Assembly: GCF_000317675.1 (NCBI RefSeq) | Contig: NC_019776.1 | Location: 2,604,001-2,668,000 of the forward strand | DNA: 64,000 nt | DNA from: Cyanobacterium aponinum PCC 10605 | Lineage (GTDB): Bacteria > Cyanobacteriota > Cyanobacteriia > Cyanobacteriales > Cyanobacteriaceae | Direction of reading: 5' to 3' | Shown: piece by piece, positions 1 through 64,000 of the stretch | Numbering within the stretch: position 1 is the first letter of the stretch | Layout of the letters: every line of letters begins with the position of its first letter | The notes under the pieces: model-generated | Seen by the model: only the letters and a program-made list of their open reading frames with translations | What the model was told of the DNA's origin: nothing | Database searches by the model: none | Translations under genes and position numbers: made by a program

Positions 1-77
1 ATTTTTAACAAAAGTTAATAATATTTTAAACTAAAATTATCATACTGACATATACAGTTTTTGAGCAATCCTATTCA

Positions 78-317
78 ACCTCACCTCAATTCTGGATAAA
101 TTTTTATGGAGATTGATTGAGAAAAGGGCAATGGGCAACCCCCCCTTTGTCCCACCTCGAGATGGGAGAGGGCAAAGGTAAATAGTTAATAATTAAGAAT
201 TAAAAACCCTTAACTCCTGACTCCGAAATCCCTAACACCGTAAGGGTTGAATATATTCAACCCCTACCACCTGAAACCTACTCTTATCCGATATTATTAA
301 ACCGAACTGAGGTTAAC
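78..317 (+). repeat. RF-1 dispersed repeat, copy A
   Basis: The left part resembles other copies (AACCTCACCTCAATTCTGG, then GGATAAAT and a GGGCAATGGGC tract) and the right end reads CTTATCCGATATTATTAAA followed by CCGAACTGAGGTTAA, the shared terminus of this family. The interior holds a G/C-rich block, a short CCTGAAA heptamer tract and a palindrome. Boundaries are by eye. Confidence 0.55.
244..263. repeat. Perfect 20-bp palindrome
   Basis: GGGTTGAATATATTCAACCC reads identically on both strands and lies inside RF-1 copy A. It may form a hairpin or cruciform; no role is evident. Confidence 0.6.
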
Positions 318-579
318 CTAGGTTCTGCATAAAGAATATTGCATAAGCTCAACTTGTGGGGTTTAAAAAATATTCAAATCTCGTGATTTTAAATGACAGG
401 TATGAGGTTTAGCGGAGTTATTATTAATTGATTAGGGAATTGTGGGGAGAAACAGAAACCTCTTTTTTGTCTTAACTCTGAGCTTAAGCTAACTCAGGTA
501 GTTTCAGTAAGATAAAACTTTATATAAATGAAAATAATCTTTTTGATTGCAACTATTTTATATTTCCTATGATTCCTAA

Positions 580-599
580 CAAGGGGAATTAACCCCTTG
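580..599 (-). terminator. Hairpin downstream of the DEAD-box helicase gene
   Basis: CAAGGGG (580-586) pairs with CCCCTTG (593-599) around an AATTAA loop, 22 bp past the helicase stop codon. There is no clear U-run on either side. The same AAGGGG..CCCCTT motif occurs in intergenic repeats at 34910 and 45508, so this may be a repeat used as a terminator. Confidence 0.45.
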
Positions 600-621
600 C
601 CTAATTCCTAAGACTTAAATC

Positions 622-2097
622 TTATCGGTTATTTAGCTTTACTGAGCGGTTATAACTACGTTTAGGTTTACCTTTGTATTTATTTTGACGATCGAAGCTA
701 TCAGCACCACGACTACCATATTTAGTACGTCCTCCTTTACCTTTTTTGATATAAGGTTTAGGGGTTGCAGGAGGGGGAACATCCCAATCTTGCTGTAGCC
801 AACTAGGACAGTCTCGATCATATAATATTTGTAACGTAGCGGCTGCGATCGCAGTTGGGTCATAATCTTCATGTAGTTCTTTAACTAAAGGTAAGAAAGA
901 AGCTAACCTTTCACCCGCTAAAGACTCTTTAATTTGTTCCGTAAGTTTCTCCATTCTTTTCGCTTCTACCGTAGAGCGATTGGGGACATTTTCCACCCGA
1001 ATGGTTTGATTTAAACGACGCTCGATTTGACGTAAAAAACGGCGATCACTTGGTTCAACTAAAGCAATAGCTTTACCCTCTTTTCCTGCCCTTCCTGTAC
1101 GCCCGATACGGTGAATATAAGTCTCGGTATTATCTGGTAAATCGAAGTTGAAAACGTGGGTTAAATCAGATACATCCAGACCTCTGGCGGCAATATCTGT
1201 AGCCACTACCAACTTAATTTTTCCATCACGCCAGCGTTGAATTAAACGCTCCCGTTGAGATTGGCTTAAATCGCCATGGTATTCATCTACACTTTGACCC
1301 GCTTCTTGTAATTTAGTCGTTAGCTCAGACGCAGTGCGCTTAGTTCTCACGAAAATAATGCCACTTTGAGGATCTTCAATTTCAAGGATTGGTTGAATAG
1401 TTTTAATTTTAGACCAACCACGAGGCACCATGTACACACACTGGTCAATGCGAGAAGGTGTATCTTGAGGTTTTTCTCCTGTAGCATTGATAGGATCATT
1501 CATGAACTCTTTTACCAGATATTGAATCTCTTTGGGCATAGTTGCCGAGAAACAAATGGTTTGACGAGATTTAGGAGTTTGAGAAAGAATCTCTTTTACA
1601 TCGTCAATAAAGCCCATGCTTAACATTTCGTCCGCTTCATCTAAAACTGCATAGCGAAGAGAATCTAACGTAAGATTTTTACGGTTGAGTAGATCGATAA
1701 TCCGCCCCGGAGTACCAACAACAATGTGAGAACCTTTTTCGAGAAAGCGAATTTGACGCTCTATGGATTGACCACCATAAACAGTTAGAACATAAGTCCT
1801 GTCACCTCTGGCGATAAAATCCTTTAAAGATTCAGCTACTTGTTGAGCTAATTCTCTGGTGGGAGTCAAAATTAAGGCTTGAACATCTTTGGAACTGCGA
1901 TCAATGCTATCTAAGATAGGTAGAGAATAAGCGGCTGTTTTACCTGTACCAGTTTGCGATTGCCCTACTACGTCACGCCCTGATAATAATTCGGGAATTG
2001 CTAATGATTGAATTTTGGTGGGAGTCACAAAACCGATTTTTTCTAGTTGATTAACTAAGGATTCGGATAGTCCTAAACTGGAAAATGAAATTGTCAT
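622..2097 (-). CDS. crhR: DEAD-box ATP-dependent RNA helicase (CrhR/CsdA-like)
   Basis: This 491-residue protein should unwind RNA duplexes using ATP; in cyanobacteria the CrhR family acts in cold and redox-responsive RNA metabolism and associates with ribosomes. All core motifs are readable: a Q-motif (TPTKIQSLAIP), motif I (SQTGTGKTAA, about residues 46-55), PTRELAQQ, GTPGR, DEAD, SAT, and motif VI HRIGRTGRAG. The C-terminal tail after about residue 440 is basic and Gly/Lys/Arg-rich, as expected for an RNA-binding extension. The ATG has no obvious Shine-Dalgarno. The gene stands alone, with a 399-bp upstream gap that could hold a long leader. Assignment to CrhR rather than a generic DeaD protein rests on the cyanobacterial context. 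Confidence 0.9.
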   Translation of the reverse strand: MTISFSSLGLSESLVNQLEKIGFVTPTKIQSLAIPELLSGRDVVGQSQTGTGKTAAYSLPILDSIDRSSKDVQALILTPTRELAQQVAESLKDFIARGDRTYVLTVYGGQSIERQIRFLEKGSHIVVGTPGRIIDLLNRKNLTLDSLRYAVLDEADEMLSMGFIDDVKEILSQTPKSRQTICFSATMPKEIQYLVKEFMNDPINATGEKPQDTPSRIDQCVYMVPRGWSKIKTIQPILEIEDPQSGIIFVRTKRTASELTTKLQEAGQSVDEYHGDLSQSQRERLIQRWRDGKIKLVVATDIAARGLDVSDLTHVFNFDLPDNTETYIHRIGRTGRAGKEGKAIALVEPSDRRFLRQIERRLNQTIRVENVPNRSTVEAKRMEKLTEQIKESLAGERLASFLPLVKELHEDYDPTAIAAATLQILYDRDCPSWLQQDWDVPPPATPKPYIKKGKGGRTKYGSRGADSFDRQNKYKGKPKRSYNRSVKLNNR

Positions 2098-2496
2098 CTG
2101 TAATGTTATTTGTGAATGTTTACTGTGTTACTCTCCACAGATCAAAGGAAACAATCCCGTGAAGCAAAACTGGTAACAGTAAGGGGGAATTTAATTAAGA
2201 ATGAGGAATTGGTGAGCAGAAGCTAAAAATCATCGGTTAAAGTTTGCTACACTTTAGAATTTTTAGTTCTTTATTCCTATCTAATAACTGCTTTTACTAC
2301 CGTTATCTTTATAGCTAATGATTATGATGCCATTAGCCCTTACATTCCGCTTTTACTTAAGCACGAAACGATTTCCGAGAGACAATTGAGTAAGAAGATT
2401 AAGTTTTTTTACTTTTTTATTTTTCGTGACAACTATCCTTACTATGATTATCAGAATGTAGCCACTGAATAAGACCTACTTAATCTAGGATAATTA
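2098..2496. other. Intergenic gap upstream of the helicase gene
   Basis: About 400 bp without a recognisable gene between rimO and the helicase, both on the minus strand. Upstream regions of cold-shock helicases often contain long regulated leaders, so a leader RNA is possible. No defined promoter, hairpin or repeat was recognised. Confidence 0.4.
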
Positions 2497-3816
2497 CTAA
2501 TTTATCTCTGTTTCTCCATAGAGATCATAGACATCGGCTGAGGTGATGCGAACAGGGGTAATCTCACCTAAGTTTGCTGAACCCTTAATATAGACTAATC
2601 CATCTACTTCGGGGGCAAAACGGGGGGATCTCCCAATCAATTCACCAGTCATGGGATTTTCTTGCTCAACCAATACTGGAACAACTTTACCTATTTCTGC
2701 CTCATTTTTCATAGCGGCAATGGGCTGTTGTATTTCCATTAACTGATTGCGTCTTTCCTCCTTTACTTCCTCGGGCAACTGGTTACTTAATTCATAAGCC
2801 TTAGTGCCTTCTTCGGGAGAAAAAGTGAATACACCCACATGATCAAATTGATGTCTTTTAACAAATTGTAACAAATGTTGGAAATGTTGTTCAGTCTCTC
2901 CGGGAAATCCCACAATAAATGTTGTTCGCATAACCGATTCGGGAAGGGCTAGTTTGATGCGTTCTATAATTTCATCATTTACTTTCCCTTGCCAAGGACG
3001 ATTCATGCTTTTAAGAATTTCGGGGTGAGAATGTTGTAAAGGTAAATCTAAATAGGGCAATATATTATCTGTAGATGCGATCGCATCTATAACTTTATCG
3101 GTTAATCCTGTCGGATAAGCATAATGAATTCTAATCCAAGGAATATCAACTTTTCCTAACGCCCTTAATAATTCAGCTAACTTAGGTTCACCGTATAGAT
3201 CAACACCATAATTAGTAGTAATTTGGGAGATTAAGATTAATTCCTTCACTCCTTGATCTGCTAACTGTTGGGCTTCTGCTACAATAGACTCGATCGTACG
3301 GGATCTTTGATTCCCACGCAAATGGGGAATTATACAAAAAGAGCAACGATAATCACAACCCTCGGCGACTCTTAAATAAGCCACCCCTTCAGTGGTAGTG
3401 CGATAACGAGGTATATTTTCATCCGCAATGAAAGTAGGTTCAGCAGAAACCGCCTTAACTCTTTCACCTTTTTCTACCCGTTCAATAATATCGACAATAT
3501 TTTGATAGTCACCAGTTCCAACTAACGCAACAGCTTCTGGTAGTTCTGCTAACAATTCCTCCTGAAAGTGCTGTGCCATACAACCAGCAATAATTATTTT
3601 TTTCTGGTTTTCCGCTAATTCTACTAAAGTTCTTACAGATTCTCGACGAGCGGACTCAATAAAACTACAAGTATTTACAATAACATAATCGGCTAATTCT
3701 TCGGTATTATCGATGCCGTAGCCTGATTTTGCCAATAAACCGAGCATATGCTCAGAATCAATGCGATTTTTTTCACAGCCTAAATGAGAAACGGCGATGG
3801 TTGGCTTATTGCCCAT
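2497..3816 (-). CDS. rimO: Ribosomal protein S12 methylthiotransferase RimO
   Basis: This radical SAM enzyme adds a methylthio group to a conserved aspartate of ribosomal protein S12. The 439 residues give the family order: N-terminal UPF0004 domain with conserved cysteines ([11 protein letters not shown] near residue 14, then CSF and AGCMA), a radical SAM core with the cluster motif CDYRCSFC at about residue 155 followed by [12 protein letters not shown], and a C-terminal TRAM-like region. The RGNQRSR context and the short N-terminus favour RimO over the tRNA enzyme MiaB. The gene is monocistronic, starts at ATG, and is preceded by repeat-filled intergenic DNA. Confidence 0.93.
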
Positions 3817-3917
3817 ATTTACGATTTAGCTCTATTTTGATTTTGCTAACAACATTTTTCACAACTTAACCATGATAACAGATTTATTAGCAATAATGAT
3901 GTCTGTGAATAATATTT

Positions 3918-4173
3918 TAACCTCAGTTCGGCTTAAGAACGTCAAATAAGGGTAGTGTTTAGGGGGAAATGAGAGTTCGCTCGAGCGCTCGTTCCGTAAA
4001 GCGGTACAGAGTTAGTTAGGGGCGAATGGACATTCGCTCGTACAGGAGTTATAAGTTATTAATTATCAACTATTTTCTTTTGCCTTCCCCCCTCGAGAGG
4101 GGGGATAAAGGGGGGTTTGCCCATTGCCCTTTTCGCCATCACTCATCGATAATTGATCCTGAACTCGGGTTAT
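3918..4173 (-). repeat. RF-1 dispersed repeat, copy B
   Basis: It begins TTAACCTCAGTTCGGCTTAAG and ends CTGAACTCGGGTTAT, giving inverted termini. The interior contains the GTTAGTTAGGGGCGAATG block (3971-4050), a CCCCCCTCGAGAGGGGGG hairpin (4087-4104) and the tract CCATTGCCCTTTTCGCCATC shared with copies D (reversed) and I. Confidence 0.6.
3971..4050 (+). repeat. Sub-repeat with GGCGAATGG..CATTCGC palindrome, copy 1
   Basis: An 80-bp block reading GAGAGTTCGCTCGAGCGC, then a CGTTCCGTAAAGCGG segment, GTTAGTTAGGGGCGAATGG, and CATTCGCTCGTACAGGAGTT. Near copies lie at 5111-5186 and, inverted, at 14138-14207. All three sit inside RF-1 elements. Confidence 0.65.
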
Positions 4174-4240
4174 ATTATTAATCCTTGCCCTTTGCCTTTT
4201 GCTTCTTTCTTACCTTCACAAAAACACTTTTGAGCAATTT

Positions 4241-4876
4241 CTATTTACGTAAATGAGAAGGTAACTCGATGTGGGGTAGTAAAGGACGTAAATCATCATA
4301 GGAAATAATGCCGAAATTCATTATCGTTGGTAGCGGCAAACTACAATCAATTAAGGTGGTTCTAATGCCATATTTAGGTTTACCCCCATCGACAATTAAA
4401 CTAACATCTTTACCGAATAAATCTTGTGCAGTTTTTGCATTAGTTGCTCTATAGTCACCCCCCAAACTTGCTGTGCCAGAGACAATGGGAAAAGGACATC
4501 TATTCACTAGATTGTAAATAAAATCATCAGGACAAGAAACGAAAATAGTATTATGTCCAGCAGTTACTGTTTCAGGTAAATTATTGCGGTGAGGAATAAT
4601 CACACTAATCGGGTAAGGAAATTGATTAACTAATATTTGAGCATCTTTACTTAAATTGCTATATTCAGAAATTCTCTCTTGATTGGAAAGCAAAACTAGA
4701 GGTTTTCTGGGATTCCATCGTTTTAACTCATGAATCTTATTTGCTGAATTTTCATTTAAACCATTGGCTAAAAAGATATAGACAATATCTGTGTGTAAAA
4801 TGACAATTTCTCCTTTATTTAAAACATCGATGATTTGAGGAATTATATTGACAGATTTAGGACAAATTTGACTCAT
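4241..4876 (-). CDS. Divergent YrdC/Sua5-domain protein
   Basis: The 211 residues span a single YrdC-like fold, the domain that makes threonylcarbamoyl-AMP for the universal tRNA t6A modification. The fold is recognisable (start-region HTDIVYIF in place of the usual PTDTVYGLG, then KRWNPRKPL for the K-R-P nucleotide-binding stretch, and SGTAS where SAN is usual), but several signature positions are changed. It may therefore be a paralogue with altered or lost activity rather than the main t6A enzyme. A second, better-conserved YrdC-fold gene lies at 10089-10742. It stands alone between repeat-rich gaps. Confidence 0.75.
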   Translation of the reverse strand: MSQICPKSVNIIPQIIDVLNKGEIVILHTDIVYIFLANGLNENSANKIHELKRWNPRKPLVLLSNQERISEYSNLSKDAQILVNQFPYPISVIIPHRNNLPETVTAGHNTIFVSCPDDFIYNLVNRCPFPIVSGTASLGGDYRATNAKTAQDLFGKDVSLIVDGGKPKYGIRTTLIDCSLPLPTIMNFGIISYDDLRPLLPHIELPSHLRK

Positions 4877-5265
4877 GATTATTATTTTTCTAAATAGTTA
4901 TCTAGCTATGTTTGATTAGTTAATCTAAACAGATAGATTATTTTTTATCAGTTTTTATAATATCATTTGCGGGAATTGCATGATTCTAAAAAAACATTGT
5001 TTTTATGCAAAAGTTGCATTTAAATATTTGCAGTGAAGATATTAAGGTACTTACAAAAAAAGGTAATTAATTAACTTCAGTTGGGTTTAAGAATATTGGA
5101 TAAGGGTTCGGAGAGTTCGCTGCGCTCGTTCCGCAAAGCAGTACGGAGTTAGTTAGGGGCGAATGCCCATTTGCCCGTACAGGAGTTAGAGATTATATTA
5201 ATTATTTACTATTCATCATTTCGGGATAAAGGGAGGTTTCCCCCTTGCCCATTAATAAATTGATT
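4877..5265. other. Intergenic region with partial RF-1 repeat
   Basis: 389 bp without a gene. The half nearest the YrdC gene is plain AT-rich DNA (probably promoter), the rest is a partial RF-1 repeat from 5072. Confidence 0.5.
5072..5246 (-). repeat. RF-1 dispersed repeat, copy C (one end degenerate)
   Basis: It opens with TTAACTTCAGTTGGGTTTAA and GAATATTGGATAAGGG, the family terminus, and contains the second copy of the GGCGAATG block (5111-5186). The opposite terminus is not recognisable; the end is set after a CCCCCTTGCCC tract similar to that in copy B. Confidence 0.5.
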
Positions 5266-6384
5266 CTATTGTGTTTTCAAAGTAGATAACTTCGCATTAC
5301 GATAATAATGAGCTAAAATTTGACGATAGTTAACACCATTTTGGGCTAAATATTGAGCTCCCCACTGACTTAACCCTAAGCCGTGACCAAATCCTCTACC
5401 TGATACTTGTAAGCTATTTCCTCCTAAAGAGACACGAAATAATGTGCTTCTTAAATCAAGAGCTTTGCGTAAATCACTACCTGCGACGTTTTTAGTGGTG
5501 CGATCTCCTACAATTTTCATGGTTACGATTCTGCCTTGGGGAGTGGTTTTTTGGGGGATTAGGGCTTGGATGTTGCCGACACCACCAACAATTCTATTCA
5601 TGGTAGAAGGAGAAACGCTTTTATTCCAACTAAATACAGGGGAGTTTTGATCGTAATCGACTACTCCTCTAAGATAGGGTAAGGGAGATACCCAAATATC
5701 TTCGACATTTTCCGTATGACCACCAGAAGAAGAATGAAATACCGCTAAAATAATTTGGTTGTTGTAAGTCATTACCTCCCCCATAGTTTCCCTCACTGCT
5801 TGATGGGTAGTGGTATATTCACTGCTTAAACCTTTATAAACCTGAGTAGCGGTAGTTGTATCTAAATCAAAAATTTGATTACGTCCACTATTTCGTTTAT
5901 ATAGGGCGTAAGTTCTGGCGGCTACGGCTTGAGCCTTCAGTGCGTCTTTAGGCCAACTAGGAATTGCCTCTGCACCGACAACACTATATAGATAATCTTC
6001 TAAATCCACATAGTTAATTGCTGTAATTCCTTTACCTTGAGGTACTAATAGCACTCTTCCACGATACCAGCGATCGCCAATCCAGACAACCCCATCGCCA
6101 CTAGGCTCTAACCATAAACGATTGGATTTCCATTGACTAAGATTAACATTACCTCCTTGTACTTTGGATACAAAAGAATTCATCCCTGCAACTTGTCCTA
6201 CAACCCGCCCTGCATTATCTTTCACAACTGCTGGGGTTGAACTACCTACCTGTAAAGAATTAGCACCTTTTTTGATTGCAACTCTTAATTCTAAAGCGGC
6301 TTGGGCAGATGGACTAAAGATTAACCAGAGTAAAGATAATAAGCTAAACTTACCCAACCATTGTAATATTAATTTTTTACTCAT
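5266..6384 (-). CDS. SpoIID/LytB-domain protein (exported)
   Basis: The 372-residue protein begins with a signal peptide (hydrophobic residues about 8-28, ending SPSAQA|A), so it should act in the periplasm. The SpoIID domain shows DLEDYLYSVVGAE around residue 125, AVAARTYALY, SSGGHTENVEDIW and the C-terminal GRGFGHGLGLSQWGAQ. In sporulating bacteria SpoIID is a lytic transglycosylase cleaving denuded glycan strands; cyanobacterial members probably act in peptidoglycan remodelling, which is inferred. The ATG lies next to a short gap shared with the divergent bvdR gene. Confidence 0.88.
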   Translation of the reverse strand: MSKKLILQWLGKFSLLSLLWLIFSPSAQAALELRVAIKKGANSLQVGSSTPAVVKDNAGRVVGQVAGMNSFVSKVQGGNVNLSQWKSNRLWLEPSGDGVVWIGDRWYRGRVLLVPQGKGITAINYVDLEDYLYSVVGAEAIPSWPKDALKAQAVAARTYALYKRNSGRNQIFDLDTTTATQVYKGLSSEYTTTHQAVRETMGEVMTYNNQIILAVFHSSSGGHTENVEDIWVSPLPYLRGVVDYDQNSPVFSWNKSVSPSTMNRIVGGVGNIQALIPQKTTPQGRIVTMKIVGDRTTKNVAGSDLRKALDLRSTLFRVSLGGNSLQVSGRGFGHGLGLSQWGAQYLAQNGVNYRQILAHYYRNAKLSTLKTQ

Positions 6385-6588
6385 AATCTCACACCGTAAT
6401 TCGTTTTTTGATGATTGTTAACTGAATCTTACTTAATTTCTGCGAGTGTTGTTTTTTTTGTTAGGAATATTTAAGCAGAAAAAATGACTTTACAAATAGT
6501 ATTTTTGTTTCCATTCTTTCAATATCAAACTCAGGTGGTGATAAAATAGCAAGACTGAAAATAAAGCGAAAATAATCAGTAAAAAAGA

Positions 6589-7554
6589 ATGATTAAAGTT
6601 GGTTTAGTTGGTACGGGATATGCGGCTCAAAGACGGGCGGAGGCTTTTCAAGCAAATCCTTTAACTGAGTTGGTGGCGGTGGTGGGTAACAGTGTGGAAA
6701 CAACAGCTAGTTTTTGTGAAACCTATGGCATTCCCTCGGTTTCTGGTTGGCAACAGTTAGTAAATGATTCTAGTTTAGATTTAATTTGCATTTCTAATAT
6801 TAATCGGGATCATGGAATGATTGTAAGAGGTGCTTTATTAGCTGATAAACACGTTATTGTTGAGTTCCCTTTAACTATTAATCCTGATGAGGCGGAGGAG
6901 TTGCTAAGTTTAGCACAAGAAAAAAATAAGTTACTTCATGTAGAACATATCGAAATTTTGGGAGGAGTGCATCAAGCGATTAGGGCTAATTTATCAGCGA
7001 TTGGCGATCCTTTTTTAGCTCGTTATACGACTATTTTGCCCAAGAGTAGTTTAATGAATAAGTGGACTTTTAACTATGAGTATTATGGTTTCCCTTTTAT
7101 AGCGGCTCTTTCTCGCATTAATCGTTTTACTGATTTATTTGGAGAAGTGGATTCGGTAAGTTGTTATGGGCGTTTTTGGGATGCTGAAAAGGTTGGTTAT
7201 TTTTCTGCTTGTTATACTCAAGCACAGTTATCTTTCAAGAATGGTTTATTAGCTTGTTTAACTTATGGCAAGGGTGAACAATTCAAAAGCAGCGATCGCA
7301 CCTTAGAAATTTATGGTACTCAAGGGACGTTAAGATTCGAGGGGGAAACAGGTAAGATTATAAGGGATGGAGAAGAAAATGCGATCGAAGTTGGTACAAG
7401 GCGAGGACTCTTTGTTAAAGATACAGAAGCAGTTATCGATTATTTAACTACAGGAAAACCTCTTTATATTGAAAATAAAGCCAGTGTTTATGCTCTAAGA
7501 GTAGCCAATGCAACCCTCAAGGCTTATCAAAGTCAATCAATATGTAAAGTTTAA
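6589..7554 (+). CDS. bvdR: Biliverdin reductase (Gfo/Idh/MocA family)
   Basis: The 321-residue NAD(P)H-dependent oxidoreductase opens with a Rossmann motif (VGLVGTGYAAQRRAEAF). From memory it resembles Synechocystis BvdR, sharing GTGYAAQRRAE, KLLHVEHIE, LGGVHQAIR, RFTDLFG and DTEAVIDYLTTGKPLY. BvdR reduces biliverdin IXalpha to bilirubin, and its loss in Synechocystis affects phycobilisome pigmentation. It is expressed from its own promoter, divergent from the SpoIID-domain gene. The main alternative is another member of the Gfo/Idh/MocA family, but the residue-level match makes BvdR likely. Confidence 0.88.
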   Translation: MIKVGLVGTGYAAQRRAEAFQANPLTELVAVVGNSVETTASFCETYGIPSVSGWQQLVNDSSLDLICISNINRDHGMIVRGALLADKHVIVEFPLTINPDEAEELLSLAQEKNKLLHVEHIEILGGVHQAIRANLSAIGDPFLARYTTILPKSSLMNKWTFNYEYYGFPFIAALSRINRFTDLFGEVDSVSCYGRFWDAEKVGYFSACYTQAQLSFKNGLLACLTYGKGEQFKSSDRTLEIYGTQGTLRFEGETGKIIRDGEENAIEVGTRRGLFVKDTEAVIDYLTTGKPLYIENKASVYALRVANATLKAYQSQSICKV

Positions 7555-7706
7555 GGGAATAGATGGTGAACTACTCAAACTCGTTATTTAATGGGAGTCT
7601 TACGTCAACGAGATAATTTTGATAAAAAAAAATCTATGAATAAGGAAGTGTGATTTATCATTAAAACTTAATATTAACTAATAAAATAATTAAATAAAAA
7701 GCAAAA

Positions 7707-9548
7707 ATGTTTGAAATTGATATAGAAGCCCTCCAAGCAGAATTCGATCGCATCGTTGCCTCTTTTGGTACTCCTTCCGATAGTTTTGTGGAAGATACAG
7801 AAAGATGGATAGAAGATAATTCCATTATCCTACAAGAACTTAATGGCGGTGGTGGTGGATTAGAAAAAGTTTTTCTGACTGTAACTACTTTCGAGGATCA
7901 AAATGACGGCGGAGACAGAAATGGTTTATCCCTTCGAGATGCTATTTTAAGGGCAAAAGCAGACCCTAGCAAAGAATATGTTATCAACCTTCCTGCAGGG
8001 GTTTACGAGTTGTCTATTCAGGGTAACGAAGACTCCTTATTTCCCAGTGACAATCCTAATTTACCCGGTGAAGTAGATGACATCGTAGCTCGTACAGGAG
8101 ATTTAGATGTTGAAACCAGAGTTACCATTGTGGGAGTCGGCTCAGGCTCAACTACCATTAATGGTACGGCTCTAGGCGATCGCATTTTTGATGTTCGAGA
8201 AGGAGGATTACTTTCCCTTAGTGGAGTTACTATCGAGGATGGAATTGCCGAAAACGCCCTTGATGAAAATGGTAGTAGCGGCGGAGGTATTCGCATTAAC
8301 ACAGGGGCTTCCGCTATTATCAATAATAGTATTATCAAAAATAATTCCACTGCCATTAACACCGACACAGATAATAATAATGGAGGGGGTATAGCCAACT
8401 TCGGAGATACAGAAATAATTAACAGCATTATTTCAGGCAACCTCTCAGGAGATGACGCAGGGGGTATCTATAACGAAGGAACATTAAATATTCGTAATAG
8501 CACCATAGCGGGTAACTTCGCCAATGCCGCCGCCGTAGAAGTGATTGAAGCAGGAGGGGGAGGGCTTTACACCTTCGGAGGAACAGTACAAATACTAAAT
8601 AGCACTATCTCTGGTAATATTACAGGAGACGCAGGGGGAGGTATTCTCAGCCAAGATGCCACCGTTTCTATTATCAATTCAACTATTACGAATAATAGCT
8701 CTCAAATTGGCTCAGGTATTACCGTTTTAGGAGCAAATAACCCTCTTTTACTGCAAAACAGTATTGTTGCAGGAAACTTAGATAGTAGTGATATTGAGGG
8801 ATTTTTTACCGAAAATAGCTCTTATAACCTTATTGGCGATGGTAACGGTATTATTTTAGATGGATTTAACAATAATATTGTCGGAGACATCGTTAATCCA
8901 TTAGATCCTCTGTTGGGAGATTTACAAGATAATGGTGGTTATACTCCTACCCATTTGCCCCTCAGAGGTAGCCCTGTCATAAATGCAGGAAATAACGAAA
9001 TTGCTTCGTCTCAAGTGGGCAATTCAGACCAAAGAGGTTATGCCCGTATAATTGGAGGTACAGTGGATATAGGTAGTACAGAAAGCGGTGCAACCCCTCG
9101 CTCTGCCTTAAATAATCCCATATATCGCTTCCAGAATACAGAAATACCCGGTACATATCTTTATGTGGGGGAAGAAGAAAGACAAAGCATTTTAAATAAT
9201 TATCCCAAATTTGAAGAAGAAGGATTTGCTTTTAGTGTTGCTACCCAACCGGGAGATGGATTAATTCCCATTTACCGTTTCCAAAACACCCAAATACAAG
9301 GAACATATCTTTATGTAGGGCAGGAGGAAAGACAAAGTATTTTACAAAGTTTCCCTCAATTCCGAGAAGAGGGATTAGCTTTTTATGCTTTTGGGGCTAA
9401 TGCTAATCAAGCCGACAGCTTATATCGTTTCCAAAACGATAATTTACCCGGTACATATTTATTTGTAGGGCAGAATGAAAGACAAAGCATTCTTCAAAAC
9501 TATTCCAATTTTTCCGAAGAGGGCATTGCTTTTGAGGCGGCTTTTTAA
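7707..9548 (+). CDS. Parallel beta-helix protein with three C-terminal YRFQN repeats
   Basis: The 613-residue protein starts with a short acidic region (1-52) and no signal peptide, then a CSLREA-like entry motif (GLSLRDAIL, about residues 73-81), then a Gly/Asn/Ser-rich right-handed beta-helix of the choice-of-anchor-Q type up to about 465. The C-terminus carries three ~42-50 residue repeats (about 470-520, 521-571, 572-613) sharing YRFQN..PGTYLYVG..ERQSIL and EEG-AF. Such repeats resemble lectin/propeller-like modules of cyanobacterial exoproteins (DUF5648-like). Probably a secreted or surface protein, perhaps exported by a type I system; the function is not known. Confidence 0.75.
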   Translation: MFEIDIEALQAEFDRIVASFGTPSDSFVEDTERWIEDNSIILQELNGGGGGLEKVFLTVTTFEDQNDGGDRNGLSLRDAILRAKADPSKEYVINLPAGVYELSIQGNEDSLFPSDNPNLPGEVDDIVARTGDLDVETRVTIVGVGSGSTTINGTALGDRIFDVREGGLLSLSGVTIEDGIAENALDENGSSGGGIRINTGASAIINNSIIKNNSTAINTDTDNNNGGGIANFGDTEIINSIISGNLSGDDAGGIYNEGTLNIRNSTIAGNFANAAAVEVIEAGGGGLYTFGGTVQILNSTISGNITGDAGGGILSQDATVSIINSTITNNSSQIGSGITVLGANNPLLLQNSIVAGNLDSSDIEGFFTENSSYNLIGDGNGIILDGFNNNIVGDIVNPLDPLLGDLQDNGGYTPTHLPLRGSPVINAGNNEIASSQVGNSDQRGYARIIGGTVDIGSTESGATPRSALNNPIYRFQNTEIPGTYLYVGEEERQSILNNYPKFEEEGFAFSVATQPGDGLIPIYRFQNTQIQGTYLYVGQEERQSILQSFPQFREEGLAFYAFGANANQADSLYRFQNDNLPGTYLFVGQNERQSILQNYSNFSEEGIAFEAAF

Positions 9549-9551
9549 TTC

Positions 9552-9776
9552 TTAGTTAATAATAAAAATACCTCTGCTAGTAAACTCAAGATTATCAAGT
9601 CTCTTGCTAAAACCTTCTTGATTACCCTTAATTGAGGCTATTTCTACTCTCATATCATTTAACTTGTTATCTACCCATGTTAAAATCTTCAATAAGTTGT
9701 TAACCGTGTTTTCCCCCCAGAGGATAGAAGTATTAGCCTTGCTCCTATCCTGCCCCAATTTTACCCTAATCCTCAA
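9552..9776 (-). CDS. Small coiled-coil hypothetical protein, possibly truncated
   Basis: A 74-residue reading frame lies tail-to-tail with the beta-helix gene, 3 bp apart. Residues about 25-65 (LLKILTWVDNKLNDMRVEIA to RLDNLEFTSRG) form an amphipathic coiled-coil. The pattern resembles short cyanobacterial proteins in which LDNLEFT is followed by a membrane helix; here it stops after GIFIIN, so this could be a remnant. It may also be non-coding. Confidence 0.35.
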   Translation of the reverse strand: MRIRVKLGQDRSKANTSILWGENTVNNLLKILTWVDNKLNDMRVEIASIKGNQEGFSKRLDNLEFTSRGIFIIN

Positions 9777-9939
9777 AAATATCTGATAGCTTTTATCTCC
9801 TCACCTCTCAACTTATCCTCAATCTCATATATATCAGCCCAAAATCCCTTCAAGTAGCGTGCGATCGAAGCTGTAACAAATATTACCCCTATTTAACTCC
9901 TAGTTTAATGCCCCTAAAGGGGTAACTACAAACTTTTGT

Positions 9940-10080
9940 TTATTTTTGGCGACGACATTTTTCAGAACAATATTTAACATCATCCCAACATTTAGACCAT
10001 TTTTTGCGCCATGTAAAAGATAAACCACAAACAGGACAGATTTTGGTGGGGAAATCAGATTTTTTTCTCTGCTTTGCCAT
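9940..10080 (-). CDS. DUF2256 zinc-finger-like mini-protein
   Basis: This 46-residue gene begins ATGGCAAAGCAG and encodes a basic protein with [15 protein letters not shown] at residues 14-28, [15 protein letters not shown] at 30-44, and five cysteines. This is the DUF2256 pattern, a small conserved protein common in cyanobacteria and proteobacteria, probably binding zinc; its function is unknown. It ends just after a CCCCTAAAGGGG hairpin (9911-9922) and begins 8 bp below the stop of the YrdC/YciO gene on the same strand, so the two may be co-transcribed. Confidence 0.85.
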
Positions 10081-10088
10081 TTTTCTTC

Positions 10089-10742
10089 CTAATTATTGAA
10101 GTTAAACCATTTTTCTAGTTCCTCCCACCCTAAACCTTGTCGTACTACGGCGGGATTTTCTGTGGAAAAATCTAAAATTGTTGAAACTTGATACCCCGGA
10201 TCTGTATAGTCATCAATAATAATATCAACCAGTTTATCAAAGTAATCAAATAATTTTGCCTTTTCCCAGTCATCAGAGGGAGAATATCCTTCTTCATCAT
10301 TGATATGAGCAGAGGTGGAAATAACTGGATTATTAAGAGTTGTTAAAATTGCTTGACAAACGTTTTGATCTGGCACTCGAATACCAGTGGTTTTGCGTTT
10401 TGGTGACATAACCAGTTTTGGCACTAATTTCGTGGCAGGTAAAAGAAAAGTGTAAGGACCGGGTATTAATCTTTTCATGATATAGTAGGCTTCATCAGTC
10501 ACGATCGCATATTCAGAAATTTTCGACAAAGAAGAACAAAGAAAGGTTAATGGTTTATCATTGGCAAGACGTTTTAAAGTTCTCACTTTTTCTACGGCAC
10601 TTTTAACATTAATATCACAACCAATGGCATAAACAGTATCCGTGGGATAAAGCATGATTGCTCCATCTTTCAATGCTGATGCTATTTGCTCAATACTTCT
10701 GCTTTGAGGATTATCAGGATTTAATTCGTATAAAATGGCCAT
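10089..10742 (-). CDS. YrdC/YciO-type threonylcarbamoyl-AMP synthase family protein
   Basis: The 217-residue protein keeps the signature sites well: [13 protein letters not shown] (about 31-43), [38 protein letters not shown] and VSTILDF. These are ATP- and threonine-binding elements of the Sua5/YrdC family that makes threonylcarbamoyl-AMP for tRNA t6A37. The SAH instead of SAN and the overall layout look YciO-like, so its exact activity relative to true YrdC/Sua5 is uncertain. It is divergent from larC and lies directly upstream of the DUF2256 gene. Confidence 0.85.
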
Positions 10743-10815
10743 AACTATAAATAAATAATTTATTTTTAATCTAATAACTAAAAGCTATAAAACTTATTAA
10801 TTAATTGTATCTTAT

Positions 10816-12000
10816 ATGAGTAAAATCGCTTACTTACAATGCACTACAGGAATAGCAGGGGATATGTTTTTAGGGGCGTTAGTTTCTGCGGGTGTGCCAT
10901 TAGGATATTTAGAGAAAAGTTTAGAGAGTTTAAATATTATTCAAGAGTATAAATTACAAGAAGAAACAGTAACTAGAAATGGGCTTGGTGCGACAAAAAT
11001 TCATGTTCATTTAACATCTCATTCTCACCATCATCATAGACATTTAGCAGATATTGAACATATTATTAATCAGAGTAATTTAGCCCCTCAAATTAAGGCT
11101 AATAGTTTAGCTATCTTTCGTCAACTTGCGATCGCAGAAGCAAAAGTTCATAATACAACCATAGATAAAGTCCATTTTCATGAAGTGGGGGCAGTAGATG
11201 CCATTGTTGATATTGTTGGTACTTGTATCGGATTAGATTATTTAGGGATAGAAAAATTATACTGCTCATCTTTACCCACAGGAGGAGGCACAGTCAAAGT
11301 GGCTCACGGAATATTACCAGTACCAGTACCCGCCGTGCTAGAGTTGTTACGAAGCCGTAAAATCCCAATATATAGCAACGGTATCGAAAAAGAATTAGTT
11401 ACTCCTACAGGGGCGGCAATTGTGGCGACGTTAACGGAAAGTTTTGGACAACCCCCGAAAATGAGTTTAGAGAAGATAGGTAATGGTGCCGGAAGTCAAG
11501 ATTTATCTCTACCTAATATTTTGCGTCTTTGGATAGGGGAAATGGAATTATCTAATTTAGAGGAAGTAGCAGTCTTAGAAACTCAAATTGATGATTGTAA
11601 CCCCCAAATTTTGGCTTATGTCTTAGAAGAATTATTAAATATTGGTGCAAAAGATGTTTTTACTCAACCGGTGATGATGAAAAAAAGTCGCCTTGGGGTT
11701 TTGTTGACAGTAATTTGTGATCTTGACAAAATCAATATATGTGAAAATCTTATTTTCCGAGAGACTACTACTTTAGGTATTCGCAGACAAATTCAACAAA
11801 GATCGATACTAGAGCGAGAAATGACGACTATTAAGAGTAAATATGGTGATATAAGATTAAAAATTGCAAAAAAACAGGGAAAAGTTGTTAATATCCATCC
11901 TGAATATAAAGATTGTGCAACCATTGCCCGTCAATTAGATATTCCTATTAATAGGATTCAATGGGAAGTGGTAAGGGAATTTTACGAGAAGCAAACCTGA
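10816..12000 (+). CDS. larC: Nickel-pincer cofactor biosynthesis protein LarC
   Basis: The 394-residue protein is the LarC (formerly DUF111) type, a CTP-dependent nickel insertase that completes the nickel-pincer nucleotide cofactor of lactate racemase-like enzymes. Readable features are TTGIAGDMFLGALVSAG near the N-terminus, a His-rich stretch SHSHHHHRH at about 70, HFHEVGAVDAIVDIVG at about 120, TPTGAAI, and the DDCNPQ and MKKSRLG region in the C-terminal domain. No larB, larE or larA is in the window. The gene stands alone with its promoter in the 73-bp gap shared with the YrdC/YciO gene. Confidence 0.92.
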   Translation: MSKIAYLQCTTGIAGDMFLGALVSAGVPLGYLEKSLESLNIIQEYKLQEETVTRNGLGATKIHVHLTSHSHHHHRHLADIEHIINQSNLAPQIKANSLAIFRQLAIAEAKVHNTTIDKVHFHEVGAVDAIVDIVGTCIGLDYLGIEKLYCSSLPTGGGTVKVAHGILPVPVPAVLELLRSRKIPIYSNGIEKELVTPTGAAIVATLTESFGQPPKMSLEKIGNGAGSQDLSLPNILRLWIGEMELSNLEEVAVLETQIDDCNPQILAYVLEELLNIGAKDVFTQPVMMKKSRLGVLLTVICDLDKINICENLIFRETTTLGIRRQIQQRSILEREMTTIKSKYGDIRLKIAKKQGKVVNIHPEYKDCATIARQLDIPINRIQWEVVREFYEKQT

Positions 12001-12026
12001 GTTTTATTAAGGGCAAAAGTGTTTAA

Positions 12027-12075
12027 TTAACACTAACACCCTGACACCTGCAACCTGAAACCTGACACCTTTTTC
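12027..12075 (-). repeat. Heptamer repeat array (CCTGNNA)
   Basis: Successive 7-bp units CCTGACA, CCTGCAA, CCTGAAA and CCTGACA follow one another between larC and purU. This is the degenerate heptamer type (STRR) known from cyanobacteria. Further arrays lie near 34946, 40646, 42313, 44849, 45540, 47586, 50097 and 58480. Confidence 0.8.
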
Positions 12076-12202
12076 CTAACTTAGATAATATTCTCCATAA
12101 AGGCCAATTTTTCAAGGTTATCGGCTCTATAGTTCAAAATAATGATAAGATATTCGAGATTTAATGTGTGCAATCTATTCGGGTATTGTTGGGAATTAAT
12201 TT

Positions 12203-13078
12203 ATGGCTGTAGATACCGCTACTTTATTAGTATCATGTCCAGATCAACAAGGTTTAGTAGCAAAAATTGCTAATTTTATTTATGCTAATGGGGGTAATAT
12301 TATTCATGCGGATCATCATACGGATTTAGAAGCTGGTTTATTTCTTTCCCGTATTGAGTGGCAATTACAAGGTTTTAATTTACCTCGGCATCTGATTAAT
12401 GAAGCCTTTGGTGAGCTCGCGCAGCGCCACTTCGTGACCGCATCTCCTCTACAAGCTAAATGGAAATTACATTTTTCTGATACAGTTCCCAAAGTTGCTA
12501 TTTGGGTGAGTAAACAAGATCATTGTTTATATGATTTGTTATGGAGGATAAAAAGTAAAGAATTGAAAGCAGAAGTAGGTTTAATTATTAGTAATCATCC
12601 AGATTTAGACCCTATTGCTCAACAATTTAATATTGAATATCATCATTTACCTATTACGAAAGAGAATAAAAAAGAGCAAGAGCTTAAACAATTAGAACTA
12701 CTAAAAAATGCAGAAATAGACTTAGTTATATTAGCTAAATATATGCAGGTTTTAAGTTCAGACTTTATCAAAGAATTTCCCGCAGTAATTAATATTCATC
12801 ACTCTTTTTTACCCGCTTTTATAGGAGCAAAACCTTATCATCAAGCCTACTCCAGAGGTGTAAAAATTATTGGTGCTACTGCCCATTATGTAACTCAAGA
12901 TTTAGATGCAGGACCGATTATTGAGCAAGATGTAGTGAGAATTAGTCATAGAGATACAGTACAAGATTTAATTAGAAAAGGGAAAGATTTAGAAAAAATT
13001 GTTTTAGCTAGAGGGGTGAGATTACATTTACAAAATCGAGTTTTAGTTTATGGAAATCGTACCGTAGTTTTTGGGTGA
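12203..13078 (+). CDS. purU: Formyltetrahydrofolate deformylase PurU, with in-frame repeat insert
   Basis: PurU hydrolyses 10-formyl-THF to THF and formate, balancing one-carbon pools for purine and glycine metabolism. The 291 residues contain an N-terminal ACT domain (about 5-80, starting LLVSCPDQQGLVAKIA), then a formyltransferase-fold domain with KQDHCLYDLLWR, LAKYMQVLSSDF, INIHHSFLPAFIGAKPYHQAY and HYVTQDLDAGPIIEQD, including the catalytic N-H-D residues. The linker has a peptide AQRHFVTASP encoded by 12418-12447, a 30-nt unit also found in cinA, apparently inserted between the two domains. Confidence 0.93.
   Translation: MAVDTATLLVSCPDQQGLVAKIANFIYANGGNIIHADHHTDLEAGLFLSRIEWQLQGFNLPRHLINEAFGELAQRHFVTASPLQAKWKLHFSDTVPKVAIWVSKQDHCLYDLLWRIKSKELKAEVGLIISNHPDLDPIAQQFNIEYHHLPITKENKKEQELKQLELLKNAEIDLVILAKYMQVLSSDFIKEFPAVINIHHSFLPAFIGAKPYHQAYSRGVKIIGATAHYVTQDLDAGPIIEQDVVRISHRDTVQDLIRKGKDLEKIVLARGVRLHLQNRVLVYGNRTVVFG
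12418..12447 (+). repeat. 30-nt in-frame repeat unit in purU
   Basis: CGCGCAGCGCCACTTC followed by GTGACCGCATCTCC matches 28 of 30 positions of 18782-18811 in cinA and is translated in the same frame (QRHFVTASP versus QPHFVTASP). It is more GC-rich than the surrounding gene. Confidence 0.8.
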
Positions 13079-13081
13079 TTT

Positions 13082-13867
13082 TTAACTTTTAGTTTGGAAA
13101 TATTTGATTTGTTTAATTATTTTCGGTGTATTTGTTGTGATAGAGTTTACCCCTATTTTGATAAATTGTTCGGCTATTTTTTCGTTATCTATAGTCCATA
13201 AATGATATTCATATCCTTTTGAAATAAATTGATGAATATAAGTTTCATTGAGAAAATTAGAGATAGAAGTACTTATTCCATCTGCACTAATATCTTCTAA
13301 TTTATTTAATAATTTCTTAACTAAAAAATTTGATAGTTTAATACGATTAAAAGTTTTGAGACTAACTAAAAATAATGTTTTTAACTCTGGTTTCTGCTGT
13401 TTTATCGTTCTTAAAATTCTGCTATTGAAAGAAATAATTACTAACTGGTTTAAATTTATTTTACTATCAATTAATATACTTAATAGATAAGGTACAATAT
13501 CGGGATCTGATTTTATTTCTAAGAATAACTTTTTATCTGAAGGTAAGATTTCTAAAACTTCATTAAGAGTGGGAATTTTTTCGTTTTTAAAAGTTGAATT
13601 AAACCAATATCCTACATCAAGTTTTTTTAATTCTGCTAAGGTAGAATTTTTAACAATTAACTTAGTATTAGCAACTCTGGCAGTATTGGAATCGTGAATA
13701 CAAACAACCTGCTTGTCTTTGGTTAAATGAAAATCCCCTTCTATACCGTCTGCTCCTTGAGATATAGCCAACTGAAAAGCGGAAAGTGTATTTTCTGGGC
13801 TTTCTTTTGATGAACCTCGATGAGCTATTATCATTGGGGAAGTGATTTGAGGATCATCTTTGTTCAT
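13082..13867 (-). CDS. Glycerophosphodiester phosphodiesterase
   Basis: The 261-residue GDPD-fold enzyme should hydrolyse glycerophosphodiesters to glycerol-3-phosphate and an alcohol. The family motif is complete: IAHRGSSKESPENTLSAF (about 14-31), GADGIEGDFHLTKD and VCIHDS, giving the catalytic His pair and the metal-binding Glu and Asp; a late E-IKSD and the C-terminal HLWTIDN also fit. No signal peptide is visible, suggesting a cytoplasmic UgpQ-like enzyme. It is convergent with purU, separated by 3 bp. Confidence 0.9.
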   Translation of the reverse strand: MNKDDPQITSPMIIAHRGSSKESPENTLSAFQLAISQGADGIEGDFHLTKDKQVVCIHDSNTARVANTKLIVKNSTLAELKKLDVGYWFNSTFKNEKIPTLNEVLEILPSDKKLFLEIKSDPDIVPYLLSILIDSKINLNQLVIISFNSRILRTIKQQKPELKTLFLVSLKTFNRIKLSNFLVKKLLNKLEDISADGISTSISNFLNETYIHQFISKGYEYHLWTIDNEKIAEQFIKIGVNSITTNTPKIIKQIKYFQTKS

Positions 13868-14255
13868 AATTAATCAAAATCAGCTAAAATGTTAGTTATT
13901 AAATTATAAGATGCTTTAGTTTAGTTCCCTATTTCTTCATCCTAATCAACGGTAATTTTACTAACATCGCCTTTCCGTGAACCTGTGCGATCGCATCTAT
14001 AAGTTTTTTTTGCCATTTTTCTGGTAAATTATTGTAACCTGAGATCAGGATAAATTTTCATGTATAAGTAATGGCGAAAAGAGCAATTAGTGAATAGTGA
14101 ATAGTGAATAGTTGATAATTAAAAATTAAAAACTCTGAACTCCTGTACGGGCGAATGGCCATTCGCCCCTAACTAACCCCGTACGGCTTTGCGGAGCGAG
14201 CGCCGCAAATTATCGTCTTCTGTCCCTTATCTGATGTTCTTAAACCAAACAGAGG
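13868..14255. other. Repeat-rich gap between cobN and the GDPD gene
   Basis: About 170 bp of AT-rich DNA next to the GDPD start, which probably holds its promoter, then RF-1 copy D running to the cobN stop codon. No gene recognised. Confidence 0.5.
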
Positions 14256-14259
14256 TTAT
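14035..14259 (+). repeat. RF-1 dispersed repeat, copy D
   Basis: It begins TAACCTGAGATCAGGATAAA and ends CTTAAACCAAACAGAGGTTAT. The interior has three GTGAATA heptamers (14092-14114) and an inverted copy of the GGCGAATGGCCATTCGCC block (14138-14207). The terminal TTA at 14256-14258 is the complement of the cobN stop codon, so the repeat edge supplies that stop. Confidence 0.65.
14138..14207 (-). repeat. Sub-repeat with GGCGAATGGCCATTCGCC palindrome, copy 3
   Basis: This inverted copy of the blocks at 3971 and 5111 holds the clearest palindrome, GGGCGAATGGCCATTCGCCC, flanked by AACTCCTGTAC and CTAACTAACCCCGTAC. Similar palindromes are widespread in cyanobacterial genomes. Confidence 0.65.
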
Positions 14260-17200
14260 AATGATGATTCTCCAAATCCCTCAATAATCCTCTCCGATTG
14301 ATGAATAATACCTCTTAGTTCATCCAATAAATTCGTATCTACATTCATCCATAAGTTTCTCTGATGTGCTTCAATGAGCCTTTCTCCCATGTCTCTTAAA
14401 GCCCAAGGATTTTTTTCTTGAATAAATTGTCGGACTTTTTCATCTAATAAATAACTTTGAGCAACTCCTGTAAACATAAAATCGGGTACAGACTTAGTTG
14501 TAGCGGAATAGGCAAATAAATAGTCCACTGTTGCACTCATTTCAAATGCTCCTTTATAACCATGTCTCATTACCCCTGCTATCCATTTAGGATTAATAAC
14601 TCTACTGCGATATACTCTGGCAATCTCTTCTTGTAAATGTCTAACTTTAGGGTTATCTGGTTGGGAATTATCACCAAAATAAACCGTTGGGTTTTCCCCT
14701 TGTAAATGTCTGACGGCGGCGGTTAATCCCCCTTGAAATTGGTAATAATCATCGGAGTCTAATAGGTCATGTTCACGATTATCTTGATTATGCAAAACTA
14801 TCTGTAATTGTTTCAGTCTTTGTTCAAAGGCTTCGGGTTGAGATACTCCTTTTGTGCCTGTATAGGCGTAGCTACTCCAGTTTAAATATGCCCTTGCTAA
14901 ATCTTCATCACTATGCCAATTCTGGGCTTCGATAAGTCCTTGTAATCCAGCCCCATAAGCCCCCGGTTTTGAACCAAAAAGCCGATAGGTTGCCCTCTCT
15001 CTTGCCTGTTTTTTCTCTAATCCTTGTTTAATCCAATATTGAGTATCTTTTTCTACCTGTTGGGCAAGGGGATTATTTTCTTTTTCTTCTTTGAGGCTTG
15101 ACAAATATTGATTAATTTTATAAAGTAATTCCATTATATTGGGGAATCCGTCTCTAAAAAACCCAGAAACTCTCACAGTAACATCAATTCTAGGTCTGCC
15201 TAATACTTCGAGGGGAATTACCTCAAAATCCACAACTCTACGGCTTACCCCATCCCATATTGGTTTAACTCCCATTAATGCCATTATTTGAGCAATATCA
15301 TCTCCTCCTGTGCGCATGGTAGAAGTACCCCAAACGGAAATTGCTAGGGTGCGGGGATATTCTCCATTTTCTTGGGTATATCTTTCGATAAGAGTTTCGG
15401 CGGCTTTTCTGCCTACATCCCAAGCGGTTTCACTAGGAATAGCTCGAATATCAACGGAATAAAAGTTTCTGCCTGTGGGTAAAACATCGCTTCTGCCTCT
15501 GGTGGGTGCGCCTGATGAGCCACTGGGAATATATTTTCCCTCTAAGCCTCTGATAAGGTTATCTATTTCTTGCTCTGTTTTTTTTAAGTTAGGTAGGAGT
15601 TTATTTTTGATCCAGTTAAGAGACTTTTCTGTATGTTTTCCTAGTTTTATTTCCTCGGCTTTTTCTCCTTTTATCAGCTTTTCTATTAATTCATTGGCTA
15701 TGTTTTCTAAGTCATCTTTTTCTACTATGCTCTCATTATTTTTATCCTCCTTAGCTTTCCTTAATAAGTTATTGTTTTGATCCCCCCTAACCCCCCTTAA
15801 TAAGGGAGGAATTTGATTGTGGTTTAAGTCTTCTTTGATAGCTTCTATTAATCCTAAGTTATTATAACTAGAAAAACGTGCGATCGCACTTATTAAATCT
15901 CTTAATAGTCTTCCTTCTGGACATTGTCCAAAAATATGTAAACCATCTCTAATCTGGGCTTCTTTTAACTCACATAAATAACCATCAGCAATCGTTAAAA
16001 ATTCGGTTAAACTATCTCTATTTACTTCTTTTATACCTAAATCTTCATTTAGCTTAGTTTCTTTGATTAAATTTGAAATGCGATCGCAGATTATTTTTAA
16101 CCTACTAGGATTGAGACTTTGAGCTTGATAATATTCATCAATTAAAGCCTCCAATTCTAATAATTCTCCATACAATTCTGCACGGGTTAAAGGGGGAGTT
16201 AAATGATCTAAAATTACCGCATTTGCCCTTCTTTTTGCTTGTGATCCCTCCCCCGGATCATTGACAATAAAAGGATAAAAATGGGGAAGTGTGCCTAAAG
16301 CAATTTCGGGATAACAATTATTAGATAAAACTAAACTTTTACCCGGTAGCCATTCCAAATTTCCGTGCTTACCAACGTGAATAATTACATCTGCTTGAAA
16401 AATGTGTTTTAACCAATAATAAAAAGCTAAATAATGGTGAGTTGGCTCTAAATCTGGAGCGTGATAATTAAGACTAGGATCTAAATCATAACCCCTCGAT
16501 GGTTGTACTCCGACAAATATTTTGCCAAATTGAATCCCTGAAACAGGAATATAATTTTGGTTAATAAATAAATTTTGCTCCTGAATTTCATCTTCATCCG
16601 TGAAACAGGCATTTTGCTTGTAATTTCCCCATCGATTAGTAATTTTTTGTTGAATTTCTAAGGGTAAAGTATGAAAATATTTTTGATATTCTTCTAAAGA
16701 TAAATATTGATTAATTTTCTTTTGAGATGTCATTTCTAAATCATTTGTTATCCCTTCAATTAACTGAAAAATTAGCTTATCTCCATTTTCAGGTATATTT
16801 TGAATATCATAATTATTTACTTTTAACGCCCGTAAAATATTAATACAACTAGCGGGAGTATCTAACCCCACTCCATTCGCAATTCTTCCATCTTTATTGG
16901 GATAATTTGCTAAGATTAAAGCTACCTTTTTTTCTGAGTTTTTCTTCTTTTTTAGCTTTATCCAATTTTTAGCTAACTCAGCAATATAATTAACTCTATT
17001 TTCTTGAGGTTGATAAATAACAATGTCAGTTTCTAATTGAGGGTGTTTAGTAGCCACTGACTTAAAAGAAATTGCCCTAGTGATTATTCTTCCATCGACT
17101 TCTGGTAAAGCAACATTCATGGCAACATCTCTGGGGGATAAACCTTGAAAGCTATTTTGCCAATATTCTTCTGTACTTCCACTTAATATTACTTGAAGCA

Positions 17201-17522
17201 CTGGAATATCTAGGGTTTCCCATATTTTTGTATTAGATTCTGAACCTATTTTTGCTACTGAAAAGCTGGTAGTATTTAAAATTAAATTTACTTGATATTT
17301 TTGTAAAATTTCAATTAATTCAGCTTGAATATCGGCTTCTCTAAGGGATGATAAATAAATAGCGATAGTACTTAAATTTTGTTTTTTTAATGCAGAGGAT
17401 AAAGAATCAATGGGTTTTGTGTTGCCCGACAAAAAATGAGCTCTATAAAAAATAATTGCAACATCTATTTTTTGCTTATTTTCTTCTTTTTTATTGATGT
17501 TTATAGAATAAGATTGGTTCAC
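14256..17522 (-). CDS. cobN: Cobaltochelatase CobN-like subunit, N-terminally short
   Basis: CobN is the large, porphyrin-binding subunit of the ATP-dependent cobalt chelatase for cobalamin synthesis (ChlH is the magnesium counterpart). Recognised blocks include VAIIFYRAHFLSGNTKPID near residue 25, HVGKHGNLEWLPGKS, DPGEGSQAKRRA, SVWGTSTMRTGGDDIAQ, RPRIDVTVRVSGFFRDGFPN and MRHGYKGAFEMSATVDYLF. The protein has 1088 residues; cyanobacterial CobN is usually about 1250 and reaches the FYRAH block only after roughly 200 residues, so an N-terminal domain is missing here. The 114 bp to cinA cannot encode it. An in-frame repeat peptide (IPPLLRGVRGDQ) is inserted around residue 570. Confidence 0.85.
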   Translation of the reverse strand: MNQSYSININKKEENKQKIDVAIIFYRAHFLSGNTKPIDSLSSALKKQNLSTIAIYLSSLREADIQAELIEILQKYQVNLILNTTSFSVAKIGSESNTKIWETLDIPVLQVILSGSTEEYWQNSFQGLSPRDVAMNVALPEVDGRIITRAISFKSVATKHPQLETDIVIYQPQENRVNYIAELAKNWIKLKKKKNSEKKVALILANYPNKDGRIANGVGLDTPASCINILRALKVNNYDIQNIPENGDKLIFQLIEGITNDLEMTSQKKINQYLSLEEYQKYFHTLPLEIQQKITNRWGNYKQNACFTDEDEIQEQNLFINQNYIPVSGIQFGKIFVGVQPSRGYDLDPSLNYHAPDLEPTHHYLAFYYWLKHIFQADVIIHVGKHGNLEWLPGKSLVLSNNCYPEIALGTLPHFYPFIVNDPGEGSQAKRRANAVILDHLTPPLTRAELYGELLELEALIDEYYQAQSLNPSRLKIICDRISNLIKETKLNEDLGIKEVNRDSLTEFLTIADGYLCELKEAQIRDGLHIFGQCPEGRLLRDLISAIARFSSYNNLGLIEAIKEDLNHNQIPPLLRGVRGDQNNNLLRKAKEDKNNESIVEKDDLENIANELIEKLIKGEKAEEIKLGKHTEKSLNWIKNKLLPNLKKTEQEIDNLIRGLEGKYIPSGSSGAPTRGRSDVLPTGRNFYSVDIRAIPSETAWDVGRKAAETLIERYTQENGEYPRTLAISVWGTSTMRTGGDDIAQIMALMGVKPIWDGVSRRVVDFEVIPLEVLGRPRIDVTVRVSGFFRDGFPNIMELLYKINQYLSSLKEEKENNPLAQQVEKDTQYWIKQGLEKKQARERATYRLFGSKPGAYGAGLQGLIEAQNWHSDEDLARAYLNWSSYAYTGTKGVSQPEAFEQRLKQLQIVLHNQDNREHDLLDSDDYYQFQGGLTAAVRHLQGENPTVYFGDNSQPDNPKVRHLQEEIARVYRSRVINPKWIAGVMRHGYKGAFEMSATVDYLFAYSATTKSVPDFMFTGVAQSYLLDEKVRQFIQEKNPWALRDMGERLIEAHQRNLWMNVDTNLLDELRGIIHQSERIIEGFGESSL
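15781..15812 (-). repeat. G/C-rich dispersed repeat translated within cobN
   Basis: TCCCCCCTAACCCCCCTTAA followed by TAAGGGAGGA is a typical cyanobacterial intergenic repeat sequence, here inside the open cobN frame and encoding IPPLLRGVRGDQ. It lies in a poorly conserved, Lys/Glu/Asn-rich segment, so it is probably a tolerated insert. Confidence 0.7.
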
Positions 17523-17636
17523 TTTTTATTTTTTAAATTTTGAATAATTGCAATTAAAGTTTAAAATTGTATTTTACCATTAAATTATTCTTAAACATAA
17601 AATTTATTTATAACCAATTACTACTTTTTTATTATT

Positions 17637-18932
17637 ATGAGTGCAGAAATTATTTGTATCGGGACAGAACTATTGTTAGGTGACATTTTGAATAGCAATT
17701 CTCAATTTTTAGCCCAAGAATTAGCTATTTTAGGTATTCCCCATTATTTTCAAACGGTTGTTGGAGATAACTTAGCCAGAATTCATGAGGTGATTAACAT
17801 TGCGTCCCAACGTTCTTCCATTCTTATTTTTACAGGGGGTTTAGGCCCTACACCCGATGATCTTACCACAGAAGCGATCGCATCTTTTTTTCAGGGAACT
17901 TTAGAAGAAAAATCAGAGATTATTGAAGATATTGAGGTAAAATTTGCCCAAAGAGGGCGAAAAATGACAAATAATAACCGTAAACAGGCTTTATTACCAA
18001 AAGGAGCGGACATATTACCTAATTTAACAGGAACAGCCCCGGGTATGATTTGGCAACCTTTTTTAAATAATGTCAACCATCCGCAACAAAAATTAACAAT
18101 TTTAACCTTTCCCGGAGTGCCTTCAGAAATGAAGCAGATGTGGCGAGATACTGCTGTACCATTTTTACAGAGTCAGGGATGGGGGAAAGAAATTATTGTC
18201 AGTGAAATGATGCGGTTTCGGGGGATAGGAGAGTCAGCACTGGCAGAAAAAGTTAATCATCTCTTTGCCTTAACGAATCCTACCGTTGCCCCTTACGCCT
18301 CCCATGGAGAAGTAAAATTAAGGGTTTCTACCAAAGCAAAAAATGAAGCTGAGGCGAGAAAAATAATTAATCCTATTGTAGAAGAAATAAAAGCGATCGC
18401 CCTTGAAGATTACTATGGCTCAGACGAAGATACCTTAGAAGGAGTTGTGGGTAAATTGTTAACTGCAAGAGGAGAAACAGTGAGCGTTGCGGAATCTTGT
18501 ACTGGCGGTGGTTTGGGGGCTATGTTTACAGCTTGCGGGGGAAGTTCTGCTTATTTTTATGGGGGTATCATTGCTTATAGCAACCAAGTCAAAATTCGTC
18601 AATTGGGAGTATCAGAGGCGGATATAGAGCAGTTTGGTGCAGTTTCTGAAACGGTAGCCCAACAGATGGCAAAGGGAGTTAAAAACCGATTACAAACCGA
18701 TTGGGGTATTGGAATTACGGGCATAGCAGGCCCTGATGGTGGCACTGAAACCAAACCTGTCGGATTAGTGTATGTTGCGATCGCACAGCCCCACTTCGTG
18801 ACCGCATCTCCATCATCCGATACAATTAGCTATGAATTAAAATGGGGAATTAATCGGGATAGACAGACTATTCGTTATCTTACCTGTTGTTTTGCCCTTG
18901 ATCAATTGAGACGGAAATTGTTAAGTAATTAG
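17637..18932 (+). CDS. cinA: CinA-family protein with PncC nicotinamide-nucleotide amidase domain
   Basis: The 431 residues combine an N-terminal MoCF/COG1058 domain (AEIICIGTELLLGDILNSNS, TGGLGPTPDDLT) with a C-terminal PncC-type domain (VAESCTGGGLGAMFT, GGIIAYSNQVK, GITGIAGPDGGTETKPVGLVY) that deamidates NMN in pyridine-nucleotide recycling. The role of CinA in competence is reported in other bacteria. Near the C-terminus the peptide AQPHFVTASPSS is encoded by the repeat at 18782-18811 and looks inserted after the conserved GLVYVAIA strand. It starts with ATG and is divergent from cobN. Confidence 0.93.
   Translation: MSAEIICIGTELLLGDILNSNSQFLAQELAILGIPHYFQTVVGDNLARIHEVINIASQRSSILIFTGGLGPTPDDLTTEAIASFFQGTLEEKSEIIEDIEVKFAQRGRKMTNNNRKQALLPKGADILPNLTGTAPGMIWQPFLNNVNHPQQKLTILTFPGVPSEMKQMWRDTAVPFLQSQGWGKEIIVSEMMRFRGIGESALAEKVNHLFALTNPTVAPYASHGEVKLRVSTKAKNEAEARKIINPIVEEIKAIALEDYYGSDEDTLEGVVGKLLTARGETVSVAESCTGGGLGAMFTACGGSSAYFYGGIIAYSNQVKIRQLGVSEADIEQFGAVSETVAQQMAKGVKNRLQTDWGIGITGIAGPDGGTETKPVGLVYVAIAQPHFVTASPSSDTISYELKWGINRDRQTIRYLTCCFALDQLRRKLLSN
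18782..18811 (+). repeat. 30-nt in-frame repeat unit in cinA
   Basis: CGCACAGCCCCACTTCGTGA followed by CCGCATCTCC, directly after a GCGATCGCAC HIP1 site. It differs from the purU copy (12418-12447) at two positions and is read in the same frame. Confidence 0.8.
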
Positions 18933-19291
18933 GAATTGTTAGGAGTTAGGGGTTACGTTTCAGGTATTAGGGTATTAGGGTATTAGGGGATGAGGTGATG
19001 AGGTGATGAGGTGATGAGGTGATGAGGGGAGAGGGAGATAAGGTGTCGGGTTTCAGGTTTTAGAAGAAAGTAATGAGTAATGAGTAACGAGTAATTATCA
19101 ACTATTCACTATTCACTATTCACTAATTGCCCTTTGTACTAATTGAGATGGCTATCTTTGACAACTTGTCTATTGATTTAAATATTTATTTGAGATATAT
19201 AAACAATACCCTTAAATGTAAATCTTGACTATTCATAAAAGATTCTACATGATCAACTATTTAACTCATTAATAATTCATTTAGATAGCCA
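18933..19291. repeat. Intergenic region with several short tandem repeats
   Basis: 359 bp without a gene. It holds a tandem 8-mer GGTATTAG (about 18961-18987), an AGGTGATG 8-mer repeated about five times (about 18988-19025), a heptamer tract GTGTCGGGTTTCAGG, and ACTATTC heptamers (19101-19125). The last 150 bp is AT-rich and may carry the promoter of the following gene. Confidence 0.75.
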
Positions 19292-19786
19292 ATGAAAATT
19301 AGACATAATAAATTTTTAAACTTTAATTCTATTATTTTTCTTAGTGTATTCGTTGGATTAAATACATTATTAAATAGCTTTTTAGTTCAAGTTAAAGCGG
19401 ACTCTTCCCATCAACACGGAATGAATATGTCTTCCGAAAATGGACACGCTCATAAAACTCTTGATGTATCTAATCTTAATGAAATTCCATCAATAGAAAT
19501 AGAGATTTTTCCAGATAAAATTAAAGGATGGAATCTATACTTAAATACTAAAAATTTTGAATTTATCTCTCCTAATTTAGAAAATAATAACCCCAATCAA
19601 GGTCATGCACATTTGTATATTAACGGAGTAAAAGTAAGTAGAATTTACAGTAATTGGTACTATATATCTGAACTTCCTGAAAAGGACAATGAAATTGAAA
19701 TTACTCTTAATACCAATAATCATCACGATTTAATTTATAATGGTAAGATTGTAGGCGATCGCATTTTAATTACTAATAAAAAATAA
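19292..19786 (+). CDS. Exported His-rich protein, possibly metal-binding
   Basis: A 164-residue protein with an N-terminal signal peptide or anchor (hydrophobic about 14-32, then VKA|DSS) followed by His/Met-rich sequence SSHQHGMNMSSENGHAHK. The C-terminal domain contains QGHAHLYINGVKVSRIYSNW and TLNTNNHHDLIYNGK, a beta-rich pattern seen in small periplasmic proteins near copper or metal-handling genes. Histidines and methionines suggest Cu, Ni or Zn binding, which is inference. It ends 10 bp before csaB, so the two may be one transcription unit despite unrelated roles. Confidence 0.65.
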   Translation: MKIRHNKFLNFNSIIFLSVFVGLNTLLNSFLVQVKADSSHQHGMNMSSENGHAHKTLDVSNLNEIPSIEIEIFPDKIKGWNLYLNTKNFEFISPNLENNNPNQGHAHLYINGVKVSRIYSNWYYISELPEKDNEIEITLNTNNHHDLIYNGKIVGDRILITNKK

Positions 19787-19796
19787 CTTATAATCA

Positions 19797-20837
19797 ATGA
19801 GAAAAGCAATTATTTGTGGATATTATGGTCAAGGAAATGCAGGAGATGAAGCCCTATTACTGGCTATTTTATCCCGTTTAAATAATAATATTACTCCCAT
19901 TATTTTGTCTGGTAATCCGCAAAAAACAAATCAAGATTATGGAGTAATTAGCTATTCTCGTTTTCAAATTATCAAAGAAATATTAAAACTAACAAAAAAA
20001 GATTTATTTATTTGGGGAGGAGGAAGTTTAATCCAAGATATTACCAGTGTTAAAAGTGCTATTTATTATTTAACCTTAATGGCATTAGCACAATTGAAAG
20101 GAGTTAAAACTATTGCCTATGCTCAAGGAATTGGACCGATAAAAACTCCCCTCATTCAATGGTTAACTAAGATTGTACTGAAAAGATGCGATCGCATCAG
20201 CGTTAGAGATCAAAAATCAGCTAAACTGTTGGATAAATGGGGAATAAAATGCTTAATTGCACCCGATCCAGTGTGGGCCTTGCCTAGTAAAATAACAAAA
20301 AAAATAGAACTTTTACCTGCTCCTAGAATTGCTGTTAATTTGCGTTCTCATTCTAGTTTAACTATTACCAAAATAGAAACTATATCCCAAGTTTTAATTA
20401 AAATAAAAGAAAAAATTAATGCAAATATAATTTTAATTCCTTTTCAAATATCAAAAGATTTAGAAGTTTGTGAAAAAATAGCCCAGCAATTAAAAACTAA
20501 CTATCAGATTTTAACCTTAGAAAATGCCCAAGAATTAAAAGGATTATTTTCTCAGATAGATATGCTCATAGGAATGCGTCTTCATAGCTTAATCATGGCT
20601 GGAAGTGAAAATTGTAAATGTTTTGCTCTTAGTTATGATCCCAAAGTAAGCAATTTAATGAGGGAAATAAATATCAAAGGATACGATTTAGAAAAATTAC
20701 CAACTAATATCGACGAAATTGTCCAAGAATGTTTAAACACCTATAACAATCCTAATCCGATTTCCCCTCATCAAATACAAAAATTAGCAGAGGATGCCCT
20801 TAAACATCATCAATTAATAGATTCAGTTATCACTTAA
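19797..20837 (+). CDS. csaB: Polysaccharide pyruvyl transferase CsaB
   Basis: The 346-residue enzyme transfers pyruvate from phosphoenolpyruvate to cell-wall or surface polysaccharide, a modification used to anchor S-layer-type proteins. The start CGYYGQGNAGDEALLLAIL, WGGGSLIQDITS, YAQGIGPI, RCDRISVRDQKSA, and C-terminal IGMRLHSLIMAG with a following P-K are typical of CsaB/WcaK family proteins. Two GT-B-like halves are expected. The following gene at 21085 is also a polysaccharide gene, suggesting a small surface-glycan group. Confidence 0.88.
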   Translation: MRKAIICGYYGQGNAGDEALLLAILSRLNNNITPIILSGNPQKTNQDYGVISYSRFQIIKEILKLTKKDLFIWGGGSLIQDITSVKSAIYYLTLMALAQLKGVKTIAYAQGIGPIKTPLIQWLTKIVLKRCDRISVRDQKSAKLLDKWGIKCLIAPDPVWALPSKITKKIELLPAPRIAVNLRSHSSLTITKIETISQVLIKIKEKINANIILIPFQISKDLEVCEKIAQQLKTNYQILTLENAQELKGLFSQIDMLIGMRLHSLIMAGSENCKCFALSYDPKVSNLMREINIKGYDLEKLPTNIDEIVQECLNTYNNPNPISPHQIQKLAEDALKHHQLIDSVIT

Positions 20838-20870
20838 AATTAGAGCAGGAATTCAGTATTAGTGATTAAT

Positions 20871-20949
20871 ATGGCTCTATTATTTTGAGTATGTAAGTTA
20901 TTGGTTAAGGTGGGCAACAGGTAACAGTAAAAAAATTGACGATTTCTCC
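20871..20949 (+). repeat. RF-2 dispersed repeat, copy 1
   Basis: ATGGCTCTATTATTTTGAGT, then ATGTAAGTTATTGGTTAAGG and TGGGCAACAGGTAACAG. The same order of motifs appears at 63763-63840, and inverted near 40646-40721 and 47184-47236. Confidence 0.6.
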
Positions 20950-21084
20950 ATGGAAATTGATATTAATTTTAGTTTTGCAAAGAGTATATAAAAAACAGTT
21001 TTTCCATTCTAATGATAGAATGGTGACTCAAAATCCTATTAGCTTAAATTATTATTTCTCCTAAATATTTAAAATTGCTATTTT

Positions 21085-21792
21085 ATGAAGACTTTTCCTG
21101 TTTTAGGTTTACCTATACATTTGAGTGAAAACTATCAAGATTTATTAATTAGTCGTGTTGAAAATAATACTCCCACTCACGTTGTTACCATGAACTCAGA
21201 AATGGCGATGATGGCACAAAAAAACACAGATTTAGCCACTGCCATTAATAAAGCGGATTTAGTTGTGCCTGATGGTTCAGGAGTGATATTTTATTTAAAA
21301 CGTAGAGGACAAAAACAACAAAGAATTGCAGGGATTGAATTAGCCGCTTCCCTCATTGAAGCAATTGGCAAAAAGGGGAAAGACTACCCTATCTGTTTCT
21401 ATGGAGGTGCAAAAGGAGTAAGTGAAAAAGCCGCCCAAGCATGGAAAGAAAAAGTAACTTCTGCCCATATCATTTACAATCACGGTTACTTATCTGGACA
21501 AGAATTAGATGATTGGTGCGAAACCATCAAAAAAGTGCAACCTAAATTAATTTTAGTTGGTTTAGGCGTACCAAGACAAGAATTATGGATCATGAATCAT
21601 CGTCACTTAGCCCCGAATGCTGTATGGATTGGAGTGGGAGGAAGTTTCGACATTTGGGGAGGAGTCAAAGAAAGAGCCCCAGAATTTTTCTGCAATAATC
21701 ATTTAGAATGGTTATACCGCCTTTATCAAGAACCATCACGTTGGCGTAGAATGTTAGCCTTACCAAGATTTTTTATTAAAGCTATGATTTGA
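21085..21792 (+). CDS. WecG/TagA/CpsF family glycosyltransferase
   Basis: The 235 residues show the family pattern: THVVTMNSEMAMMAQKN, VPDGSGVIFYLKRRGQ (the Asp-Gly-X-G region), GIELAASLIEAIG, FYGGAKGVSEKAA, LVGLGVPRQELWI and GVGGSFDIWGGVKERAP. These enzymes (GT26) transfer ManNAcA or ManNAc to lipid-linked intermediates in surface polysaccharide or teichoic-acid-like synthesis. The acceptor here cannot be told. It lies 247 bp after csaB on the same strand, and is closely followed by an acyltransferase gene. Confidence 0.88.
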   Translation: MKTFPVLGLPIHLSENYQDLLISRVENNTPTHVVTMNSEMAMMAQKNTDLATAINKADLVVPDGSGVIFYLKRRGQKQQRIAGIELAASLIEAIGKKGKDYPICFYGGAKGVSEKAAQAWKEKVTSAHIIYNHGYLSGQELDDWCETIKKVQPKLILVGLGVPRQELWIMNHRHLAPNAVWIGVGGSFDIWGGVKERAPEFFCNNHLEWLYRLYQEPSRWRRMLALPRFFIKAMI

Positions 21793-21871
21793 CTCAGTAA
21801 ATCCTAATTAGTCATTGGGTGAAATTAAGAATTAAAATGGGAGATTGCTATTCAGTAATTATTCATTGTAT

Positions 21872-22696
21872 ATGTCAAATCAATATTCAGGCTGGTCATT
21901 AACAGCGAGAAACCCCGAAGTCATTGAACAATTAATGCCTTTATGGGGTTTTTTGTATAAATATTATTTTCAGGTAAAAACCAGTGGTTGGGAAAATATT
22001 CCAGAAGGGCCAGTGTTATTTGTTGGTTCTCATAATGGTGGTTTAGCCGCTCCTGACATGACAATGATGATGTATGATTGGTTTCGTCGTTTTGGCACTC
22101 AACGCCCCATTTATGGCTTAATGCACCGTAACGTGTGGAGTGCCTATGGCAGTCTTACTCGTTTAGCCGCCCAAACAGGGGCTATTCGAGCTCATCCCAA
22201 AATGGCGATCGCAGCTTTGGAGAAAAAAGCCAGTGTTTTAGTATATCCGGGGGGTGCAGATGATGTATTTCGTCCCTATACAGAAAGACAGAAAATAAAA
22301 TTTGTTGGTAGAAAAGGATTTATTAAATTAGCCTTAAAATATCAAGTTCCCATTGTACCTCTTATTGCTAAAGGAGCTCATGAAACTATTTTTGTGGTTG
22401 CCAACATATACAAAGAAATCAAAAAATTAAATCAACAGGGTTTATTTCCATGGATGTTTGATATTGATCCTCAAGTGTTTCCTATATACTTCGGATTGCC
22501 TTGGGGATTAGCTGTTGGCCCCCTACCTAATATTCCCTTACCCTTACAAATTACCACAAGGGTTTGCCCTCCCATCTATTTCCCTCGCTACGGAGAAGAA
22601 GCAAGTTGCGCTCGGCTTTATGTTCAGGAATGTTATGATTTAGTCGTCAATACCATGCAAAAAGAATTAGATTTACTTTACCTAGGGATTGATTAA
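21872..22696 (+). CDS. Lysophospholipid/diacylglycerol-type acyltransferase
   Basis: The 274-residue protein is an LPLAT-like acyltransferase. The catalytic HX4D motif appears as GSHNGGLAAPDMTMM (His near residue 52), followed by PIYGLMHRNVW, YPGGADDVFRPYTERQKIKF, RKGFIKLALKY and VPIVPLIAKGAHE, resembling the DGAT2-related group more than bacterial PlsC. The ATG at 21872 (MSNQYSGWSL) is preferred over an in-frame TTG 27 bp upstream. A likely role is acylation of glycerolipids or wax esters; the substrate is unknown. It follows the glycosyltransferase by 79 bp. Confidence 0.8.
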   Translation: MSNQYSGWSLTARNPEVIEQLMPLWGFLYKYYFQVKTSGWENIPEGPVLFVGSHNGGLAAPDMTMMMYDWFRRFGTQRPIYGLMHRNVWSAYGSLTRLAAQTGAIRAHPKMAIAALEKKASVLVYPGGADDVFRPYTERQKIKFVGRKGFIKLALKYQVPIVPLIAKGAHETIFVVANIYKEIKKLNQQGLFPWMFDIDPQVFPIYFGLPWGLAVGPLPNIPLPLQITTRVCPPIYFPRYGEEASCARLYVQECYDLVVNTMQKELDLLYLGID

Positions 22697-22827
22697 AAGT
22701 TATTTCACCGTGTAATGAATGATACACAGCTAATAGTAGTTCGTTCAATAAATTGAATTAAGATGTTGACGTTAATTTCTCCCGCTCACCCCATCACTCC
22801 CTCCCCTCATCCCTCAACACTTCGAAC

Positions 22828-24429
22828 TTATCTTATGCCCGTTGATTCAAGATGTTTTACTAAAGTCTCTTCCGTCAACGCCGTTTTTAAGTGTTGCCAA
22901 GGTAAAACCTGCCCTACTTGCCAATTTTGGTGAACATAATAATCTAACGGCGGAATTTGCCCCTTTAACTCTTTAAATGCCCGTTTATAACTACCGAGAG
23001 TATCCCCATAATTACGAGTTAATTCTAACAATTTACTCAAGCGGCGATCGCCTCTGGAAATTAAACCTTGAATAATAGACCAATTATAACTTTCAGGACG
23101 AAAATCAACCCCAATTTTGCCCAAATTTTTCTGTAGATATTGTAATCGCTTTTTACTATCCTGATTGACTCCAAACCACTGAAAAGGAGTATGAGACTTA
23201 GGAACAAAAGTACTGCATCCCAAGGTTATTTTTAATCTAGGAGCGGCTTTTTTTACCGCCTTCATCATCTCAATAGTTGCATCTAAGTCACCGTAATCCT
23301 CATGGGGTAAACCCACCATTCCATAAAATTTAATCGCCCTTAATCCTCCTGCTTGGGCATTGATTGCCGCCTCAATAATTTCCTCATTTTCCAGCTTTTT
23401 ATTAATAATCTCCCGAATTTTAGAGCTTCCACTTTCAATAGCAATCGTGATGGATTTTGTATCTCGTTTCTTCAGAAAATTTGCCAATTTTTCCGTTACA
23501 GTATTAGTTCTTACCGATGCAATACTCACCCTAACATCATCAAATTCCGATTTTCCTAAATAATCAATCAACCCTGAAAATTCAGGATGTTGCGTCACAG
23601 AAGCCCCCAATAAACCTAGACGATTAGTTACTTTTAAACCCCTTTCAATGGCAGGAATTAAAGACTTTTCCAAACTAGCCGTGCGAAAGGGCAAAGTTAG
23701 ATAACTCGCTAAACAAAAACGACACATTTCTGGACAACTTCTCACCACCTCCACCATATAAATATTTTCCCAAGCGGCTTTTTCCGTCACCACCGTAGAA
23801 GCAGACAAAATGTTTCCCCGATAAGTTTGCTTTTCCACAAAAGAAGGAATATCAGAATTAAGAGGTTTAATACTATCAATTTTTCCATCCTCCTGTTGAT
23901 AATTAACCTCAAACAAATTAGGGATATAAATACCTTCTATTTTTGCCAAATAATGTAACTTAGAAAAACGACTTTCTTGTCTTATTTCCTGATAAGAATT
24001 AATAAAACTATCCAATAAAACTTCTCCATCACCTAAAAGAATAACATCAAAAAAATCTGCAAAAGGTTCAGGATTAGCGGTAAAAACAGGGCCACCCCCA
24101 AAAATTAATGGATGATTTTCATTTCTATCTTTAGCATGAATAGGAATACCTAAAAACTCCAACAAATTAAGGATATTAACATAATCTAATTCCCAAGAAA
24201 AAGAAAAACCAACCAATTCAGGATTGCGAGGTAAACTCTCATGAATATCTGTAAATAAACGACTAACATCCACATCGGGGCGAGAGCAAAAATTTGCCCA
24301 TACTAATTGATAACCTAAGCTCGTTATTCCCACAGTATATTCATTAGGAAAAGCAAAAATTAAAGGAATAGCATTAATATCTTTAGACGTAGGAGTAAAT
24401 AATAATTTTTCTTGTGAAAAAATACTCAT
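22828..24429 (-). CDS. B12-binding-domain radical SAM protein (TIGR03960-like)
   Basis: The 533 residues hold an N-terminal B12-binding-like region (about 1-190, with ESLPRNPELVGFSFSWELDY and PLIFGGGPVFTANPEPFADF) and a radical SAM core whose cluster motif CPEMCRFCLASY lies near residue 235. The C-terminal region contains STFVPKSHTPFQWFG. This matches the cyanobacterial standalone form of the TIGR03960 family, whose larger relatives carry an extra C-terminal domain. The reaction is not known. It is transcribed opposite to the upstream glycan genes, and the next radical SAM gene at 24996 lies on the same strand. Confidence 0.83.
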   Translation of the reverse strand: MSIFSQEKLLFTPTSKDINAIPLIFAFPNEYTVGITSLGYQLVWANFCSRPDVDVSRLFTDIHESLPRNPELVGFSFSWELDYVNILNLLEFLGIPIHAKDRNENHPLIFGGGPVFTANPEPFADFFDVILLGDGEVLLDSFINSYQEIRQESRFSKLHYLAKIEGIYIPNLFEVNYQQEDGKIDSIKPLNSDIPSFVEKQTYRGNILSASTVVTEKAAWENIYMVEVVRSCPEMCRFCLASYLTLPFRTASLEKSLIPAIERGLKVTNRLGLLGASVTQHPEFSGLIDYLGKSEFDDVRVSIASVRTNTVTEKLANFLKKRDTKSITIAIESGSSKIREIINKKLENEEIIEAAINAQAGGLRAIKFYGMVGLPHEDYGDLDATIEMMKAVKKAAPRLKITLGCSTFVPKSHTPFQWFGVNQDSKKRLQYLQKNLGKIGVDFRPESYNWSIIQGLISRGDRRLSKLLELTRNYGDTLGSYKRAFKELKGQIPPLDYYVHQNWQVGQVLPWQHLKTALTEETLVKHLESTGIR

Positions 24430-24594
24430 ATTATGATGATAAAAAATATAAAAATTTTCTTATAATTATAATAAAATAATACTAAATTGTGTTTGACAAA
24501 TCAATTACTAATTAAAAATAACAAATAAATATAAAACTAAATTATGAATTACAAACTATATTTTAATCTGAAAAATAAATTGCAGAGAACGAAT

Positions 24595-24849
24595 TTATTC
24601 CCAAAAACTTTTTAAAATTATGACTAAAATTAGATTTTGCAAAGCCAGTACCAATAATAAACCTATAATAATTAATGCCGAATAACGAATAATAAGACTA
24701 ATTAATGCTTTTTGAATGGCAGTATTTACTGTTTCTTCTAAACCCTCATTTGTCATTACTTTATAGACAATTTTTTCTACCTGAGCATCCAGTTTTTCTG
24801 ATAGATTGCGAGGTTTTCTTTTTCTGCTTCTTAAATTATCTTCCTTCAT
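24595..24849 (-). CDS. Small single-helix membrane protein
   Basis: The 84 residues comprise a basic N-terminus (KEDNLRSRKRKPRNLSEK), an amphipathic middle (about 20-48) and one strong membrane helix (about 52-80: SLIIRYSALIIIGLLLVLAL). The frame is well separated from its neighbours. No family was recognised; it sits between two radical SAM genes on the same strand. Confidence 0.55.
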   Translation of the reverse strand: MKEDNLRSRKRKPRNLSEKLDAQVEKIVYKVMTNEGLEETVNTAIQKALISLIIRYSALIIIGLLLVLALQNLILVIILKSFWE

Positions 24850-24995
24850 TATACAAAAAATATTATATCCATTACCAACTTAAAAAAATTGATAATTTTT
24901 GATTAACTCAAACAAAAAATATCAATTAAATATTTGATTTATCGTGAATTCCTCATTCCTCAATTTTAGCCCAAAAAACTAAAAATAAATTAAAA

Positions 24996-26615
24996 CTATT
25001 GATTAGCACTAGCAACTAATTCTTTTCTCTTTTGAGAGTAAAAAGAAGCTGATTCTTTACCTTGGATACATTCTTTAGTAAATTCAATTAGATGATGACT
25101 AACTAAGCCAATATGAATGATAGTCTCTATATCTAATTTTTTTAGTGCAGGAATAGCCATATCCCAAAAAATTTGACGATAACTACTTTTTAAACCTACC
25201 TGCCACACTAAATTGCCCATTATATGCAATCCTTTCTTAATATTTGCCCAAGAAACCCTTTCTGGACTATTTGGAACTTCGATACGATTAGGATAAGTAT
25301 TTTCAGCATTATAAGCAAATCTTTGATATAAATATTTTGGCTCATAAGCAGTTGAAATACAGCGTTTCCACATATTCAACACCTCCTCATAGGGCATCAA
25401 AAAATCGATATTAGATTCTCTTGATTCATCTTCAATAATTCGCCCTTCAGCTTTTAAACGATTCCATAGGGGAGTTTTTGGTAGAGCATAAAGTAGATTA
25501 ATTGTCAAAATAGGAATTTGAGAAGCATTAATAAACTCAAGAATATTGTCCGCCGTTTGTGGTGTATCTGTGTCAAAACCGATAATAATACCAGAAACAA
25601 CCTCTAAGCCATAGCTATTGAGGGTTTTTACAGCATCTAATATAGGCATACTTAAGTTATGTTGTTTAGAAATAGCTTTTAATGCTGATACTTCAGGAGT
25701 TTCTATGCCACAAAAAACCGTAGTGAAATACGCTTCCCTCATCATTTCTAATAATTTCGGGCTTTGTGCAATATTGAGGGTGGCTTCACAGGTAAACTCT
25801 ATAGGGTAGCCATTTTCTTTTTGCCATTTGATTAAATGGGGTAATAATTCCATTAAGGCACGACGATTACCCACAAAATTATCATCTACAAAATAAATCG
25901 CCCCCGGATTTCCAGAGGCGATAATAGCATCTAATTCCGTTATTATTTGTTGAGGGGTTTTTAAACGAGGGGAATTTCCGTACAATTCTGGAATATCGCA
26001 AAATTCACAGTTATAAGGGCAACCACTGGAAAATTGTATGTTAGCAATAAAATACTGTGATATATCAATTAAATTATAAGCAGGAATCGGGAATTGATCT
26101 AAAGGTAATCGATGCTTAGTTTCAAAAATAATCTGTTTTTCAGGTCTTTTTTGATGATTATCAATGTATTCAATAACTTTATCTGTTGCATCTCCTAATT
26201 CTCCTAAATGAAGAATATCAAAATCAGGATAATATTCTGGACATCCAGAGACAGAAGGGCCACCTAGAATGGTGATTTTATCAAATTTATGGGCTAGTTC
26301 GTTAATTGCTTTGATTCGAGGTTTTTGAATGTGCATTCCACTAACTATGATGGCATCTGCCCATTGATAATCTGTCTTGGTTACTGATTTAATATTTTCA
26401 TCAATTAATCTTACTTCCCATGTTTGCGGTAAATAAGAAGCAACCACAAGTATTCCTTGAGGAGGCATAAAGCCTTTTACCCTAGGCATCAGAGGATACG
26501 CATGATGAAAAGTGCCAAATGAACGACTATATTGAGGAAAAATACATAAAACTTTTTTTTTATTTTTGGGAATGTATTGATTTGCGTTGTTTTTTTGATG
26601 AGCAGTTGCAGTCAT
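24996..26615 (-). CDS. hpnP: B12-binding radical SAM protein, HpnP-like hopanoid C-2 methylase
   Basis: The 539-residue protein has a B12-binding domain (about 20-150: SFGTFHHAYPLMPRV, GFMPPQGILVVASYLP, VSGMHIQKPRI, ILGGPSVSG), a radical SAM core with CPYNCEFCDIPELYG, and a C-terminal DUF4070-like region. From memory the layout and many residues match HpnP, which methylates hopanoids at C-2: YFVDDNFVGNR, CEATLNIA, TTVFCGIETPE, VVSGIIIGFDTDT and LTINLLYALPKTPLW. The ATG at 26615 is preferred over an upstream in-frame ATG, because the extra 38 residues are low-complexity and unlike the family. A related C-methylase with another lipid substrate is possible. Confidence 0.75.
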   Translation of the reverse strand: MTATAHQKNNANQYIPKNKKKVLCIFPQYSRSFGTFHHAYPLMPRVKGFMPPQGILVVASYLPQTWEVRLIDENIKSVTKTDYQWADAIIVSGMHIQKPRIKAINELAHKFDKITILGGPSVSGCPEYYPDFDILHLGELGDATDKVIEYIDNHQKRPEKQIIFETKHRLPLDQFPIPAYNLIDISQYFIANIQFSSGCPYNCEFCDIPELYGNSPRLKTPQQIITELDAIIASGNPGAIYFVDDNFVGNRRALMELLPHLIKWQKENGYPIEFTCEATLNIAQSPKLLEMMREAYFTTVFCGIETPEVSALKAISKQHNLSMPILDAVKTLNSYGLEVVSGIIIGFDTDTPQTADNILEFINASQIPILTINLLYALPKTPLWNRLKAEGRIIEDESRESNIDFLMPYEEVLNMWKRCISTAYEPKYLYQRFAYNAENTYPNRIEVPNSPERVSWANIKKGLHIMGNLVWQVGLKSSYRQIFWDMAIPALKKLDIETIIHIGLVSHHLIEFTKECIQGKESASFYSQKRKELVASANQ

Positions 26616-26792
26616 TTCAGTTATTAATGTTGAGGGTAAGTGGATAAAAATTTTTTTTAATAATAACGAAAAGAAAATTAAATGATGAGAAATAGTTTTG
26701 CTCGAATCAAAGTTTAAGAAAAGTTGCATTTCACGAAATGAAGGGCTATGATGGTTATATTGAACAAATAAAAATGGGAGTCTTCTTGATCA

Positions 26793-26930
26793 ATGGAGCA
26801 AGTAGATAAAATCTTAGAAAAACTCAAAGAATGGACTCAAAAAGTTATAGAAGCCTTGTTCGGTCCAGAAAGTCAACCAGAGGCGGAGTTAATCCCCATT
26901 CCAGTTAAAGATTATCCTAGACGATATTAA
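26793..26930 (+). CDS. Small conserved-looking acidic protein
   Basis: A 45-codon reading frame encodes an amphipathic helix (EQVDKILEKLKEWTQKVIEA) followed by LFGPESQPEAELIPIPV and a basic end (KDYPRRY). The order helix, Pro/Glu-rich linker, IPIPV and basic tail resembles short cyanobacterial hypothetical proteins recalled from other genomes, but no named family was recognised. It is 58 bp upstream of aroQ on the same strand and may share its transcript. Confidence 0.6.
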   Translation: MEQVDKILEKLKEWTQKVIEALFGPESQPEAELIPIPVKDYPRRY

Positions 26931-26988
26931 TAATAATTCTTATAAAGACTTAAATGGTTCACTAATATTGTTTAGATAGTTAGATAAA

Positions 26989-27438
26989 TTGTCCAATCAT
27001 AATATTTTAGTATTGCATGGTCCGAATCTTAACTTGCTGGGTCTTAGAGAGCCTAGCATATATGGACATCAAACTCTGGAAGATATAAACGGTATTTTGA
27101 GATTAGACGGTGAAAAAATGCAGGTGAGTGTTACTTGTGTGCAGTCTAATCATGAGGGTGTTTTAGTTGACCAAATACATCAGGCTTTAAATAAATATCA
27201 GGGAATTTTGATTAATGCAGGGGCATTTACTCACACCAGTGTTGCTATTCGAGATGCTTTAGCGGGTGTAGCAATTCCTGCCGTTGAAGTTCATTTAAGT
27301 AATATTTATCGTCGAGAGGAGTTTCGTCATCACTCCTACATTGCCCCTGTCGCAATTGGTCAAATAAGTGGCTTTGGTGCGAATAGCTATCGTTTGGGTT
27401 TAAGGGCTTTAGTCGATTATCTTCAGAAGGATTTATAA
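26989..27438 (+). CDS. aroQ: Type II 3-dehydroquinate dehydratase AroQ
   Basis: AroQ converts 3-dehydroquinate to 3-dehydroshikimate in the shikimate pathway. The 149 residues show the type II pattern: [21 protein letters not shown] (catalytic Asn and Tyr), [43 protein letters not shown] and [18 protein letters not shown]. The start is TTG, as no in-frame ATG lies upstream within reach and the conserved N-terminus begins at once. No other shikimate genes are nearby. Confidence 0.95.
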
Positions 27439-27462
27439 CCGATGTCAACCAAAATCACCTGA

Positions 27463-27545
27463 GTTCGATGAAAAACCTTTTGGAAAATGAGTAGTTGAGA
27501 CTATTGATCGACAAAATTTTCCCCAAAACAATCATTAAGCAGTTC
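27463..27545 (+). repeat. RF-3 dispersed repeat, copy 1
   Basis: The block starting TGAGTTCGATGAAAAACC just after aroQ matches TGAGTTCGATGAAAAAGG at 61862 after tusA; beyond the first 16 identical bases, similarity is weak but continues for about 70 bp. Both lie directly downstream of a gene. Confidence 0.45.
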
Positions 27546-27608
27546 ATATCGATTATAAAAACTCTTCCCGCTTCTCTACCATCCTCTAATGGATCTTTCA
27601 CTCACACT

Positions 27609-28691
27609 TCAAGATAACCATTCTTGGTTTTCGACAATGGCTTTAGATAGTTTATTTAGTTCATCTAGGAGTTTTTGGTTATCAATATGGGTTTTAACAG
27701 CGACACGGAAATATTTTTCTCCCAACTCAGGAAAACTGACACAATCACGGATGAGGATTTGTTTTTGTCTTAGCAGTCTTAGCTGTAACTGAGTGCTTGG
27801 GATTTGGGTTTTAACTAAAAGAAAGTTACTTTGACTGGGTAAAACTTGTAAAAATTCAATGTTATCTAAACCTTGCTTTAACGATTCACGGGTTGGGGGT
27901 AGCCATTGCCATGTTTTTTCTTGAAATGCTTTATCCTGTAAACAGGCGACGGCGGCTATTTCCGCAAGACTATTAACACTCCAAGGATCGCGCCATTTTT
28001 GCCATTTAGCAATTGTTTGGGGGTTACTAATACCGTAACCGATTCTTAAGCCGGGGAGTGAATAAAATTTAGTGAGCGATCGCAATATTACTAAATTATC
28101 ATAATCTTTAATAAAATCGATCAAACTTTCTTGGTTTTGAGGGGGCAGAAAGTCCATAAACGCTTCATCAACGATGACTAAAGCAAATTTTTCTAAATAG
28201 GGCTGTAAACTAAGACGAGTCCAAAGTTTTCCTGTGGGATTATGGGGATTATTAATCAAAATTGCCAGACGGGATGATTGAGGGGAATTAATACCCTTGT
28301 CTAAATCATCCAAGGGATAAAATTGATATTTCACCCCAAATGTCTTTAATGCCCTTTTATAGTCTGCAAAGCAAGGAGAAGGAAGTAAAACTCCTTCTAA
28401 CTCGTGACATTCCCATGCTATCCAAGTAAGTAACTCCGCCGCCCCATTACTCGGTAAGATATATTTCTCGTCAAGATGGTGATGATTTGCCACCCCAAGG
28501 CGAAATTGAGGATAGTCAGGATTCGGATAGTGATTTAACTCAACTATACCAGCTTTTAAAGATGCGATCGCACTTTGGGGAGGACCTAAAGGATTGATAC
28601 TAGCAGAAAAATCCACTACCTGAGTAGCAGTTTCATGATTCATCAGGCTCATAGCCCAATCAAGATTTCCTCCGTGAATTGGTCGCTTCAA
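27609..28691 (-). CDS. cobD: L-threonine-O-3-phosphate decarboxylase CobD-like
   Basis: CobD is a PLP enzyme of the aminotransferase class I/II fold that forms 1-amino-2-propanol phosphate for the cobalamin nucleotide loop. The protein shows KRPIHGGNLDWA at its start, VVDFSASINPLGPPQ, YPNPDYPQFRLGVANHH, LPSNGAAELL, INNPHNPTGKLW, VDEAFMDF, LRSLTKFYSLPGLRIGYGI (Schiff-base Lys) and NFLLV. The proposed start is a TTG at 28691, where family similarity begins; a further TTG lies 33 bp upstream. Distinction from histidinol-phosphate aminotransferase rests on the HGGNL start and overall pattern. Confidence 0.83.
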   Translation of the reverse strand: MKRPIHGGNLDWAMSLMNHETATQVVDFSASINPLGPPQSAIASLKAGIVELNHYPNPDYPQFRLGVANHHHLDEKYILPSNGAAELLTWIAWECHELEGVLLPSPCFADYKRALKTFGVKYQFYPLDDLDKGINSPQSSRLAILINNPHNPTGKLWTRLSLQPYLEKFALVIVDEAFMDFLPPQNQESLIDFIKDYDNLVILRSLTKFYSLPGLRIGYGISNPQTIAKWQKWRDPWSVNSLAEIAAVACLQDKAFQEKTWQWLPPTRESLKQGLDNIEFLQVLPSQSNFLLVKTQIPSTQLQLRLLRQKQILIRDCVSFPELGEKYFRVAVKTHIDNQKLLDELNKLSKAIVENQEWLS

Positions 28692-28875
28692 ATCAATCAC
28701 CCAAAGATAAGATAAAAGGGGCAAAGTAAAAGGATGTACAGGGCAAAGGTTGACTATACACCAAAAATTACTTTTCTAAAAAAACAGGGCTTTAAAGCCA
28801 CTATTCTTTGACAAAAATACAAGGCAAAAACCAACCGAAAAAGGTCGATCTTTGCTACACATGAATTTCGCCAAA

Positions 28876-29160
28876 TTACTTGTTATTTTTTGCTACACTC
28901 TCTTTAAATAGTTTACCCGCAGAAAACGCAGGAACATTGGTAGCGGGAATTTCCATTTTTTCCCCAGTTTTCGGATTACGCCCTTCTCTTGCTTTTCTGT
29001 GACGGCTTTCAAAAGAACCAAAACCAACTAAAGTTACTTTGTCGCCAGAGGATACTGCTTCCATAATTGCCTCAATAGTAGCACTGATTACGGAATCAGC
29101 TTGTTTTTTGGTTACTTCTGCCTTTGCCGCTACTGCATCAACTAATTCACCTTTGTTCAT
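28876..29160 (-). CDS. hup: HU-family DNA-binding protein
   Basis: A 94-residue nucleoid protein that bends DNA non-specifically. The start MNKGELVDAVAAKAEVTKKQ, GDKVTLVGFGSFE, and the DNA-binding arm REGRNPKTGEKMEIPATNVPAF are diagnostic of HU. The ATG at 29160 is preceded by a clear AGGAG Shine-Dalgarno about 10 bp upstream, so a longer in-frame upstream start (36 bp) is rejected. The gene stands alone, with a long AT-rich upstream region (29161-29456) that likely holds its promoter. Confidence 0.95.
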   Translation of the reverse strand: MNKGELVDAVAAKAEVTKKQADSVISATIEAIMEAVSSGDKVTLVGFGSFESRHRKAREGRNPKTGEKMEIPATNVPAFSAGKLFKESVAKNNK

Positions 29161-29456
29161 AAAATAATCTCCTAATTGATTGAAAATGATTGTCATAAAA
29201 CAAAGTTTATGGTAAAGATTTGCTCAAATTACCACTCACTAAGTGTTTTCGTGTTTTGACACTAGATCTGATATTACATGATTCAACGCTGAAATGTCGA
29301 AAAATTATAGTTTTTATCGAATTTTTTACATTTTTTTGCTTTTGTGTAAAGATTTGTTACTTTTTCTCAGTTAAATACGGATCAAAGTTCGGAGTTCTGA
29401 GTTCAGATTTCAGAGTTAAAATAAGGAGAAAATGGGATAAATTGATTTTTTCGTCT

Positions 29457-30944
29457 TTAACCTTGTTTTAAGAAAAGTTTTTCTTTCTCCGTAAAGGCTT
29501 CTTGTTGCTTCTGTTGCTGTTTTAATAATTCTGGTGTGGCATCAGATATATCGCTATTTCTCTGGCGAAGGCGATTTTGTAAAACATCTAATGGTGCATG
29601 GCAATAGATAATTTCAAATTCGATGTTATGGTTTAAGGCAAATTCGAGTACGGGGTGTCGCCAACAGATGCGATCAAATTTTCCATCAAGAATCACCTTA
29701 AACCCTTGAATGGTAAGAATTTTAGCTAAATCTAGGAGTTTTTGATAGGTTTTTGCCGTCATTGCCTGAGAATAAATTTCTTTCTCGCCTTTTTCTTGTA
29801 AGGGAATATTTGCAAGATGTTTTCTCACTGCATCAGTGCGGATATGGATAGCATTTAACTCCCGTGCTTTTTTGGTGGCAATGGTTGTCTTTCCTGAGCC
29901 TGATAACCCCGACATCATTATAATTTTCCCTTGAGATGGTTGGGTATATTGCCAAGCTAAATGATAATAGGCGGCGGCGGTTTCTTTAGCTTTTACTTTT
30001 TCTTCTTCCGATATGGCTCTATCATCTAACAATAAAGAGGTAACTTTTGCCCTCACATAAGCCTGACGACTCAAATATAACGGTAAAACCAGCACTCCTT
30101 CCCAATCCCCCGTTTCTTCTAAATAAGTATTTAAAAAGACGTTAGCAAGGGTTTTTTCTCCTTTAGAGTCTAAATCCATCACCGTAAAGGCAACATCATA
30201 CATAACATCCACAAAGCGGAAAGGTTCATTAAATTCGATGCGATCGAAAAGTTGAATTTTATCCTGCCATATGCAAATATTTTTAAGGTGTAAATCCCCG
30301 TGACATTCTTTGATTTTATGGTCAGTTTGACGCTTTTCTAAAACATCTCGATAATTATGGAGAAAAATATCTGTAAATGTTTTAGTTTGTTCATATTGTT
30401 CTTGATTTTGGGCAATACCGATATATTTTTGCGTTTGCTCATAATTTTGACTGATGGATTCGCCTATTTTTTCAGGAGTACCAAAACTGGTTATATACTC
30501 ATTGGTAACGGTGTTTTGATGGAATTTTGCCACTAATTTCCCTAATTCCTTCATGTGTTGAGAGGTTAAATTTCCCTGTTGATAGATATTTAGTAATAGA
30601 TTTTCTTGGGGAAACTGATTCATTTTTAAGACGTATTCTTTTATTTGCCCTTGCTCTTGCCAATAAAAATTGTTATTTTCTTCGTAGATGGGTAAGACTT
30701 CTAAATATAAATCAGGGGCAATCTGCTTATTCATTTCTAACTCAACACTTAGGAAATGTTGGCGTTTTGCCAAAGTAGAATAGTCAAGAAAACCAAAATC
30801 AACTATTTTCTTCATTTTATAGGCATAGTTTCCCGTTAAAAATACGATCGAGCAGTGTGTTTGTATTATTTTTATAGGCTCTTTTACGGGGTGATGATAA
30901 AAATTAGCCTGTTGCATTCTTTGGATTAGTTTTTCTTGAGACAT
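29457..30944 (-). CDS. Two-domain protein: APH-like kinase plus P-loop kinase
   Basis: The 495-residue protein joins an N-terminal aminoglycoside-phosphotransferase-like domain (about 1-315; CHGDLHLKNICIWQDKIQLFDRIEFNE is the catalytic loop and metal site) to a C-terminal AAA-type P-loop kinase (Walker A GLSGSGKTTIA near residue 345, then RTDAVRKHLAN and LDGKFDR). This bifunctional arrangement (COG2187 plus COG0645) is found in many bacteria, with unknown substrate. The ATG at 30944 is preferred over a TTG 30 bp upstream. Confidence 0.83.
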   Translation of the reverse strand: MSQEKLIQRMQQANFYHHPVKEPIKIIQTHCSIVFLTGNYAYKMKKIVDFGFLDYSTLAKRQHFLSVELEMNKQIAPDLYLEVLPIYEENNNFYWQEQGQIKEYVLKMNQFPQENLLLNIYQQGNLTSQHMKELGKLVAKFHQNTVTNEYITSFGTPEKIGESISQNYEQTQKYIGIAQNQEQYEQTKTFTDIFLHNYRDVLEKRQTDHKIKECHGDLHLKNICIWQDKIQLFDRIEFNEPFRFVDVMYDVAFTVMDLDSKGEKTLANVFLNTYLEETGDWEGVLVLPLYLSRQAYVRAKVTSLLLDDRAISEEEKVKAKETAAAYYHLAWQYTQPSQGKIIMMSGLSGSGKTTIATKKARELNAIHIRTDAVRKHLANIPLQEKGEKEIYSQAMTAKTYQKLLDLAKILTIQGFKVILDGKFDRICWRHPVLEFALNHNIEFEIIYCHAPLDVLQNRLRQRNSDISDATPELLKQQQKQQEAFTEKEKLFLKQG

Positions 30945-30983
30945 TTTAGTATATTTGTTATCAATAATGGGCAAATTAAAAGA

Positions 30984-31018
30984 TAACCCCAGTTAAGTTT
31001 AAGAATATCGGATAAGAG
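30984..31018 (-). repeat. RF-1 terminus, fragment E
   Basis: TAACCCCAGTTAAGTTTAAG then AATATCGGATAAGAG matches the conserved terminus of the RF-1 family. The other end is not recognisable. Confidence 0.4.
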
Positions 31019-31246
31019 CAGATTTGACAGTTTGATTTTTTGAATGTTGAATCATTAGTCAAAAATGGAAAATAAGAAAATCAATTTATTTACTGTTTTT
31101 GTCAAAATCTGTTAATTTTAACTCCTAACTCCGAATACAAATAAGTGATATACCTCAGTATTTAGATAAATGCTAAAAAAAATCAGACTAAGAATAAATC
31201 ATCCTAGCCTGATAAAAATTGAGTAGTAATTTAAGTTAAGATGTAG

Positions 31247-32290
31247 CTACATCAAATTTGGGAAGTTATGAGTATTCGGTGCATTCATAGCTTCAAAGCC
31301 TAAATTGGCACGGTTAATCATATCTGCATCGGTAGGAATCACATGATTGTTACTATCTAAAATAGAATGGTTAAAGTTGAATCCATTAAGGTTAAAGGCA
31401 ACGCTACTGATACCTAAACTCGCAAACCAAATGCCAATAGTGGGAAAAATCGCTAAGAGGAAATGAACAGAACGACTATTATTAAAAGCAAGAGAGGGAA
31501 TTAATAATCGTCCTAAATAACCCACATGACCAGCTATTAGATTATAAGTCATTTCCTGTTGACCAAATTGATAACCTTCATTCTGAGATATATCTTCTGT
31601 GGTTTCCCGAATTAAACTAGAGGTTACTAATGAGCCGTGCATGACGCTCAATAACGCACCACCTAAAACTCCTGCGACTCCTAACATATGGAATGGGTGC
31701 ATTAAAATATTATGCTCTGCTTGTAGCACAATCATGAAATTAAATGTCCCCACGATTCCTAAAGGCATCCCTTGAGAAAAACTACCTTGCCCAATGGGAT
31801 AAACTAACAATACCGAAGTTACGGCGGCCGCAGGGGCAGAAAATGCGATAGCAATCCAAGGGCGCATACCAAGACGCTCACTTAATTCCCAAAGTCTGCC
31901 TAAATAAGCCCAGACAGCGATTAAGAAGTGAAATATAATCATCTGGTAAGTACCACCATTATAAAGCCATTCATCGATCGAACCTGCTTCCCATAAAGGA
32001 TAAAAATGTAGCCCAATGGCGGCAGAAGTAGGCACAACGGCGGCGGTTGCAATATTATTACCGCTTAAAAGCGAACCCATGACGGGTTCACGAATACCAT
32101 CTACATCCACTCCCGGGGCGGCAACAAAGGCAATAATAAATGCGATCGCAGCGACGAAGGCAGTGGGAATCATTAACACACTAAACCATCCTAGATAGAT
32201 ACGGTTATTAGTGCTAGTAATCCATCGACAGAAACGATCCCAAAGAGAATCATAGTTTAAACTGGAACTATTTTGAGCTATGTTTGCCAT
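31247..32290 (-). CDS. psbA: Atypical photosystem II D1 protein (rogue/sentinel type)
   Basis: A 347-residue D1-family protein with clear PSII fold ([74 protein letters not shown]). Aligned by eye with standard D1 (offset +3, then +4 after an extra Val at residue 256), TyrZ (Y164), E192 (=E189), H193 (=H190), the P680 ligand H201 and iron ligands H218/H276 are kept. D170 is Q173, H332 is N336, E333 is A337, and the C-terminus ends HNFPNLM so D342 and A344 are absent. S264 reads A268, and Q/E130 is L133. It should not assemble a normal Mn4CaO5 cluster. Its ATG is preceded by AGGAG. Chlorophyll f synthase (ChlF) is an alternative. Confidence 0.9.
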
Positions 32291-32303
32291 AATTTAGAAC
32301 TCC

Positions 32304-32321
32304 TACAACTTTATCTTGTTG
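32304..32321 (-). promoter_or_regulatory. Short stem-loop in the psbA leader
   Basis: ACAAC and GTTGT flank an 8-nt loop a few bases upstream of the AGGAG ribosome binding site of the D1 gene. The stem is only 5 bp, so it is weak evidence for a leader structure. Confidence 0.25.
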
Positions 32322-32342
32322 TCTAATGAGTTATTTGACTTC

Positions 32343-32364
32343 TCCACGCATTGAAATACGTGGA
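32343..32364 (-). repeat. Right-end outer hairpin of the TnpB element
   Basis: TCCACG (32343-32348) pairs with CGTGGA (32359-32364); after a C/A mismatch two more pairs close a 4-nt loop. It lies just past the tnpB stop, where TnpB-associated omegaRNA scaffolds end and the guide segment begins; that placement is inferred. The D1 start codon is 52 bp further on. Confidence 0.65.
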
Positions 32365-32366
32365 TT

Positions 32367-33743
32367 CTAAGCGGATGTCGCTACACAGGTTAAAACCTGT
32401 TCGCTCCGCTTACGATATACTTTAGTTAACGAATTAACGTTATATCGCTTAGGAAGAGTCAATGCTTCCTTAGACACCTCGGCTAGGGTTATCCCTAGCT
32501 GTGTGCTTACCTTTTTTAAAATGTTGATAGCTCCGTTACAGTCCGCATTAATCAAGTAACTTTTAGCCGTTTTATACAAACCTCTATTTATTCTTTTCCC
32601 ACTAAACTTATACTCTCTGGGTTTTTCACCATATTTTGGTAATAAGTCATTATCGAGAAAAGATGACTTGCTTGTATAACTTTCTTCAGTCTCAGTGAAT
32701 CTTATACCCACTTCATCGGCTAATTCTTTTATACGGTTTTTTAACCTCACTGTTGGTAGTTGTACAAAGTTCTGGTTATTTCCCTTACCTAGATTAGCAT
32801 TACTCTTCACACCTTGCCCCCAACCAAATACGATGTCACCTATCCTATTATTAAGGCAGTAATTAATAATAAAACGAGCATATTTGTTAATACTATCTTT
32901 AACTTGACAATTTCTTTTATGGGTTATTTCATCTAAAAATTCATCCCAATAAAACTCTGATTTCCCATTTTTATATTGAGCTACAGTCTTATTATATTTT
33001 TGGTTGATGAACTTTAAACGTTTTCCACATAAAATAAATGACTTGCCTTTAGTACTAACCGCAGTTATTAAATTACTTACCCCCGTATCTATTCCTAGAG
33101 CTTGACTGTAATTTAATTCGGTTGCTTTTACTTCTGGTGTTTTATAAACAAACTCAGCCCATAACTTGCCTAATGACGGTACTATCCTGACTTCAGCAAT
33201 ATTATGGCTATTCACTCCTTTAGCACTAGGAATTATTAGCTCTTTTGTCACCAGTTCATCTTTTTGAGTTTTTGGGATAGGCAATCTACAATAACCATCA
33301 ATTGTTATTTTTATTTGTTGCTTGGTAAAAGACACTGCATATAAACCATTTTTTCTATAGCTAGGCATTTTAGGTTTATGTTCTATTTCCCCTTTAAACC
33401 ACAGTGATAATAATTGGTTATAGGCTTTAAATGCTTCCGCTACTGACTTAATAGTTTGTTGTCCTTGACTCCCACCTATCGCTTGATAATGAACATTTGT
33501 TTTTAACTCCTTACAAAGGTTAGGATAATTAGCCTTTACCTTTCTTAGCTTAAAAGATGAACGCAATAAATCATTTTTATCAAAATATATATTTCTAGGG
33601 CAATCTTCAAAATGAGATTGTCTAATCAGAAATACTGTAGAATTATACAACTTATTTGACTGTTCACAGGTAAACTGTAAATAGTCGTTGCATTCGTCAC
33701 TAATATTGTTTGTTAGTAAGATTCTGATAGTTTTATAATTCAT
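32367..33743 (-). CDS. tnpB: TnpB-family RNA-guided nuclease without zinc ribbon
   Basis: The 458-residue protein has a wedge/REC-like N-terminal half and a split RuvC domain. RuvC-I is ALGIDTGVSNLI (D219), RuvC-II is FTETEESYTSKSSF (E351/E353/E354 region), and RuvC-III is INADCNGAINILKK (D401), so the acidic triad looks intact. Between RuvC-II and -III the usual CxxC..CxxC zinc ribbon is absent; in its place is LDNDLLPKYGEKP followed by FSGKRINRGLY. This variant class exists among TnpB proteins. The 3' end overlaps a palindrome and lies next to the right-end hairpin, as expected for an omegaRNA. Transcription continues toward the D1 gene. Confidence 0.88.
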   Translation of the reverse strand: MNYKTIRILLTNNISDECNDYLQFTCEQSNKLYNSTVFLIRQSHFEDCPRNIYFDKNDLLRSSFKLRKVKANYPNLCKELKTNVHYQAIGGSQGQQTIKSVAEAFKAYNQLLSLWFKGEIEHKPKMPSYRKNGLYAVSFTKQQIKITIDGYCRLPIPKTQKDELVTKELIIPSAKGVNSHNIAEVRIVPSLGKLWAEFVYKTPEVKATELNYSQALGIDTGVSNLITAVSTKGKSFILCGKRLKFINQKYNKTVAQYKNGKSEFYWDEFLDEITHKRNCQVKDSINKYARFIINYCLNNRIGDIVFGWGQGVKSNANLGKGNNQNFVQLPTVRLKNRIKELADEVGIRFTETEESYTSKSSFLDNDLLPKYGEKPREYKFSGKRINRGLYKTAKSYLINADCNGAINILKKVSTQLGITLAEVSKEALTLPKRYNVNSLTKVYRKRSEQVLTCVATSA

Positions 33744-33777
33744 GCTATAATTTTAACATCGTTTAAAACATAAATCA

Positions 33778-33927
33778 ATGGTAAAAACAAAATTTCTTGG
33801 GGTAAAGTTATCAGAAAAAAGGTTTACAAAGTTGAAGGAGTATGCGTCATTAAAAGAGATGACAATGACTCAAGTAATTGAGCAGTACATAGACAGGATT
33901 AGTTTAGACAAAGCACAGGCAGATTAA
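33778..33927 (+). CDS. Small ribbon-helix-helix protein, divergent from tnpB
   Basis: A 49-residue gene starting ATGGTAAAAACAAAATTTC. The sequence VKTKFLGVKLSEKRFTKLKE then YASLKEMTMTQVIEQYIDRI has the beta-strand, helix, turn, helix pattern of RHH/CopG regulators. Its start is 34 bp from that of tnpB and faces away, so a shared control region lies between, and it may autoregulate tnpB and itself. Its stop codon lies within the inner palindrome of the left end. Similar small RHH genes are paired with TnpB in cyanobacterial elements; that is from memory. Confidence 0.7.
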   Translation: MVKTKFLGVKLSEKRFTKLKEYASLKEMTMTQVIEQYIDRISLDKAQAD

Positions 33928-33971
33928 AATCTGCAACGTTCGTTCTGCCACCCGTTGTTAAAACAGGTGGC
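33919..33971 (+). repeat. Left-end paired hairpins of the TnpB element
   Basis: The inner palindrome GCAGATTAAAATCTGC (33919-33934) is followed by an outer hairpin with stem GCCACC/GGTGGC, a C/A mismatch and three further pairs (33947-33971). It mirrors the arrangement at the right end. Confidence 0.7.
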
Positions 33972-34247
33972 TATTTCTCACTAACCTTTCTTGTATTTAT
34001 CACCTATCAACTCACAATCTTTCCTACATTATCTAACAGGACACAATACGCTTAATACAAGGAAATACACTATGTTTTGTAGAATGATTGCAAATATTTT
34101 GAGTAACTTTAAACGCCATTTTATAACTAAAAAGGAATATAGTCAATAAGTGTTTATTCTTAGAGGAGGTAGTTTACTTAAAAAGATAGAAGTCTTTTGA
34201 GATATTATGAATAGTAAAGAAATTATTAAATAGTCAAAAATTCGATC
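33972..34247. other. Gap between the TnpB element and the TPR-like gene
   Basis: Holds a possible 25-codon gene (34072-34149) and otherwise AT-rich DNA, with an AGAGGAGG stretch near 34163. Part of this may be the original upstream region of the D1 gene, now separated from it by the element; that is inference. Confidence 0.35.
34072..34149 (+). CDS. Possible 25-residue peptide
   Basis: The frame starts ATGTTTTGTAGAATGATTGC, preceded by AAGGA about 8 bp upstream, and encodes a basic amphipathic peptide (MFCRMIANILSNFKRHFITK and five more residues). No family was recognised; the ribosome binding site is the main support. Confidence 0.3.
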   Translation: MFCRMIANILSNFKRHFITKKEYSQ

Positions 34248-34754
34248 GTGAAGCCGATTTCTGAGTCAGAATTTAACAATTTATATCAAACGGGAAAATT
34301 AGCTTTTGAAAAAGGGTGCTATCGTCTCAGTATTGAAAATTTGGAGAAAGCCTGTCAATTAGCTTCTTTTTATACTCGTGTGGGAGGAGAAGCAAGAATT
34401 TGGTTAGTAAATGCCTATGAAGCAGGACGAGAAACAGAAAAAGCGATCGCACTTTGTGAGGAATTAACAGCACATCCTCACTTAGAAACAAGGAAACAGG
34501 CTCTAAAATTATTGTATATCCTGAAAGCACCTCAATTAAAAAGACCAGAAGAATGGATGACAAAAATTCCAGACTTAAACGCTGATACTAACAATTTAAT
34601 TAAATATAATCCTCCTAGTAACGGAAAAAAAATTAAACCTCCGCCTCAGATTGTTTTAGAAGATTTCAGCAAAATAAATACTAAAGATAATCGTTTTATT
34701 TGGTTAAGTTTAATTGTTTCTGGTTTAACTCTTACAGGATTATTGTTTTTATAG
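34248..34754 (+). CDS. TPR-like protein with C-terminal membrane anchor
   Basis: The 168 residues include two TPR-like helical pairs (about 5-90: NLYQTGKLAFEKGCYRLSIE, then ARIWLVNAYEAGRETEKAIA) and a C-terminal membrane helix (about 150-168) after a Pro/Lys-rich linker. The architecture fits a cytoplasmic adaptor held to a membrane by its tail. The start is GTG, as no ATG precedes the conserved block. This is a cyanobacterial-type hypothetical protein with unknown role. Confidence 0.7.
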   Translation: MKPISESEFNNLYQTGKLAFEKGCYRLSIENLEKACQLASFYTRVGGEARIWLVNAYEAGRETEKAIALCEELTAHPHLETRKQALKLLYILKAPQLKRPEEWMTKIPDLNADTNNLIKYNPPSNGKKIKPPPQIVLEDFSKINTKDNRFIWLSLIVSGLTLTGLLFL

Positions 34755-34805
34755 TGAAAGGGCAAGGGACAAGGGGCAAAGGGCAAAGGTAAATAGTTCA
34801 TAATT

Positions 34806-35013
34806 AACCTGAGTTTTGGATAAGCTGAAAGCATCCCAACTCGTAGTCAGAAAACCTTATAGCTTCTTAGAAATAACGATAAAATTGCCTTAACCCGAAC
34901 TAACTTAAACAAGGGGCTTAAGCCCCTTGCTAAAAACCCCTACCACCTGCAACCTGCAACCTGAAACCTGACACCTACCCTTATCCAATATTCTTAAACC
35001 GAACTGAGGTTAA
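34806..35013 (+). repeat. RF-1 dispersed repeat, copy F
   Basis: A 208-bp unit, nearly identical to 45401-45610, starting TTAACCTGAGTTTTGGATAA and ending TTAAACCGAACTGAGGTTAA. It holds a perfect palindrome CAAGGGGCTTAAGCCCCTTG (34910-34929) and a CCTGCAA/CCTGAAA/CCTGACA heptamer run (about 34946-34976). Confidence 0.8.
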
Positions 35014-35030
35014 TTACTCATTACTGATAA

Positions 35031-35645
35031 CTAAATGTCATCTCTTTCCGTGCGAATCCATTGATTTTCTCGCTTAAATAAAAATTTAAAATAAAGAGGT
35101 ATTTTCCAAAGTATATATAAAGGAATTTTCATTAGTGTTGTTAAGGTTAATTCTTCCCGTGCAAATTTCACCCACGCAATAAATATCCCGAAAAATATCA
35201 GTAAAGATGCGATCGCATTTTGTTCAACATTACAATCTGCATCTATAAAAATAACTACATCTGGGGGATTTTCTCTCAAATAGTTAACCCCAAAATCCAA
35301 AGCATAACCCTTGCCTTTTAATAAATCATTTTGACGCTCAATAATTTTTACCCCCATATTTTCTACCACTGCCACAGTACAATCTGTACAATTGTCTGCG
35401 ATTACAATGATATTGTCTGTTGATTTTAATTGGGGAATAATCGTTTTTAAAGTTTGAGAAATCACTCTTTCTTCATTATGAGCAGGAATTAAAACGCTAA
35501 CAGATGTATGTAACCATTTATCATTAAAATTCTCGTCTTTTTTTATGTTTAAAGCAGAAGCCAGACATTCACCCATTAAAGTTACTGCTAAACAGAAGTG
35601 AATAAAACTAAGCAGAAAAAGCAATACGGAAAGAATAGTTAACAT
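35031..35645 (-). pseudogene. GT2 glycosyltransferase with internal deletion
   Basis: The 204-residue frame begins as a family 2 glycosyltransferase: N-terminal membrane helix, SVSVLIPAHNEERVISQTLK, IIVIADNCTDCTVAV, KGKGYALDFG and the Asp-x-Asp metal site FIDADC. Directly after that (EQNAIASLL) it jumps to a C-terminal membrane segment LIFFGIFIAWVKF; the central acceptor-binding half with the QxxRW region is missing. The junction lies at a HIP1 site (GCGATCGCA near 35210). Full-length relatives are about 400 residues, so an in-frame deletion is likely. It may be non-functional. Confidence 0.65.
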
Positions 35646-35690
35646 GAATTTAAGACAATATTAGAGCGAGAAGTAAAAAGTCTAATGATT

Positions 35691-36215
35691 TTACTGGCAG
35701 GGGGTATCAAATATACCCAAAGTTAAAATTAAGTCATCATCATAGTCATAATATAGACCGGGTTCAGAAAAAACAACCCGATTTGTAGGACTGTTGCGCA
35801 CTCCGTTTTTACCAAAAAAAGTTATTTGAATATAACACTTTTGCGAACCACCATTCCAACTTTCATAATCGTAGCGAGAATTAAAGGGAATTTTATCGAT
35901 ATTCCGACGGGGAAAACAATTAACCCCAGATGGTTTCGTGTTACTGCCTACGTCTTTCGGAAAAACTCCATTTTCTAAGTGATACGTCCTGACATCGTCT
36001 GCTATACAGTCCATATCCATTATTGCTTGAGTATAACGGGCTTTATCTACTTGTTTCAATAAATTAGGAACTGCGATCGCAGCTAAAATGCCGAGAATAA
36101 AAGTTACAATCAACAATTCAAGCAAATTAAAGCCTTTTTGCCCAAAATAGTGATAATTTGTCGGTAAATTTGAGATTACTTTTTTTAAAAGCGAACGATG
36201 GTAGTCTTTCATCAT
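35691..36215 (-). CDS. Type IV pilin-like protein
   Basis: The 174-residue protein has a prepilin cleavage site GQKG|FNLLELLIVTFILGILAA with Glu at +5 of the mature protein and a hydrophobic alpha1 helix; the leader is long, about 28 residues. The C-terminal domain has cysteines (NCFPRRNID, QKCYIQITFFG, FDTPCQ) suitable for a disulfide. It should be a pilin or minor pilin of the type IV pilus or competence machinery. The start MMKDY is preceded by GGAG. Neighbouring genes are unrelated. Confidence 0.83.
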   Translation of the reverse strand: MMKDYHRSLLKKVISNLPTNYHYFGQKGFNLLELLIVTFILGILAAIAVPNLLKQVDKARYTQAIMDMDCIADDVRTYHLENGVFPKDVGSNTKPSGVNCFPRRNIDKIPFNSRYDYESWNGGSQKCYIQITFFGKNGVRNSPTNRVVFSEPGLYYDYDDDLILTLGIFDTPCQ

Positions 36216-36398
36216 CTTAGCTCCGACTTTCTGCCGCTATATTTCAAGACTACCCAAATAGAATCTTAACTATGACAAATTTTTGCTAAAAAATATTAAG
36301 TTTGAAAATTTTGAAGCTCTTATTTTTTGTTAAATTATCATAACTAATGTAAAAGACCGATAAAATGACGAAATAAAGTTTATAAAAATAAACTCATG

Positions 36399-36941
36399 TC
36401 ATGATTCATTGACTTTAACCGAAGAATTATTGAGAAAAATATCCAAATTTTTAATAATTTCGGAAATTCCTTGTAGGATAAGCAAAAAAGGACTAACCAG
36501 AATCATTGTTTTGATGGGATAACGAGGTAAACCCCCCTCATCAGCAGAAATTTCCCATATCTGCCAAGAATTAGCTACATATTGCCAAGAAAAATAAATT
36601 ACTACCCCACAAAAAGGAAAAACAAATAAAACAACCCCTAAAATATTAACTAAAGCCTTTAATTTCGGAGAAAAATCTTTATAAAAAAGATCAACCCGAA
36701 CATGACTATCTACCTTTAAAGCATAAGCCGCCCCTAAAAAAAAGATAATATCAAATACATACCACTGCAATTCAATAAAGCTATTAGAACTCAAATTTTC
36801 ACCAAAAATCTTACCAATATATCTACCTAAAACATTCCACACTCCCAAGGCAATCATTACTAATACTAAGCCATAGCTAATCTTGCCACACCATTCACTG
36901 ATATTGTCTATTATTTTCGATATTTTTAAGGCTATTCCCAT
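36399..36941 (-). CDS. TRAP transporter small permease (DctQ-type)
   Basis: The 180-residue membrane protein has four hydrophobic segments (about 20-42, 60-78, 95-120, 143-162) and the DctQ-family stretch ALKVDSHVRVDLFY after the second helix. DctQ pairs with the large permease DctM and a periplasmic binding protein to import organic acids driven by sodium. Neither partner is in the window, so they would have to be encoded elsewhere. The gene is monocistronic. Confidence 0.8.
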   Translation of the reverse strand: MGIALKISKIIDNISEWCGKISYGLVLVMIALGVWNVLGRYIGKIFGENLSSNSFIELQWYVFDIIFFLGAAYALKVDSHVRVDLFYKDFSPKLKALVNILGVVLFVFPFCGVVIYFSWQYVANSWQIWEISADEGGLPRYPIKTMILVSPFLLILQGISEIIKNLDIFLNNSSVKVNES

Positions 36942-37129
36942 AACGTTTCCCTTTCATCAGAAATTATATATATTTTTACAGATCAAAAGATTTTAATGAT
37001 ATTATCCATCCAATCATTCATTAATTTCTTACAAATAATTTAAGATGAAAAAAATTGGAAAGGCAAAATAGAGCCTTAATTTTTGGTATAATTTCAGAAC
37101 ATTTCATACCATGATTAAGCAACGCCAAT

Positions 37130-37837
37130 TTAAGATAATAAATTTAATTCATTTTGTAAAGAAGTCTTTAAATCTGCGGTTAAACGAATACTATTTTCCC
37201 TAATTGAACCATTAAGATATTCATTAACCCTTAAACAAGAACCTATTTTCACATTAACACTACAGCCACGACTAGGAATCACCTCACTATACTTAATCGC
37301 AACAGGTAAAATTTTTACTTCGACTTCTGGATTACTAGCCTCCACTTCCAAGGCAATTTTGGCAATACCTCTTTTCAATGGATTAACTGTATTAACAGTG
37401 CGATAAATATTTCCTTCAGGGAAAATAACAACCATCTTGCCTTCAGATAATAATTTTCCACTATGATATAAACTTTCTAACCCTGGGCGCTCTGTGTCAA
37501 CGGGAAACCCCCCCAAGCGACGGATAAACCAACCTTGAAACCCTTTCATTTCGTTTGCTGATACCATAAAAAAAGGATCTCTATTTGTTACCATTCTACC
37601 AGTGGCATAAGGCACAATTAAAGCATCCCACCGGGAGCGATGAGTTGGTGCAATGATTACCGCCCCACTTTTTGGGACATTCTCTTTGCCTTCAATATGG
37701 ATATTTTTGAAAAAGAAAGGAAAAATTATTCTGTTAGCTAAAGGATAAACTAACCTAATTAACCAAGGGGAAATTTCAGACTTAATAATGTGCTGATTTT
37801 CATTTTTGGTTATGGGGGATTCTGTTTTTGTCACCAT
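37130..37837 (-). CDS. plsC: 1-acyl-sn-glycerol-3-phosphate acyltransferase PlsC
   Basis: The 235 residues show the four LPLAT motifs: APTHRSRWDALIV (HX4D), GFPVDTERPG, VIFPEGNIYRT and ILPVAIKY. PlsC adds the second acyl chain to lysophosphatidate in membrane lipid synthesis, at the inner membrane surface. It is the classic bacterial form, in contrast to the more divergent acyltransferase at 21872. It stands alone upstream of lipB by 126 bp on the same strand (lipB lies upstream). Confidence 0.88.
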   Translation of the reverse strand: MVTKTESPITKNENQHIIKSEISPWLIRLVYPLANRIIFPFFFKNIHIEGKENVPKSGAVIIAPTHRSRWDALIVPYATGRMVTNRDPFFMVSANEMKGFQGWFIRRLGGFPVDTERPGLESLYHSGKLLSEGKMVVIFPEGNIYRTVNTVNPLKRGIAKIALEVEASNPEVEVKILPVAIKYSEVIPSRGCSVNVKIGSCLRVNEYLNGSIRENSIRLTADLKTSLQNELNLLS

Positions 37838-37962
37838 GGAACTTTATGTAATTAAATACTAAACTTCTTATATTTCTAGCTTAAAGGCATTTATCAAACT
37901 TTTAAACCGCTATAGTGACAGTTTCTCAACTTGCACCCCTCACAAACTTGAGTTAAGATTTG

Positions 37963-38592
37963 TTACGAACATTCAAAAATACTGATAAAAGTTTTAACTA
38001 ATTCTGGTTTAACATCTTCAACGGAAATACTGGGTAGAAAATTACTTAATTTGGTTACTCCTTTATCCTTAATGCCACAGGGAATAATCTGATTAAATCC
38101 CGATAAATCACCGTTAACATTTAATGCGAAACCGTGCATCGTAACCCAACGTTTGACTTTAATTCCGATCGCAGCTATTTTTGTATTATCAACCCAAACT
38201 CCCGTTAAACCTTTTATTCTTTCTGCTTTTACATCATACTTTGCCAATAAACAAATAATAACTTCTTCTAATTGCCTTAAATACCAATGTAAATCCTGTT
38301 GATAGGAACGTAAATTTAAAATAGGATAAGCAACTATTTGACCGGGATAGTGATATGTTACTTCTCCGCCCCTTTCGATGCGATGTATTTCCCCTGAAAA
38401 AGAATTTAGGTCAAATTTGAGGTTTTCTGTGGTTGCTCCCGTTCCTAATGTATAGACAGGGGGATGTTGTACTAAAATTAGCTTATCAGGGAAAGAAGGA
38501 TTATTTAATTTTTGTTGGACGATACTTTGTTGATATTCCCATGCAATTTTGTAAGGTAATAAACCTAAATCTTCTATTTCCAAATGAGCCAT
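37963..38592 (-). CDS. lipB: Lipoyl(octanoyl) transferase LipB
   Basis: LipB moves octanoate from acyl-ACP to the lipoyl domains of 2-oxoacid dehydrogenases and the glycine cleavage H protein. The 209 residues contain VQHPPVYTLGTGA, IERGGEVTYHYPGQIVAYPI (signature RGG-T-H-PGQ-V-YP), GVWVDNTKIAAIGIKVKRWVTMHGFALN, the catalytic Cys-Lys pair (NQIIPCGIKDKGVTKLSN). Length is normal for a cyanobacterial enzyme. It is the last gene on this strand after the antiporter genes, 135 bp from mnhB. Confidence 0.93.
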   Translation of the reverse strand: MAHLEIEDLGLLPYKIAWEYQQSIVQQKLNNPSFPDKLILVQHPPVYTLGTGATTENLKFDLNSFSGEIHRIERGGEVTYHYPGQIVAYPILNLRSYQQDLHWYLRQLEEVIICLLAKYDVKAERIKGLTGVWVDNTKIAAIGIKVKRWVTMHGFALNVNGDLSGFNQIIPCGIKDKGVTKLSNFLPSISVEDVKPELVKTFISIFECS

Positions 38593-38726
38593 CTTGTCTG
38601 GTAACTGGATTCAATTTATTATGGATTGGGGTATTTAAGGTGTTAGGGGACAATTTATTTATCTTTTTTTATCTTAACTCCGAACTCGAATTATTGCCCC
38701 TTGCCCTTTCTTTTGACTTTTTGAGA

Positions 38727-39389
38727 TCAAAAAAGCCCTCGATAACGTACAAATAAGAGAATAGCCGCCCATGAACCTAAAGCAACTTTTAAAGCTACAA
38801 TAATATTTAAAAGAGGGATCGAGCCTCCACTAATAAGATAACCTAAGTTACCATGAGGTAATTCTATACCAGTTAAAGTTGCGATCGCAAGAATAATAAA
38901 TAATAAAACAGATACTTTTTCTAAGGTTGCGGCAGAAAATCGTTTATAAACTTTCTCCATCGTTTGAGATGAAGATGTAATCGCTATTAAGCCAATAGCT
39001 GTGCCTCCTGCCACTCCTGCGGCGAATCCGCCCCCCGGACTTAAATGACCTCTTATCGCTAATTCCGTGGTGACAAGGGCGGTTATAGTCGCCCCTAATC
39101 TAGCTAAAACGATAGATGGTTGATCTGTAAATTGATAAACTACAGTAGTGGGCTGTTCATTAGACAGCAAAAACCCGACTCCTAAAATAGCAATAGTAAA
39201 TACAATCACTTCAAAAATGGTGTCGTAAAGACGGTTGCGAAATATAATTCCTGATACAGCATTAGGTACACCTGTATCTTCAACAACCATTTCAACAATG
39301 GACATTTCCGACAATTCCGCCATGGTATTGGGCATAACTAAGATTTTTATAAACATTGCCAAACTAGCAATTATGTATAGTATTTTCAT
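38727..39389 (-). CDS. mnhB: Mrp/Mnh Na+/H+ antiporter subunit B
   Basis: The 220-residue membrane protein combines an N-terminal part related to MbhE (AVSGIIFRNRLYDTIFEVIV, FTIAILGVG) with the MnhB domain (about 85-220: ELAIRGHLSPGGGFAAGVAGGTAIGL, GNLGYLISGGSIPLLNIIVALK). It belongs to a multi-subunit cation/proton antiporter of the cytoplasmic membrane related to NADH dehydrogenase. It lies 35 bp after the DUF4040 subunit gene. Confidence 0.85.
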   Translation of the reverse strand: MKILYIIASLAMFIKILVMPNTMAELSEMSIVEMVVEDTGVPNAVSGIIFRNRLYDTIFEVIVFTIAILGVGFLLSNEQPTTVVYQFTDQPSIVLARLGATITALVTTELAIRGHLSPGGGFAAGVAGGTAIGLIAITSSSQTMEKVYKRFSAATLEKVSVLLFIILAIATLTGIELPHGNLGYLISGGSIPLLNIIVALKVALGSWAAILLFVRYRGLF

Positions 39390-39424
39390 GGTTTTTACCC
39401 TTGCTTAAATAGTTTTAATAAATA

Positions 39425-40009
39425 TTAATTAGCGTTATTTTTTACGTATTCTAAATATTGATCTTGGTTTTCTTTTATATCCATTTGATAGCCAATTAGT
39501 AATTGCTCTGATTTTATTCCCTGTTGAAGAATATCAAATAGTCTTTTTGTGCGTATATTTAGCAAATATTTTTTATCTAATTGATTACTTGTTAAAATAT
39601 AACCATGAATTTTCTTATCATTAAAAGAATTTTTTAATAGTTCCTGCTCAGAATAATAAACTAATTCTAATCGTAAATAAAAATTATTAATAACTTGTTT
39701 AATTTGATTTTTTATATTGTCAAAATTAGGGTCTTTTTCTGTATTTTTTTTATCCTCCTGAATTACTCCTAAACGCATCACAAAAGATGATCTAACAGCA
39801 ATAATATATAAAGCAACCCCTAACATTGTTCCCATTAAACCTTCTGTTAAAGCTACATCTGCCGCCCCTAAAATGATATAGCTCAAAACTGCGATCGCAC
39901 CTAAAATTCCTCTAATTACTAAGGCTTGATAAGGATTAACTTGAATCATTAACATTAATGCAGAAATGGGCAGTAAAGCCATAATCAAATAAATATATAA
40001 ATTATCCAT
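39425..40009 (-). CDS. Antiporter subunit with DUF4040 (MbhD-like) domain
   Basis: The 194 residues have membrane helices up to about residue 80 with the MbhD/DUF4040 pattern ILGAADVALTEGLMGTMLGVALYIIAVRSSF, corresponding to the C-terminal part of MrpA. A long hydrophilic tail (about 85-194) follows; it is more variable and may be a cytoplasmic domain. It overlaps the mnhG gene by 8 bp, indicating translational coupling. Confidence 0.8.
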   Translation of the reverse strand: MDNLYIYLIMALLPISALMLMIQVNPYQALVIRGILGAIAVLSYIILGAADVALTEGLMGTMLGVALYIIAVRSSFVMRLGVIQEDKKNTEKDPNFDNIKNQIKQVINNFYLRLELVYYSEQELLKNSFNDKKIHGYILTSNQLDKKYLLNIRTKRLFDILQQGIKSEQLLIGYQMDIKENQDQYLEYVKNNAN

Positions 40010-40286
40010 TTAACTTTTTCCCCTCTTGATTTCGACTACAATAAGCTAAGACATAACCGAGCATTGTGTTCCATAAAGTTAAAGAAATTATTGCTAAAAT
40101 TAATAATGGTAATTCGCTAGGAATTTTCAAAGCTAAGGCAAAAACAATTAAAATTGAACCTAAAGTGTCAGCTACAGATAAACTATGTAATTTATACAAA
40201 ACGGAACGTTTATCTAATATTTGAATTGTTCCCCATAACCAAAAAACTAAACCAATTACCATAAAAAAATACGTAAGAAAGTCCAT
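40002..40286 (-). CDS. mnhG: Mrp/Mnh antiporter subunit G
   Basis: A 94-residue three-helix protein of the MnhG/PhaG type: FMVIGLVFWLWGTIQIL, LYKLHSLSVADTLGSILIV, LLILAIISLTLWNTMLGYVLA. The KLHSLSVADTLGS stretch is typical. It overlaps the next gene by 8 bp and is separated from mnhF by a 440-bp repeat-containing gap. Confidence 0.85.
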   Translation of the reverse strand: MDFLTYFFMVIGLVFWLWGTIQILDKRSVLYKLHSLSVADTLGSILIVFALALKIPSELPLLILAIISLTLWNTMLGYVLAYCSRNQEGKKLNG

Positions 40287-40725
40287 ACTTTATTAATAAT
40301 TATACAGATTTTAAATATAGTTTAAATGAATTAAGTAAAAATGAAAAATAGAAATAATTGATTGAAAGAATCAGAAAATTAAATTACCCAGATATATACA
40401 AAGATTAAAATAATTTACAATAAATTAATTGAAGATAAAAGAATAAAAATAATTAGTTAATGCAAATTTAATATTAAACATAAATGATTTAGTTAGCCTC
40501 TTCAATGTTAGTTAATAGATTTTATTTTTTGGCTCTTTTACAGTTGCTATGGTAAATTAACAAAAAATAATTGCTATAAGCTATGTAAATTAAGAGATTA
40601 ACGATAACAAAAAATTAATTGTTATAAATTAATATTTATTATTTAACCTGACACCTGCCACCTGCCGCCTGACACCTTTTCCTAACCAATAATTTATATA
40701 CTCACAGTAAGAGAGCCTATTTTTT
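40287..40725. other. Gap within the antiporter cluster
   Basis: 439 bp between mnhF and mnhG, which normally adjoin. It contains AT-rich DNA, a degenerate heptamer array (about 40646-40678, CCTGACA/CCTGCCA/CCTGCCG units) and an inverted RF-2 repeat (to about 40721). No gene was found, so a repeat insertion may have split the operon. Confidence 0.5.
40646..40721 (-). repeat. Heptamer array plus RF-2 repeat, inverted copy
   Basis: The minus strand reads AGGCTCTCTTACTGTGAGTA, then TATAAATTATTGGTTAGG, followed by GTGTCAGGCGGCAGG heptamers. This matches the RF-2 copies at 20871 and 63763. Confidence 0.6.
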
Positions 40726-40974
40726 TTATAATTTCAAACGTTTTAAAAGATGAGCTAATAACATTAAACCAGCATTACCTATAGTTAAAATAAGAACGCC
40801 AACAACTCCCATCATCCAATCATCTTTAAACACAGAAATAGCTAAAATCATGATAGATGCTTTAGTGGAAATGCTACTAACCGCTAACATTCTTTGCCAT
40901 ATATCCTCATTTTGCCATGCTTGATAAATGGGTATTAATAGGATTAAAAACATCGAAATAATAACAATATTCAT
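40726..40974 (-). CDS. mnhF: Mrp/Mnh antiporter subunit F
   Basis: The 82-residue protein has three membrane helices (about 3-15, 30-48, 55-74) and the MnhF/MrpF-like pattern RMLAVSSISTKASIMILAIS. It is encoded 31 bp after mnhE. The fit to family is moderate in sequence but supported by gene order. Confidence 0.8.
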   Translation of the reverse strand: MNIVIISMFLILLIPIYQAWQNEDIWQRMLAVSSISTKASIMILAISVFKDDWMMGVVGVLILTIGNAGLMLLAHLLKRLKL

Positions 40975-41005
40975 CTCTTAAATAAAATAATAAATTGAGT
41001 AAATA

Positions 41006-41395
41006 TTAATCGGTCAATAATTGTTTTCTGTCAATTCTGTGAACTTCGTACCATCCTTCTTTGTGATATTTGACAACAACAGTTTTGGGCGTAAAAGTAA
41101 TAAAAAATATGTCCAAAAAAATTAGTAAAGGCGATCGCCCCGCAGGTACTTTTTCCATATTTAATCCCTCATAACGATGGGGAAAAAGCATAATTTCCAG
41201 AGCTTCCCAGTAGGCTTGAGGAAAAACGATCAACATTTTCGCTAATATCTTTAACCATTCTTTTATATCTGCTAAACCAATTCTCGGCTTTGGTAAGATA
41301 AATGCGATCGCAACTCCAATCATAATATTTGCCGGACTCAAATCAGAAGTCAGTAAAAACCATATTCCTAGCCGAAATATAAGATGCAGTATCAT
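41006..41395 (-). CDS. mnhE: Mrp/Mnh antiporter subunit E
   Basis: The 129-residue protein has N-terminal hydrophobic segments (FRLGIWFLLTSDLSPANIMIGV) and a cytoplasmic-facing C-terminal part with FPQAYWEALEIMLFPHRYEG and FITFTPKTVVVKYHKEGWYEVHRID, matching MnhE with its conserved TP-T-V pattern. It is the first gene of the cluster, preceded by a 223-bp gap divergent from the Crp-family gene. Confidence 0.85.
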   Translation of the reverse strand: MILHLIFRLGIWFLLTSDLSPANIMIGVAIAFILPKPRIGLADIKEWLKILAKMLIVFPQAYWEALEIMLFPHRYEGLNMEKVPAGRSPLLIFLDIFFITFTPKTVVVKYHKEGWYEVHRIDRKQLLTD

Positions 41396-41618
41396 TGACC
41401 CTTGTTAAGAAAAAAGTTTTATAGTTAATAGTCAATCATTATATATCATGAAATAGAAAATAGTCTATAATTAAAATGCCGAGAAAAAGAATTGAAATTT
41501 GCTTTATATATGTTTTTGTGTGTTCTCATTTTCAAAAATTAATTGAAAATCATGACAGGATCAAGTAAAATGCAGTAATCTAAAATATGAAATCAAGCAA
41601 TTCTTAAGTTAATAATTC

Positions 41619-42314
41619 ATGGAGACGCAGGAATTTAGCGACACTTTCTCCTTATTTCACAATCTCAACACAGAAACTCTCGAATGGGTTTTATCCATGA
41701 CAGAAAATGAAAGTTACAGTGCTAACGAAGTAATTATTTCCGAGGATAATTGGGGTAAAGCAATTTATCTTATTGTCTCAGGATGGGTAAAACTAGAAAA
41801 TATTTATCATCATCAAGAAAGTATCACCGTAGAAGTTACAGGCAAAGGCGGTTTAGTAGGAGAAGCGGGTATTTTAGATAGTGTCAATACCAATAGTCGT
41901 ATCACTTGCATTTCCGATGTGGAATTATTAAGTATTTCTGCCCAAAGATTTTTACAAATTCTCTATCGGGATACTCAAATTCAAAATCGTTTACTGAAAA
42001 TGATGGTTAAACGAGTGGCAGAATATCAAAAATATTGTCAATTTCATCGTCAAACCCCAAAAGTTAGATTGACAACAATATTAATTTCTTTAGCTGATAG
42101 ATATGGTAAAGCTACAGAAAAAGGCATCAAATTATTTAATTTTGGTCGCAAAGATTTAGCCGATTTAGCTCAACTTAGTTTAGAAGAATTAGATTACATT
42201 GTTGAAAAACTAGAAACCAAAGGCTTATTAGTAGTTGAATCTGAAACTAATAGTTTATTTTTACCTAACATTAAGCAACTTCACCACATCATCGGAAAGC
42301 TAGGAAATGAGTAA
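41619..42314 (+). CDS. Crp/Fnr-family transcriptional regulator
   Basis: The 231 residues have an N-terminal cyclic-nucleotide-binding fold (about 15-125: ITVEVTGKGGLVGEAGILD, LLSISAQRFLQIL) and a C-terminal winged helix (about 145-225: KVRLTTILISLADRYGKA, FGRKDLADLAQLSLEELDYI). The cNMP pocket lacks the classic Arg-Ser pair, so the ligand is uncertain. The PIVxxxA region is absent. The fold suits regulation of nearby genes, either mnhE or the CBM20 gene, which is inferred. Confidence 0.83.
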   Translation: METQEFSDTFSLFHNLNTETLEWVLSMTENESYSANEVIISEDNWGKAIYLIVSGWVKLENIYHHQESITVEVTGKGGLVGEAGILDSVNTNSRITCISDVELLSISAQRFLQILYRDTQIQNRLLKMMVKRVAEYQKYCQFHRQTPKVRLTTILISLADRYGKATEKGIKLFNFGRKDLADLAQLSLEELDYIVEKLETKGLLVVESETNSLFLPNIKQLHHIIGKLGNE

Positions 42315-42368
42315 AACCTGAAACCTGAAACCTACCTTAACCGATAATTTTATATCGAATTCAGGCAA
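42314..42368 (+). repeat. Heptamer tract plus degenerate RF-1 terminus
   Basis: CCTGAAACCTGAAACCTACC then TTAACCGATAATTTTATATC and GAATTCAGG resemble the RF-1 right end seen elsewhere. It lies between the Crp-family gene and the following CBM20 gene. Confidence 0.4.
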
Positions 42369-42448
42369 GGTAATTGAAATTTTTGGGACAATTCGTGCTA
42401 AAAATTAGGGCATAAACTAGATTTTACTCGTCAGAGGCTGGGGATTTT

Positions 42449-44665
42449 ATGTATCGTTTTCAGGTAAGTGCCCATACTAATATGGGAGAATCAATTGCCC
42501 TTCTTGGTTCAACGGCTGAATTAGGATCTTGGAGCATTTCTAATTGTATCCCATTACAAACAAAGAGCGATCGCTATCCTTTATGGTGGGCAGATGTTGA
42601 CATTCCCTATACTGACTCAAAAATAGAATATAAATATCTCAAATTCTCTGCCGAAGGAGAAGTGATTTGGGAATCTTTAGGTAATGATAATCGTTGGATA
42701 CCCCTTGAAAAAGAAGCAAAAGAAGCCACTTTAATTGTGGAAGATGGTTGGTTTGGACACCTACAACCCTATCCCTATGGCTATTGGGAAAAGCCTTTGA
42801 TTCAAAATCCTCCCCTCAAGGATAAAAATGGTTTAAGAATTTTAGTTATCGGTAGTTCTGTTGCTATGGGCTGTAGTGCTTGGCTCTTGAAAGGATGGGC
42901 AGAATTATTAAAAGAGACTTTAGCAGATAAATATGGTCATCAATTAATTAATGTCTCCGAATTGGGAGCGAGTGTTTCTACTACCATTAAAAGATTTGAG
43001 TCGGTAGTTATTCCCCAAAAACCTGATATTGTGATTATTGCCCTTTCTCTCGGCAATGAAGGTTTTGCCTATTGTCAACCCCACGAAAGAAAAGCATTGC
43101 AACAAAGGTTTGAAAGTGGATTGCAGAGGTTAATCCAGATGACAAAGGAAATAGGTGCAATTCCTATGTTAGGCTCAGTTTATCCTCACGGTGAATATAG
43201 TGCTGAACATAATTGGTTTTTATACGATACCCATAGCCGTATGTTAAGTTGGGATGTACCTGTATTGGATTGGTTAACGGAATTGAATGATGGTAACGGG
43301 CGTTTTGCAGAAGGTTTATCTTTTGATGTAGCTCACCCCAATAGTGAGGGGCATCGGGTAATGTTTTCGGCGATTAATGTACCTATTTTTGATCTTAATA
43401 AAGAGGAAGCAGGAAAAAAAAAACTATCTCTTAAGCCGATAGATGTTTGCTTATTTGATGACCAAAAGGGTTTTAAAATAGCTTGGAGAGAAAAAAATAA
43501 TAGCCTCTTATTCACAAACAATAGTAAAGTTGATTTTCAAATTAATCCTTATCGCTTAGAATTACAAGATTGCTTACAGAATAATCAATTATTAGAAAAG
43601 GGAATATATTTGGCTAATACCAGAAGGGTAGCGAATTTTTCCCTCTGGTTGGGGGAGAAGAAAACGATTGATACGATTGTCAATATCCCCCCTTCCCATG
43701 CTTTAGAATATTTACCCCTGTCGGCTTTCTTTTCTCCTGATAAGAGCGAGGTGTTATTCTATGATGGTTCATTAGGAATTTTAAAAATAGATGAAAATAA
43801 TCTCTATTTAATTAATGAATCAGAACATGAATATAATGTTCAACCAATGTGGAAAGAGGTTTCTGAGGCTTTACGGGACATGAAACAAGGGGTTTATGAT
43901 GATTTGCTTCATCCTGATATTCCTTTTCGCCGTATGATGTTGGGAGAAACGGGGTTAGAAAGTCGTATTAAAGTACCTCCGAAGTCAGCTTTACCTTTTC
44001 AGTATAAATGCCCCCTATCAGAATTAAAACGCATTGCTATTTTACCATTGGGCGATCGCTGTGCCGTCAGAATGTTGTTACATAAAATTCAGTATGATGG
44101 ACCTGCTTATCCTTTCGATTTAACTCGTACCACTAATTTAAGTGATGTGGCGGACATTATTGACACAGGTTTTGAAGATATGTGGAATCCTGAATATCTC
44201 CACTATAATGACGAGCATGGTCGAATATATCACAGTAAATGGACAGGATTATCTTTTGCCCATGAAGTAGAAAATACAGATGACCCCATTAATGATATGA
44301 CTCCCGTATTCAAGAGAATGAAAAAACGTTATCAGGGGCGATCGCACCGTTTTTGGGCTACTATTGATAAGTGTGATGAAGTGCTTTTTATTCGTACTGG
44401 TAGAGCAGATAGAGAACAAGTCATCGATATAATGGGCAAATTAAAGGAAAAATGTCAGGGAAAAACCTTTCGTTTATTAATAATGTCGGAACAAGATTCT
44501 CAGGAGTTTTCCGATTTAGAAGGAGTTTTACACGAAAATATCTATTACAATCCCGATTGGATGTATGATAATCATGATTATTGGTGGGAATGTTCACAAA
44601 AGATGCGATCGCTTCTTGACTCTTTAGGTGTCACCAGTAAAAACCTCTTTTGGTGTACCATTTAG
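42449..44665 (+). CDS. CBM20 + SGNH-hydrolase-like + DUF1796 three-module protein
   Basis: The 738-residue protein fuses three units. Residues about 1-110 are a CBM20 starch-binding-type module (FQVSAHTNMGESIALLGSTA, LGSWS). Residues about 125-315 are an SGNH/GDSL-like hydrolase: block I LRILVIGSSVAMG (GSS for GDS), GNE at 202-204, and DVAHPNSEGH with D293/H296. Residues about 527-735 match DUF1796, a putative papain-like cysteine peptidase (IAILPLGDRCAVRMLLHKIQ, AYPFDLTRT, FFHS-type YHSKWTGLSFAHE). The 320-525 linker is not assigned. It may modify polysaccharide or glycogen-associated targets; no function is known. Confidence 0.75.
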   Translation: MYRFQVSAHTNMGESIALLGSTAELGSWSISNCIPLQTKSDRYPLWWADVDIPYTDSKIEYKYLKFSAEGEVIWESLGNDNRWIPLEKEAKEATLIVEDGWFGHLQPYPYGYWEKPLIQNPPLKDKNGLRILVIGSSVAMGCSAWLLKGWAELLKETLADKYGHQLINVSELGASVSTTIKRFESVVIPQKPDIVIIALSLGNEGFAYCQPHERKALQQRFESGLQRLIQMTKEIGAIPMLGSVYPHGEYSAEHNWFLYDTHSRMLSWDVPVLDWLTELNDGNGRFAEGLSFDVAHPNSEGHRVMFSAINVPIFDLNKEEAGKKKLSLKPIDVCLFDDQKGFKIAWREKNNSLLFTNNSKVDFQINPYRLELQDCLQNNQLLEKGIYLANTRRVANFSLWLGEKKTIDTIVNIPPSHALEYLPLSAFFSPDKSEVLFYDGSLGILKIDENNLYLINESEHEYNVQPMWKEVSEALRDMKQGVYDDLLHPDIPFRRMMLGETGLESRIKVPPKSALPFQYKCPLSELKRIAILPLGDRCAVRMLLHKIQYDGPAYPFDLTRTTNLSDVADIIDTGFEDMWNPEYLHYNDEHGRIYHSKWTGLSFAHEVENTDDPINDMTPVFKRMKKRYQGRSHRFWATIDKCDEVLFIRTGRADREQVIDIMGKLKEKCQGKTFRLLIMSEQDSQEFSDLEGVLHENIYYNPDWMYDNHDYWWECSQKMRSLLDSLGVTSKNLFWCTI

Positions 44666-44848
44666 TAATTTACAAAGATGTCGAAAACAAGGAAAGAGGA
44701 AAAAGTAACAATAATTTACAAAAAATGTATGTTTATTGATTTTCTTCTTTTTATATAGACTCATAGCAGAAATCAGGTAACAGACAACAATAAAAAAAAT
44801 CGACGAATGTGAGTACTTCACCTTTATAACTAAGTGCTAGAAAGAGAA

Positions 44849-44885
44849 AACCTGCTACCTGAAACCTACTACCTGAAACCTACCC
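44849..44885 (-). repeat. Heptamer repeat array (CCTGNNA)
   Basis: CCTGCTACCTGAAACCTACT followed by ACCTGAAACCTACC in an intergenic gap; a short variant of the same array type as at 12027. Confidence 0.6.
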
Positions 44886-44923
44886 CAATTTGACATGACA
44901 AGGTAAGTGCATAATGTTAGCAA

Positions 44924-45133
44924 TTAATTTCCCGCTCTGTACTCGTCTTGTCCACGAATCTCATGGGCAGGTATAAAAGACTTCTGTAACCAACACTTCT
45001 CTAAAATTCTAATCTTGTAAATATACCAAAATCTACTCGGCTTCCAAACGGAATATTCTTCTTCTGTGGGAGTAATAGATTGATTAAGATAACTCCAAAC
45101 CGCATGAGTAACTCTGCGAAAACTATACATCAT
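44924..45133 (-). CDS. Small hypothetical protein with good ribosome binding site
   Basis: The 69-residue basic, aromatic-rich protein (MMYSFRRVTHAVWSYLNQSI; later FWYIYKIRILEKCWLQK) has AAGGAGG about 8 bp upstream of its ATG, which supports translation. No family or motif was recognised. It lies between the CBM20 fusion gene and a repeat-rich gap, opposite in orientation to both. Confidence 0.55.
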   Translation of the reverse strand: MMYSFRRVTHAVWSYLNQSITPTEEEYSVWKPSRFWYIYKIRILEKCWLQKSFIPAHEIRGQDEYRAGN

Positions 45134-45400
45134 GGTACATACCTCCTTATTTGATGAATCCAGAAATTAATTTTTGTTTCGATTCACGACCTCATCACCA
45201 AAGTGCTTTTACATAATAATTTGGCAAATATTCTCAATGTGAGACAACAAGGAAAATTAGTCAAAAAAAAGCCATTTAGTGGAAAAACAAGAATATTCAC
45301 ACTTAATACTCCTAATTTCAGTATGCCCAAAATTTATTATTAGTTGACAATTTAGTTAAATATCTCAACATTTCGAGTTCGGAGTTATTATTCTCTATTT

Positions 45401-45610
45401 AACCTGAGTTTTGGATAAGCTGAAAGCATCTCAACTCGTAGTCAGAAAACCTTATAGCTTCTTCTTAGAAATAACGATAAAATTGCCTTAACCCGAACTG
45501 ACTTAAACAAGGGGCTTAAGCCCCTTGCTAAAAACCCCTAACACCTGCAACCTGCAACCTGACACCTGAAACCTACCCTCACCCAATATTATTAAACCGA
45601 ACTGAGGTTA
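45401..45610 (+). repeat. RF-1 dispersed repeat, copy H
   Basis: It is nearly identical to 34806-35013: starts AACCTGAGTTTTGGATAAGC, holds CAAGGGGCTTAAGCCCCTTG (45508-45527) and heptamers (about 45540-45575), and ends CGAACTGAGGTTA. Differences are few: a 3-bp insertion in a CTTCTT run and swapped heptamers. Confidence 0.8.
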
Positions 45611-45658
45611 TTTACTATTTACCTTTGTCCTTTGCCCCTTGCCCTTTTTACTTTAATC

Positions 45659-45675
45659 CCGACTATTTTAGTCGG
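45659..45675 (+). promoter_or_regulatory. 7-bp stem hairpin upstream of thrC
   Basis: CCGACTA and TAGTCGG flank a TTT loop about 105 bp upstream of the thrC start. It may be a regulatory leader element, an operator or a terminator remnant; sequence alone does not decide. Confidence 0.35.
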
Positions 45676-45779
45676 ATATATTTGCCAACAAATTTTATTG
45701 CTGTTATACTTTTGAAAAAGCAATCATTTTAAAGATCAATTTTCAGATTTATCACTCGTAAAGCACAGGAGAGTAAAAA

Positions 45780-47087
45780 ATGACACAAGCGATCGCACGT
45801 ACCACAGACAATAAATTAAAACCCACTTTCACCAAATTAGTATCTAAAGAAGGAAGTGCAGAATACCCTCTCAAAGCGATTCATATTTGTGAGGAAACCT
45901 TTGCACCCCTAGAAGTAGCCTACGACTATGATGCCATCAAAGCTCAAGTAAGTCGTGAATCCATCGCCGCCGGACCTAATTCCATTTGGCGTTACAAAGC
46001 ATTTTTACCCGTAGAAAGTGAGAATCCTATTGATGTGGGTACAGGTATGACTCCTTTGGTCAAATCCACCCGCTTGGCTCGTCGTTTAGGTCTGAAAAAT
46101 CTTTATATTAAAAATGATGCTGTTAATATGCCTACCCTCAGCTTTAAGGATAGAGTCGTTTCCGTGGCTCTAACCCGTGCTAGAGAGTTAGGTTTTACCA
46201 CCGTTTCCTGTGCTAGTACTGGTAATTTAGCCAATTCTACGGCTGCGATCGCTGCTCATGCTGGTTTAGACTGTTGTGTCTTCATTCCTTCTGATTTAGA
46301 AGCAGGAAAGGTTTTAGGTACATTAATCTATAACCCCACTGTCATGGCTGTTAAAGGTAACTATGATCAAGTTAATCGCCTCTGTTGTGAAGTTGGTAAC
46401 ACCTATGGTTGGGGATTTGTTAACATTAACTTACGTCCTTACTACTCTGAAGGTTCAAAAACCCTCGGTTTTGAGGTAGCAGAACAATTAGGCTGGAAAT
46501 TACCTGATCACATCGTTGCACCTTTAGCTTCTGGTTCTCTTTTCACCAAGATTTATAAAGGTTTCCAAGAATTCGTCAAAGTCGGTTTAGTGGATGATAA
46601 AGCAGTGCGTTTCAGTGGTGCTCAGGCGGAAGGATGTTCTCCTATTGCTCAAGCATTCAGAGAAGGCAGAGATTTTGTCACCCCTGTTAAACCCAATACC
46701 ATTGCTAAGTCGATCGCCATTGGTAATCCTGCTGACGGTATGTATGCGTTAGATATTGCTCGTAAAACTAACGGTAATATCGAATCTGTCACCGATGCAG
46801 AAATTATTGAAGGGATCAAACTCTTAGCAGAAACTGAAGGTATCTTTACTGAAACTGCAGGGGGTACAACCGTTGCCGTATTGAAAAAATTGGTAGAAGC
46901 GGGAAAAATTGATCCTGAAGAAAGCACCGTTGTTTATATCACTGGTAATGGCTTGAAAACTCAAGAAGCTGTACAAGGATACATCAGCGAACCTTTAATC
47001 ATTGAGCCTAAATTAGACAGTTTTGAAAGAGCTTTGGAGCGTTCTCGCACCCTCGATCGTTTAGAATGGCAACAAGTATTAGTATAA
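45780..47087 (+). CDS. thrC: Threonine synthase ThrC
   Basis: ThrC converts O-phosphohomoserine to threonine using PLP. The 435 residues show DVGTGMTPLVKSTRLARRLG, NMPTLSFKDRVVSVALTRARE (the PLP Lys in SFKDR), SCASTGNLANSTAAIAAHAGL, KGNYDQVNRLCCEVG, GSLFTKIYKGF and ETAGGTTVAVLKKLVEAGKI. The Shine-Dalgarno AGGAGAG lies 6 bp before the ATG. It is followed by a moaD-like gene and mtnA on the same strand, an arrangement recalled from other cyanobacteria. Confidence 0.95.
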   Translation: MTQAIARTTDNKLKPTFTKLVSKEGSAEYPLKAIHICEETFAPLEVAYDYDAIKAQVSRESIAAGPNSIWRYKAFLPVESENPIDVGTGMTPLVKSTRLARRLGLKNLYIKNDAVNMPTLSFKDRVVSVALTRARELGFTTVSCASTGNLANSTAAIAAHAGLDCCVFIPSDLEAGKVLGTLIYNPTVMAVKGNYDQVNRLCCEVGNTYGWGFVNINLRPYYSEGSKTLGFEVAEQLGWKLPDHIVAPLASGSLFTKIYKGFQEFVKVGLVDDKAVRFSGAQAEGCSPIAQAFREGRDFVTPVKPNTIAKSIAIGNPADGMYALDIARKTNGNIESVTDAEIIEGIKLLAETEGIFTETAGGTTVAVLKKLVEAGKIDPEESTVVYITGNGLKTQEAVQGYISEPLIIEPKLDSFERALERSRTLDRLEWQQVLV

Positions 47088-47139
47088 GAGTTCGGGGTTC
47101 GGAGTTAAAAATAAATAATTCTCTGTTCCCTGTTCCTCT

Positions 47140-47157
47140 CCCCCCTTTCAAGGGGGG
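47140..47157 (+). terminator. Strong G/C hairpin downstream of thrC
   Basis: CCCCCCTT (47140-47147) pairs with AAGGGGGG (47150-47157) around a 2-nt loop, 53 bp after the thrC stop. A following AAATAGGGGGG tract makes it part of a dispersed repeat. It could terminate thrC; there is no clean U-run. Confidence 0.45.
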
Positions 47158-47183
47158 AAATAGGGGGGGCTTCCTGTTCCCTA

Positions 47184-47236
47184 CCCTAACTTAAAATTTA
47201 CATACTTAAAGTAAAAGAGCTATTATTTTAAGATAT
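47184..47236 (-). repeat. RF-2 dispersed repeat, inverted copy
   Basis: The minus strand reads TAATAGCTCTTTTACTTTAA, GTATGTAAATTTTAAGTTAG and GGTAGGG, matching RF-2 at 20871 and 63763. Confidence 0.55.
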
Positions 47237-47281
47237 TTCACTACTAAAAAAATACATAAATAAATTTAAGTTCAAGAAAAT

Positions 47282-47557
47282 ATGTCCGTAAAAGTATTAA
47301 TTCCCACTCCTTTACAAAAATTTACTAAAGATCAAGCAACCATCGAGTGTTCTGCTTCCAACATTCAAGAATTAATTGACGCTTTAGAGGCAAATTGCCC
47401 CGGTATTAAAGCTCGTCTTTGTGATGAGGCAGGAGTGCCCCGTCGCTTCCTCAATTTCTACGTTAATAGCGAGGATATTCGTTTTCTTGACAATACTGCT
47501 ACTCCTTTATCTGATGGTGATGAGGTAAGTATTGTACCTGCTGTTGCTGGGGGCTAA
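47282..47557 (+). CDS. MoaD/ThiS-family sulfur carrier protein
   Basis: The 91-residue beta-grasp protein ends in the diagnostic Gly-Gly (VPAVAGG), which becomes the thiocarboxylate in sulfur transfer. EFL-type hydrophobic core and [10 protein letters not shown] fit MoaD/CysO-like proteins rather than ThiS. Gene position after thrC suggests a PLP-enzyme-coupled sulfur delivery role, as CysO-CysM do in actinobacteria; that functional link is speculative here. It starts with ATG. Confidence 0.85.
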
Positions 47558-47585
47558 GTAAAGAAAAATTAAGAATTAAGAATTA

Positions 47586-47616
47586 AAAGGTTTCAGGTGG
47601 CAGGTGGCAGGTGTTA
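47586..47616 (+). repeat. Heptamer repeat array, opposite strand (TNNCAGG)
   Basis: GGTTTCAGGTGGCAGGTGGC then AGGTGTTAGG, the reverse-strand form of the CCTGNNA repeats, lying 29 bp after the moaD-like stop. Confidence 0.65.
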
Positions 47617-47704
47617 GGTTTTCTTCCCCATCTTCCCACGCTTCCCACACCTGCACTACTTCCCACTCATTACTCGTTACTCATTACTCAACCAATATCG
47701 CTAC

Positions 47705-48823
47705 ATGGATGTAAATGGTAAGCCTTATCGCACGATTTGGCTCAAGTCAGATAACCCTGAGATTGTTCAAGTTATTGATCAACGTTTTTTACCTCATCAG
47801 TTTGTCATTGAAGATTTAGTCACCTTAGAGGATGTTTGTGATGCGATCGCATCTATGCACGTTAGAGGAGCAGGAGTAATCGGTGCTTCTGGTGCTTATG
47901 GGATGTATATTGCTAGTTTAGAAGCCAAAAGAAACAATATTAGTGATATTCAGTCTTTTTTGATTAATGCTAGTGAAAAATTAAAAGCAACTCGCCCTAC
48001 GGCAGTGAATTTATCTTGGGCAGTAAATCGTCAATTAGAGGCAATTATTCCTTTAAAAGATGATATTGAAGCAATTATTACCAAAACTTTGCAAATTGCT
48101 AACACTGTCGCTGATGAAGATGTGGACTTCTGCCAAAATATCGGTAAACATGGGGTTAGGTTGATTGAGGAAATTAGTCAACGCAAACAGGGAGAAACCG
48201 TTAATATTCTCACCCACTGTAATGCGGGTTGGTTGGGTTGTGTGGATAATGGCACTGCCACTTCTCCTATTTATGAAGCCCATCGCAGGGGTATAAAAGT
48301 TCATGTGTGGGTGGATGAAACTCGCCCCCGTAATCAAGGCTCAACCCTTACCGCTTGGGAGTTAGGACAACAGGGCATAAATCATACTATTATCCCTGAT
48401 AATGCCGGGGGACATCTCATGCAACACGGATTGGTTGATATTGTAATCGTAGGAAGCGATCGCACCACTTACACCGGAGATGTCGCCAATAAAATTGGTA
48501 CATATTTAAAAGCCGTTGCCGCCAAAGATAATAATGTGCCTTTCTATGTGGCTTTGACTTATTCTGCCTTTGACTGGAATATCAGTGACGGAGTGAAACA
48601 GATTCCCATTGAGCAAAGAGACGCAACAGAAGTAAAATATATCAAAGGTTTACATGAGGGGAAAATAAAAGAAGTTTTGATTGCTCCTGAAAACAGCCCG
48701 GCGGCTAACTACGGTTTTGATGTCACACCTGCTCGATTAATTACGGGGCTTATCACAGAAAGGGGAATTTGTCAAGCATCAAAAGAGGGAATTTTCAGTT
48801 TATACCCTGAAAAAATCAACTAG
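47705..48823 (+). CDS. mtnA: S-methyl-5-thioribose-1-phosphate isomerase MtnA
   Basis: MtnA isomerises methylthioribose-1-phosphate in methionine salvage. The 372 residues show the family motifs AIASMHVRGAGVIGASGAYGM, ATRPTAVNLSWAVNRQL, NILTHCNAGWLGCVDNGTAT, VWVDETRPRNQGSTLTAWEL, and VIVGSDRTTYTGDVANKIGTYLKA (catalytic Cys and Asp). It overlaps the convergent cobU gene by 8 bp at its stop. Salvage partners are not in the window. Confidence 0.95.
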   Translation: MDVNGKPYRTIWLKSDNPEIVQVIDQRFLPHQFVIEDLVTLEDVCDAIASMHVRGAGVIGASGAYGMYIASLEAKRNNISDIQSFLINASEKLKATRPTAVNLSWAVNRQLEAIIPLKDDIEAIITKTLQIANTVADEDVDFCQNIGKHGVRLIEEISQRKQGETVNILTHCNAGWLGCVDNGTATSPIYEAHRRGIKVHVWVDETRPRNQGSTLTAWELGQQGINHTIIPDNAGGHLMQHGLVDIVIVGSDRTTYTGDVANKIGTYLKAVAAKDNNVPFYVALTYSAFDWNISDGVKQIPIEQRDATEVKYIKGLHEGKIKEVLIAPENSPAANYGFDVTPARLITGLITERGICQASKEGIFSLYPEKIN

Positions 48824-49400
48824 GAAATTTTTTATCTTGTTGGCTACCGATAATTTTATCTTGAACTGAGGTAAGATTAATTCCCAATTTAGCCACATCT
48901 ACTGCATAACCGCCCACCATCAAGTAAACTGAATTAGCGATTCCCCCCACCAAACGAATCAAATTACCCAAACGAGAGCGAAACAATCGCCCTAACTCAT
49001 AAGCAGGTACAACTCCCCACCCCGTTTCCTCTCCCACAAAGATTATTTCCCCCTTATATTCTCGGCAAGTTTCCAAAAGATGATTGATTTCTTTCTGCCA
49101 ATCATCATTGTTTTTATCTAAATAATTAGCAACCCATGTTCCTAAAGAGTCAACTAAAATACAGTTATCAGAAAAATTAAGTGCGATCGCATCTACTAAA
49201 TTATATGGAATTTCTAATGTTTGCCAGTTTTCTGGTCTTCTGATTTGATGTTGCTCAATTTTTTTTTGCCATTCTATATCATGATCATTTTTAAGTCCTG
49301 TCGCAATATAAATCACAGGCTTTTGACATTGAGAAGCTAAATATTCCGCCCATTCACTTTTCCCAGAATTTGCCGCACCGGTAACTAGAGTTATAGACAT
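48816..49400 (-). CDS. cobU: Adenosylcobinamide kinase / adenosylcobinamide-phosphate guanylyltransferase CobU
   Basis: The bifunctional enzyme phosphorylates and then guanylylates adenosylcobinamide during cobalamin assembly. The 194 residues contain the P-loop VTGAANSGKSEWAEYLAS, HQIRRPENWQTLE, CILVDSLGTWVANYL, FVGEETGWGVVP and AYELGRLFRSRLGNLIRLVG. The last ~18 residues (LTSVQDKIIGSQQDKKFPS) look repeat-derived: the DNA at 48847-48873 resembles an RF-1 terminus. It convergently overlaps mtnA by 8 bp. Confidence 0.92.
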   Translation of the reverse strand: MSITLVTGAANSGKSEWAEYLASQCQKPVIYIATGLKNDHDIEWQKKIEQHQIRRPENWQTLEIPYNLVDAIALNFSDNCILVDSLGTWVANYLDKNNDDWQKEINHLLETCREYKGEIIFVGEETGWGVVPAYELGRLFRSRLGNLIRLVGGIANSVYLMVGGYAVDVAKLGINLTSVQDKIIGSQQDKKFPS

Positions 49401-49630
49401 TTGCTAAATAAGAATTAAATCAATAAGGTTTAAAGATTGACTGAATATATAATAACCAACATAGTATAGTACAGTTAACACAAATTAACTTAAAATTTAA
49501 AGCCCGAAATTTACTAGAGAATAATATTTTTACAGCGAAGGCAGGTTAATATTAGTATTTTTAAACTACTATTGTTGAAAGATTGTGGCAAAATAAAGAT
49601 AGTTAACTAGCAAAAATAAAAGATATATTT

Positions 49631-50059
49631 ATGAATAGTTGTGTTTTAATGGGGAAAATTGTTCGTAGTCCTCAATTACGATATACTCAGGACAATCAGT
49701 TGGCGATCGCAGAGATGATGGTAGAATTTGAAAATATATCGCCCAATAGTCCTCCTAATACCTTAAAAGTGGTAGCGTGGGGTAATTTAGCTTTGGATAT
49801 AGAAAAAAATTACATAGAAGGTAATGAAGTCGTAGTGACGGGGCGTTTGAAAATGGATTTAGTAGAGAGACAAAATTATAAAGAAAAAGTTGCCGAGTTG
49901 ACTCTTTCTCATATTTATCCTCTTTCGGGTAGTAATCCTCCTCATAATCCCGATAATGTCGTTAGTTTAAATAGTTATCAATCCAATGAAGATGTTGATG
50001 ATTATAGTTTTGATGATGGGGAAATAGATGGTAAAAATTTAGATAATATACCCTTTTAA
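49631..50059 (+). CDS. ssb: Single-stranded DNA-binding protein
   Basis: The 142-residue protein has a single OB-fold (about 1-105: NSCVLMGKIVRSPQLRYTQD, LKVVAWGNLALDIEKNYIEG, VVVTGRLKMD) and a short acidic C-terminus ending DDGEIDGKNLDNIPF. The terminal DNIPF matches the SSB tip used to recruit replication and repair proteins. It is monocistronic and closely followed by an RF-1 repeat. Confidence 0.9.
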   Translation: MNSCVLMGKIVRSPQLRYTQDNQLAIAEMMVEFENISPNSPPNTLKVVAWGNLALDIEKNYIEGNEVVVTGRLKMDLVERQNYKEKVAELTLSHIYPLSGSNPPHNPDNVVSLNSYQSNEDVDDYSFDDGEIDGKNLDNIPF

Positions 50060-50076
50060 TAAGTTTTTCATTAATT

Positions 50077-50320
50077 CACCTCAGTTCGGTTAAGGGTAGG
50101 TGTCAGGTGTTGGGGATAGGGGGATAAGGTGTCAGGTTTCAGGTTTCAGGTTGCAGGTGTTGGAGAAAGTAATAAGTAACGAGTAATGAGTAATGAGTGT
50201 TTGGAGTTATTAATTATTAATTATTCACTATTCACTATTCACTATTCACTATTCACTATTTACCTTTGCCCATTGCCCTTTTTGCCATCACTCATCGATA
50301 ATTATCGCAGACTCAGGTTA
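50077..50320 (-). repeat. RF-1 dispersed repeat, copy I
   Basis: It begins CACCTCAGTTCGGTTAAGGG and ends CGATAATTATCGCAGACTCA then GGTTA. The interior holds heptamers (GTGTCAGG/TTTCAGG, about 50097-50162) and five ATTCACT units (50223-50260). The TTA at 50318-50320 complements the nblS stop codon, so the repeat edge supplies that stop too. Confidence 0.75.
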
Positions 50321-52297
50321 GTTAGTAAGAGTTTTTAATTCTTCTTGGTGATTATTCAATTTTGTTTCTGGTTGATAAATCAATAAATCAAACCAAAAAG
50401 TTGTACCCACTCCCACTTCACTGATTAGATGAATACGACTATTATGTTTTTCCGTGATATTTTTGACGATGGATAAGCCTAAACCTGTCCCTTCTAAAGT
50501 GTGAACCCTGTTTTCTACTCGAAAGAAGCGATCGAATATTGCCTCTTGATCTTCAGGTGCAATACCAATGCCTGTATCTGCGACTTCAACCCTAACATGA
50601 GTTATATCATTACTATTTTCTGGGTCTCCTTTAACTCCGTAAGCCCTCACTGTGACTTTTCCACCTTCTGGGGTAAACTTAAGGGCATTGCCCACCAAAT
50701 TGGTAAATACTTGTAATAAAAGATCGTAATGTCCCCAAATAGATGGTAAATCAGGCTCTACTTCTTGAACAAGTTCAATATTTTTATCTTTGGCATTGAG
50801 TTGATATGTTCTTAAGGTTTGTTCTATGGGTTGAGCTAAATCAAGAGAATTGAATTGATAGCTACGGGAAGATTCAAGGCGTGATAGGTCTAAAACATCA
50901 TTAACTAAGCGTGTTAGTCTGTCTGTTTCGTGATTGGCAGTTTGTAAAAATTCCAGTTTTTCGCTTTCTGTTAAATCATCTCCGTATTCAAAAAGAGTTT
51001 CAATGAAAGATTTGATATTGAATAAGGGAGTTCTCAATTCGTGGGATACATTACTAATAAATTGGCTTTTTGCTTCATTTAATTCCACTTCTCTGGTAAT
51101 GTCTTGTACTGTCATGACTATACCCTTAATATTTTCCCTATTTTGGTCTAATACTTGAGTTAAGAGAATGCGAAAAGTGTGATGTTGAGGTTTGGTAATC
51201 GTAACCGTAAATTCTCCCCTAGTGGGCAGGATACTATTGTTATTGTTTTCTTCTTCGGGATGCTCTCCATGGGAAATGTTTTCTAGGGGTTGTTGCAGTT
51301 GTTGAGTAACTTCTTGGGGGAGATATTCTAAAAGATTTTCTCCCAGAATGTGGGTTTCTTCCCAACCAAACATTTTTCTAGCGGTAGGATTGACTAATAC
51401 AAGTTTTAACTGTGAGTCGAGTAAAATTGCACCATCGGCAATAGTTGCCACAAGAGTTTCTAATTTAGCCTTTTCGGCGGTTAATTCTTCGATGTTTTGT
51501 TCTTCATATTTTTCTAGTCTCTCCGCCATATCGTTAAAGCTAAGGATTAATTCCCCTAATTCTCCTCCGAGGGGTAAGTCAATTCTCTGTTTAAAGTTTC
51601 CTGCGGCGATGTTTTTCACCCCCATAAGTAATTCTTTTATGGGTTGGGTGATGGTTAGGGCATTGAATACTCCTCCTAAAATTACCATTGCCCAAATGGA
51701 GATAAATACTGCAATAGTAACATCTCTGGTTAAGTTGGAAGACGCTACAACGGTGGGATTCGGATTAATTCCAATGGCCAAAACCCCTAAATATTCATTG
51801 TTGCTGGAAATGGGTACGAAAACATCAGTCACTTTTCCATCAGGGGTGAGATGTTGTCTAACAACGGGGATATTTACTTCTGGGTTATATTCTTCTGGTA
51901 ATTGTAGTTTGCGTTGGAGGGTAAATGAGTTTTTTACTTCTTGTTGAGAAAAAGGTATGCCGAAAATTATTTCCCCTTCTTTATTACTGTAGATGATATA
52001 ACGAACGCTGGAAGTGCTGTGAAAAAATCTCCCTGAAAATCTGGCGACTTGGGTTAAGTCTTCTTCCGCTAATAAGGGGGCGACATTACTGGCTAAAAGC
52101 AATCCTAAATCTCTGCCAAAACGAGTGTCATTCATTTGAGCATCTTGTTGAATGGAGTTGACTGCCCAAAAAGTTATACTACTCATAAACAAAGATACTA
52201 CTAAAGTAGCGATCGCCATTAATTTAGTTTGTAATGTAAATTCTGACCACCAACGGGCGATAATTTCCTTAAAAACTTGCACGGGATTTATTTTCAA
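50318..52297 (-). CDS. nblS: NblS/Hik33-type sensor histidine kinase
   Basis: The 659-residue membrane kinase has an N-terminal helix (about 25-48), an extracytoplasmic sensor region (49-190), a second helix (about 193-217), HAMP (about 215-268), PAS (about 280-400, TIADGAILLDSQLKLVLVNP) and the kinase core: H-box SHELRTPLFNIKSF with His419, N-box LVGNALKFTPEGG, DTGIGIAPEDQEAIF and GLGLSIVKNI. This order is typical of NblS/Hik33, which controls high-light, nutrient and cold responses, including phycobilisome degradation. Its stop codon is the first base triplet of RF-1 copy I. Confidence 0.92.
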   Translation of the reverse strand: MKINPVQVFKEIIARWWSEFTLQTKLMAIATLVVSLFMSSITFWAVNSIQQDAQMNDTRFGRDLGLLLASNVAPLLAEEDLTQVARFSGRFFHSTSSVRYIIYSNKEGEIIFGIPFSQQEVKNSFTLQRKLQLPEEYNPEVNIPVVRQHLTPDGKVTDVFVPISSNNEYLGVLAIGINPNPTVVASSNLTRDVTIAVFISIWAMVILGGVFNALTITQPIKELLMGVKNIAAGNFKQRIDLPLGGELGELILSFNDMAERLEKYEEQNIEELTAEKAKLETLVATIADGAILLDSQLKLVLVNPTARKMFGWEETHILGENLLEYLPQEVTQQLQQPLENISHGEHPEEENNNNSILPTRGEFTVTITKPQHHTFRILLTQVLDQNRENIKGIVMTVQDITREVELNEAKSQFISNVSHELRTPLFNIKSFIETLFEYGDDLTESEKLEFLQTANHETDRLTRLVNDVLDLSRLESSRSYQFNSLDLAQPIEQTLRTYQLNAKDKNIELVQEVEPDLPSIWGHYDLLLQVFTNLVGNALKFTPEGGKVTVRAYGVKGDPENSNDITHVRVEVADTGIGIAPEDQEAIFDRFFRVENRVHTLEGTGLGLSIVKNITEKHNSRIHLISEVGVGTTFWFDLLIYQPETKLNNHQEELKTLTN

Positions 52298-52442
52298 TGA
52301 TGAAATAAAAAACTGATTTACTAACTATGTTAATATTTACCATGATTGTTTACCTAACCTCTATTTTGTTTTACAAATCTTTGGTTAAAATAACCCATTT
52401 TAAAAAGCTACAAACATCAGGCTCTGGCAAAAAGAAAGGGAG

Positions 52443-53018
52443 ATGAACTTAAACCGCAATACAATAATTTTATTTATCACTGCATTTAGTTTAATGGGAT
52501 TGGTGTTTTTAACCGAAATTAGGAAAGACGGTTTTAATATTTCTCCCGTCGGTAAACAAGAGGATAATATTCCGTCTATTTTTCCTTTTAAGACTGAGGA
52601 AATACAAGCCTTAGAGATTCAAATAGATGATCAGTTTATAGCTTTTGAAAAAACTGGTAATGAGCCACTATCTTGGATGATGAAACAACCAGAAAACACC
52701 AAGGCGAGTGATGCTGCGATCGCATTTTTACTGAATCTTTTTCCCAGTGCCAACAAAAAAATAGAATTATTAGCAACAGATGAGCAAAGAAAAGAATATG
52801 GCATTAACAACAACTCTCCCACTATCACTATAACCCTAAAAAACAGCGATCGCTATCAGATGATATTAGGTAAGTCTAACTTTGATGATACTCAAATTTA
52901 TGCAGAGGTAATTTTTCCAGAAAAAGAAAAGATAAAACCGCAGATTTATTTAGTTTCTAAAAGTTTTCAATATGCTTTGGAAAGAAACTTTGATGAGTGG
53001 CTAGAGAAAGGAAATTAA
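52443..53018 (+). CDS. DUF4340-domain membrane-anchored protein
   Basis: The 191-residue protein has an N-terminal membrane helix (about 8-24) and an extracytoplasmic domain with alternating strands, including EEIQALEIQIDDQFIAFEKT, LGKSNFDDTQIYAEV and IYLVSKSFQYALERNFDEWL. This fits the DUF4340 family. Function is unknown, though related domains occur with gliding-motility ABC systems. It is divergent from nblS. Confidence 0.75.
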   Translation: MNLNRNTIILFITAFSLMGLVFLTEIRKDGFNISPVGKQEDNIPSIFPFKTEEIQALEIQIDDQFIAFEKTGNEPLSWMMKQPENTKASDAAIAFLLNLFPSANKKIELLATDEQRKEYGINNNSPTITITLKNSDRYQMILGKSNFDDTQIYAEVIFPEKEKIKPQIYLVSKSFQYALERNFDEWLEKGN

Positions 53019-53019
53019 A

Positions 53020-53856
53020 CTATTTCCCCATAGATTCAATCTCCAAAATAGTCCCGACTCGACAATCTCTACAATCAATGGATTTTAATTCATGCCACAA
53101 AAACGAAATCGCATCTATACCTGTACAGTGATTTGCTCCTAATAATTGTATATTATATTTTTTGAGGGTTTCTACCGTTGTCATTAATCTTTCTTGACTT
53201 GCTCGTAAGAGGTGCATTCCTCCTATCACACCATAAATCTCTTTCTTATTAGTAATTTGACTAATATAATCTAAAGTGTTGATAACTCCTGCATGAGCGC
53301 ACCCTAAAATCACAAATAAACCCTTGTATGTGTCTAAATAAAGGGCTTGATCATCGAGAATGGGGTCAACCTCATGATGATTTTGATCGTGCCAAAATAA
53401 GCCTCCTGTTTCTTCTAGGGGATGATTTCGGGGGATACTACCTGTGATGTAAATATCTTTTGCAATTTCGGTAGGTTTTTCTGTTTTAATCACACACTGA
53501 AAACTTCTGCTCAAAGTTTCTTCGTCTAGGCTGAAGCCAATATCACCTCTAGGGCTATATTTGGGCATCAAGGCATTAGGATGAAGATATAAGTCAGTAT
53601 TTTTGCACAAAGGTAATAAATGAACTAACCCTCCGCTATGATCATAATGTCCATGACTAAGTGCGATCGCATCTAAATTATTCAGAGAAACTCCTAATAT
53701 ATCTCCATTGTGAATTAAAGTCATCCCTTGACCAGTATCAAAAAGAATTCGAGAGTTATCCGCCTCTATCAGAAAAGAAAGACCATGTTCACCCAATAAA
53801 CCTCGCCCCCCTGCGGTATTTTCCACTAAAATCGTTATTTTCAACGACGAAATCAT
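53020..53856 (-). CDS. MBL-fold metallo-hydrolase (COG1237-type)
   Basis: The 278-residue metallo-beta-lactamase-fold protein shows the metal motif ALSHGHYDHSGGLVHLL (HxHxDH variant HGHYDH), GLLGEHGLSFLIE, ILGCAHAGVINTLDYI and GVIGGMHLL. The layout matches the COG1237 group, related to the methanopterin-pathway dihydropteridine-phosphate synthase. No substrate can be assigned. It is convergent with the DUF4340 gene, 2 bp apart. Confidence 0.85.
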   Translation of the reverse strand: MISSLKITILVENTAGGRGLLGEHGLSFLIEADNSRILFDTGQGMTLIHNGDILGVSLNNLDAIALSHGHYDHSGGLVHLLPLCKNTDLYLHPNALMPKYSPRGDIGFSLDEETLSRSFQCVIKTEKPTEIAKDIYITGSIPRNHPLEETGGLFWHDQNHHEVDPILDDQALYLDTYKGLFVILGCAHAGVINTLDYISQITNKKEIYGVIGGMHLLRASQERLMTTVETLKKYNIQLLGANHCTGIDAISFLWHELKSIDCRDCRVGTILEIESMGK

Positions 53857-53908
53857 GATTTTTCTCTCGAATAAAATTAATAGAAATTACTGTTTTTTAC
53901 TGTTAAGT

Positions 53909-55126
53909 TTAGTTATTTTGCTTAGTACCACAATGATAGCAATAAGATAAATATTTATAAGTTAAATTATGACAATTACTACATTCTTGATATTGATAAA
54001 AACCACAATGAGGACAATAGGCAGTGTCATGATTAATTTTTTTACCACATCTCAAACACCTTGATTTTTCCACTCTTTTACTAGCTTGAGTATAAGGATT
54101 AAAAACAAACTTTTGAAAAAAATTAATTAATAAAAAGCCCACTAAGGGAATAATAAATATATATAAATAAGAGACTAAAAATAGTAAACCCCCGAAAAGA
54201 ATTGTAACAATATTGAATAACGACTCAAAAATAAATCCAATCTGTAAAAACTCAAATAATTTAATCAGTAAGGGAATAAAAAAGATAACCAACAAATGCC
54301 AACTCATTAGGGATACTAAACCGTAACCCTTGTTATCTGACCATTTATGCACTAGCGAACTAATAATAATTAAAGGTACTAAAAATACCATTTGCCACAA
54401 TAATTGAATTGTTGGATACCAAAAATTAGCTCTTTCCCAACTACTCTTAATTTGACTAAATTTATCCTGAGAATTAACAAAATTTAGCAAAGCAACAGAC
54501 TCATTTTTATTTAATAACTCCCCCTTAAGTGTTTTAATTTCTCCAGTTAATAAATTAATATTACTTTGATTATTAGTTAATTCTTCTTTGGCTGTTTTTG
54601 CCTCAATTTCATTGATAGATAATTCTCTCGGTTGCCCTGCAATTTCTTCGAGCAACGTAGAATCGTATTGTTGACGAATTTGTTTATTTTTATCTTCTAA
54701 TAGTCTAATTTGAGTATTTTTTTCATCAATTCTTCTGACAATATTCTGATTGGTGTTACTATTTAAAGCCTGAGTTAAACTTTCATACTGTAAACATAGG
54801 GGGGACATTTTTCCCAGATGATTTTCTTCTACAGAGTTAAAAGATAATGAGTTTTGATTTTCACCAATAAAATCCCGAATGAATTGATAGTTGTCTGGGG
54901 AAGAAGAGTCTTCTTGATAATTTTGCCAAGATTGATAACAAGGATAAGCCTGAGTAGGAGATAAAGGCCAGCGACTAATATCATCTAAACCATAGAAAAC
55001 GTTACCTAGTATAAATAAATCGATGATAATAATTACAATCAAACTAACTTTATTTATAGGTTCGTCTTCAATTTTTCTCGATTTTGCAAAAAATACCCTG
55101 ATAAAGTCACGAATTCTATTCCACAT
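53909..55126 (-). CDS. Multi-helix membrane protein with double zinc ribbon
   Basis: The 405-residue protein begins with a membrane helix (about 27-50), then a long polar and coiled-coil region (about 60-210: RIDEKNTQIRLLEDKNKQIR, LTNNQSNINLLTGEIKTLKG), four further hydrophobic segments (about 230-345), and a C-terminal zinc-ribbon pair: CLRCGKKINHDTAYCPHCG and CSNCHNLTYKYLSYCYHCG. This arrangement is found in cyanobacterial hypothetical proteins. No function is known. Confidence 0.7.
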   Translation of the reverse strand: MWNRIRDFIRVFFAKSRKIEDEPINKVSLIVIIIIDLFILGNVFYGLDDISRWPLSPTQAYPCYQSWQNYQEDSSSPDNYQFIRDFIGENQNSLSFNSVEENHLGKMSPLCLQYESLTQALNSNTNQNIVRRIDEKNTQIRLLEDKNKQIRQQYDSTLLEEIAGQPRELSINEIEAKTAKEELTNNQSNINLLTGEIKTLKGELLNKNESVALLNFVNSQDKFSQIKSSWERANFWYPTIQLLWQMVFLVPLIIISSLVHKWSDNKGYGLVSLMSWHLLVIFFIPLLIKLFEFLQIGFIFESLFNIVTILFGGLLFLVSYLYIFIIPLVGFLLINFFQKFVFNPYTQASKRVEKSRCLRCGKKINHDTAYCPHCGFYQYQECSNCHNLTYKYLSYCYHCGTKQNN

Positions 55127-55308
55127 ATTCCCCTACCCCATTTGGTTTATCTTCTCGCTTTTTGAATCAATCATCATCTTATAACGAAAAATCAGATCTT
55201 GCACCTACGGAACATTTGAATGAGAATAGTAGGAGTCAGGAGTCATAATTAACCAATTCAGAGAAAATAATTAACAAAAACATAGATTTTTGATTTATTG
55301 GTTGCTTA

Positions 55309-56607
55309 TTAATTCGATAGCCCACATTTTGAATTTTCTTGATCAATTTCCTTTTTTAACTCCGAAGAAACTCCTAATATTGCATCGTGATAAAGATAAT
55401 CAAATTCTCTTTGAAAATGTTGAGCGATTAGAGGATTATAAATAACTAATAAAGTTTCATCATTAATATGATTGGCAGAATTAGACCAATTATGAGAACC
55501 TGTAATAACTATGTAACGGTCGATTATAGCAAATTTATGGTGTAATTTATCTCCTAATGGTAGAGCTGGAATGCCAACAGTCTTTAGGGGTTGTTGCCAA
55601 GGATTATTATCATTCTCATAAACACATTTTCTTGGTATTGCAACACCTAATAAATCAAGCCCTTCACTATAATATTGATAAGCAAAATTAGGATCGATTA
55701 AAACCCTTATTTTAACCCCCGATAATGATTCTTTTTCAAGGGTATTTGCTATTTCTTGATCACTGAAAACAAATAACGCTAAATCGATGGAGCTATTCGC
55801 CTTTGCCAATTCCCTAGCAATAATACCATTACTACTATTTTCCCAAAGAGTTGATCGACTATTAGGAGAAAATTTTACCACAATAGAACTACTACCGATA
55901 TTTACTATTTTTGTGCGTCTTTCTGGTTTATTTAAACCAAATAAGCTATCTTTCTTTTTTCCGACTCCATCACCCCATAAGTAGTTAAATTCTTGAGTAA
56001 AAATTTTAGCCATTTCTTGACTATTAAATACAATTAAATGATTTGTATTTCCCCTTGTTTCTTGATTATCAAAATCTCCATGAATACCACTAAGAGTAAA
56101 ATTTGCTGATCCGGTTACAACTTTTTTCTGATCAATAATAACAAATTTATGGTGCATTAAACCGCTACCCTTACTCCCATCTTCCGTATCGTCAATGATA
56201 GGTATATTAGCTCTTTTCAAAATTGCTAAACCATGATTATTAGGCAACTGATTTAAAGGTTTATTATAATTATTTTCCGTGACAATTCTTATTTTTACAC
56301 CCTGCTTTTTTTTCTCTACAATCGCCCTTGCTAATCGTGCTAAATTTAATTCTTGAATTGCTATATCAATAGTTTGATTTGCACTGTTAATTTGCTCAAT
56401 TAAAACTGTTTCTAAATCATCGCCAAATCTTTTAATTTTACGATAGGGTTCTTCGTATTCTTTCCCTTTAGCTTGATTGTGATTAAAATAAACTTGAATG
56501 CTTTCCTCTTGAGCTAAAGGTGGCAATTTAGGTGGAGAATTATGACAACCACCCAATATTATTAAGCCAAAAATTATCCCTAGGGGAAAACTAATTATTT
56601 TAAGCAT
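55309..56607 (-). CDS. Phospholipase D-like lipoprotein
   Basis: The 432-residue protein has a lipoprotein signal peptide (LGIIFGLIILGGC, lipobox LGGC, Cys near 21). Two HKD phospholipase D motifs are present: HHKFVIIDQKKVVTGSANFT (about 151-170) and HHKFAIIDRYIVITGSHNWS (about 366-385), so a complete active site pair is expected. It likely cleaves phosphodiesters outside the cytoplasm, or acts as a secreted nuclease-like PLD; the substrate is open. Confidence 0.88.
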   Translation of the reverse strand: MLKIISFPLGIIFGLIILGGCHNSPPKLPPLAQEESIQVYFNHNQAKGKEYEEPYRKIKRFGDDLETVLIEQINSANQTIDIAIQELNLARLARAIVEKKKQGVKIRIVTENNYNKPLNQLPNNHGLAILKRANIPIIDDTEDGSKGSGLMHHKFVIIDQKKVVTGSANFTLSGIHGDFDNQETRGNTNHLIVFNSQEMAKIFTQEFNYLWGDGVGKKKDSLFGLNKPERRTKIVNIGSSSIVVKFSPNSRSTLWENSSNGIIARELAKANSSIDLALFVFSDQEIANTLEKESLSGVKIRVLIDPNFAYQYYSEGLDLLGVAIPRKCVYENDNNPWQQPLKTVGIPALPLGDKLHHKFAIIDRYIVITGSHNWSNSANHINDETLLVIYNPLIAQHFQREFDYLYHDAILGVSSELKKEIDQENSKCGLSN

Positions 56608-56627
56608 TTTAACTATTATTCATTTTC

Positions 56628-57308
56628 TTAAAACGCTAATCGGGACAATGTATTTTCTAACATTGAAGGAAAACGATTATAGTATTTTTGATTTAATGGG
56701 GAAGGATGAGGTAGAGGATAAATAGTAACATTTTTCTGATAGGTTTTTCCCTTATCTCCCATGGTAGAAATGGTAACATTTAAGCTACTTTCATAACGAG
56801 AATCACCTTTTGACCAAAAGGCATTAAATTTGTCTTTATTACTATAATATTCAAACCACTTGAATGCTTCTGTACCTAAAGTAATTATTTGTGTTCCTTG
56901 CCAATAAATAACTAATAACTGCTCAATAAAAGGTCTAAATCTTTTTTTTACTTTCATCGCATAGGCTTTGTTTTCTGGAGGTTTATAGGGGACTGTATTG
57001 GTCAAGATTAAACGTTCTTTTATAGATGCTAATTTTTCTTCGTTTATTAATTCTTCTTGGTAAATAGCCTTATAAAAACCCTGTCTCACCAATTGCCCCG
57101 CCGCTCCAATCAAAGGTTGTCCTGCTTTGACTTCATCCCTACCTAAGTCTCTACCGAAAAAACAAATATTACTCTTTAAATTGCCATAGTATAAAATTGG
57201 CTTAGTGGGATCTTTTTCACAATTTTTATATACAGGAATATCTATGGGAAATTCTTCTCTTTGAGCTTCTTTTTGAATTTGATCTATTAAATTTTCAATG
57301 GGTTGCAT
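56628..57308 (-). CDS. Uracil-DNA glycosylase family protein
   Basis: The 226 residues show the UDG-superfamily pattern: an N-terminal ICFFGRDLGRDEVKAGQPLI, GAAGQLVRQGF, LTNTVPYKPPENKAYAMK (motif for water-activating region), LGTEAFKWFEYY, and the C-terminal PLPHPSPLNQKYYNRFP (HPSP motif). The cysteines for a 4Fe-4S cluster seen in family 4 enzymes are not apparent, so the subfamily is uncertain. It starts 101 bp after purQ ends on the same strand. Confidence 0.85.
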   Translation of the reverse strand: MQPIENLIDQIQKEAQREEFPIDIPVYKNCEKDPTKPILYYGNLKSNICFFGRDLGRDEVKAGQPLIGAAGQLVRQGFYKAIYQEELINEEKLASIKERLILTNTVPYKPPENKAYAMKVKKRFRPFIEQLLVIYWQGTQIITLGTEAFKWFEYYSNKDKFNAFWSKGDSRYESSLNVTISTMGDKGKTYQKNVTIYPLPHPSPLNQKYYNRFPSMLENTLSRLAF

Positions 57309-57409
57309 TCTTCATTTAGATTTAAGTTTTTAACAAAAATAAACAAATTTTAATAACTTGCCGATGTTTAATTTATTCGTATGATTTCCTATTCCTTATT
57401 CCCGTTTAA

Positions 57410-58090
57410 TTAACCTAATAAACTTGTAAATAAGTCTTTACCATCCACAAAGCCTAAGGCGGAATCACTTGCTCTTTCAGGATGGGGCATCATACCTAAA
57501 ACGTTACCTTTTTTGTTAGTAATTCCTGCAATATTTTTACATGATCCGTTAGGATTAGATTCGGAGTTTATTTCTCCTTTTTCACTGGCATAGCGAAATA
57601 ATATTTGTCCGTTATCTTCCAATTCTTTGAGGGTATCATCATCAGCATAATAGTTCCCTTCCCCGTGGGCAATGGGAAAACAAACTACTTGAGATGATTG
57701 ATAATTTTTTGTCCACACAGAGTTATTATGTTCTACTCTTACGGGAACTTGATCACAAATAAAGTGTAAATCTCGGTTACGGATTAACGCCCCGGGTAAT
57801 AAGCCTGATTCGGTTAAAACTTGGAAACCGTTGCAAATTCCTAAGACATATTTTCCTGCTTCTGCGTGTTGAATTACACTTTTCATCACTGGAGAAAAAC
57901 GGGCTACCGCACCACAACGAAGATAATCTCCGTAACTAAATCCTCCCGGAATTATGACTACATCTAAATCATCAATATCTGTTTCTTGATGCCATACCAT
58001 ACGGGTAGGTTGATTTAAAATTCCTTCTGTTACCATGGCAACATCGCGATCGCAGTTGGAACCGGGGAACACTATTACACCAAATTTCAT
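57410..58090 (-). CDS. purQ: Phosphoribosylformylglycinamidine synthase subunit PurQ
   Basis: PurQ is the glutaminase subunit of FGAM synthase, supplying ammonia to PurL. The 226 residues include [53 protein letters not shown] (nucleophile Cys), IAHGEGNYY and GMMPHPERA. It follows purS by 20 bp. PurL is not in the window. Confidence 0.96.
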
Positions 58091-58110
58091 TTATCTTTTT
58101 CCTCTTGATT

Positions 58111-58374
58111 TTATTCTTCGACGGGGATTAACTCGAAACAATAGTTTTCAATAACTGGATTAGCTAAGAGTTGGTCACACATAGCGTGTAATTGTTGATC
58201 CGCTTCTTCTTTATTGGCGGCAGTAATACTCAATTCTATATATTTCCCAATACGCACATTTTCTACCCCCTGATAACCTAATTGATGTAATCCAGACTCC
58301 ACTGCCGTACCAGCAGTATCTAATACAGATGGTCTGAGGGTGACATAAACACGGGAATTGAATTTTTGACTCAT
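58111..58374 (-). CDS. purS: Phosphoribosylformylglycinamidine synthase subunit PurS
   Basis: The 87-residue PurS links PurQ and PurL in FGAM synthase. FNSRVYVTLRPSVLDTAGTA, GLHQLGYQGVENVRIGKYIE and MCDQLLANPVIENYCFELIP are characteristic. It is the first gene of the purS-purQ operon. Confidence 0.95.
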   Translation of the reverse strand: MSQKFNSRVYVTLRPSVLDTAGTAVESGLHQLGYQGVENVRIGKYIELSITAANKEEADQQLHAMCDQLLANPVIENYCFELIPVEE

Positions 58375-58479
58375 GGATGCAGTGTGAATGAACAGTTAAT
58401 ATTATTACATTTTATAGCCGTTCGGGGTAAAAGTTAAAGGTTTTGGATGTAGAGGATAGGGGTTCGGAGTTAAGAAAGA

Positions 58480-58509
58480 GGTGTCAGGTTTGACGGTTGC
58501 AGGTGTTGG
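58480..58509 (+). repeat. Heptamer remnant downstream of exbD
   Basis: GTGTCAGGTTTGACGGTTGC then AGGTGTTGG, a degenerate TNNCAGG array, lies between purS and exbD. The exbD stop TAA is followed by CCCTAATCC, similar to RF-1 stop contexts. Confidence 0.5.
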
Positions 58510-58527
58510 GGTATTAGGGGATTAGGG

Positions 58528-59163
58528 TTAGTTGTTAAAACCTTCGGGAGAGGGAGGTGCGGAAGGAGAAGGAGGTTGAGAAGGCATTGGGGGGGCTGTG
58601 GGATTGCTAGGGTTAGGACTGGGATAGTAAGGATTAAAACCAGAATAAGGATCAACGGTTTGAGTTGGGGCATTAGACTTACCGGCTAGGGTAGCTAGAG
58701 CAACGCGATCGCCTCCTACTTCTTTTAACATATCTAGCACTTCAATTACTTCACTATAACGGACATCTTGGGAGGCATGAAGAACCATTAAACCCGTGGG
58801 GTTAAGACTATGATAATTTTTAATAGCACTGTACAACTGTACCTGACTAACAGGTTGTTTTTCCAAATAAAGCTGACCTTGATTATCTAAACTCACCACT
58901 AAAATTTCTCGCATTTGAGGAGTACCTGTAACCGCTTTAGGCAGATTCAGACTAATCGCTTGTTGACGAGAAAAACCCACCGCCGCCAAAATGAAAAATG
59001 TCAAAATACAAAAAATAACGTCAATCATAGGTACAATCTCAATTCTTACCTCTTGATGACTCTGAATATCCTGCCATAATTTGAAAGGTTTAGCAGGAGA
59101 TTTTTGTGATTTTGTTACAACGTTATTTGGAGTTGATTCCGTGTTTTGAGTGGGGACAGACAT
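58528..59163 (-). CDS. exbD: ExbD/TolR-family biopolymer transport protein
   Basis: The 211-residue protein has an N-terminal cytoplasmic part, one membrane helix with the functional Asp (VEIVPMIDVIFCILTFFILAA, about 40-60), and a periplasmic domain (about 75-170). Unusually, it ends in a proline-rich tail (about 182-205: PSNPTAPPMPSQPPSPSA). ExbD works with ExbB/TonB or with Tol/Mot-like proteins; no exbB lies beside it. Divergent from sodN upstream. Confidence 0.88.
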   Translation of the reverse strand: MSVPTQNTESTPNNVVTKSQKSPAKPFKLWQDIQSHQEVRIEIVPMIDVIFCILTFFILAAVGFSRQQAISLNLPKAVTGTPQMREILVVSLDNQGQLYLEKQPVSQVQLYSAIKNYHSLNPTGLMVLHASQDVRYSEVIEVLDMLKEVGGDRVALATLAGKSNAPTQTVDPYSGFNPYYPSPNPSNPTAPPMPSQPPSPSAPPSPEGFNN

Positions 59164-59390
59164 ATTTTTATCGTAATGGTAAATTCATAATAATTTTAGA
59201 CTTTTTTTTGCAAAAATTAATCTCACTCTCTTCTTTCCCTATCTCCCATTGTTTCTTATATCCCAATGCCCCAATACCCAAAGCTCAGAAAATAGTTATT
59301 AACGAAGAGGTGTTGATCCCCTCCCCTAGCAAAATATACTCATATATAGTAAAGTGAGAAAGTGAAGAAATAAGATCAAGTTCGCAATTT

Positions 59391-59876
59391 ATGATGAAGT
59401 TATCTCAAGCTATTGCTCAACAAATCAAGAATTGGTTTCCTGCACAAACCGTCTCTGCTCATTGTGATGGTCCTTGTGGAGTTTATGATCCCGCTTCCGC
59501 TAGAATCACCGCCGAAGCTGTACTTTCCATGACCAAAAAAATTCTTGCCTTAGATGCACCTGCACCTGGTGCTAGTCCTGCAGAGGTTGTAGCATATAAC
59601 AATACTCTTTCTCGCTATATCGCTATTAAAGAGGAACAGGCACAGAAAACCAAAGAAGATTTATTAATTTTGTGGACTGATTACTTTAAACCTGTGCATT
59701 TAGAAAAATATCCTGACTTACACGATACTTTCTGGAAAGCAGCTAAATTATGTTCTGCTTGTAAAGTAGAAGTTAGTCTCCAACACGCTGAAGAATTAAT
59801 GGCGGCAGTGGAAAAAATCCATAATATGTTCTGGGCTTCTAAAGAGCGTGATGTGACTTTCTACAAAGCTAGTTAA
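59391..59876 (+). CDS. sodN: Nickel superoxide dismutase SodN
   Basis: SodN disproportionates superoxide with a Ni hook. The precursor begins with a short leader (MMKLSQAIAQQIKNWF, to about residue 23), then the active-site sequence HCDGPCGVYDPASARITAEA, in which His1, Cys2 and Cys6 of the mature protein bind nickel. The maturation protease gene sodX follows at once. Ni-SOD suits low-iron habitats, which is context rather than evidence. Confidence 0.95.
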   Translation: MMKLSQAIAQQIKNWFPAQTVSAHCDGPCGVYDPASARITAEAVLSMTKKILALDAPAPGASPAEVVAYNNTLSRYIAIKEEQAQKTKEDLLILWTDYFKPVHLEKYPDLHDTFWKAAKLCSACKVEVSLQHAEELMAAVEKIHNMFWASKERDVTFYKAS

Positions 59877-59908
59877 TGATTTTATCTTGATTGTGGATAA
59901 AAAAAATA

Positions 59909-60259
59909 ATGCAGTCAGAAATACCTCATTGCAGTTTTATTGATTTCTTACTGCTAGTGACTAGGAGGAGGCGTAGATTTAGGGTGACAGGTCTATCTAT
60001 GCTTCCTTTACTTTCTCCCGAAGAGGAAATTATTATTGATCCTTACTATTACCGTAATATTTCTCCTCAAGTTAATGATATTGTTATAGTTGAGCATCCT
60101 TTACAATCTCAACTCAAAATAGTTAAAAGAATAAATCAAATTATTGGGGATAAATACTTTATTATTGGTGATAATCAACATTTTAGTACTGATAGCAGAC
60201 ACTTTGGCTTAATTAGTCAGAGTTTGATAGTTGGTAAAGTAATCGCTCGATTTCCTTAA
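59909..60259 (+). CDS. sodX: Nickel-type SOD maturation protease SodX
   Basis: SodX removes the SodN leader to expose the nickel-binding His1. The 116 residues show the S24/S26 signal-peptidase-like fold: RVTGLSMLPLLSPEEEIIID with the catalytic Ser in GLSMLP, VIVEHPLQSQLKIVKRINQI with the Lys, and GDNQHFSTDSRHFG. The ATG at 59909 is preferred over an upstream in-frame TTG at 59891, which the ORF also allows. It is 33 bp after sodN. Confidence 0.88.
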   Translation: MQSEIPHCSFIDFLLLVTRRRRRFRVTGLSMLPLLSPEEEIIIDPYYYRNISPQVNDIVIVEHPLQSQLKIVKRINQIIGDKYFIIGDNQHFSTDSRHFGLISQSLIVGKVIARFP

Positions 60260-60364
60260 AGTCTTTTAAAGTTAAAGATTCGTAAAAAAATGTTAACCTA
60301 ATAGAATAGAATGTTAAACCATAGTGTATAGAGCAGATTAGTAAGGAAATTATTATCAAGAAAT

Positions 60365-61495
60365 ATGGCAGGTGACTATTACGAAATACTAGGTGTTTCT
60401 CGGAATGCAAGTAAAGATGAAATCAAATCCGCCTATCGCAAAATGGCGCGCAAATATCATCCAGATGTTAACCAAGATCCGGGGGCAGAAGAACGTTTTA
60501 AAGAAATTAGCCGTGCCTATGAGGTATTATCAGATCCTGAAACTAAGGCTCGATACGATCGCTTCGGAGAGGCAGGAGTTGGTGGTGCCGGAAGTGGCGG
60601 CGTAGGTTTTGATCCCACTGATATGGGCGGTTTTGCCGATATTTTTGAAACTTTTTTTGGTGGTGGTTTTGGCGGGGGTACAAGTACCCAAACCCGTAGG
60701 CGCGGACCGACAAGAGGAGATGACTTACGGCTTGACTTACGCTTGAAATTTAGAGAAGCGGTTTTCGGTGGTGAAAAAGAGATCAAAATTCCCCATTTAG
60801 AAACCTGTAGTAGTTGCAATGGTTCTGGGGCGAAAAAGGGTAGTAGTGCAAAAACCTGTGGAACTTGTGGCGGCACTGGTCAAGTACGTAGGGCTACTCG
60901 TACTCCCTTTGGTAGTTTTGCTCAAGTGTCAACTTGTCCTACTTGTAATGGTGAAGGACAAATCATTGAGGAGAAATGCGATTCCTGTGGTGGTCAAGGA
61001 AGAAAACAGGTTAACAAAAAATTAAAAATTACTATTCCGGCGGGGGTTGATAATGGTACTCGTTTGCGAGTGAGTTCTGAAGGGGATGCCGGCACTCGTG
61101 GAGGTCCTGCGGGAGATTTATATGTTTATTTGACGGTGGAATCTGACTCTCATTTCCGTCGTGAGGGTATTAACATCTTATCTGAGATTAGTATTAGTTA
61201 TTTACAAGCAATTTTGGGTTGTAAGATAAAAGTGCCTACTATTGATGGCGATTTTGAGGTGCAAATTCCTGCTGGTTTACAACCAAATACTGTTTTGACT
61301 TTAGAGGATAAAGGTGTACCAAAATTAGGTAATTCTGTCAGTCGTGGGGATCATTTATTAACGGTAAAAGTTGACATTCCTACTAAAATTAGTGGTGAGG
61401 AAAGAGACTTGCTGGAAAAATTAGCTCAAATTAAGGGTGAACATACTTCGAAGAAAGGTTTTGAGGGTTTCCTTGAAAGTATTTTTCATAAATAG
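60365..61495 (+). CDS. dnaJ: Chaperone DnaJ
   Basis: A type I DnaJ co-chaperone that stimulates DnaK. The 376 residues contain the J-domain (about 4-68, HPD in ARKYHPDVN), a G/F-rich linker (about 70-110), four CxxCxGxG zinc modules ([32 protein letters not shown]) and the substrate-binding domain to the C-terminus. It begins a dnaJ-tusA-rsgA run; grpE and dnaK are not in the window. Confidence 0.96.
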
Positions 61496-61635
61496 CGACT
61501 TTTCCTTAAGTTAGGGAATTTGAGTGAGAAAGTAGTTATTTATTTGGTTAGCAATTAGTTAAGGTATTAGGGAAAGTGTTCGGGAAAAGTGAATGTACCG
61601 TGTTTCTTGTTTAAAACTTACTTTTTCTTTTTTAT

Positions 61636-61854
61636 ATGGCTCAGTTATTAGATTTACGTGGCACTCCTTGCCCCATTAATTTTATTCGCAGTAAACTACA
61701 GTTAGAAAAAATGTCTCAGGGTGATGTTTTAGAAATTCATCTTGATGGTGGTGAACCTATTGAGCAAGTTCCTAATAGTTTATCCATGGAAGGTTATAGT
61801 ATTGAAGCCATTGAAGACAAGGGAGAATATTTCGTTTTATCTGTTCGTGCCTAA
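61636..61854 (+). CDS. TusA-like sulfurtransferase
   Basis: The 72-residue protein carries the TusA signature LLDLRGTPCPINFIRSKLQL, whose Cys at about 12 carries persulfide sulfur for tRNA thiolation or molybdenum cofactor synthesis. LEIHLDGGEPIEQVPNSLSMEGY completes the fold. It lies between dnaJ and rsgA, an arrangement recalled from other cyanobacteria. Confidence 0.88.
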   Translation: MAQLLDLRGTPCPINFIRSKLQLEKMSQGDVLEIHLDGGEPIEQVPNSLSMEGYSIEAIEDKGEYFVLSVRA

Positions 61855-61857
61855 TGT

Positions 61858-61945
61858 ATCTGAGTTCGATGAAAAAGGTCTTGAAAAATAAGGCTTTGAG
61901 AGTTATCACCGAGCAAATTTCACCAGAAAAAATAATTAAACTTAG
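61858..61945 (+). repeat. RF-3 dispersed repeat, copy 2
   Basis: TCTGAGTTCGATGAAAAAGG directly after the tusA stop, matching the block downstream of aroQ (27463-27545) for 16 identical bases and weakly beyond. Confidence 0.45.
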
Positions 61946-62038
61946 AAAAAACTCGTATGAAATTAATTTATTCAGCTTTTTTGTTAATAACTATGATTTT
62001 TAACTACGAACTCCGAACTCCGAACTCAGTTAATTTCT

Positions 62039-63112
62039 ATGGTTAATTCTAATTCTGCAAATATTACTGAATCTGATTTAATTCAAGGCACTGTTATCGC
62101 TTCTCAGGCTAATTTTTATCAGGTTCGTCTTGATAGTAACGAAAGTCTTTTATGTACACGCCCCACACGGTTAAAAAAAATCGGTCAATCGGTGTTTGTT
62201 GGCGATCGCGTCTTGGTGAAATCCACGGAATTTGAAAGAGGTGCGATCGCATCTGTTTTACCAAGAGAGACAGAATTAGAACGTCCTCCCATTGCCAATG
62301 CTCAACAGATTTTGTTAGTATTTGCCCTAGAAGAACCCACTTTAGATCCAGTACAGTTAAGCCGTTTTTTAGTTAAAGCTGAGTCCACAAAATTAAAACT
62401 ATTACTGGGTTTAAATAAAGTTGATCTAATTTGCCCTGAAAAGCAAAAAGCATGGCAAGAACGCCTTTGTGCGTGGGGATATGAGCCTTATTTTTTTAGT
62501 GTGCAGACCTCTCAAGGAGTTCCATCTTTACAAAAAGTTTTAGCGAACAAAATTACTATCTTAGCAGGTCCTAGTGGAGTAGGTAAATCGAGTTTAACAT
62601 CTTTGTTAATTCCCGAAATTGAGGTGAGGGTAGGGGAAGTGTCAGGAAAGTTGCAAAAAGGCAGACATACCACCCGTCATGTAGAGTTATTTGAGTTACC
62701 TTCTGGGGGATACATCGCAGATAGTCCGGGTTTTAATCAACCTCATTTTGATTTTAGTGTAGAATCTTTAGTTAACTATTTTCCCGAAGCAAGGGCAAGA
62801 TTAGCGGAAAATACTTGTAAATTCCATAACTGCATTCATAAAGATGAGCCTGATTGTGCGGTTAAAGGAGATTGGGAACGTTATCCATATTATCTTAAAT
62901 TTTTAGAAGAAGCGATCGCATTTCAAGAAGCTACTGCCCATAAAAAGGATGAGGAATCCACAGTAAAAACGAAATTTAAAGCCAACGGGAAAAAATATAC
63001 CGAGCCAAAGCTAGAAAGCAAGAAATATCGGCGAGTTTCCCGTAAAGTGAGTAATCAAAAATTAGAAGACTTATATAACCTTCAAAATCTCGATTCTGAT
63101 GAGTTAGAGTAA
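62039..63112 (+). CDS. rsgA: Ribosome small-subunit-dependent GTPase RsgA
   Basis: RsgA is a circularly permuted GTPase that assists late 30S maturation. The 357 residues contain an N-terminal OB domain (about 10-80), then G4 (GLNKVDLICPEK), G1 (LAGPSGVGKSSLTSLLIPE) and G3 (DSPGFNQP) in the permuted order, a C-terminal zinc site (CKFHNCIHKDEPDC), and a basic C-terminal extension. It has its own upstream region containing repeat-like AACTCCGAACTCCGAACTC. Confidence 0.95.
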   Translation: MVNSNSANITESDLIQGTVIASQANFYQVRLDSNESLLCTRPTRLKKIGQSVFVGDRVLVKSTEFERGAIASVLPRETELERPPIANAQQILLVFALEEPTLDPVQLSRFLVKAESTKLKLLLGLNKVDLICPEKQKAWQERLCAWGYEPYFFSVQTSQGVPSLQKVLANKITILAGPSGVGKSSLTSLLIPEIEVRVGEVSGKLQKGRHTTRHVELFELPSGGYIADSPGFNQPHFDFSVESLVNYFPEARARLAENTCKFHNCIHKDEPDCAVKGDWERYPYYLKFLEEAIAFQEATAHKKDEESTVKTKFKANGKKYTEPKLESKKYRRVSRKVSNQKLEDLYNLQNLDSDELE

Positions 63113-63149
63113 TTACAGAAATAAAAGAAACCATTATTCAGTAAAGTTT

Positions 63150-63722
63150 ATGACAATTGCATCTACTCAAATAAAAGGATTAACCTTAGAAGAATTTTTG
63201 CAACAAGATTATATTGATGAATCCCCTGCTTATGAATATATTGATAATCAGATAATCAGAAAACCTATGCCTCAAGGAAAACATAGTCAAATTCAGTATA
63301 AAATTTGTGAAACAATCAATCAATTATCTGAAAAAGAGAAAATTGTTTACGCTTTACCCGAATTGCGTTGCAGTTTTTCTAATCGTTCTATAGTACCAGA
63401 TATTGCGGTTTTTTATTGGGCAAGAATACCCTTAGACAATCAAGGAGAAATTGCTAATCAATTTAACTCTTATCCAGATTGGACTATAGAAATTTTATCA
63501 CCGAATCAAACACCAACTAGAGTAATTGATAATATTTTATTCTGTTTAGAAAACGGCTCACAATTAGGATGGTTAATTGATAGTCAAGAAAAAATAATTA
63601 TGGTATTCCAAGCAGAAAAACCCCTTAAAATTTATCGTCAAGATGAGACATTACCTATTATCGAAAATATTAATTTACCCATAACCCCTAACAATATATT
63701 TTCTTGGCTAAAAATCAAATAA
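63150..63722 (+). CDS. Uma2-family (DUF820) putative nuclease
   Basis: The 190-residue protein belongs to the very expanded cyanobacterial Uma2 family with a PD-(D/E)XK-like fold. Seen here: LTLEEFLQQDYIDESPAYEY, PMPQGKHSQIQYKI, RSIVPDIAVFYWARIP (catalytic PDxxV-type), WTIEILSPNQT and LFCLENGSQLGWLIDSQEK. Function in vivo is unknown; some members are linked to mobile or toxin loci. It is 37 bp after rsgA. Confidence 0.85.
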   Translation: MTIASTQIKGLTLEEFLQQDYIDESPAYEYIDNQIIRKPMPQGKHSQIQYKICETINQLSEKEKIVYALPELRCSFSNRSIVPDIAVFYWARIPLDNQGEIANQFNSYPDWTIEILSPNQTPTRVIDNILFCLENGSQLGWLIDSQEKIIMVFQAEKPLKIYRQDETLPIIENINLPITPNNIFSWLKIK

Positions 63723-63762
63723 ATTTTTTTCTACAGTAGTTAGAATAATGTGATTAAAAAAA

Positions 63763-63840
63763 ATGGCTTTATCACTTTGAGTATGTAAATTATTGATCAG
63801 GGTAGGCAACAGGCAATAGGCAATAGGTAATAGGCGATTA
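63763..63840 (+). repeat. RF-2 dispersed repeat, copy 2
   Basis: ATGGCTTTATCACTTTGAGT, then ATGTAAATTATTGATCAGGG and TAGGCAACAGGCAATAGG, followed by short GGCAATA-type units. It matches the block at 20871 in order and sequence. Confidence 0.65.
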
Positions 63841-64000
63841 TTAAATAGTAATTTATAAACTTTTAGTTTTTCTCTTACTATAAACACTATTCAATAAAGG
63901 TTATAGAAGTTATTAGTTATTTTCTATTAATTTATCATAACCACTGTTGAAGAACAAAAGAAATAAGAGCTGCGAGCTTTTATTACTTCTTTGACTCACT

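Follow-up and report, generated by a model that had tools for sequence, protein, structure and literature searches.

Introduction

Several groups of D1 protein have been described that differ at the Mn4CaO5 site of photosystem II (PSII). In PMC4773611, seven D1 positions are given as ligands of this cluster; the microaerobic D1' (Group 3) is reported to carry all of the Mn ligands, and in the atypical D1 of Gloeobacter kilaueensis (Group 0) E189 alone is reported to be kept among them. The Group 0 protein is also reported to be devoid of the iron ligands (PMC4390838). Group 1, the ChlF or super-rogue D1, is recognized by a Q127-D128 motif together with Q252, criteria found in PMC10535343. Group 2 comprises PsbA4 of Cyanothece ATCC 51142 and its relatives. 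According to PMC9640542, psbA4 of Cyanothece 51142 is expressed mainly in the dark and its product is without the LDLA processing motif; deletion of the gene had modest effects, in that growth without combined nitrogen was slightly favoured, the PSII titre changed a little and charge recombination became faster.

The window analysed here, 64,000 nucleotides of Cyanobacterium aponinum PCC 10605 (NC_019776.1, positions 2,604,001 to 2,668,000), carries a rogue psbA gene. The host genome parts rogue D1 from its usual explanation, nitrogen fixation at night: the gene is intact, nifD is absent and a close relative has both. The comparisons below suggest, with a probability that we put at roughly 0.6, that the protein would serve a PSII with charge separation and without water splitting or normal QB exchange, that is, a closed centre, and that it would not act as a nitrogenase shield here.

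The rogue psbA gene and its manganese site

The rogue psbA gene (a Group 2 D1) occupies positions 31247..32290 on the minus strand and encodes 347 amino acids in an intact frame with an ATG start and a TAG stop. The preliminary description had given these coordinates exactly and had left the strand unstated. D1 numbers were set by alignment with a structurally characterized D1 chain and the standard D1 of the host, and equal the residue number minus 3 through position 252 and minus 4 beyond. The alignment bears out the residues first read by eye: Y161, H190, E189, H118, H198, H215 and H272 are kept, and D170Q, H332N, E333A, S264A and L130 are changed. H337 is likewise retained. The chain had also been said to stop before both D342 and A344, which is correct for residue 344 and incorrect for 342; the C-terminus reads N338 F P N341 L342 M343 stop, with Leu342 present and the chain ending at 343. 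Five of the seven Mn4CaO5 ligand positions are lost (170, 332, 333, 342, 344) and two are kept (189, 337), so that the protein is without the full set of seven that marks standard D1 (Groups 3 and 4). Its score against the NCBIfam psbA equivalog, 575.9 bits, falls below the cut-off of 596.05. An AlphaFold model had a mean pLDDT of 41.7 (19-row alignment) and was not used. To judge by the published descriptions, the Group 0 D1 is alike in keeping E189, but the window D1 keeps H337 as well, and it is set apart from Group 0 by the retention of H215 and H272.

Sequencing error at the unusual residues was considered and rejected. The unusual residues and an identical end recur in the congener genome G001, whose rogue D1 is 99% identical, and Q170 together with the short end was also found in three more genomes from the family. 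A pseudogene was rejected as well: the changes are common to the congener and three other genomes, and comparison with the G001 orthologue gives a dN/dS of 0.018 (42 synonymous and 3 amino-acid changes). These values indicate strong constraint on the rogue D1 since the host and G001 split. All 3 amino-acid changes fall on the branch of the host strain, as judged by L009, and are too few to tell whether the constraint has eased since the insertion of the TnpB element described below. The window gene is a real, intact rogue/sentinel D1, of a class already known.

Two probably broken psbA copies were seen in other genomes. At G001:C1:3459607-3460278 (L210), psbA is matched in part and interrupted by an in-frame stop, probably a broken D1 copy; at G026:C4:1172-2028 (L212), on a small contig, the partial psbA matches contain several stops and are probably a pseudogene.

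Assignment to the rogue D1 class

D1 sequences were drawn from 60 genomes of relatives, from the contigs of named genomes (the best 79 loci listed) and from 388 genomes of the class. In the last search, with five candidates scored per genome, at least 46 rogue matches were found in at least 44 genomes; they stand above a small score gap (657.9 versus 656.0 bits) and all 46 listed carry the rogue residues. ChlF sequences were drawn by a motif pattern that matches 70 of the 388 genomes, many by chance; 20 stretches were chosen, of which 16 hold a ChlF-like D1, one of these partial. The resulting residue table contains 66 distinct rogue, 85 standard and 15–16 ChlF sequences. The groups were named by residues before the tree tests, and their names depend in part on positions 252, 261 and 342.

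In the trees the window protein clusters with the other 65 rogue D1s and separately from both standard D1 and ChlF; in particular, it does not fall with standard D1, the placement that the preliminary description had asked to be checked. The rogue group receives a support of 0.961 in a FastTree without D2 (111 rows) and 99/98 under LG+C20 with 45 sampled rows, among them 21 of the 66 rogue D1s. Its lowest support, an ultrafast bootstrap of 59, comes from a D2-rooted LG+F+R4 tree of 112 rows, in which rogue D1 and ChlF join with a support of 94, a five-member sub-clade containing the window protein has 100 and the standard D1s do not form a single clade. A clade with the D1s of the host itself is rejected by AU tests (p = 5e-7), as is one with the microaerobic-like copies (p = 0.003), and the protein is accordingly no decayed duplicate of a host D1. 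Trees in which the sub-clade shares one side of a branch with standard D1 (p = 0.37) or ChlF (p = 0.29) are not rejected. The mean identity of the window D1 is 70% to rogue, 69% to standard and 56% to ChlF sequences. Because overall identity does not discriminate between rogue and standard D1, the class was assigned by shared residues and trees; on these it is well supported, as the preliminary description had proposed, and the branching order near the base of the class is not.

The protein resembles Group 2 in its missing Mn ligands, its retained YZ and H190 and the lack of an LDLA motif, and the genome has normal psbA genes alongside it. With the Group 2 rogue D1s gathered here, on which the likeness to PsbA4 was judged rather than on the Cyanothece protein by name, it also shares an extra residue after H252, P261 and P334. 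Unlike most of these, it combines Gln170 with an end at 343, in a host without nifD and with an element in the leader of the gene. The window D1 has in common with the microaerobic D1' the residues L158, A286 and A80, which we take to be Group 3 marks and which are frequent among rogue D1s too. In the host these marks, all of the ligands and S264 are borne by a separate gene (L003).

Chlorophyll f synthase had been left as an option in the preliminary description, and ChlF is indeed a D1 paralogue that keeps P680 and the YZ/H190 pair and not the Mn site, has a diverged stromal loop and is sister to rogue D1 in the D2-rooted tree; the AU test, moreover, leaves its union with the sub-clade standing. 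The window D1, in contrast, has L127-G128 for Q127-D128 and H252 for Q252, and is without the change at N298, a residue that it keeps. Its mean identity to ChlF is 56%, no YQDxEW pattern was found in the host genome, and the six reaction-centre matches there are four D1 and two D2. The missing Q127-D128 motif and Q252 exclude the enzyme for practical purposes.

A sub-clade with Gln170 and a short C-terminus

Of 15 genomes searched in the host's family, 14 gave a D1 match and five carry a rogue D1; these five rogue D1s form a clade with a support of 100. Gln170 occurs in 5 of the 66 rogue D1s, all of them members of this sub-clade; for Group 2, residue 170 is given as E or D in PMC4773611. The chain ends at 343 in six of the 66, the five members and L208. 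An end at this position leaves no extension to cut off, and processing by the C-terminal peptidase would be unnecessary in the sub-clade. The literature covered, which is short of the primary papers of the class, did not bring up the Gln170/short-tail sub-clade or a quantified, family-wide remodelling of the QB loop, nor a nitrogenase-less genome beside a nif-bearing sister or the leader insertion.

Other departures were seen among the rogue D1s. Seven of them (L056, L150, L151, L154, L194, L202 and L204) have Lys or Arg at 189 together with Arg332, which puts positive charges in the Mn site, and share with the sub-clade of the window a 12-row branch (support 100, D2-rooted tree). The P680 ligand His198 is replaced by Ser or Gln in 7/66.

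Remodelling of the QB loop

The preliminary description considered the loss of the QB serine unusual, which proved wrong for the class. Position 264 is Ala or Gly in 56 of the 66 distinct rogue D1s (36 Ala, 20 Gly, 10 Ser) and in 41 of the 45 that remain after clustering at 90% (24 Ala, 17 Gly, 4 Ser). A one-residue insertion between H252 and G253 occurs in 66/66 rogue, 0/85 standard and 0/15 ChlF sequences, and P261 in 64/66, 0/85 and 1/16, respectively, although P261 also helped to name the group. The window D1 has both features, and we know of no published use of the pair as a group criterion. E244 is kept in only 4 of the 66 rogue D1s, and the acidic residue at 244 is lost in the window D1.

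Losses were then counted over the 203 positions treated as invariant in standard D1 (one residue shared by at least 84 of the 85 sequences), a position being scored as lost when kept in less than 20% of a group. Rogue D1s have lost 13 of the 27 such positions within 242–271, versus 11 of the 176 outside this stretch (p = 2e-7). A concentration of the same kind, though weaker, is seen in ChlF, 13/27 versus 23/176 (p = 8e-5), and the loop change is thus not specific to rogue D1. On the Mn side, the stretch 328–340 has lost 3/10 versus 21/193 in the remainder (p = 0.10), no significant concentration. Residues Y161, Q165, H190, H118, H215 and N298 are unchanged in 66/66 rogue D1s, as are altogether 74 of the 203 invariant positions. 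The literature search, short of the primary papers, met no paper on remodelling of the QB loop in rogue D1.

As the simplest reading of these residues, we infer a centre that would separate charge and oxidise Tyr161 without an Mn cluster or a normal QB site. The rebuilt loop predicts a closed acceptor side, and makes the two ends of the electron path of interest rather than the Mn side alone.

The same data bear on a different proposal, that rogue D1 is the core of a light-driven enzyme akin to ChlF, in which P680+ and Tyr161 oxidise a pigment, a lipid or a metal and the closed QB site retains the electrons. Y161, H190 and Q165 are kept without exception in the 66 rogue and the 15 scored ChlF sequences, both of which have shed Mn ligands; both have also lost E244 and much of the loop 242–271, and the two group against standard D1 with a support of 94 in the D2-rooted tree. 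That grouping could, however, be due to long-branch attraction, neither a substrate nor a product or pathway neighbour can be named, and the gene order is kept in 0 of 17 flanking stretches besides that of G001. We regard such an enzyme as unlikely. Its wider form, in which rogue D1s at large are acceptor-closed photochemical enzymes and not placeholders, and the sub-clade has a version that works without nitrogenase and without processing, is doubtful to the same degree. If it were true, the oxidising half (P680 and the Tyr161-His190 pair) would be strongly selected, and the QB pocket rebuilt so that electrons stay. The universal retention of Tyr161 and His190 does exceed what a mere placeholder needs, a point against the closed PSII preferred below.

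Photosystem genes of the host and a proposed closed centre

In the host genome (4.18 Mb, 99.99% complete), the type II reaction-centre family (PF00124) is matched six times, by four D1 and two near-identical D2 genes. Two of the D1 genes are standard and encode the same protein, which answers the earlier suggestion to look for standard psbA copies elsewhere; the others are the rogue gene and the microaerobic-like L003, whose L158 and A286 changes we assume to be marks of microaerobic D1. The CP47/CP43 family (PF00421) has three loci in the whole genome, which from score and position are presumably psbB, psbC (adjoining one psbD) and an IsiA-like gene. Neither a specialised D2, CP43 or CP47 partner nor a second, far-red-type set of D1, D2, CP43 and CP47 genes is found among the PF00124 and PF00421 matches of the host. 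The far-red cluster that the preliminary description proposed to look for did not appear in the form of further variant PSII genes in these D1, D2 and CP47/CP43 families.

The reading that we prefer, a closed PSII, would work as follows. The rogue D1 keeps the residues for the P680 chlorophylls, the non-haem iron and the Tyr161-His190 pair, and probably joins the ordinary D2, CP43 and CP47 in a PSII complex; ordinary partners are proposed because the two families searched show no specialised one. The centre would separate charge from P680 to QA, would not oxidise water and would exchange QB poorly or not at all, to judge from the residues present. A closed, non-oxygen-evolving PSII of this kind may be suited to darkness or low oxygen. 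The benefit of such a centre is unproven, given that the effects of psbA4 deletion were modest in PMC9640542.

Rogue D1 without nitrogenase

The best match to nifD in the host genome (G000) scores 54 bits against a cut-off of 654, and is taken for a chlorophyll-synthesis relative of nitrogenase; nifD is absent. The congener G001 has nifD at 854 bits together with the 99%-identical rogue D1, and is the only one of the five rogue-D1 genomes of the family to have it. Over the 388 genomes of the class, nifD (E <= 1e-150) occurs in 28 of the 44 listed rogue-D1 genomes versus 96 of the 344 others, an odds ratio of 4.5 (Fisher p = 5e-6, in a test that ignores shared ancestry). The relation is an association in counts and not a rule, nifD being lacking in 16 of the 44 rogue-D1 genomes among the matches listed.

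These counts and the joint presence in G001 are what speaks for a sentinel that takes the place of normal D1 during the night and protects nitrogenase, as proposed for Cyanothece and as the mention of dark nitrogen-fixing cells in the preliminary description implied. That role does not fit the host genome, where the 54-bit match stands against 654, nor the 4/5 family and 16/44 listed class genomes that lack nifD. As a present function in this strain it is refuted unless a nitrogenase lies outside the assembly, and we consider it highly improbable. Within the mechanism of a closed PSII, nitrogenase shielding is likewise a very unlikely job here because no nifD was found. A rogue D1 in a nif-less genome is not new in kind, since PMC9640542 reports rogue D1 in non-diazotrophic strains.

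In the nif region, compared by matches over 300 bp, synteny between G000 and G001 is lost at 3740654 and, over the 80 kb compared, is not regained except for a 431-bp match at 75%. Either a gain of nif in G001 or a loss in G000 would fit. A search for NiFe hydrogenase (PF00374, E 1e-20) gave no match in G000, nor in a Synechococcus elongatus control; the latter presumably has HoxH, and the search probably misses that protein.

A TnpB element in the psbA leader

The leader of the rogue psbA gene is interrupted by an IS200/IS605-type TnpB element of 1657 bp (32335..33991, minus strand) that is absent at the same place in G001, where the site is empty and the flanks are 96–98% identical. Only 44 bp of native leader (32291-32334) are left between the element and the start codon. 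The element carries a tnpB-like gene (OrfB_IS605; 32367..33743, minus strand) that runs in the direction of psbA, with 76 bp from its stop codon to the psbA start, and, near its psbA-proximal end, a hairpin of nine pairs, one of them G-U (32344..32363, minus strand). The TnpB protein scores 48.7 bits against Pfam OrfB_IS605, above the cut-off, and 24.5 bits against the Cas12f1-like TNB, below it. The OrfB_IS605 protein, the hairpin near one end and the empty site in a relative together place the element among the IS200/IS605 TnpB elements. It has nine matches in the host genome, eight partial and one full-length, with 40 of 62 first-look candidates scored.

On the psbA side of the element lies TAGGAG (32300..32305, minus strand), which by eye resembles a ribosome-binding site and is identical in G001. 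The promoter-like TTGACT-17-TAAAAT (34118..34146, minus strand), a consensus match only, is common to host and congener. Its distance to the rogue psbA start is ~170 bp in the congener and, because of the insertion, ~1.83 kb in the host. Three promoter-like matches within the element face psbA (from 33018, 32678 and 32393; consensus only), in an AT-rich region where 14 such matches over both strands compare with 8.1 expected, again by consensus alone. The 270 nt just upstream of the psbA start fold better than 200/200 shuffles (z = -5.6). Judged from the sequence, the insertion could either silence psbA or put it under read-through from tnpB. In the mechanism of a closed PSII, the insertion has probably weakened or re-wired psbA expression, and as a counterpoint it may have silenced the gene. 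In either case the leader insertion is a natural experiment on the need for the gene.

Silencing would be expected if the gene were a relic on its way out, in a strain without nitrogenase, its native promoter cut off and its protein no longer made. Such a course agrees with the position of the element, 44 bp ahead of the psbA start and missing from G001, with the presence of nifD in G001 and its absence in G000, and with the 3/3 amino-acid differences from G001 that fall on the host's branch. Yet the frame is intact at a dN/dS of 0.018, three changes out of three do not suffice to demonstrate relaxed selection, the ribosome-binding-like motif survives, and expression could come from tnpB read-through or from the three promoter-like matches that face psbA. 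Three other nif-less genomes of the family have an intact rogue D1, with no related TnpB in the flanks compared. A relic is possible, though we would not expect it.

If the host TnpB works like known TnpBs, its guide RNA would end in the psbA leader (32291-32334), and RNA processing by such a TnpB could cut just upstream of rogue psbA. Many TnpBs have an acidic catalytic residue where the host protein reads FGWGQG, and its activity is doubtful.

Neighbouring genes

None of the 17 flanking stretches other than that of G001, each compared with the window only, keeps the gene order of the window. Single paralogues were matched in some, for example a 59%-identical TnpB that in L128 lies ~5 kb away from rogue psbA. 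In the window itself, a short glycosyltransferase-like gene at 35034-35645 encodes 204 aa in the host; the congener match at L124:8334-8540 has a 62-aa piece in one frame (95% identical), and the gene looks broken there. A run of small membrane-protein genes at 38727-41395 on the minus strand resembles, by eye, an Mrp-type multisubunit Na+/H+ antiporter.
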